DNA from: a virus
IMG/VR virus record: IMGVR_UViG_3300033571_016047
Span: 1 to 21,202 of that record
Length of the DNA: 21,202 nt
Reading direction: 5' to 3' (one strand)
The stretch's first letter is position 1. Each line of letters begins with the position of its first letter. Below are positions 1 to 21,202 of the stretch, in pieces. Both the position numbers and the translations under genes were made by a program. Under the pieces are notes generated by a model. It was given only the letters and a program-made list of their open reading frames with translations. It had not been told where the DNA came from and searched no databases.

Positions 1-81
1 ATTTGCTGTAGTAGTTGGATTACCACCAACTAATGTGTTAAAATCAAGTGCTTGTATAAGGCCATATTGTGCGTAAGTCAT
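1..81 (-). CDS. Phage structural protein, N-terminus only (partial)
   Basis: Reading the minus strand from the ATG at 81-79 gives 27 codons, starting MTYAQYGLIQALDFN and continuing open to the window edge. The AQYG...I.A.D.N..VGG...TTAN pattern resembles the N-termini of structural or fibre-type proteins in T4-like cyanophages, where a start such as MAYAQYG is common; that is recall of the family, not a search. The start follows the stop of the 395-aa fibre gene by only 4 bases, and a TAAGG ribosome-binding sequence inside the end of that gene supports it. It probably continues the appendage part of the cluster. Function is not determined. Confidence 0.72.
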   Translation of the reverse strand, partial: MTYAQYGLIQALDFNTLVGGNPTTTAN

Positions 82-85
82 TTTT

Positions 86-1273
86 TTACCTTATTATAAC
101 AATAGCCTCTACTGTACCATCACCGTCAGTATTTTTGTCAGCCAATGCTCTTCCTATAGTGTTAAATGCTGTTGCTTCATCTTTTTTAGCTGCTCTAGCA
201 TATCCCTCACCTGCACTAACTAAACGTTGTCCTTTATTTACTTTACCTTTTACTTTTACTTGCACTCTACCACTTACAGCTACAGGTGGATGTGTTTTGT
301 CATCGCCTGCATTTGCATTCATTAAGTATGCTGCACTATCACTAACAACGCCGAAAACGTCATCACTAAGTTCATATTTTACCATAGTGATTTCTTTTTC
401 ACCACCTAATTGCACAACGGTACCTGCATCGTATGCACTATCGCTTTCAAATCGTTCTGCTAAGTCAGCATAAGTTGCTTGCAACCTAGAACCGGCCGTC
501 AATGTCCAATTACCAGTAATGTTACCTGCTGTAGTATTTGCACCTGTAGTAATAGTTGTTGTATTAGTGGTTCCTAATGTAGCTGTTCCTGTAACTGCCA
601 ATGAACTTAATGTACCAACACTAGTAATATTAGGTTGAGCATTAGTAGCAATTGTACCATATAATAAGTTAGCGACAATACTACCATCACCTGTTCGCAA
701 AACTATTGTTGCCGCGGTTGCTGAACTTGAACTATTATAGCCATCAAGAAAGTCAGCGTTTGTTGCTTGCAAACTAGAACCGGGGGTCAATGTCCAATTA
801 CCAGTAATGTTACCTGCTGTAGTATTTGCACCTGTAGTAATAGTTGTTATTGTGGCGCTAGTATTAACAGTTAAGAAATTTGTTGAGATTGCATTAGCAT
901 TCGAGTTATTAACTGCCGTTATGTTGTTGGCAGATAAATTACCTGTAACAGTTAAATTACCAAATGTTGTGTTAGATCCGCTAGAAGCTAATGTTATCCA
1001 ATTTGCTGCATTACTTTCATATTGAGTTGGGCAAATTTTCATAATACCAGGAGTTGTGCTTGTATCAAACCACAACTGACCTTTTAAAGGATTAGGAGGA
1101 GGGGTAGTGTCTGCAAAGTTTTCTGTTATATGAACAAAGTTTGTATCTAAACTGTTTCCATATCCAGCATAGTTTCTTCCTGGAAGTCCAAGTGAAGTAC
1201 TTGTGGTGTTTATAGTACCGTCTGCAATGGTAGTAAGTACAGTACCATCACTTTTGACAATTGTGTAAGCCAT
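86..1273 (-). CDS. Tail-fibre-like protein with internal duplication (395 aa)
   Basis: Probably a host-binding appendage subunit. Residues about 28-72 (LPGRNYAGYGNSLDTNFVH, then NPLKGQLWFDTST) resemble the N-terminal region seen in fibre proteins of T4-like cyanophages, likely the virion-attachment end. Residues 100-265 are low-complexity Thr/Asn/Ser/Gly repeats typical of trimeric fibre shafts, including QPNITSVGTLSSLAVTG at 213-229. A 30-residue unit (ITTGANTTAGNITGNWTLT...) occurs at 145-174 and again at 241-270. The first copy runs into ADFLDGYNSSS, the second into YADLAERFESD. The C-terminal domain (268-395), with ADLAERFESD, AYLMNA, GRVQVKVKGKV and a final GTVEAIVIIR, matches a terminal domain widespread in marine phage fibres. 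The start is preceded by GGAG 9 bases upstream and by a late-promoter-like GATAAATA. Whether it is a long, short or neck fibre cannot be told. Confidence 0.82.
   Translation of the reverse strand: MAYTIVKSDGTVLTTIADGTINTTSTSLGLPGRNYAGYGNSLDTNFVHITENFADTTPPPNPLKGQLWFDTSTTPGIMKICPTQYESNAANWITLASSGSNTTFGNLTVTGNLSANNITAVNNSNANAISTNFLTVNTSATITTITTGANTTAGNITGNWTLTPGSSLQATNADFLDGYNSSSSATAATIVLRTGDGSIVANLLYGTIATNAQPNITSVGTLSSLAVTGTATLGTTNTTTITTGANTTAGNITGNWTLTAGSRLQATYADLAERFESDSAYDAGTVVQLGGEKEITMVKYELSDDVFGVVSDSAAYLMNANAGDDKTHPPVAVSGRVQVKVKGKVNKGQRLVSAGEGYARAAKKDEATAFNTIGRALADKNTDGDGTVEAIVIIR
89..93 (-). promoter_or_regulatory. Ribosome binding site for the partial gene at 81
   Basis: Minus-strand TAAGG lies 7 bases before the ATG at 81 and overlaps the last codons of the upstream 395-aa gene. 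It fixes the start of the partial gene and suggests translation of the two genes is linked. Confidence 0.5.
474..560. repeat. 87-bp direct repeat, copy 1 (inside the fibre gene)
   Basis: Bases 474-560 match 762-848 at a fixed offset of 288 bases (96 codons), with about 3 mismatches by eye. The repeat encodes the ITTGANTTAGNITGNWTLT unit, and this copy leads into the YADLAERF terminal domain. It is in frame, so recombination between copies would delete or duplicate exactly 96 residues. Confidence 0.9.
762..848. repeat. 87-bp direct repeat, copy 2 (inside the fibre gene)
   Basis: Partner of the repeat at 474-560. This copy encodes residues 145-173 of the fibre protein and leads into an ADFLDGYNSSS segment instead of YADLAERF, so the same unit is joined to two different downstream modules. 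Confidence 0.9.
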
Positions 1274-1292
1274 AATTTCTTGCTCCGTCTGT

Positions 1293-1300
1293 TATTTATC
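1293..1300 (-). promoter_or_regulatory. T4-type late promoter box (GATAAATA) for the fibre gene
   Basis: Minus-strand GATAAATA follows the TAA stop of the 206-aa gene directly and lies 19 bases before the fibre ATG. It differs by one base from the T4 late consensus TATAAATA, which the phage sigma factor gp55 reads. Transcription would start near 1287, leaving a short leader that contains the GGAG ribosome site. Confidence 0.6.
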
Positions 1301-1921
1301 TTAAATTGTAACTAAATTAGTTAAGGATTGTATACGCACGGTATAGTCTATTTGAATTTGTCTATTCAATGACTTTTGCACTGGGTGAAAAATAACATGC
1401 GTTAAAAGTCTTGTAATAACATTTCCATTATCATCGGTTCCATAATTAGCCAATAATCCCAACTCGTCAAAAATAAAGCTTGAATCGGTTTGTGTGCTAT
1501 TATCAAATGCAGCTTGTCCTGCAGGCTCACCGTAATCTAATAAACATTGAACTAATATGTCTGTATAAACACGCCCTGCTGTATGCAAAACTGTCATTTT
1601 ATTACGTGTAGGGTCGAGGTTGAAAACACTCGTATCATCTACAACTTTTTCGTAAGTTTGATTATATAAAGCAGCATTTTGGCCAGTGGTGTTTGGTGGA
1701 AGATAGGTAATTACACCTGTTTCGTTCACACTTGCACCGCCGTTTCCAAAAGCCATTTGATAAATTTCTCCATAGCCACGACTACTTAGCGTATCTGCGA
1801 TAGCTATTGACATGTTTTCATAGTTGATAGCATTCTTTTTATCTACAAATACTTCACCCGTATTTGGATCATAGATTTTAAGAAATCCATCAACTTTATA
1901 AGATAGTGTTACCACAGACAT
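1301..1921 (-). CDS. Conserved phage virion protein, possibly baseplate or fibre connector (206 aa)
   Basis: I recognise the type (AFGNGG-containing proteins in the structural clusters of marine T4-like phages) but not an assigned function. The N-terminus carries GFLKIYDPNTGEVFVDKKNA (12-31), then INYENMSIAIADTL and EIYQMAFGNGGA at about 53-64. The C-terminus (HVIFHPVQKSLNRQIQIDYTV) looks like beta strands. There is no signal peptide or membrane segment. The ATG shares one base with the stop of the 51-aa ORF upstream (TAATG), so it is probably translated by reinitiation. The gene order gp25-gp6-giant-this protein puts it roughly in the T4 gp8 slot, and a distant relation to gp8 is possible but unproved. 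A link between fibre and baseplate is an inference from its neighbours only. Confidence 0.7.
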   Translation of the reverse strand: MSVVTLSYKVDGFLKIYDPNTGEVFVDKKNAINYENMSIAIADTLSSRGYGEIYQMAFGNGGASVNETGVITYLPPNTTGQNAALYNQTYEKVVDDTSVFNLDPTRNKMTVLHTAGRVYTDILVQCLLDYGEPAGQAAFDNSTQTDSSFIFDELGLLANYGTDDNGNVITRLLTHVIFHPVQKSLNRQIQIDYTVRIQSLTNLVTI

Positions 1922-2076
1922 TAATCATCACCCCGTTTTTGTAGTATAACCTGCTCAGTATTTGGATCTGAAATTTTCAAAAAACTGGAAAAATAAAAAC
2001 CCCCAACCTCATTAGGTTTCTTTTCATTTTTAATTGGGACTTCTATCTTTTCTGATTTTTTGTTATTATCATTCAT
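1921..2076 (-). CDS. Small coupled protein with FLKI-DPNT motif (51 aa)
   Basis: Minus-strand ATG at 2076-2074 opens a 51-codon frame ending in TAA at 1923-1921. The first 22 residues are charged and Lys/Glu/Asn-rich (MNDNNKKSEKIEVPIKNEKK), probably disordered. The rest, GGFYFSSFLKISDPNTEQ then VILQKRGDD, matches residues 12-29 of the next protein: FLKI, DPNT, V and K align, 10 identities in 18 positions. The stop overlaps the next start by one base (TAATG). That homology and coupling are why I call such a short frame real. No Shine-Dalgarno sequence is visible, and a late-promoter box ends only 5 bases before the ATG. Function unknown; it could be an assembly partner or regulator of the 206-aa protein. 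Confidence 0.72.
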   Translation of the reverse strand: MNDNNKKSEKIEVPIKNEKKPNEVGGFYFSSFLKISDPNTEQVILQKRGDD

Positions 2077-2081
2077 AAGTT

Positions 2082-2089
2082 TATTTATC
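2082..2089 (-). promoter_or_regulatory. T4-type late promoter box (GATAAATA) before the 51-aa/206-aa pair
   Basis: Minus-strand GATAAATA lies between the stop of the giant gene (2094-2092) and the ATG at 2076, with 5 bases between box and ATG. If initiation occurs at the usual distance downstream of the box, the mRNA would begin at or next to the ATG. Confidence 0.6.
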
Positions 2090-2091
2090 TT

Positions 2092-5000
2092 TTAGGTTAT
2101 GTCACGTTTTAGGAATAATGCAGGCTGTGTTGTACTTAATTGCAATGGATCCCCTAAAGTTGGATTAAGGTTGTCAGAATTCCAAGTTTTATTGTAGTCT
2201 ACATTTGACAACATATTATTGGGTAATAAACCATATACCTCTGTGTATTTTGGAATTATTGATTGTTTTCCTGTACCATTAGCCCCACGTTGTAAACCTA
2301 TTAATGTATTATTTACTGTATCTACGCCAGAGAATACAATTTGTTCACCATTTAATAGTATCGTGTTTCCTTCTATAACTGTAATTTGTAGCACATCGCC
2401 AGCAGAAATATAAGGACCAACTGCAATTTTTAACACGGGTGCTAGCATTTCAATTACAACTTTATAATTAGAATCTGGTACAAACAAGCCTGTATTAGTG
2501 TTATATACCTTCACACTAACAATTGCTTCTTTATTAGCGGTTAATCCTATATCATAAAACCCAGATATAGGGGGTATTAATGGAGTTATATATGTTTGTA
2601 CATGCGTATCTGTTACACTATTAACATCATTCAAATAAATTATATCTTGTGTATCATTTAATGTTTCTGTTAGCCATGTTCTAGAAAGTGCGTTTGATCG
2701 ATATACCTGTGCTATACCAGATTGATTAACCAAATTGATGTATAGTTCTTCATTTGGTGTAGCAGTAGGAATCATGCTTGTAATTATAACTTCATCGGTA
2801 TTTGTTATAGTAGATAATATGCTTAACTCATTAATTTCATTTAATCTGAGGGATGATGATGGAACTCTGTACCCATTAATTGTTACCCATAATCTATCTA
2901 CATTTTCTTGTTTCCACTGACTTACATCAGAGGTTCCTACTACTGTACTTAAAACTAATACATTTCCATAACGTTCTTCACTGACAGTAAATTTTGTTAC
3001 GCTAGTAATGGTTTTTATAAAATATTCGGTACCAGCAACTAATTCAGCCAAATCTTGACTAAAATATATAGGAGTACCTTCTACTAAACCACTGGTTGAA
3101 GTTACAGAAATTGTATTATCAATAGATGAAGTTTGGTTTGCCTGTGTAGTAGCGACGACAAATAATCCTTCTTCCCATACATATCCACCTGATAGGTAAC
3201 TATTGCATTGAGTTATTGGATAGTTAATAGCTCCCGGTAAAGCACTGTATGGTAGTGAATACAAATCAAAGACAGTAGGAGAAATTATATTAACATAAAA
3301 AGTTTGATTATTAAGTTGTGTTGAACCTAAAACTCCATCTATTTTGATTGGTGTGCTGCCACCAATCAAATTATGATTTATTCCTGTTGTTACACGTACA
3401 GCAGGTTGTAATGATGTTATTAAATTATCTACATTTACGATGTTTGCAACAGTTACACCAGTTAAACCTGATTGTGTATTCAAATATTGACGTTGGGTAG
3501 AATTAAAAGTTGTAACAGCTATTGAACTATTAGCAATTGGAGCGGACACAAATGTAATATTTTCTAAAACACTGTTTATATTGTATGATGTTAAACTTTG
3601 CCTTACACCATCAATTTCAACTATAGCGTTTTGACTGTTAGTTCCCCCTACATAGTTATCCAAAGTAAATGGACCAACTGTACCGTCAGCAGTTATTAAT
3701 TGTGTTTCCGGTATCGTGTATGCGAATTGTTCAGGTTCTGTCTCGCCAAATAATGTATATGTCAAATAATCGACACTTGTATCATAAGTGGCTGATAAAA
3801 TAATTTTTGCAGATATACCATTTGGTTGTAGTCCAAAAGTATAATCAACACCATAAACTAATTTATTACCATTATAGTATAATACTGGATCAGTCCATGG
3901 TTGATTTGTGTCTGGATTTATTATTCCATTGCCATTAAATCTATAAGCAATATAGTTACAATTTACATAAATTTCTTGTAACCCGGTTGTATCATTTGTT
4001 CTTAATGGATCTATTTTAGTACTTGATTTAACTAACTGATCACCATTACCTATTTCATAAATATCTATTCTAATTTTGTCTGTGTCAGTAACAGAGACAA
4101 AGTTAAGTGGATCACTTGTGTTAACCAGTGTTATTGTATTGTTAATCCAATTTACAGTATAATCAATAGTTTCATATAAACTTGTGCTTAAGCCAGTTGT
4201 TTTGTTAATTTGAAATACTGCTAGTTGTTGTGGGACATCAAGAATTTTATCAAAACTAAATGTATATTGAGTTATTGTTTCTGGTATTAGTTCGATAGAC
4301 TTAACCATGTATCCAACACCTGCATATTCTACTGCTGGCCAATTGGTTCCGGGACGAGTTGTTACAATCATAGATAAATTATCTTCAACTATACCTGCAA
4401 CTAATTCTTCAGGGGCATATCCTGATAAGAACGTACCACCCTGAACATCATATGTTGTAGGTCCTGATGGTGTACCCTGCAATATAGTATCTATCGTGAA
4501 TTGTTGTTCTGGATCAAAACTATTACCTTTATATGTAGTGTTTGGATATGTTATTCCTGTAAATAACTGTGATAAATCAACACCTGGCATGTTATCAGTT
4601 GGTTTATAATATCCTATTACACGATCCATAGCATTTAATCTACGGTCACCACTGTCTAGTAATTGCCATTTGTCAAACATAAATTCATTGTCACTATTGC
4701 TGATAATACACAAATAAACACGATTGTTAAATTTGACTATACTTGGATTAAAATAGAATGGCTCCGGTAAAAATGCGCTAGCAAAAGCAGGATTAAAATC
4801 ATCATAACTTACAGGTACTTGTAATAATGGGTCAGAATATAATTCAAAATTTGTTTGTGTTATTGCTTTAATATAAAATTTTTCGCTTACACCAGTGCCT
4901 ATAATAGGTGAAGCGTAAAAAGTAACTTGTTGCCCGTTAATTTGTCCAGTACTTGGATATGGTTCTATTATAGAAGCAACACCTGTACCCGATCCAATAC

Positions 5001-6225
5001 CAGTAGCAATAAATGTAACACCAACCGTATTACTTGCTGCTCCTATTAATGTAAAATCTGTTGTGCCTATACTTAATATTTTATAAGTTTTGCCAATTAT
5101 AAATGAACCAGCTGTTCTTGGTGTTCCAAGATAATACAAAGTAACTATTGTATTATTATTATTGCTACAATTAAAAATATCCGTAATTTCAAAAACTAAA
5201 CCTTGACTACTTGCCAATATAGATGTTATTGAACTTGGTAATGATGAGCTTGCAAAACGTTCACTGGCGTTTACATAAGTGCCGGCATAAAAAGTTAATG
5301 CCTGATCAAACAATGTATCATCATAACATGTTGTATCATACCCAACTGAATTTGGGCCCCAATCAATAACTTGAGAGGTATAAGAAGTTCTATCGAATCG
5401 CAAAGTAATGTTGTTTTCTCTGACAGGGCTTGAAGTTGTAATTGCATTTGCCCTTGCACCTAAACTAAATGAATAATCAGTTCCAGTACCAGCATCATAA
5501 ATTTTAACTCTATGCTCATCATTAATACAATCTTTGTAGGTTGTATAAAGTGCTATTATTACTACAGGACCGGCTGATAAAAGATTTACATAATAGTATT
5601 GATTGTTAACTAGACCACCAATTATGTCATTATTTATTCCCTGATGATATTGAACTAAATCTCCAGTTTGCAATTCTGGTGCATAGAGTTGTATAGTATT
5701 CAGATTAGTATTAACATTACTACCATTAAAATATATTGTAAATGCTGGATCTACAATTATTTCAGGTGTAGACAAATATCCTTTTCCTGGATTAATAACA
5801 TTAATAGAAAATACCGAATCCAATGCCATTACTGCTTCTAATTGAGCAGGTTCGTCTGGCCCCACATATTGTGTAATTGTAATTGGCATTGGTGTAGAAG
5901 GTGTTTGACTTACATTATATGTTCCATCAAGATTGCTTGATAAAATTTGCGTGTAAGGTAAAATACCTTCGCCATCAATATAATTTCCTATTATGACAGC
6001 GCCAAAATTAACTGTTCCAATAGTAAGTACATTGTTAATAATGGTGCCTGTATAGCTAGAAGTTTTACTAAGTTCTGGATTTACATATGCAATTACTTTC
6101 GGTGGTTCTGTGTATCCTCTTCCACCATCTAATAGTAATACTGGTGGCAAATCTATGTAAATATTTTCACCTGGTATGTGATCAGTTACTTCGGTACCAT
6201 TTACTCCGCGTGTTAATCCATATAG
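2092..6225 (-). other. C-terminal string of repeated small beta modules in the giant protein
   Basis: Residues about 3550-4927 contain several recurring units. RGVNGT (3556) and RGANGT (4863) each follow a GNE/NGE-I segment. Glycine-rich GGRGYTEPP (about 3583) and NPGKGYLSTPE (about 3692) are two copies of one unit. Units of the type H-N-L...I-x-I...N-N-x-x-F-Y-V...F-x-L-Y (for example 4493-4544) recall modules annotated as ubiquitin-activating E1 FCCH domains in other phage tail proteins. GKTYKILSIGTTDFTLIGA (3928) begins a unit common in marine phages. Several units have the form NG...Y...I...G..I.I. Boundaries are approximate and the copies diverged, so no DNA-level repeat remains. Confidence 0.6.
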
Positions 6226-9200
6226 TATGTTAAGGGACTGGTCAACATCTGCGTAACCTATCGATTCATTACCTATACGTACTGTACCATTGATTGGGAA
6301 TCCGGCTGCATTGTCTACTACTATAAATAATGCGCTAGTTGACAAATATGTTGCCAAAATACTAATTTGATAATTGTCTTGACCAACAATACTTAAACCA
6401 AAATTATTGTACCATTGACTATAGTTATTGTTAGACCAAATACTATTTGATGGTAAATATTGTGCATCTTGTGGATTACTATAAACTAGTTGTGGTGTAA
6501 TAAATTGTTCTGTGTTTTGATTATAATTTGCAGGCAAATCAAAGTCAGTTATATCACCCTCATATAATTCACTACCAGTATAGGTAAATAGAAAATCTTT
6601 AACTACAACGTGGTATGGTTTTGTTTCATTGATATATCCCTGCAAGAAGTCTTGATTGTCACTTACAAATGTTTCATATGGTAATAATTCACGTATTTTG
6701 TGATTGACATCAATTAATGAAGTTTTATTTAACCATGGCAAATAGTTTTGATTTTCGATTGTTTCAGTCTGAATATACTCAAACAATAATATTAATCCTT
6801 TATTTCTAAAAATTAACAAGTCTTGAACAAAAATTTGCTCATTTAATGCTCTGAGTATATATCGTGTTTCTTCACTAGGGTAAGTGTCATATGGTGTAGT
6901 ATCAAAGAAATTATCACCATAACCCAATCTAGCTGATTGATAGTCATATAGGTCTGATTTGATACGTATTGTTCCGTTTTGTAAACCTATTCTAGTCCAT
7001 AAGTTATCTTGACCATATCTATAGGTTTCTGATTTTCCTACTGAATTTGTAGCAACCGTAACAATTGTACCGGCTGGAACTTGTAACTTAGATAAGTCTG
7101 CATATAAAGGAACTTGTAATGCCGATTTAGTATTATCATCATAACCGACTGCCCACCAGTTTATATATTCCCAATATTGTGTTGTATCGTAAAACAATTC
7201 AACTGGTCCTAACCATTCTGAATTACCAACAGTAGATGGATTAATAGTTCCTTCTTTGAATAAAAAGTCTATGTTAGGAACTAATTCAACGATTGGGAAC
7301 TGGCTCATGACCTCATTTGCAAACATTAAGTAATTTTTAAGTGCGGTGAAACGGTCATAGAAGAAGCTTTGTCTTGGTCGTGCTAAAACGCCAGACTGTA
7401 CTGCTTTTGGTAAATATGGATTAGGTACTATTGCACCTAACTCGTCCACTCCAGATAAACTATCTAGTAATCTGTCATACAAATATTCTGGCTTATCGAT
7501 AAATGTTTGATTATATCTGCCAGGGAGACCAGGTAAGAAATCATCAGCATAGTTTTCTCTTATCAAGGTATATTCATTGTGAACTATATCGTTATTATTA
7601 TTCAAGCTATAACCAATATGTAACACTGTATCAGTGTCATTAATCATTTCTCCACCGTTGTATATACCAAACACATTAGGTAACAATGGTGACAAATAAC
7701 TTATACCTGAATTTTTTGGATTCCTAATATATTGTTCAATTATTGAATCTGCTAAGGTTTTTCCACGCTTGGTAAAAATAATGTTACTGTTTCTTACCCA
7801 GAAATAATATATAGGTGTTACAATGTTACTTGCATTTAATATAGGTTTAACTGAAAATAAATTAATGTCATAAGGTATGCCGGGACCTTCATAAGCACTA
7901 GGTGCAACTGTGCTACTTATCCAAGTATACACAGCAACATCACTACCAGGGAAAATTGTACCCCAATATTCACTGTTGTACACAACGTCATCATTTTGAT
8001 GGTAATTTACCCAACGTATATTAGTTGTATCTAACCATATAGAACCTACTTTTTCGCTACCCCAAGTTAATCTACGTTGTTCTTGGAAACCATTGTTATA
8101 ATCGGCGGGATCAAAATTACTGATAACATCTATATTTTGTCTAACTGCTCCTAATAATTTACCCTGCAATGGATCAAAATAATCAAGATTTACAAGTGTA
8201 TTATTTGTTTCTGCGCTAAACAGTTGTGTATTTTGAATTTTATTAACATCAACAATTGGTGCTGAATATCTTAACACTGACCAATCTTTTATTCCAACAC
8301 TGTTTTCATAGACAACTACTTGACCATCTATTGCCTCAGGTCTAAAGTTTGGTGCACCAATTATTACCTTGTTATTATTAAAGTCTAAAGTTTGTCCATA
8401 AAGAGGTTGTGAACCATATTCTAGATTATTAGCGTTTACACTTTGAGCATATATAAAGTTGCCTGGATTACTCAAATCTTCCTGGTAGTTTTGAATATAA
8501 TCAAACATATAAACACTACCAGCGTTTACAAAAGTATCAATAAATTGTGTACTGTTATTATCAAATATTGTGTCGTTGGTATAATCAATATCGTCAGTAA
8601 AATCAAATGTGGTATTTGTATATCGTGTACCCACTGGCGCTGAAATAACTACAGAATCAAATTCATTAAAGTTAATTGTTGATCCAAATTGTGTCGCACC
8701 AGTTACATGCGGACATAAAATTACTTGCGTATTATTATAAATCTCAAAACCCAATTCAATTAATGTGCTAATATCCGGGGCAGTTATATTTAATTTTTTA
8801 TGTGGGACTGCTAATTGACTATCAATGATAGAAATAGTCAACAAGTTATCAACACTAATAGCTTGGATATTAGATATGTTACTTGAATTAATAATATTAG
8901 CTGCTGCTGTTGCATTACCTGCAGGTAAAGTTACATTGTAACCGTTAATTAGTAATTGTCTTGTTGTAGTTACATTAACTTCACTGGTGCTTGTTATTTT
9001 GCCGAATTTGCAACCTACATTAGTATATCTATAAGCTGCACCTTCTTGTAAACGTTGTCCTGTTAATTCAAGCGGTGCACCAATTAATACTTCATCTGCT
9101 TGCGTTGTGCAATCTAATGCATATCCAAATTGTTTTCCAACTTTAGGATCAGTATTTGTTATTAACACTTGCATTTTAACATAGGTACTGTCAGTAAATT

Positions 9201-12200
9201 TAATTATTTGTCCTGCAGTCAACAATCCTATATAAGATAATTGATTACCCACAACACTATATTCAGTATTAGCTACTAACACCCCATCAACAGTTACGCT
9301 GAAGGGGCCAATTGGTGTCCATGCTATTGTAAATACTTGCGGAACTAATGTAGTTGAATTTGTTTGAACTTCAAAATTTTGTGTATTTCTAGAATAGACG
9401 ATAGTACTACCATTATTTTCAATATCTACACTAAAATCAACAAATGGTATACCAACAAACAAAGTACTTCCGTCATAATCTGTGGCTAATGAATATCCAA
9501 ACCCATCACCTAATATAACTTCGTCATCTATTTCAGCTATAAATTGGTAAGTAGAAAGTGTATTCAATCGTGAATAAACGTGTATTTTGTTATGTAATGA
9601 ATCTTTTCCGGTTACATACAAATAGTTGCCGTCACCGCTTATGGCTAATTGCGTGCCGTATTCAGTAAATCCAACTGGTGCAGTAATAGCACTTTGATAC
9701 AATGTTAAATCATTACTTAAAGCTGTGTCATTTAGCAAATAGATATAAATTTTAGGTGTGGCGCTAGTTGGTTGACTAATAACAAAAATATTATCTGAAT
9801 GTGCAATTACTTGTCCATAACTGGTGTCATCACCTGATAATGTTTGTGTTAATTCATATTGTTTTGCTAGTGCATTAAATGTATAACGATATACTTGACC
9901 TATTACAGAATCACCTATCAAGTAACCAAGTTTTTCTCCGGTAGCAACTGCACTACCAAACTTTTCGGAACCTGCTTTTGTAAATTCATTTTGATATTTG
10001 TAGTTTATTTTTTTATTATAAACAGCCCATGAACCATCTGTATTAGTATCTACCCACACTTTATTTTGACTAAATTCGGTATTTAATAAAGGTAAGTTAA
10101 TTATGTCACTAGGTTTAGTAACTCTATTTGATTGGAAAATAAGAGCTATACCTTGACCCACAACCTCTTTGGTCGATGATGGTAATATTAGGTTAATAAT
10201 TACTTTATACTGATCAATGATTGTAGATACAAGATAATATCCATTAACGTTTGCATTTAAGTTAATGATACTGAATATCTGATATTGTGTTAAATTATGT
10301 GGTTGTGCAAAAGTAACTGTGCAAGTATTATTTGTATTTGCCCTGACGCTAGTAACTTGTCCAATACTATATGGCGTCATTACTTGCCAATTTTCTAAAT
10401 AATTAGCCAACCATACATAATCGCCTACGTAAAAATTATCTATTGTTACTATATTACCGCTTTTATTAACTGCTGTGGCCAAACCAGAATAAAAATACGA
10501 TGACATTTTCACATCGTTGTAATTTACATATCCAGCGTCAGGTAATAACTTTTCTTGATTAATATAATGAATAGTTGGTAAAATATTAGGATTATTTATA
10601 GGTTTAGCATAGTTAAACAGTGAATAAATTGGTACTTCTTGTTGTACCCCTTCATTAAAGTCGCCATTAGTTAAACCAACAATACTTGGGTTACCAGTCA
10701 ACAATGATTCATTTAATCTAAACTCAACAAAATTGTCGTTTTCAACACCGCCGTATGTGCTTGATTTAATAGCCCAATTTTCATAAACTTCGTAATCAAT
10801 ACCACCTTGCGGCAATCTTGCACCCCTAAATGCGCTTACTGAGTTTCTAGTACCCTTTTCTTTGATAAAGTTTTTGTAAACATTTATTTGTGTTATATCA
10901 GTTAAATCTGCAAGCGCCAAATAATCTCTTGGTCTATAACCAATCAAGCTAAAGCTTAACAAATCAGCATCTTGTTCAAGATTGGCCTTATTTGTATTGT
11001 AATACAATGTTGATTCATAACTACGTGTGCTTGAGTTGGGTAGTAAACCTTTTTGAATTTCATTGTAATCGGTTTGTTTCCATTCAAGTTCATTAAATTT
11101 GTTTTGTGGTTGAACTATTTTGAGAGCAGTCCAATATTTGTTTTTATACTTGACTATTGCGCCCTTTGTATACTTGAAATCTTTTTGCCATTCTTGTATA
11201 TTATCTTGGTTAAGAATAAATCCATAAGCATTTAATGTACCGTTCCATTCGTCGGTTTTAGTTCCTCTAGTATAAATTCTTAGTTGTCTTAATCCCGTAA
11301 TTAAATTATATATTACATCATTGAATAATGTAATATTATCAAATACAATTCCATGCTCAATATTGCTAATGTAGAACTGCCCAAATGAAATTGTATCCCC
11401 TTCATTTAATGCGTCAACATTAAAGAAATTATTATCTCTTGTAATAGCTAAGTCATTGAGTTGTATAGGATACAAGTTTTGATTTAACAAAAAGTTTTGT
11501 TGCTGCACTAGTAATGGTTGAACAACATATCCAGGTTGTTCAACGGAAAGATTTTTAGCAGCAGGGTTAAGTGTAATGACGCTGCCTGTTTCCCAACCCA
11601 ATTGCACCCAATATAAAAACTCAGCAATCATTTGTTGCCAAGTTACTGGTACACCATTTTCAATTTCTTCAAATTTTAATCCTTTGGCAACTAACCAACC
11701 ATTGTAGTTAGAAATAAATTGACTTACTTCTTGTACGCTATTAAATGTGGTGCCATAAGGAACTACTTGTTCTGTTGGTAAATAATTTTCGTATATTGAA
11801 ACTTCTATATCTTCTACTTGTATATTTTTTTTGTTTTTACTATAATCAGGTAACAATGTAGTAAAATATGCATTTGTTTGATTATTACCAAACACTGCAT
11901 ACTTGTCACCTACTATTTGAACAATAACACTACTAAAAGTTATTTTGTCAAATGGTGTATTTTCATATAGTAATACACTATAGCTTTCATCAGGAATTAA
12001 CAATGAAGCATTATTAGAATTAGGTGTACCTTTTTCTACATAAAACTTTAGTATATTTTTGTCTGTAAATCCTGCTACTCTATAAACTAATCTTACATCC
12101 AAATTGAAAAGCAAATCTTTTATATTTTTTGTTGCGTCAATACCTATTTGTTTTTGATAATCAACAATCCAGTTTATATAACTTGTTTTTGGTGTTCCAG

Positions 12201-15200
12201 ATCCATAGATTTCTACATTGTCAATAATTAAATGTGATCTGTCGTTCACTAGATACTGATTAAATTCTGCGTTATATCTGTAATTGTCTAAGTCAACAGC
12301 TAAATTATAAAACTTGGCAGGCTCACATAATGCAAGAATTTTTACTAAATCAAATGGATATGAACTGCTTCTTCTATAGCTTAACTCTACTGGACCATCG
12401 TCACCTATTGTCCAATTTTTTCTAAATGTATTACTATTGTAATTACCAACGATAACATCTAATGGTGATAACAACTTACCACTACTATCTACTGGAATGA
12501 TATCTAATAATTGTGGTCTTACATATTGTGGTCTTACAACGCCTTTACCGGTCAATGGGTCTATAACTCCCCAATCTTCTCCCTTAGACAAATCAGTCCA
12601 AAGTATTAAGTTATCTTTAGTGTATGGGGCCGAACCATATCTATCAGTCCACCAATCAGGCATTGATGTATAACCTATCATTTCCCATGGACTTGTATTT
12701 GGATTTGAAGTATCATAGAAATATGAATAAATTCCTCTCCAATTACCTTGTTGTATTGGTAATGATGTTAATTTATCTCCTGAGTTTTTATAGTTAAATG
12801 TAAACTGGTCGTACGGGCTGTATAATTGATTTTTATATTCTAGTCTGTTTTCGCCTATCCAATTTAAGAAGTTTACTGAATATATTTGTAAAATTTCGTC
12901 ATAAGAATAATCAGTTGTTCTAAAATATCCAGGAATAATATCTGTCATAGGCAATGGCAATTGTTCTGGTAATTTTAAGTTGTTATAGATACGTTGTTCA
13001 AACTCTAATAATGCCTGATCCCTAAAATCAACTAATAAACCTGTTGTTGGATTATAATCGCCATACAATCTTGTGTAAGAACCATCGTGCCCTAATATAA
13101 AATATGTTGGTTGTAGATAGTTTGGATCTAAAATAACTTGTGGTAAATATGAGGGATACAAGCCCAACTTAGTTGGGGTGTTGGGTACATATGATCCATA
13201 TGTTTGATTATATTGTTTTACAGTAATTCTATCACCAGCTACCAAATCTTTAGTTACTGTAACAGTTGGATTTGTAGTACTAATTGTATAATCAACATTT
13301 TTTATTAGTTGTTCTGTTACAATCGTTCCACCTATCAAAGTAGTTCTATATACTAAAACACTATCGTAATTTGCTGAGTTAAAGTTATATACTTTTAATA
13401 AAGGATAAATTGTAACATCCATGCCATTTCTAAATGTATATGTATTAGTTACAAAAGCAGATTTTGATGGTAACATGTCACTCCAAAAGAATGACTGTTC
13501 TTGTGTTTTACTTGAAGTAATTTGATCTAATGCATTATCTAACACAAGTGCTGGATCATACTGTTGCAAATAATTTGTTTTAGCTACTGTATCAATTAAT
13601 ACTGACTTAAACTTAATATACTCACGACTATTAAACAACAATGCATTAAATAGGTTATTATTTGGCTGTCTTAAAAATGCGCCAGGTAATGCTAATGAAG
13701 CACTGTTTTGTATTATTTTATTACCATATGGAACTAAATTACCTAAATCTCTAAAATTGTTAGAACCAAATACTTCACCAACTGTGTTTGGCGCATTGAT
13801 AAACATACTTTGATATTGACCACGTATGTCCCCAACATTTGCAGTTGTAATGTCCCCATTAAATGGATTATTATTCAAGTTTATAGGAATCTGATAATAA
13901 GCTGTCTTACTAACTTGATTGCTCAAAACTAATATTTCAATTACTGTAGGAACAACTGGCGTGTTATTAAGTGTTACAGTAGTACTATTTGCATTTGTAG
14001 TAAATGTAAATTCATCAGTGGGTAATAAATTATTGTTAATAAAAACAAAAATGTTAGGCCATTGTGTGGTTGTATATGCAGAAACATCGCAAACAAATGT
14101 AGGGGCATCAGTCAATGGATCATAATTAAAATTAAAAATTTGATATTGGACGCTAGGTGAAATTGCTGTTTGCCAACCTATACCTCTTATATAACTTATT
14201 CTATCAAAATATGTTTGAACATAGCCTGTATTGACTGATTGAGTAATTGGACTAGTTGAACTTACATATGTAAAGGTGTCACTATTTAATGATATATCAA
14301 AACTAATATCGCCTAAATTGCTAACTGAACTATAACGCAATGGAAATCCCAAAACAGGATCGTCTGGACCTGAACCCAAACCATAATTAAATAATTTACA
14401 ACCCTTAAAGGATGAGCCTACATAAACTGATTCATCACCAAAGCTTATACCGTTTTTATCAAAAACATCAAATAGTGGTGCTTGATTTACTGTAACTTTT
14501 AATTGCGCCTTTATCCAATCCAATCCATTATAATAAAAAGTGTCGCCTTGATAATTATATCCACGTATTATAGCAACTTGGTCGTTAAATAACGCTTCGC
14601 CATCTTTAGCTTCTGTTAATGTAATTACAGGGGTAGATCCTACAGTTAAACTTTCAAAGTTTACAACATATATTTTTTTTCTAACGTTGGTATTAGTGTC
14701 ATTTGCAAAAATAATTCTGCTACCAGGGAACACAGAAAAATTATTAGTGTTTGTGTCACTAGCAACAATAGAAGCGGTTGATGTTCCTGCAATAGTTGCA
14801 GGGGAAGACCATTCTACAGTTAATGTAATTGTTGATGTTCCTGATATAGAAGTAATAATACTGTTATTTGGTAGTTGATTTGTAGTGTCATCAATATATT
14901 GACCTACTTGAAATTTACCAGTTATATCCGATTCTAAAATTTGAATGGTTGTCGATGTGCCAGCAATCAACAATGGTGCTATTGTAGCATTTGCAGTTGT
15001 GTAAACTTCAATATCAGGATAATAAGATTCTTCTCCCACTACTTGATTAAATGCATCCGTTGTTCTAAAATCTATAAAATCAACTGAATTTTTACCCACC
15101 GTACCTGAATTGAACAACTTAATATTTGGATAAAATTCTATGATTGGACGTTTTGCCTTTGCTGATGCAGGAGCATATTCTAAAACTATTTCTGGATTGT

Positions 15201-16875
15201 TATTATAAATTGCAGTAGCGTTAATTACATCTATGTGAAACCAACGATTACTTCTAGACCAAGCATTTTTATTAATACTATTACGTGCAATAGTTATATA
15301 ATCAGGAGTTACTGGTATAAACAAATTACTATCATAATTTCCTATGTCATATGATGATGTATCATAGGGGATAAAAAAACCAGAAGTAAAATCTTCAGGA
15401 CAAATAAAATCTTCTACGTTTAATAATTCGATACTTGTACCAACACCCTGAACATAATATTCGCCTTGTAAATAGCTACTTGGAATAACGTCTCCATCAA
15501 AACTTACTTTAAGTCCATTAGTAAACACTACACCATTTTTTGATGTAAAATTCTTTTTACCTAATATTTCAGTTTCTACATTAAGTGTATTTGTTAGATT
15601 GCTATCTATCAGATTAATAATACCAACTTTAGTACTTGATGTACCATCCTGATAATAAAGTGTATCTAATAATGAACTCAAATATGGAATTTTTTGAATA
15701 TTTCCTGCTGTGTTTTTGAAAAAGTGTAACCCAGCATATGTTTCGCCAAAGTTTGCTGTAATCTTTTCATTGTTAGGGATCAAACTGGCTGGCAACAATA
15801 TAACAAATGGGTCAGACGGATTGCCGGGATTATTAAAAAATGTTACTGTGTAAAAATAATCACGAACATTTGTAATATAAAGATCAGTATCATAAGCCAA
15901 ACTCAAAGAAAGTTGATCTTGATCAAATTGTTGTAAATCATACGAACCCAAATTAGCTTGTTCGTTAGCAACCCCTGTATTATAAAATAATACAGTTAAC
16001 CCTTCTATATTTGTCACACCATCTATACCGCCACCTGCAACAATTTGACTTAATGTTAAACCACTTATGTTAGAGTAAGCATTTGAACTTACTATGTCAA
16101 CTAGGTTGTTGCCGGGCAAATCAAATTCGTCTTGTGCATCCTTAAATGGTACTGTAAATGTTACGACCCCACTTGTTGCACCATTGTTTGACACACCTAA
16201 TACTTCTCTAGTTTGTTGATTTGGTTGTAGTGGGTCAAATCCAGTTACTCCCGGTACTCCCTGTATCCAAAATTGTGAATCTTGGTCTACTATAAAATTA
16301 TATGTTCCGCCACGCAGTAATGTTAATGTAGGATTTATAGAACCAGATTGTGTTCCTACTACACGTATATTGTAACCATTAGTTTGATCTGTAACAATAT
16401 AATCGTTGTTACTAAAAACAGTATCACTGGCGACGGTGACACTAGGCGGACCTTCAGGCAACCAATAATACTGATTGAAGTTAATTAGTTTATCTAAATC
16501 AGCAAACGAATCCCATGAATAAAATTGACTATTAAAAAGCCTGTTATTGTTATCTGTTATACCATTGTTTAATTTTAACGCATCAATTATGCCCGGGTAT
16601 GAAATAAAATCTTTGGCAACTGATTCGTTTGGTTTTGTAAATACAACTCCAGGTTCAAGTTGATAATCTGTTCTAGTTTTTGTAGGTTCGGTAACATAAT
16701 AATTTTTACCATTAATACCATAACCAAATTTGCTACCTATATAACCTTCTATTTTTTTAGTATTAGGCGGGTTTACAATTTGGTCTAGAGTCGCACCTAA
16801 AAACTGTCTGTTAGTAGGAGTTTGAAATATTTCTGGTAAAAAATCAATTGTACGAATTCTGTTGCCGATTGCCAT
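2092..16875 (-). CDS. Giant multidomain phage structural protein with FG-GAP propeller (4927 aa)
   Basis: One uninterrupted frame of 14.8 kb, probably a virion protein of the baseplate or tail tip. The N-terminus (RIRTIDFLPEIFQTPTNRQF, IEGYIGSKFGYG, TRTDYQLEPGVVFTK, INFNQYYWLPEGPP; about 7-145) matches large uncharacterised structural proteins of T4-like marine phages as I recall them. Further parts: a cupredoxin-like stretch (about 182-247), a conserved YNGLDWIKAQLKVTVNQAP block (about 790), a Trp/Tyr-rich core (about 1320-1680; MPDWWTDRYG near 1405), a carbohydrate-binding-like segment (1896-1935), an FG-GAP propeller (2306 to about 2870), a second conserved core (about 3230-3435; EYINWWAVGYDD, SLIDVNHKIRELLP, GYINETKPYH), then small beta modules to the C-terminus. 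About 14 Cys in total; no signal peptide or membrane segment. It follows gp6, where T4 has gp7 (1032 aa), but I see no direct gp7 similarity. The start has GAG 6 bases upstream, and the gap to the gp6 stop is 29 bases. Confidence 0.9.
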   Translation of the reverse strand: MAIGNRIRTIDFLPEIFQTPTNRQFLGATLDQIVNPPNTKKIEGYIGSKFGYGINGKNYYVTEPTKTRTDYQLEPGVVFTKPNESVAKDFISYPGIIDALKLNNGITDNNNRLFNSQFYSWDSFADLDKLINFNQYYWLPEGPPSVTVASDTVFSNNDYIVTDQTNGYNIRVVGTQSGSINPTLTLLRGGTYNFIVDQDSQFWIQGVPGVTGFDPLQPNQQTREVLGVSNNGATSGVVTFTVPFKDAQDEFDLPGNNLVDIVSSNAYSNISGLTLSQIVAGGGIDGVTNIEGLTVLFYNTGVANEQANLGSYDLQQFDQDQLSLSLAYDTDLYITNVRDYFYTVTFFNNPGNPSDPFVILLPASLIPNNEKITANFGETYAGLHFFKNTAGNIQKIPYLSSLLDTLYYQDGTSSTKVGIINLIDSNLTNTLNVETEILGKKNFTSKNGVVFTNGLKVSFDGDVIPSSYLQGEYYVQGVGTSIELLNVEDFICPEDFTSGFFIPYDTSSYDIGNYDSNLFIPVTPDYITIARNSINKNAWSRSNRWFHIDVINATAIYNNNPEIVLEYAPASAKAKRPIIEFYPNIKLFNSGTVGKNSVDFIDFRTTDAFNQVVGEESYYPDIEVYTTANATIAPLLIAGTSTTIQILESDITGKFQVGQYIDDTTNQLPNNSIITSISGTSTITLTVEWSSPATIAGTSTASIVASDTNTNNFSVFPGSRIIFANDTNTNVRKKIYVVNFESLTVGSTPVITLTEAKDGEALFNDQVAIIRGYNYQGDTFYYNGLDWIKAQLKVTVNQAPLFDVFDKNGISFGDESVYVGSSFKGCKLFNYGLGSGPDDPVLGFPLRYSSVSNLGDISFDISLNSDTFTYVSSTSPITQSVNTGYVQTYFDRISYIRGIGWQTAISPSVQYQIFNFNYDPLTDAPTFVCDVSAYTTTQWPNIFVFINNNLLPTDEFTFTTNANSTTVTLNNTPVVPTVIEILVLSNQVSKTAYYQIPINLNNNPFNGDITTANVGDIRGQYQSMFINAPNTVGEVFGSNNFRDLGNLVPYGNKIIQNSASLALPGAFLRQPNNNLFNALLFNSREYIKFKSVLIDTVAKTNYLQQYDPALVLDNALDQITSSKTQEQSFFWSDMLPSKSAFVTNTYTFRNGMDVTIYPLLKVYNFNSANYDSVLVYRTTLIGGTIVTEQLIKNVDYTISTTNPTVTVTKDLVAGDRITVKQYNQTYGSYVPNTPTKLGLYPSYLPQVILDPNYLQPTYFILGHDGSYTRLYGDYNPTTGLLVDFRDQALLEFEQRIYNNLKLPEQLPLPMTDIIPGYFRTTDYSYDEILQIYSVNFLNWIGENRLEYKNQLYSPYDQFTFNYKNSGDKLTSLPIQQGNWRGIYSYFYDTSNPNTSPWEMIGYTSMPDWWTDRYGSAPYTKDNLILWTDLSKGEDWGVIDPLTGKGVVRPQYVRPQLLDIIPVDSSGKLLSPLDVIVGNYNSNTFRKNWTIGDDGPVELSYRRSSSYPFDLVKILALCEPAKFYNLAVDLDNYRYNAEFNQYLVNDRSHLIIDNVEIYGSGTPKTSYINWIVDYQKQIGIDATKNIKDLLFNLDVRLVYRVAGFTDKNILKFYVEKGTPNSNNASLLIPDESYSVLLYENTPFDKITFSSVIVQIVGDKYAVFGNNQTNAYFTTLLPDYSKNKKNIQVEDIEVSIYENYLPTEQVVPYGTTFNSVQEVSQFISNYNGWLVAKGLKFEEIENGVPVTWQQMIAEFLYWVQLGWETGSVITLNPAAKNLSVEQPGYVVQPLLVQQQNFLLNQNLYPIQLNDLAITRDNNFFNVDALNEGDTISFGQFYISNIEHGIVFDNITLFNDVIYNLITGLRQLRIYTRGTKTDEWNGTLNAYGFILNQDNIQEWQKDFKYTKGAIVKYKNKYWTALKIVQPQNKFNELEWKQTDYNEIQKGLLPNSSTRSYESTLYYNTNKANLEQDADLLSFSLIGYRPRDYLALADLTDITQINVYKNFIKEKGTRNSVSAFRGARLPQGGIDYEVYENWAIKSSTYGGVENDNFVEFRLNESLLTGNPSIVGLTNGDFNEGVQQEVPIYSLFNYAKPINNPNILPTIHYINQEKLLPDAGYVNYNDVKMSSYFYSGLATAVNKSGNIVTIDNFYVGDYVWLANYLENWQVMTPYSIGQVTSVRANTNNTCTVTFAQPHNLTQYQIFSIINLNANVNGYYLVSTIIDQYKVIINLILPSSTKEVVGQGIALIFQSNRVTKPSDIINLPLLNTEFSQNKVWVDTNTDGSWAVYNKKINYKYQNEFTKAGSEKFGSAVATGEKLGYLIGDSVIGQVYRYTFNALAKQYELTQTLSGDDTSYGQVIAHSDNIFVISQPTSATPKIYIYLLNDTALSNDLTLYQSAITAPVGFTEYGTQLAISGDGNYLYVTGKDSLHNKIHVYSRLNTLSTYQFIAEIDDEVILGDGFGYSLATDYDGSTLFVGIPFVDFSVDIENNGSTIVYSRNTQNFEVQTNSTTLVPQVFTIAWTPIGPFSVTVDGVLVANTEYSVVGNQLSYIGLLTAGQIIKFTDSTYVKMQVLITNTDPKVGKQFGYALDCTTQADEVLIGAPLELTGQRLQEGAAYRYTNVGCKFGKITSTSEVNVTTTRQLLINGYNVTLPAGNATAAANIINSSNISNIQAISVDNLLTISIIDSQLAVPHKKLNITAPDISTLIELGFEIYNNTQVILCPHVTGATQFGSTINFNEFDSVVISAPVGTRYTNTTFDFTDDIDYTNDTIFDNNSTQFIDTFVNAGSVYMFDYIQNYQEDLSNPGNFIYAQSVNANNLEYGSQPLYGQTLDFNNNKVIIGAPNFRPEAIDGQVVVYENSVGIKDWSVLRYSAPIVDVNKIQNTQLFSAETNNTLVNLDYFDPLQGKLLGAVRQNIDVISNFDPADYNNGFQEQRRLTWGSEKVGSIWLDTTNIRWVNYHQNDDVVYNSEYWGTIFPGSDVAVYTWISSTVAPSAYEGPGIPYDINLFSVKPILNASNIVTPIYYFWVRNSNIIFTKRGKTLADSIIEQYIRNPKNSGISYLSPLLPNVFGIYNGGEMINDTDTVLHIGYSLNNNNDIVHNEYTLIRENYADDFLPGLPGRYNQTFIDKPEYLYDRLLDSLSGVDELGAIVPNPYLPKAVQSGVLARPRQSFFYDRFTALKNYLMFANEVMSQFPIVELVPNIDFLFKEGTINPSTVGNSEWLGPVELFYDTTQYWEYINWWAVGYDDNTKSALQVPLYADLSKLQVPAGTIVTVATNSVGKSETYRYGQDNLWTRIGLQNGTIRIKSDLYDYQSARLGYGDNFFDTTPYDTYPSEETRYILRALNEQIFVQDLLIFRNKGLILLFEYIQTETIENQNYLPWLNKTSLIDVNHKIRELLPYETFVSDNQDFLQGYINETKPYHVVVKDFLFTYTGSELYEGDITDFDLPANYNQNTEQFITPQLVYSNPQDAQYLPSNSIWSNNNYSQWYNNFGLSIVGQDNYQISILATYLSTSALFIVVDNAAGFPINGTVRIGNESIGYADVDQSLNILYGLTRGVNGTEVTDHIPGENIYIDLPPVLLLDGGRGYTEPPKVIAYVNPELSKTSSYTGTIINNVLTIGTVNFGAVIIGNYIDGEGILPYTQILSSNLDGTYNVSQTPSTPMPITITQYVGPDEPAQLEAVMALDSVFSINVINPGKGYLSTPEIIVDPAFTIYFNGSNVNTNLNTIQLYAPELQTGDLVQYHQGINNDIIGGLVNNQYYYVNLLSAGPVVIIALYTTYKDCINDEHRVKIYDAGTGTDYSFSLGARANAITTSSPVRENNITLRFDRTSYTSQVIDWGPNSVGYDTTCYDDTLFDQALTFYAGTYVNASERFASSSLPSSITSILASSQGLVFEITDIFNCSNNNNTIVTLYYLGTPRTAGSFIIGKTYKILSIGTTDFTLIGAASNTVGVTFIATGIGSGTGVASIIEPYPSTGQINGQQVTFYASPIIGTGVSEKFYIKAITQTNFELYSDPLLQVPVSYDDFNPAFASAFLPEPFYFNPSIVKFNNRVYLCIISNSDNEFMFDKWQLLDSGDRRLNAMDRVIGYYKPTDNMPGVDLSQLFTGITYPNTTYKGNSFDPEQQFTIDTILQGTPSGPTTYDVQGGTFLSGYAPEELVAGIVEDNLSMIVTTRPGTNWPAVEYAGVGYMVKSIELIPETITQYTFSFDKILDVPQQLAVFQINKTTGLSTSLYETIDYTVNWINNTITLVNTSDPLNFVSVTDTDKIRIDIYEIGNGDQLVKSSTKIDPLRTNDTTGLQEIYVNCNYIAYRFNGNGIINPDTNQPWTDPVLYYNGNKLVYGVDYTFGLQPNGISAKIILSATYDTSVDYLTYTLFGETEPEQFAYTIPETQLITADGTVGPFTLDNYVGGTNSQNAIVEIDGVRQSLTSYNINSVLENITFVSAPIANSSIAVTTFNSTQRQYLNTQSGLTGVTVANIVNVDNLITSLQPAVRVTTGINHNLIGGSTPIKIDGVLGSTQLNNQTFYVNIISPTVFDLYSLPYSALPGAINYPITQCNSYLSGGYVWEEGLFVVATTQANQTSSIDNTISVTSTSGLVEGTPIYFSQDLAELVAGTEYFIKTITSVTKFTVSEERYGNVLVLSTVVGTSDVSQWKQENVDRLWVTINGYRVPSSSLRLNEINELSILSTITNTDEVIITSMIPTATPNEELYINLVNQSGIAQVYRSNALSRTWLTETLNDTQDIIYLNDVNSVTDTHVQTYITPLIPPISGFYDIGLTANKEAIVSVKVYNTNTGLFVPDSNYKVVIEMLAPVLKIAVGPYISAGDVLQITVIEGNTILLNGEQIVFSGVDTVNNTLIGLQRGANGTGKQSIIPKYTEVYGLLPNNMLSNVDYNKTWNSDNLNPTLGDPLQLSTTQPALFLKRDIT
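8250..9975 (-). other. Seven-bladed FG-GAP-type beta-propeller domain (in the giant protein)
   Basis: Seven FG or YG starts, each leading into a hydrophobic strand and often a GAP-like end, fall at residues 2306 (FGSAVAT), 2353 (YGQVIAH), 2406 (YGTQLAISGDG), 2459 (FGYSLATDYDGS...VGIP), 2583 (FGYALDC...IGAP), 2730 (FGSTINF...ISAP) and 2826 (YGQTLDF...IGAP). The first four are 47-53 residues apart, the usual blade length. Later spacings of 124, 147 and 96 imply inserts. Each blade ends in a strand such as GQVYRYT, KIHVYSR, GSTIVYSR, AAYRYT, GSVYMFDY or GQVVVYEN. This is the FG-GAP pattern of integrin-alpha-like propellers, often used for protein or sugar binding. D-x-D-G in blade 4 hints at a calcium loop. 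Confidence 0.78.
11068..11190 (-). other. Carbohydrate-binding-module-like segment in the giant protein
   Basis: Residues 1896-1935 read W-x5-Y-x-K-G-A-I-V-K-Y-K-N-K-Y-W-T-A, then P and W (LEWKQTDY). This spacing resembles CBM5/12 chitin-binding domains (W..., Y..G..V.Y.g..Y.A, ...P...W). It would suit surface-sugar binding. The match is to a short pattern and could be structural mimicry only. Confidence 0.4.
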
Positions 16876-16890
16876 ATTTTTCTCTATTAT

Positions 16891-16898
16891 GCTTTATA
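16891..16898 (-). promoter_or_regulatory. Weak late-promoter-like box (TATAAAGC) before the giant gene
   Basis: Minus-strand TATAAAGC matches TATAAATA at 6 of 8 positions and lies 15 bases before the ATG at 16875, similar to the spacing at the gp6 and fibre genes. The giant gene may otherwise depend on read-through from the gp6 promoter. Confidence 0.3.
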
Positions 16899-16904
16899 TA
16901 TTAC

Positions 16905-19900
16905 TTATCTTTGCTGTAATTGTGCGGGTGTAAGTGCAGGTATTACTAACACATCATCTGATGTAGCTGCGTTGACAAATATTTCATAAGGCATACATTT
17001 AATTTCATATAGGTCCCCAAAAGTTTTAGTAGGATCGCTAGGAACTAATACTGCTGAACTTATTAATTCGCCCACTTCACTGTGTAAATATGCGCTAAGT
17101 TCTGAGAAAAAGAAAGTATCTCCAAAGTTCCAATTATTAATGTTAAAATAGTTATTCATAGCTGTTAGAACTGAACTACGTATTTCACTATCGCTTGCAT
17201 TGGTGTTACTTGCTTTAATTACCTTTATAGTGGCTCTTAATGCAGGTGCTGCCTTAATACCAAATAAGGGTTTAAACACTACACTATTTAATACGCAGCT
17301 ATCACTTAACATTTTATAATCATTAATTTGACCATATTCTTGATTCAATTCATTAATGGTTGGTCTATCGGGTTCAGGTATGGTGTTTGTGGTGTCTTGT
17401 ATCCAATTTTGATATGCTGTATAATAACTTTGAGTAACCACATACAAATCAATTATGTTAGTAGTGGCTGGATCAATTCTTGTTGTATTATTACTATTGT
17501 GTTTATATTCATATAATAATCCCTGACGACCACTCTTAACAGAATATTGTGGTTGTATTACCAAATCATAAACTATAGTAGTTACTGTATTGTTTTGAAC
17601 ACTTTTATAAAAGACATTTTCAGAGTAAGCATAAAATAATTGTCCAACTGGATAATCATATTTTACAACTTCAATTTGAGTTTTGTTTGGGTATATAAAA
17701 ATGACATCTTTTGTTGGAACAATTTGATATCTGCTTAAGCTTAGTGCATCCTCAATCAACTCAAAAAATACATAAATTCCCGTATTTGATCCATTTGTAA
17801 CATATCCAGTTACTTGAGTGAAGAAATCAGGATTCAATGTAATCTGTCTATTGTTAACGTCGGTAGAAGCAACCTGTACTTCAAAATCATTTACATAGCC
17901 ATCACTTTCAACAGTTTGTCCTACAACATTAACAACAACATTTTTAGCCAATGGATAATTATTGTTTGGTTGTGAATTTGATGCTAATATGTTTACATTA
18001 TCTTGTATAATTTTACCTGAAAAAGGATCATAAACTAACTCATTTACTGAATATGTAAAACGTGTATCTTTAACTGAACCAAACAAATATTCAAGTGACC
18101 TATAAGTAATTGTATAACGATTGTTACCTAAACTTAAAAATCTTACAAAATAATTACTATCATTATATGGTTGTATACTCCAGCGATCTAAATTAATGGT
18201 TAAACTATTGTCAAATACAAGTGAAAAATCTTGATTTAACTCCATTCTAATTACACATTCGTTTATAATTTCACTCGACAATGAGTTATCAAACACTGGT
18301 AAAACTTCTAATAAAATAGCTCCACTAGGAACATATCCATTTAATGTTATTGGCCCAGTACCATTAGTAAAACCACCTTGACCATTATTGCTTCCATCAC
18401 CTATAACATTTAACACAGTAGTCCATATTGTTGTAATATTATTTGGTCCTGGTATGCCTGCCACTAGTCTATTGTTATTATCAAAATAATAACCTGCTGG
18501 CGCCTGAAATTTTAATAATGCTCCTGAAGTTATATATTTTGCATTATTAGTAGAAAAAGTACCAACTGATATAGGAGTATTACTTGAACCTATAATATTA
18601 TAGAAATATCCCGATTCACTGTTTGCATTTACTACACTAGTTTGCCAATATACAACACCATCACCGGTTGAAGTATTGGTAGGATAAATTGGATAATTCT
18701 GAGTATAATATTGTATTGCTCTATTGCTAGCTAATTCTGCTGCTAGCGAATCTGTTAGGAAAGCAATAATATCATTGATATTGTTTATAGTTAATGCTAA
18801 GAAACCATCAGTAGTATCTTGCCACAATGCCCCATCACTACCAAAACTTGTTGTGCTACTATATTTTCCTGTAGGATCAAGTAAATCTAAATTTTTACTA
18901 ACACCTATACTACTTCTGTTAATAGCTTTTGATTTAATAATTGAACTATAAAGCGTGAACGGGAAATTATTATAATCTTCGCCGTTTACCATACGATTTT
19001 GTGTATAATATCGTGTAGGGGCACGTTGTTTAATTTCAGCTAAACTTTCTCTAGCCTGAGCATTACTGACCGATGTTGTTAATTCAAGAGTAATTGTTAA
19101 TGTTTCTGCTCTACCCAAACGAGAAATATATGTAAATGCAACTACTAAACCTTGCATTTCGGTTGGGTCAATTACATATGTTAATGCATTACTAGCTCTT
19201 ACATATGCTCTAAATGTGCCGACTGGAATTTGACTAAAAACTCCATCACCAAAAACATAAGTAACCTGATCATTAAATCTTGATGATACACTAAAAATAT
19301 TTCTTACACTATTTTCAGTTTGTAGGTATGCGCTTGCATAAACGTTTTCTACTTTTCTCCAATACAATCTATCATTGTTATTTGTATTAATTTGATATAA
19401 CCATGTATCAGTATTATTAATACCTTCAATGTCTATATCAATTGTTTGATTTGCGATTTGTTGTTCTAATACAAAATCAAACGTTTGTAAATTGCCCTGC
19501 TTGAAATAGAAAAAAAATCCTGTATTTGGACTTCCGAATCCTAATTTGTCGTTACGATATAATAAATTAAATTTACCAGTAGGTGCTGGTGGAATTTCAT
19601 AGATATAATCTTCATCAACACTTGATGCGCTTACAAGTTCAAAATTCATTGTAATACCATCAACTGTACTTTGAAATGGCACTATAGGTAAACTATTTTG
19701 TGGAATATTAACTGTATATTCGCTAGTGGTTATACCCAACAAATCTGCTACATTTCCTGGTTTGCCTATTCTTTGACTGTTGATAAGTGCAGCATTTATA
19801 ATTGTGTTAAACTGTTCTTGCCAATTTGGGTTGGCTGGGTCATTCCAAAGTACGGGCAAATTGCTTAAGTTAACACTGTTAATATCTTCTAAATTTTGTG

Positions 19901-20276
19901 TTGTTTGAATGCCTACAACTTTAAGATAACCTTCTGCACATAGATTTCTTTTAGGTGTATAGCTTACTAAATTAGCTAACTTAATTACAGAATCTCTACG
20001 TTCTGCGGTATCTATAAAGTTTTCACGTGCGTTTAAGTCATTTCTGAATGCTAGACCCTGACCCATAAATGCCATAACGTCTAACAACGCTATAAATTCA
20101 CTACTTTCGGTATAGTCGTTGAAGGTTTCAGGGTAATATATACGCAAGTAATCGATGAAACTTTTTCTTAGTGTTTCATAGTCGTAACTGCGAAAATCTG
20201 CTTCTCGGAAAGTTTGATAAATGGCTTTCCAGTCATTTACGCCAAATAAAGCTGATTGCCTTGAATTTGTAGCCAT
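16905..20276 (-). CDS. 6: Baseplate wedge protein, T4 gp6-like (1123 aa)
   Basis: In T4, gp6 dimers form the ring that ties the wedges of the baseplate together. Residues 56-115 (FTESSEF-type motif here DYTESSEFIALLDVMAF, then FRNDLNARENFIDTAERRDS and YTPKRN) match the conserved N-terminal helix region of gp6 closely. Residues about 360-440 contain a Baseplate_J-like stretch (RASNALTYV, then APTRYYTQNRMVNGEDYNNF at about 417-437). The C-terminal part (about 987-1123; SDSCVLNSVVFKPLFGIKAA, MNNYFNINNWNFGDTFFFSE) fits the wedge-ring end. T4 gp6 is 660 aa, so this one carries about 460 extra residues, mostly in a Thr/Asn-rich beta region (about 500-950; ALLKFQAPAGYYF, VIGDGSNNGQGG), as in cyanophage relatives. 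The start has AGAG about 8 bases upstream and a late box before it. It lies directly downstream of gp25. Confidence 0.9.
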   Translation of the reverse strand: MATNSRQSALFGVNDWKAIYQTFREADFRSYDYETLRKSFIDYLRIYYPETFNDYTESSEFIALLDVMAFMGQGLAFRNDLNARENFIDTAERRDSVIKLANLVSYTPKRNLCAEGYLKVVGIQTTQNLEDINSVNLSNLPVLWNDPANPNWQEQFNTIINAALINSQRIGKPGNVADLLGITTSEYTVNIPQNSLPIVPFQSTVDGITMNFELVSASSVDEDYIYEIPPAPTGKFNLLYRNDKLGFGSPNTGFFFYFKQGNLQTFDFVLEQQIANQTIDIDIEGINNTDTWLYQINTNNNDRLYWRKVENVYASAYLQTENSVRNIFSVSSRFNDQVTYVFGDGVFSQIPVGTFRAYVRASNALTYVIDPTEMQGLVVAFTYISRLGRAETLTITLELTTSVSNAQARESLAEIKQRAPTRYYTQNRMVNGEDYNNFPFTLYSSIIKSKAINRSSIGVSKNLDLLDPTGKYSSTTSFGSDGALWQDTTDGFLALTINNINDIIAFLTDSLAAELASNRAIQYYTQNYPIYPTNTSTGDGVVYWQTSVVNANSESGYFYNIIGSSNTPISVGTFSTNNAKYITSGALLKFQAPAGYYFDNNNRLVAGIPGPNNITTIWTTVLNVIGDGSNNGQGGFTNGTGPITLNGYVPSGAILLEVLPVFDNSLSSEIINECVIRMELNQDFSLVFDNSLTINLDRWSIQPYNDSNYFVRFLSLGNNRYTITYRSLEYLFGSVKDTRFTYSVNELVYDPFSGKIIQDNVNILASNSQPNNNYPLAKNVVVNVVGQTVESDGYVNDFEVQVASTDVNNRQITLNPDFFTQVTGYVTNGSNTGIYVFFELIEDALSLSRYQIVPTKDVIFIYPNKTQIEVVKYDYPVGQLFYAYSENVFYKSVQNNTVTTIVYDLVIQPQYSVKSGRQGLLYEYKHNSNNTTRIDPATTNIIDLYVVTQSYYTAYQNWIQDTTNTIPEPDRPTINELNQEYGQINDYKMLSDSCVLNSVVFKPLFGIKAAPALRATIKVIKASNTNASDSEIRSSVLTAMNNYFNINNWNFGDTFFFSELSAYLHSEVGELISSAVLVPSDPTKTFGDLYEIKCMPYEIFVNAATSDDVLVIPALTPAQLQQR

Positions 20277-20294
20277 AAGTGTTCTCTTTTTTAG

Positions 20295-20302
20295 TATTTA
20301 TC
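20295..20302 (-). promoter_or_regulatory. T4-type late promoter box (GATAAATA) for gp6
   Basis: Minus-strand GATAAATA in the 50-base gap between gp25 and gp6, 18 bases before the gp6 ATG. A start near 20289 would leave a short leader that includes the AAAGAG ribosome site. It is the same octamer as at 1293 and 2082. Confidence 0.65.
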
Positions 20303-20326
20303 ACAACTAAAAAACCGATTTTTTAC

Positions 20327-20782
20327 TTAGAAACCAACGATACTTGCGTTATTAGTAAGTTGATTAAAGAAAAGTTGAAGTACATCGGCATTATTGAAGG
20401 GTGCTATGGCTAATTCAACTTCTATTAAAATGCCGTTTTCTTTAGGATATGAAACTACTGAATTTAATATTAACCGTGGATCAAGACTAGCTACTCTGCG
20501 AATTTCATTTTCTAACTGTATTTGCACATCTGCTGTGTTAGGATCAAAAATAAAGTCCCACAATGTGGTTCCATATTCGGGCTGCCCGACTTTTTGTCCC
20601 TTGGGAATGTTAAAACTATTAACTAAATCTTGAATTACTAACTGACTGTCTACTGTTCTAAATTTTTTACCGAATACAATTGGTTTTACAATACCACCAA
20701 AACCACCATCTATGCCCATTGGCTGATTAGTGGTCTTTGGTTTGTTTGCGTTTATAGTGCTAAATCCAATATATGTAGGCAT
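20327..20782 (-). CDS. 25: Baseplate wedge protein gp25 (GPW/gp25 family, 151 aa)
   Basis: gp25 sits in the T4 baseplate wedge, binds gp6 and gp53 and starts assembly of the contractile sheath; TssE is its counterpart in type VI secretion. The typical core is present: FGKKFRTVDSQLVIQDLVNS (37-56), GQKVGQPEYGTTLWDFIFDP (62-81), ENEIRRVASLDPRLIL (91-106) and EVELAIAPFN (121-130). The conserved EPR triad of gp25/TssE proteins appears as DPR at 101-103. Length is slightly above T4 gp25 (132 aa), the excess being an N-terminal tail (MPTYIGFSTINANKP) shared with cyanophage homologues as I recall them. The stop of the upstream gene is 16 bases away, and a perfect TATAAATA occupies that gap. Confidence 0.95.
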   Translation of the reverse strand: MPTYIGFSTINANKPKTTNQPMGIDGGFGGIVKPIVFGKKFRTVDSQLVIQDLVNSFNIPKGQKVGQPEYGTTLWDFIFDPNTADVQIQLENEIRRVASLDPRLILNSVVSYPKENGILIEVELAIAPFNNADVLQLFFNQLTNNASIVGF

Positions 20783-20786
20783 AATG

Positions 20787-20794
20787 TATTTATA
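20787..20794 (-). promoter_or_regulatory. Consensus T4 late promoter box (TATAAATA) before gp25
   Basis: A perfect TATAAATA on the minus strand between the stop of the helical gene and the gp25 ATG. Only CATT separates it from the ATG, too short for a normal leader, so gp25 may be translated from a leaderless or upstream transcript. AAAGGG just before the box is a ribosome site only on read-through RNA, with a long spacer (about 12 bases). Confidence 0.65.
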
Positions 20795-20798
20795 CCCT

Positions 20799-21202
20799 TT
20801 ATTTTGATAATTCTTTTATACGGTCTAGAAGCGCCTTCATTTCTGGGTTAGATAAACTATCGTAATATATTTGTTTCAATTCTTCTATTTTTGGATCACC
20901 GGCTGGTAATTCGTTTTTTGCTGCAATATATGCTTGTTTATGTGCTCGGAGTTTTGGTTCAAGTTTGCTCAATTCATCATATGCATCGCTTAATTGTTTT
21001 TGTTTATCTACATAAGTTTGATACAATTGTTTAGCTGCACTTGAAACTGTTCCTGAATAATTCGGTGCGGGTATACCTTTATCCCCCAATAAATTAGAAA
21101 TTTGGTCTGTAACAGCACCTCTGTTAAATGTATCAGTTGAAACACTAGGCATTTTAATTACAGTTGAGCTTCCCGAACTTAATGAGGTTATAGCAGAAAT
21201 AA
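20799..21202 (-). CDS. Helical virion protein, C-terminal part (partial; conservative start at 21152)
   Basis: Not recognised with certainty. From the ATG at 21152 the frame gives 117 aa: MPSVSTDTFNRG, a flexible NYSG region, then a long amphipathic helix likely to form a coiled coil (about 38-80; QLYQTYVDKQKQLSDAYDEL) and a second helix at 87-117. No Shine-Dalgarno sequence precedes that ATG. The same frame is open upstream to the window edge and reads ISAITSLSSGSSTVIK, which looks coding, so the gene probably begins outside the window and the ATG is internal. The alternative frame ends in TAA one base before the ATG but reads oddly (two Cys in 15 codons). Its place upstream of gp25 suits a baseplate hub, spike or PAAR-type tip protein, and the GSSTV piece is mildly PAAR-like. 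This is inference only. Confidence 0.62.
   Translation of the reverse strand, partial: ISAITSLSSGSSTVIKMPSVSTDTFNRGAVTDQISNLLGDKGIPAPNYSGTVSSAAKQLYQTYVDKQKQLSDAYDELSKLEPKLRAHKQAYIAAKNELPAGDPKIEELKQIYYDSLSNPEMKALLDRIKELSK

Follow-up and report, generated by a model that had tools for sequence, protein, structure and literature searches.

A giant virion protein whose gene directly follows gp25 and gp6 in an uncultured jumbo phage probably acts in the gp7 position of the tail baseplate

The 21,202-base virus record analyzed here in full (IMGVR_UViG_3300033571_016047, hereafter the window) encodes a giant protein whose place is almost certainly the tail baseplate. It probably acts there in the gp7 position, as the third wedge component of a contractile tail, in an uncultured jumbo relative of RaK2, Atu_ph07, and PA5oct. 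This wedge placement is supported by the occupation of the same slot after gp25-gp6, the detection of orthologues by mass spectrometry (MS), the lack of a separate gp7, and the LP and KG motifs, together with membership in PHROG 10938, a beta module shared with cyanophages, and an integrin-like propeller (Z 34). It is weakened by negative profile comparisons, a low-confidence model of the KG segment, the ~2,000-residue spacing between the LP and KG motifs, and the position of the gene in phage SCTP-2. The features of the window are collected in Table 1.

Table 1. Features of the window and the evidence for each; residue numbers refer to the giant protein
Feature	Position	Strand	Evidence
Giant virion structural protein, 4,927 aa	2092..16875	-	ORF, PHROG 10938, purifying selection
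N-terminal block, residues 1-150, conserved in all family members	16426..16875	-	Near-invariant L13-P14, Y71-Q72, W138
Largest conserved family core, residues 1225-2062	10690..13203	-	Common to RaK2, GAP32, PA5oct, SCTP-2, Atu_ph07
CBM5/12 (chitin-binding)-like insert, residues 1892-1938	11062..11202	-	Profile and fold matches to phage proteins
Candidate gp7/gpI-type segment (KG segment), residues 1945-2062	10690..11043	-	Invariant K2007-G2008, then near-invariant W (EEWAF-like); motif-level only
Predicted seven-bladed FG-GAP propeller, integrin-alpha-like, residues 2290-2869	8269..10008	-	Predicted structure and fold search
Propeller blade starts, near residues 2306, 2353, 2406, 2459, 2583, 2730, 2826			
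Second conserved family core after propeller, residues 2886-3460	6496..8220	-	Alignment of relatives, near-invariant columns
Beta module GFPxxGxIxIGxExIxY, residues 3490-3563	6187..6408	-	Common to cyanophage giant gp7
Beta-module string, variable region, residues 3600-4927	2092..6078	-	Last ~600 residues conserved
gp6-like baseplate wedge protein, 1,123 aa	16905..20276	-	Profile matches
gp25-like baseplate wedge protein, 151 aa	20327..20782	-	PF04965 above cut-off
206-aa protein	1301..1921	-	Homologue of PA5oct gp357, Atu_ph07 gp177, Phosso 293, SCTP-2 139
395-aa fibre-like protein with Peptidase_G2 domain	86..1273	-	Profile matches

The giant gene lies on the minus strand, with its ATG at 16875 and its stop ending at 2092, and ORF analysis returned one frame of 4,927 codons without internal stops that takes up 69.7% of the record. 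The length and coordinates given in an earlier sequence-only reading were correct in this respect. Compared with the closest environmental relative (L008, 68% identity in the core), pN/pS was 0.28-0.54 in each 400-codon block, and the protein is therefore under purifying selection over its full length and no chance ORF. Coverage by 14 environmental relatives is good in nearly every 100-residue block, the exception being residues 3601-3700 (covered by 38%). The C-terminus carries the motif TWN..GDPLQ found in the environmental relatives, and the 206-aa gene that comes next also recurs after their giants (72-93% identity). With selection throughout, collinear relatives, and this common end and following gene, a misassembled join, which the sequence-only reading had named among the findings that could overturn it, is excluded in practice. 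That the long frame is an assembly artefact fusing separate genes is thus very improbable: one collinear frame occurs in dozens of independent contigs and seven sequenced phages, which already refutes the gene-joining version, purifying selection runs along the whole protein, and the clade has other members of 4.0-5.3 kaa. What speaks for an artefact is that the giant comes from a short, linear metagenomic record and falls about 1,000-1,800 aa below the length of most close relatives, and for this reason its C-terminal array may contain a collapsed repeat.

By its sequence, the protein falls into a family of giant jumbo-phage virion proteins that is already known, though functionally uncharacterised. 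PHROG 10938 ('virion structural protein') matches it in five stretches (E 3.9e-276), and the members of this family include RaK2 ORF070 (3,326 aa), GAP32_230 (3,341 aa), CBB_236 (3,340 aa), phAPEC6 gp245, PA5oct gp355 (3,857 aa), Atu_ph07 gp180 (4,449 aa), Phosso 294 (4,555 aa), and SCTP-2 140 (3,807 aa). BLASTP against six isolates was collinear across residues 1-3460, with shared cores at residues 1-150, ~500-1100, 1225-2065, and 2865-3460, and near-invariant columns over 26 sequences are concentrated mainly in residues 1-140, 525-600, 770-1090, 1230-2160, and 2900-3450. The window member differs from these isolates in being longer and in having a propeller, a CBM5/12-like insert, and another C-terminal module array. 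Virion association is known for three of the orthologues through the work of others. CBB_236 was found in virions by MS with 21 unique peptides (PMC5259590), as was phAPEC6 gp245 (381.9 kDa, orthologous by size and position) with 17 unique peptides, the latter adjoining the baseplate wedge protein gp244 (PMC7247149). The virion detection of PA5oct gp355 is annotated as ESI-MS/MS. The identification of the window protein as a phage virion structural protein, first made from its neighbors and family resemblance, is borne out by the family assignment and these detections. A literature phrase search on giant phage proteins returned no relevant paper.

Some virion proteins of jumbo phages are processed after translation, and the MS coverage of the orthologues found in virions is low (7.6-7.7%). 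Both would fit a giant that is cut by proteolysis into several virion proteins, leaving no complete 4,927-aa chain in the virion. The frame is intact in all relatives, however, and we regard such processing as improbable.

The gene order of the window is gp25, gp6, giant, 206-aa gene, fibre-like gene, and the position of the giant directly after gp6 is repeated in RaK2, GAP32, CBB, PA5oct, Atu_ph07, and Phosso. Salicola phage SCTP-2 is the exception. There the giant follows other large genes and the linkage is broken, as its gp6 homologue lies ~90 kb away (record 231230-234952). A second giant gene of 3,096 aa is located directly upstream of the SCTP-2 orthologue (L005, 5609-14899). A gene of about 200 aa corresponding to the 206-aa gene is present in four of the isolates (Atu_ph07, Phosso, PA5oct, and SCTP-2), and the first ~71 residues of the 395-aa protein have counterparts in the gene that comes next in Atu_ph07, Phosso, and PA5oct. 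The 395-aa protein (86-1273) combines a virion-protein-like N-terminus with an autoproteolytic Peptidase_G2 domain, and several relatives carry at least two similar copies of its gene in tandem after the 206-aa gene, an arrangement suggestive of a diversifying fibre or adhesin cassette. Upstream of gp25, a 117-aa protein (20799-21152; 133 codons open at the contig edge) had no PHROG match and only sub-threshold Pfam and NCBIfam matches. Octamers resembling T4-type late promoters (TATAAATA/GATAAATA) occur on the minus strand just upstream of gp25 (20787-20794), gp6 (20295-20302), the 206-aa gene (2082-2089), and the 395-aa gene (1293-1300), though over the whole window they are not commoner than expected by chance. 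Such an octamer is found 2-8 bases after the stop of the giant in 16/16 relatives, and none is found inside the giant on the coding strand in 15/16. In the window the giant itself lacks such an octamer, and it probably shares a transcript with gp6.

Synteny places the gp7 slot at the same position in T4, P2, cyanophages, and RaK2-like phages, and the giant shares with T4 gp7, P2 gpI, and pyocin Tri2 a gene located after gp6 (gpJ in P2). Some third wedge subunit should exist in these phages, since conservation of the (gp6)2-gp7 heterotrimer extends to TssF/TssG of type VI secretion (PMC6300606). Profiles of T4 gp7 and of the cyanophage wedge proteins matched nothing in six homologous phage genomes, while the positive controls (T4, P-SSM2, and X1) were all matched. 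An LP pair is near-invariant at the N-terminus of the giant, and K2007-G2008 is the only invariant KG pair of the family, forming KG(T/S) at 2007-2009 with a near-invariant W thereafter. The order LP ... KG(T) is that of P2 gpI and of T4, X1, and cyanophage gp7, and with the addition of EW the pattern resembles P2 gpI. The spacing of the two motifs is ~2,000 residues in the giant versus 80-190 in T4 and cyanophage gp7, and the giant is about five times longer than T4 gp7 and thirty times longer than P2 gpI.

The slot after gp25-gp6 is also occupied by giants in cyanophages (P-SSM2, 5,195 aa; S-PM2, 3,048 aa; S-SSM7, 3,007 aa), where the protein is named gp7 in P-SSM2 and S-SSM7. The P-SSM2 protein (PHROG 2885) has the same gene order, a similar size, a modular build, and one module in common with the window giant. 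It differs in possessing an N-terminal gp7 domain with a T4-like KGxEES segment, of which the window family has no detectable equivalent.

Homology to gp7 is not borne out by profile comparisons. Comparison by hhalign with T4 gp7 gave probabilities below 1% in all 11 segments of the giant. For reference, cyanophage gp7 aligns to T4 gp7 at 91% probability. The Pfam gp7 domains PF21428, PF21427, and PF21456, all three of which match T4 gp7, do not match the giant. PHROG 2885 and PF23786 likewise have no match in the window giant, and PF23786 was silent in six homologous genomes while the P-SSM2 and X1 controls matched. The N-terminal LP aligned in register with the N-termini of gp7, yet no better than 64 control blocks, and profile support for the KG segment as a counterpart of the KG[TI]xxS helix in the wedge domain of T4 gp7 was 4% (P 0.0096). 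The KG segment gave no signal against P2 gpI, in a comparison without power, as the gp7-gpI pair, described as related (PMC6300606), gave none either; Pfam Tail_P2_I matched P2 alone over eleven records. A PHROG scan of the KG segment with E up to 10 returned only its own family and, via the CBM-like insert, tail-fibre families. The AlphaFold model of the KG segment is of low confidence, and T4 gp7, TssG, and Tri2 are not among the matches listed in the fold searches; as those lists are taken up by other domains, this does not show that such a fold is absent. Sequence searches of the PDB, run with the whole giant, the N-terminus, and the propeller block, recovered no baseplate protein. Based on the negative profile and Pfam results and the low-confidence model, the giant is not filed as a gp7 homologue, only as a protein acting in the gp7 position. 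The proposal that it replaces gp7 therefore keeps its footing in the slot, the motifs, and the lack of a T4-type gp7 elsewhere in complete relatives, and loses it in the profile comparisons.

The division into N-terminal and central cores, a propeller, and a string of beta modules, as originally read from the sequence, agrees with the conserved blocks and the predicted fold. An AlphaFold model of residues 2230-3429 (mean pLDDT 79) contains a seven-bladed propeller, predicted with high confidence, at 2290-2868, and seven FG-type blade starts are readable in the sequence. The best fold matches are integrin alpha chains (7usm_A, Z 34.0, 2.5 A over 338 residues, 19% identity), and the best Foldseek match was also an integrin. 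The propeller shares with integrin alpha the seven FG-GAP-type blades, but it is embedded in a phage baseplate-region protein and has no canonical calcium loop (DxDxDGxxD) in residues 2290-2869. Among the matches listed, a propeller HMM matched all environmental relatives examined, down to ~30% identity, and had no match in the giants of Atu_ph07, Phosso, PA5oct, SCTP-2, GAP32, and RaK2, in T4 gp7, or in three cyanophage gp7s, a distribution with which an FG-GAP motif scan agrees. Judged from this distribution, the predicted propeller is an insertion of the window's lineage and the new element here, though FG-GAP proteins occur elsewhere in viruses. A separate Atu_ph07 'hemagglutinin' (BFVD A0A2L0UZX4) has a predicted fold resembling the window propeller, and the propeller may thus be stand-alone in that phage, whose giant lacks one. 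The CBM5/12-like insert aligned with proteins of phages 7-7-1 and Milano (Z 6.8-7.1 over 45-48 residues), and small domains of this kind recur in tail fibre and baseplate proteins of 7-7-1, Milano, and KP1. The GFPxxGxIxIGxExIxY module matched cyanophage gp7 at P 2e-5 to 7e-5.

Environmental relatives, gathered by two scans of viral contigs, have frames of about 4,009-6,800 aa where these are not cut by a contig end, which ranks the window member among the shorter proteins of its close clade. In most of its close relatives about 1,000-1,800 residues are added, chiefly after 3936-4139 and 4323-4489, and much of this extra length consists of further beta-module copies. A module of ~80-90 residues reaches around ten copies in the C-terminal half of the longest relatives (L011, L008, L037, and others). 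Beta-module copy number accounts for much of the 4.0-6.8 kaa length range. The records that carry the relatives reach 244 and 303 kb, which makes the phages of this clade jumbo phages; a viral-contig scan with the PA5oct core found no relatives. The sequence-only reading was right that the protein far exceeds T4 gp7 (1,032 aa), a contrast valid only for T4 itself; the size is not unprecedented, P-SSM2 gp7 being longer. Giant baseplate-region proteins are already known from the cyanophages (3,007-5,195 aa) and from the 6,136-position model of another virion protein family, PHROG 701, and giant size by itself is not new.

Encoded in place of T4 gp7 or P2 gpI, the giant would most likely be present in six copies, one per wedge. 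It would pair with gp6 through its conserved N-terminal and central cores, and these cores most likely join the wedge with gp6 and gp25. The propeller, CBM5/12-like insert, and beta string would project outward to the baseplate periphery where fibres dock, and these outer modules may touch cell-surface glycans or proteins. The unusual appendage or skirt around the baseplate suggested by the sequence-only reading is conjectural. A competing possibility is that the giant is a peripheral appendage of the baseplate or tail (a fibre hub, whisker base, or receptor-binding scaffold) and that a small divergent gp7/gpI-like protein encoded elsewhere completes the wedge. Such an arrangement would accommodate the lack of profile homology to gp7, the presence of modules that adhesive tail parts typically have (the propeller, the CBM5/12-like insert, and the beta modules), and the unusual whiskers and ramified fibres of RaK2-like phages. 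However, profiles detect no gp7 candidate in the homologous genomes, even very divergent phages (SCTP-2 apart) retain the position after gp6, and the feature common to all members is the core and not the adhesive modules. A peripheral appendage is the rather unlikely reading, and a role in the gp7 position remains the preferred one.

Placing this functionally unnamed giant virion protein family in the gp7 slot of the baseplate bears on whether giant wedge proteins replace several T4 parts. Tentatively, and with some doubt on our side, the third wedge protein may have turned giant (4.0-6.8 kaa) in a large uncultured jumbo lineage by fusing wedge function with receptor contact, such that a propeller, a glycan-binding-like insert, and a beta array would be built into the baseplate instead of separate gp8-gp12 type proteins, with the protein of the same slot having become giant independently in cyanophages. 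The predicted integrin-like propeller within a phage baseplate-region protein hints at the site through which phages of this lineage may touch the host.
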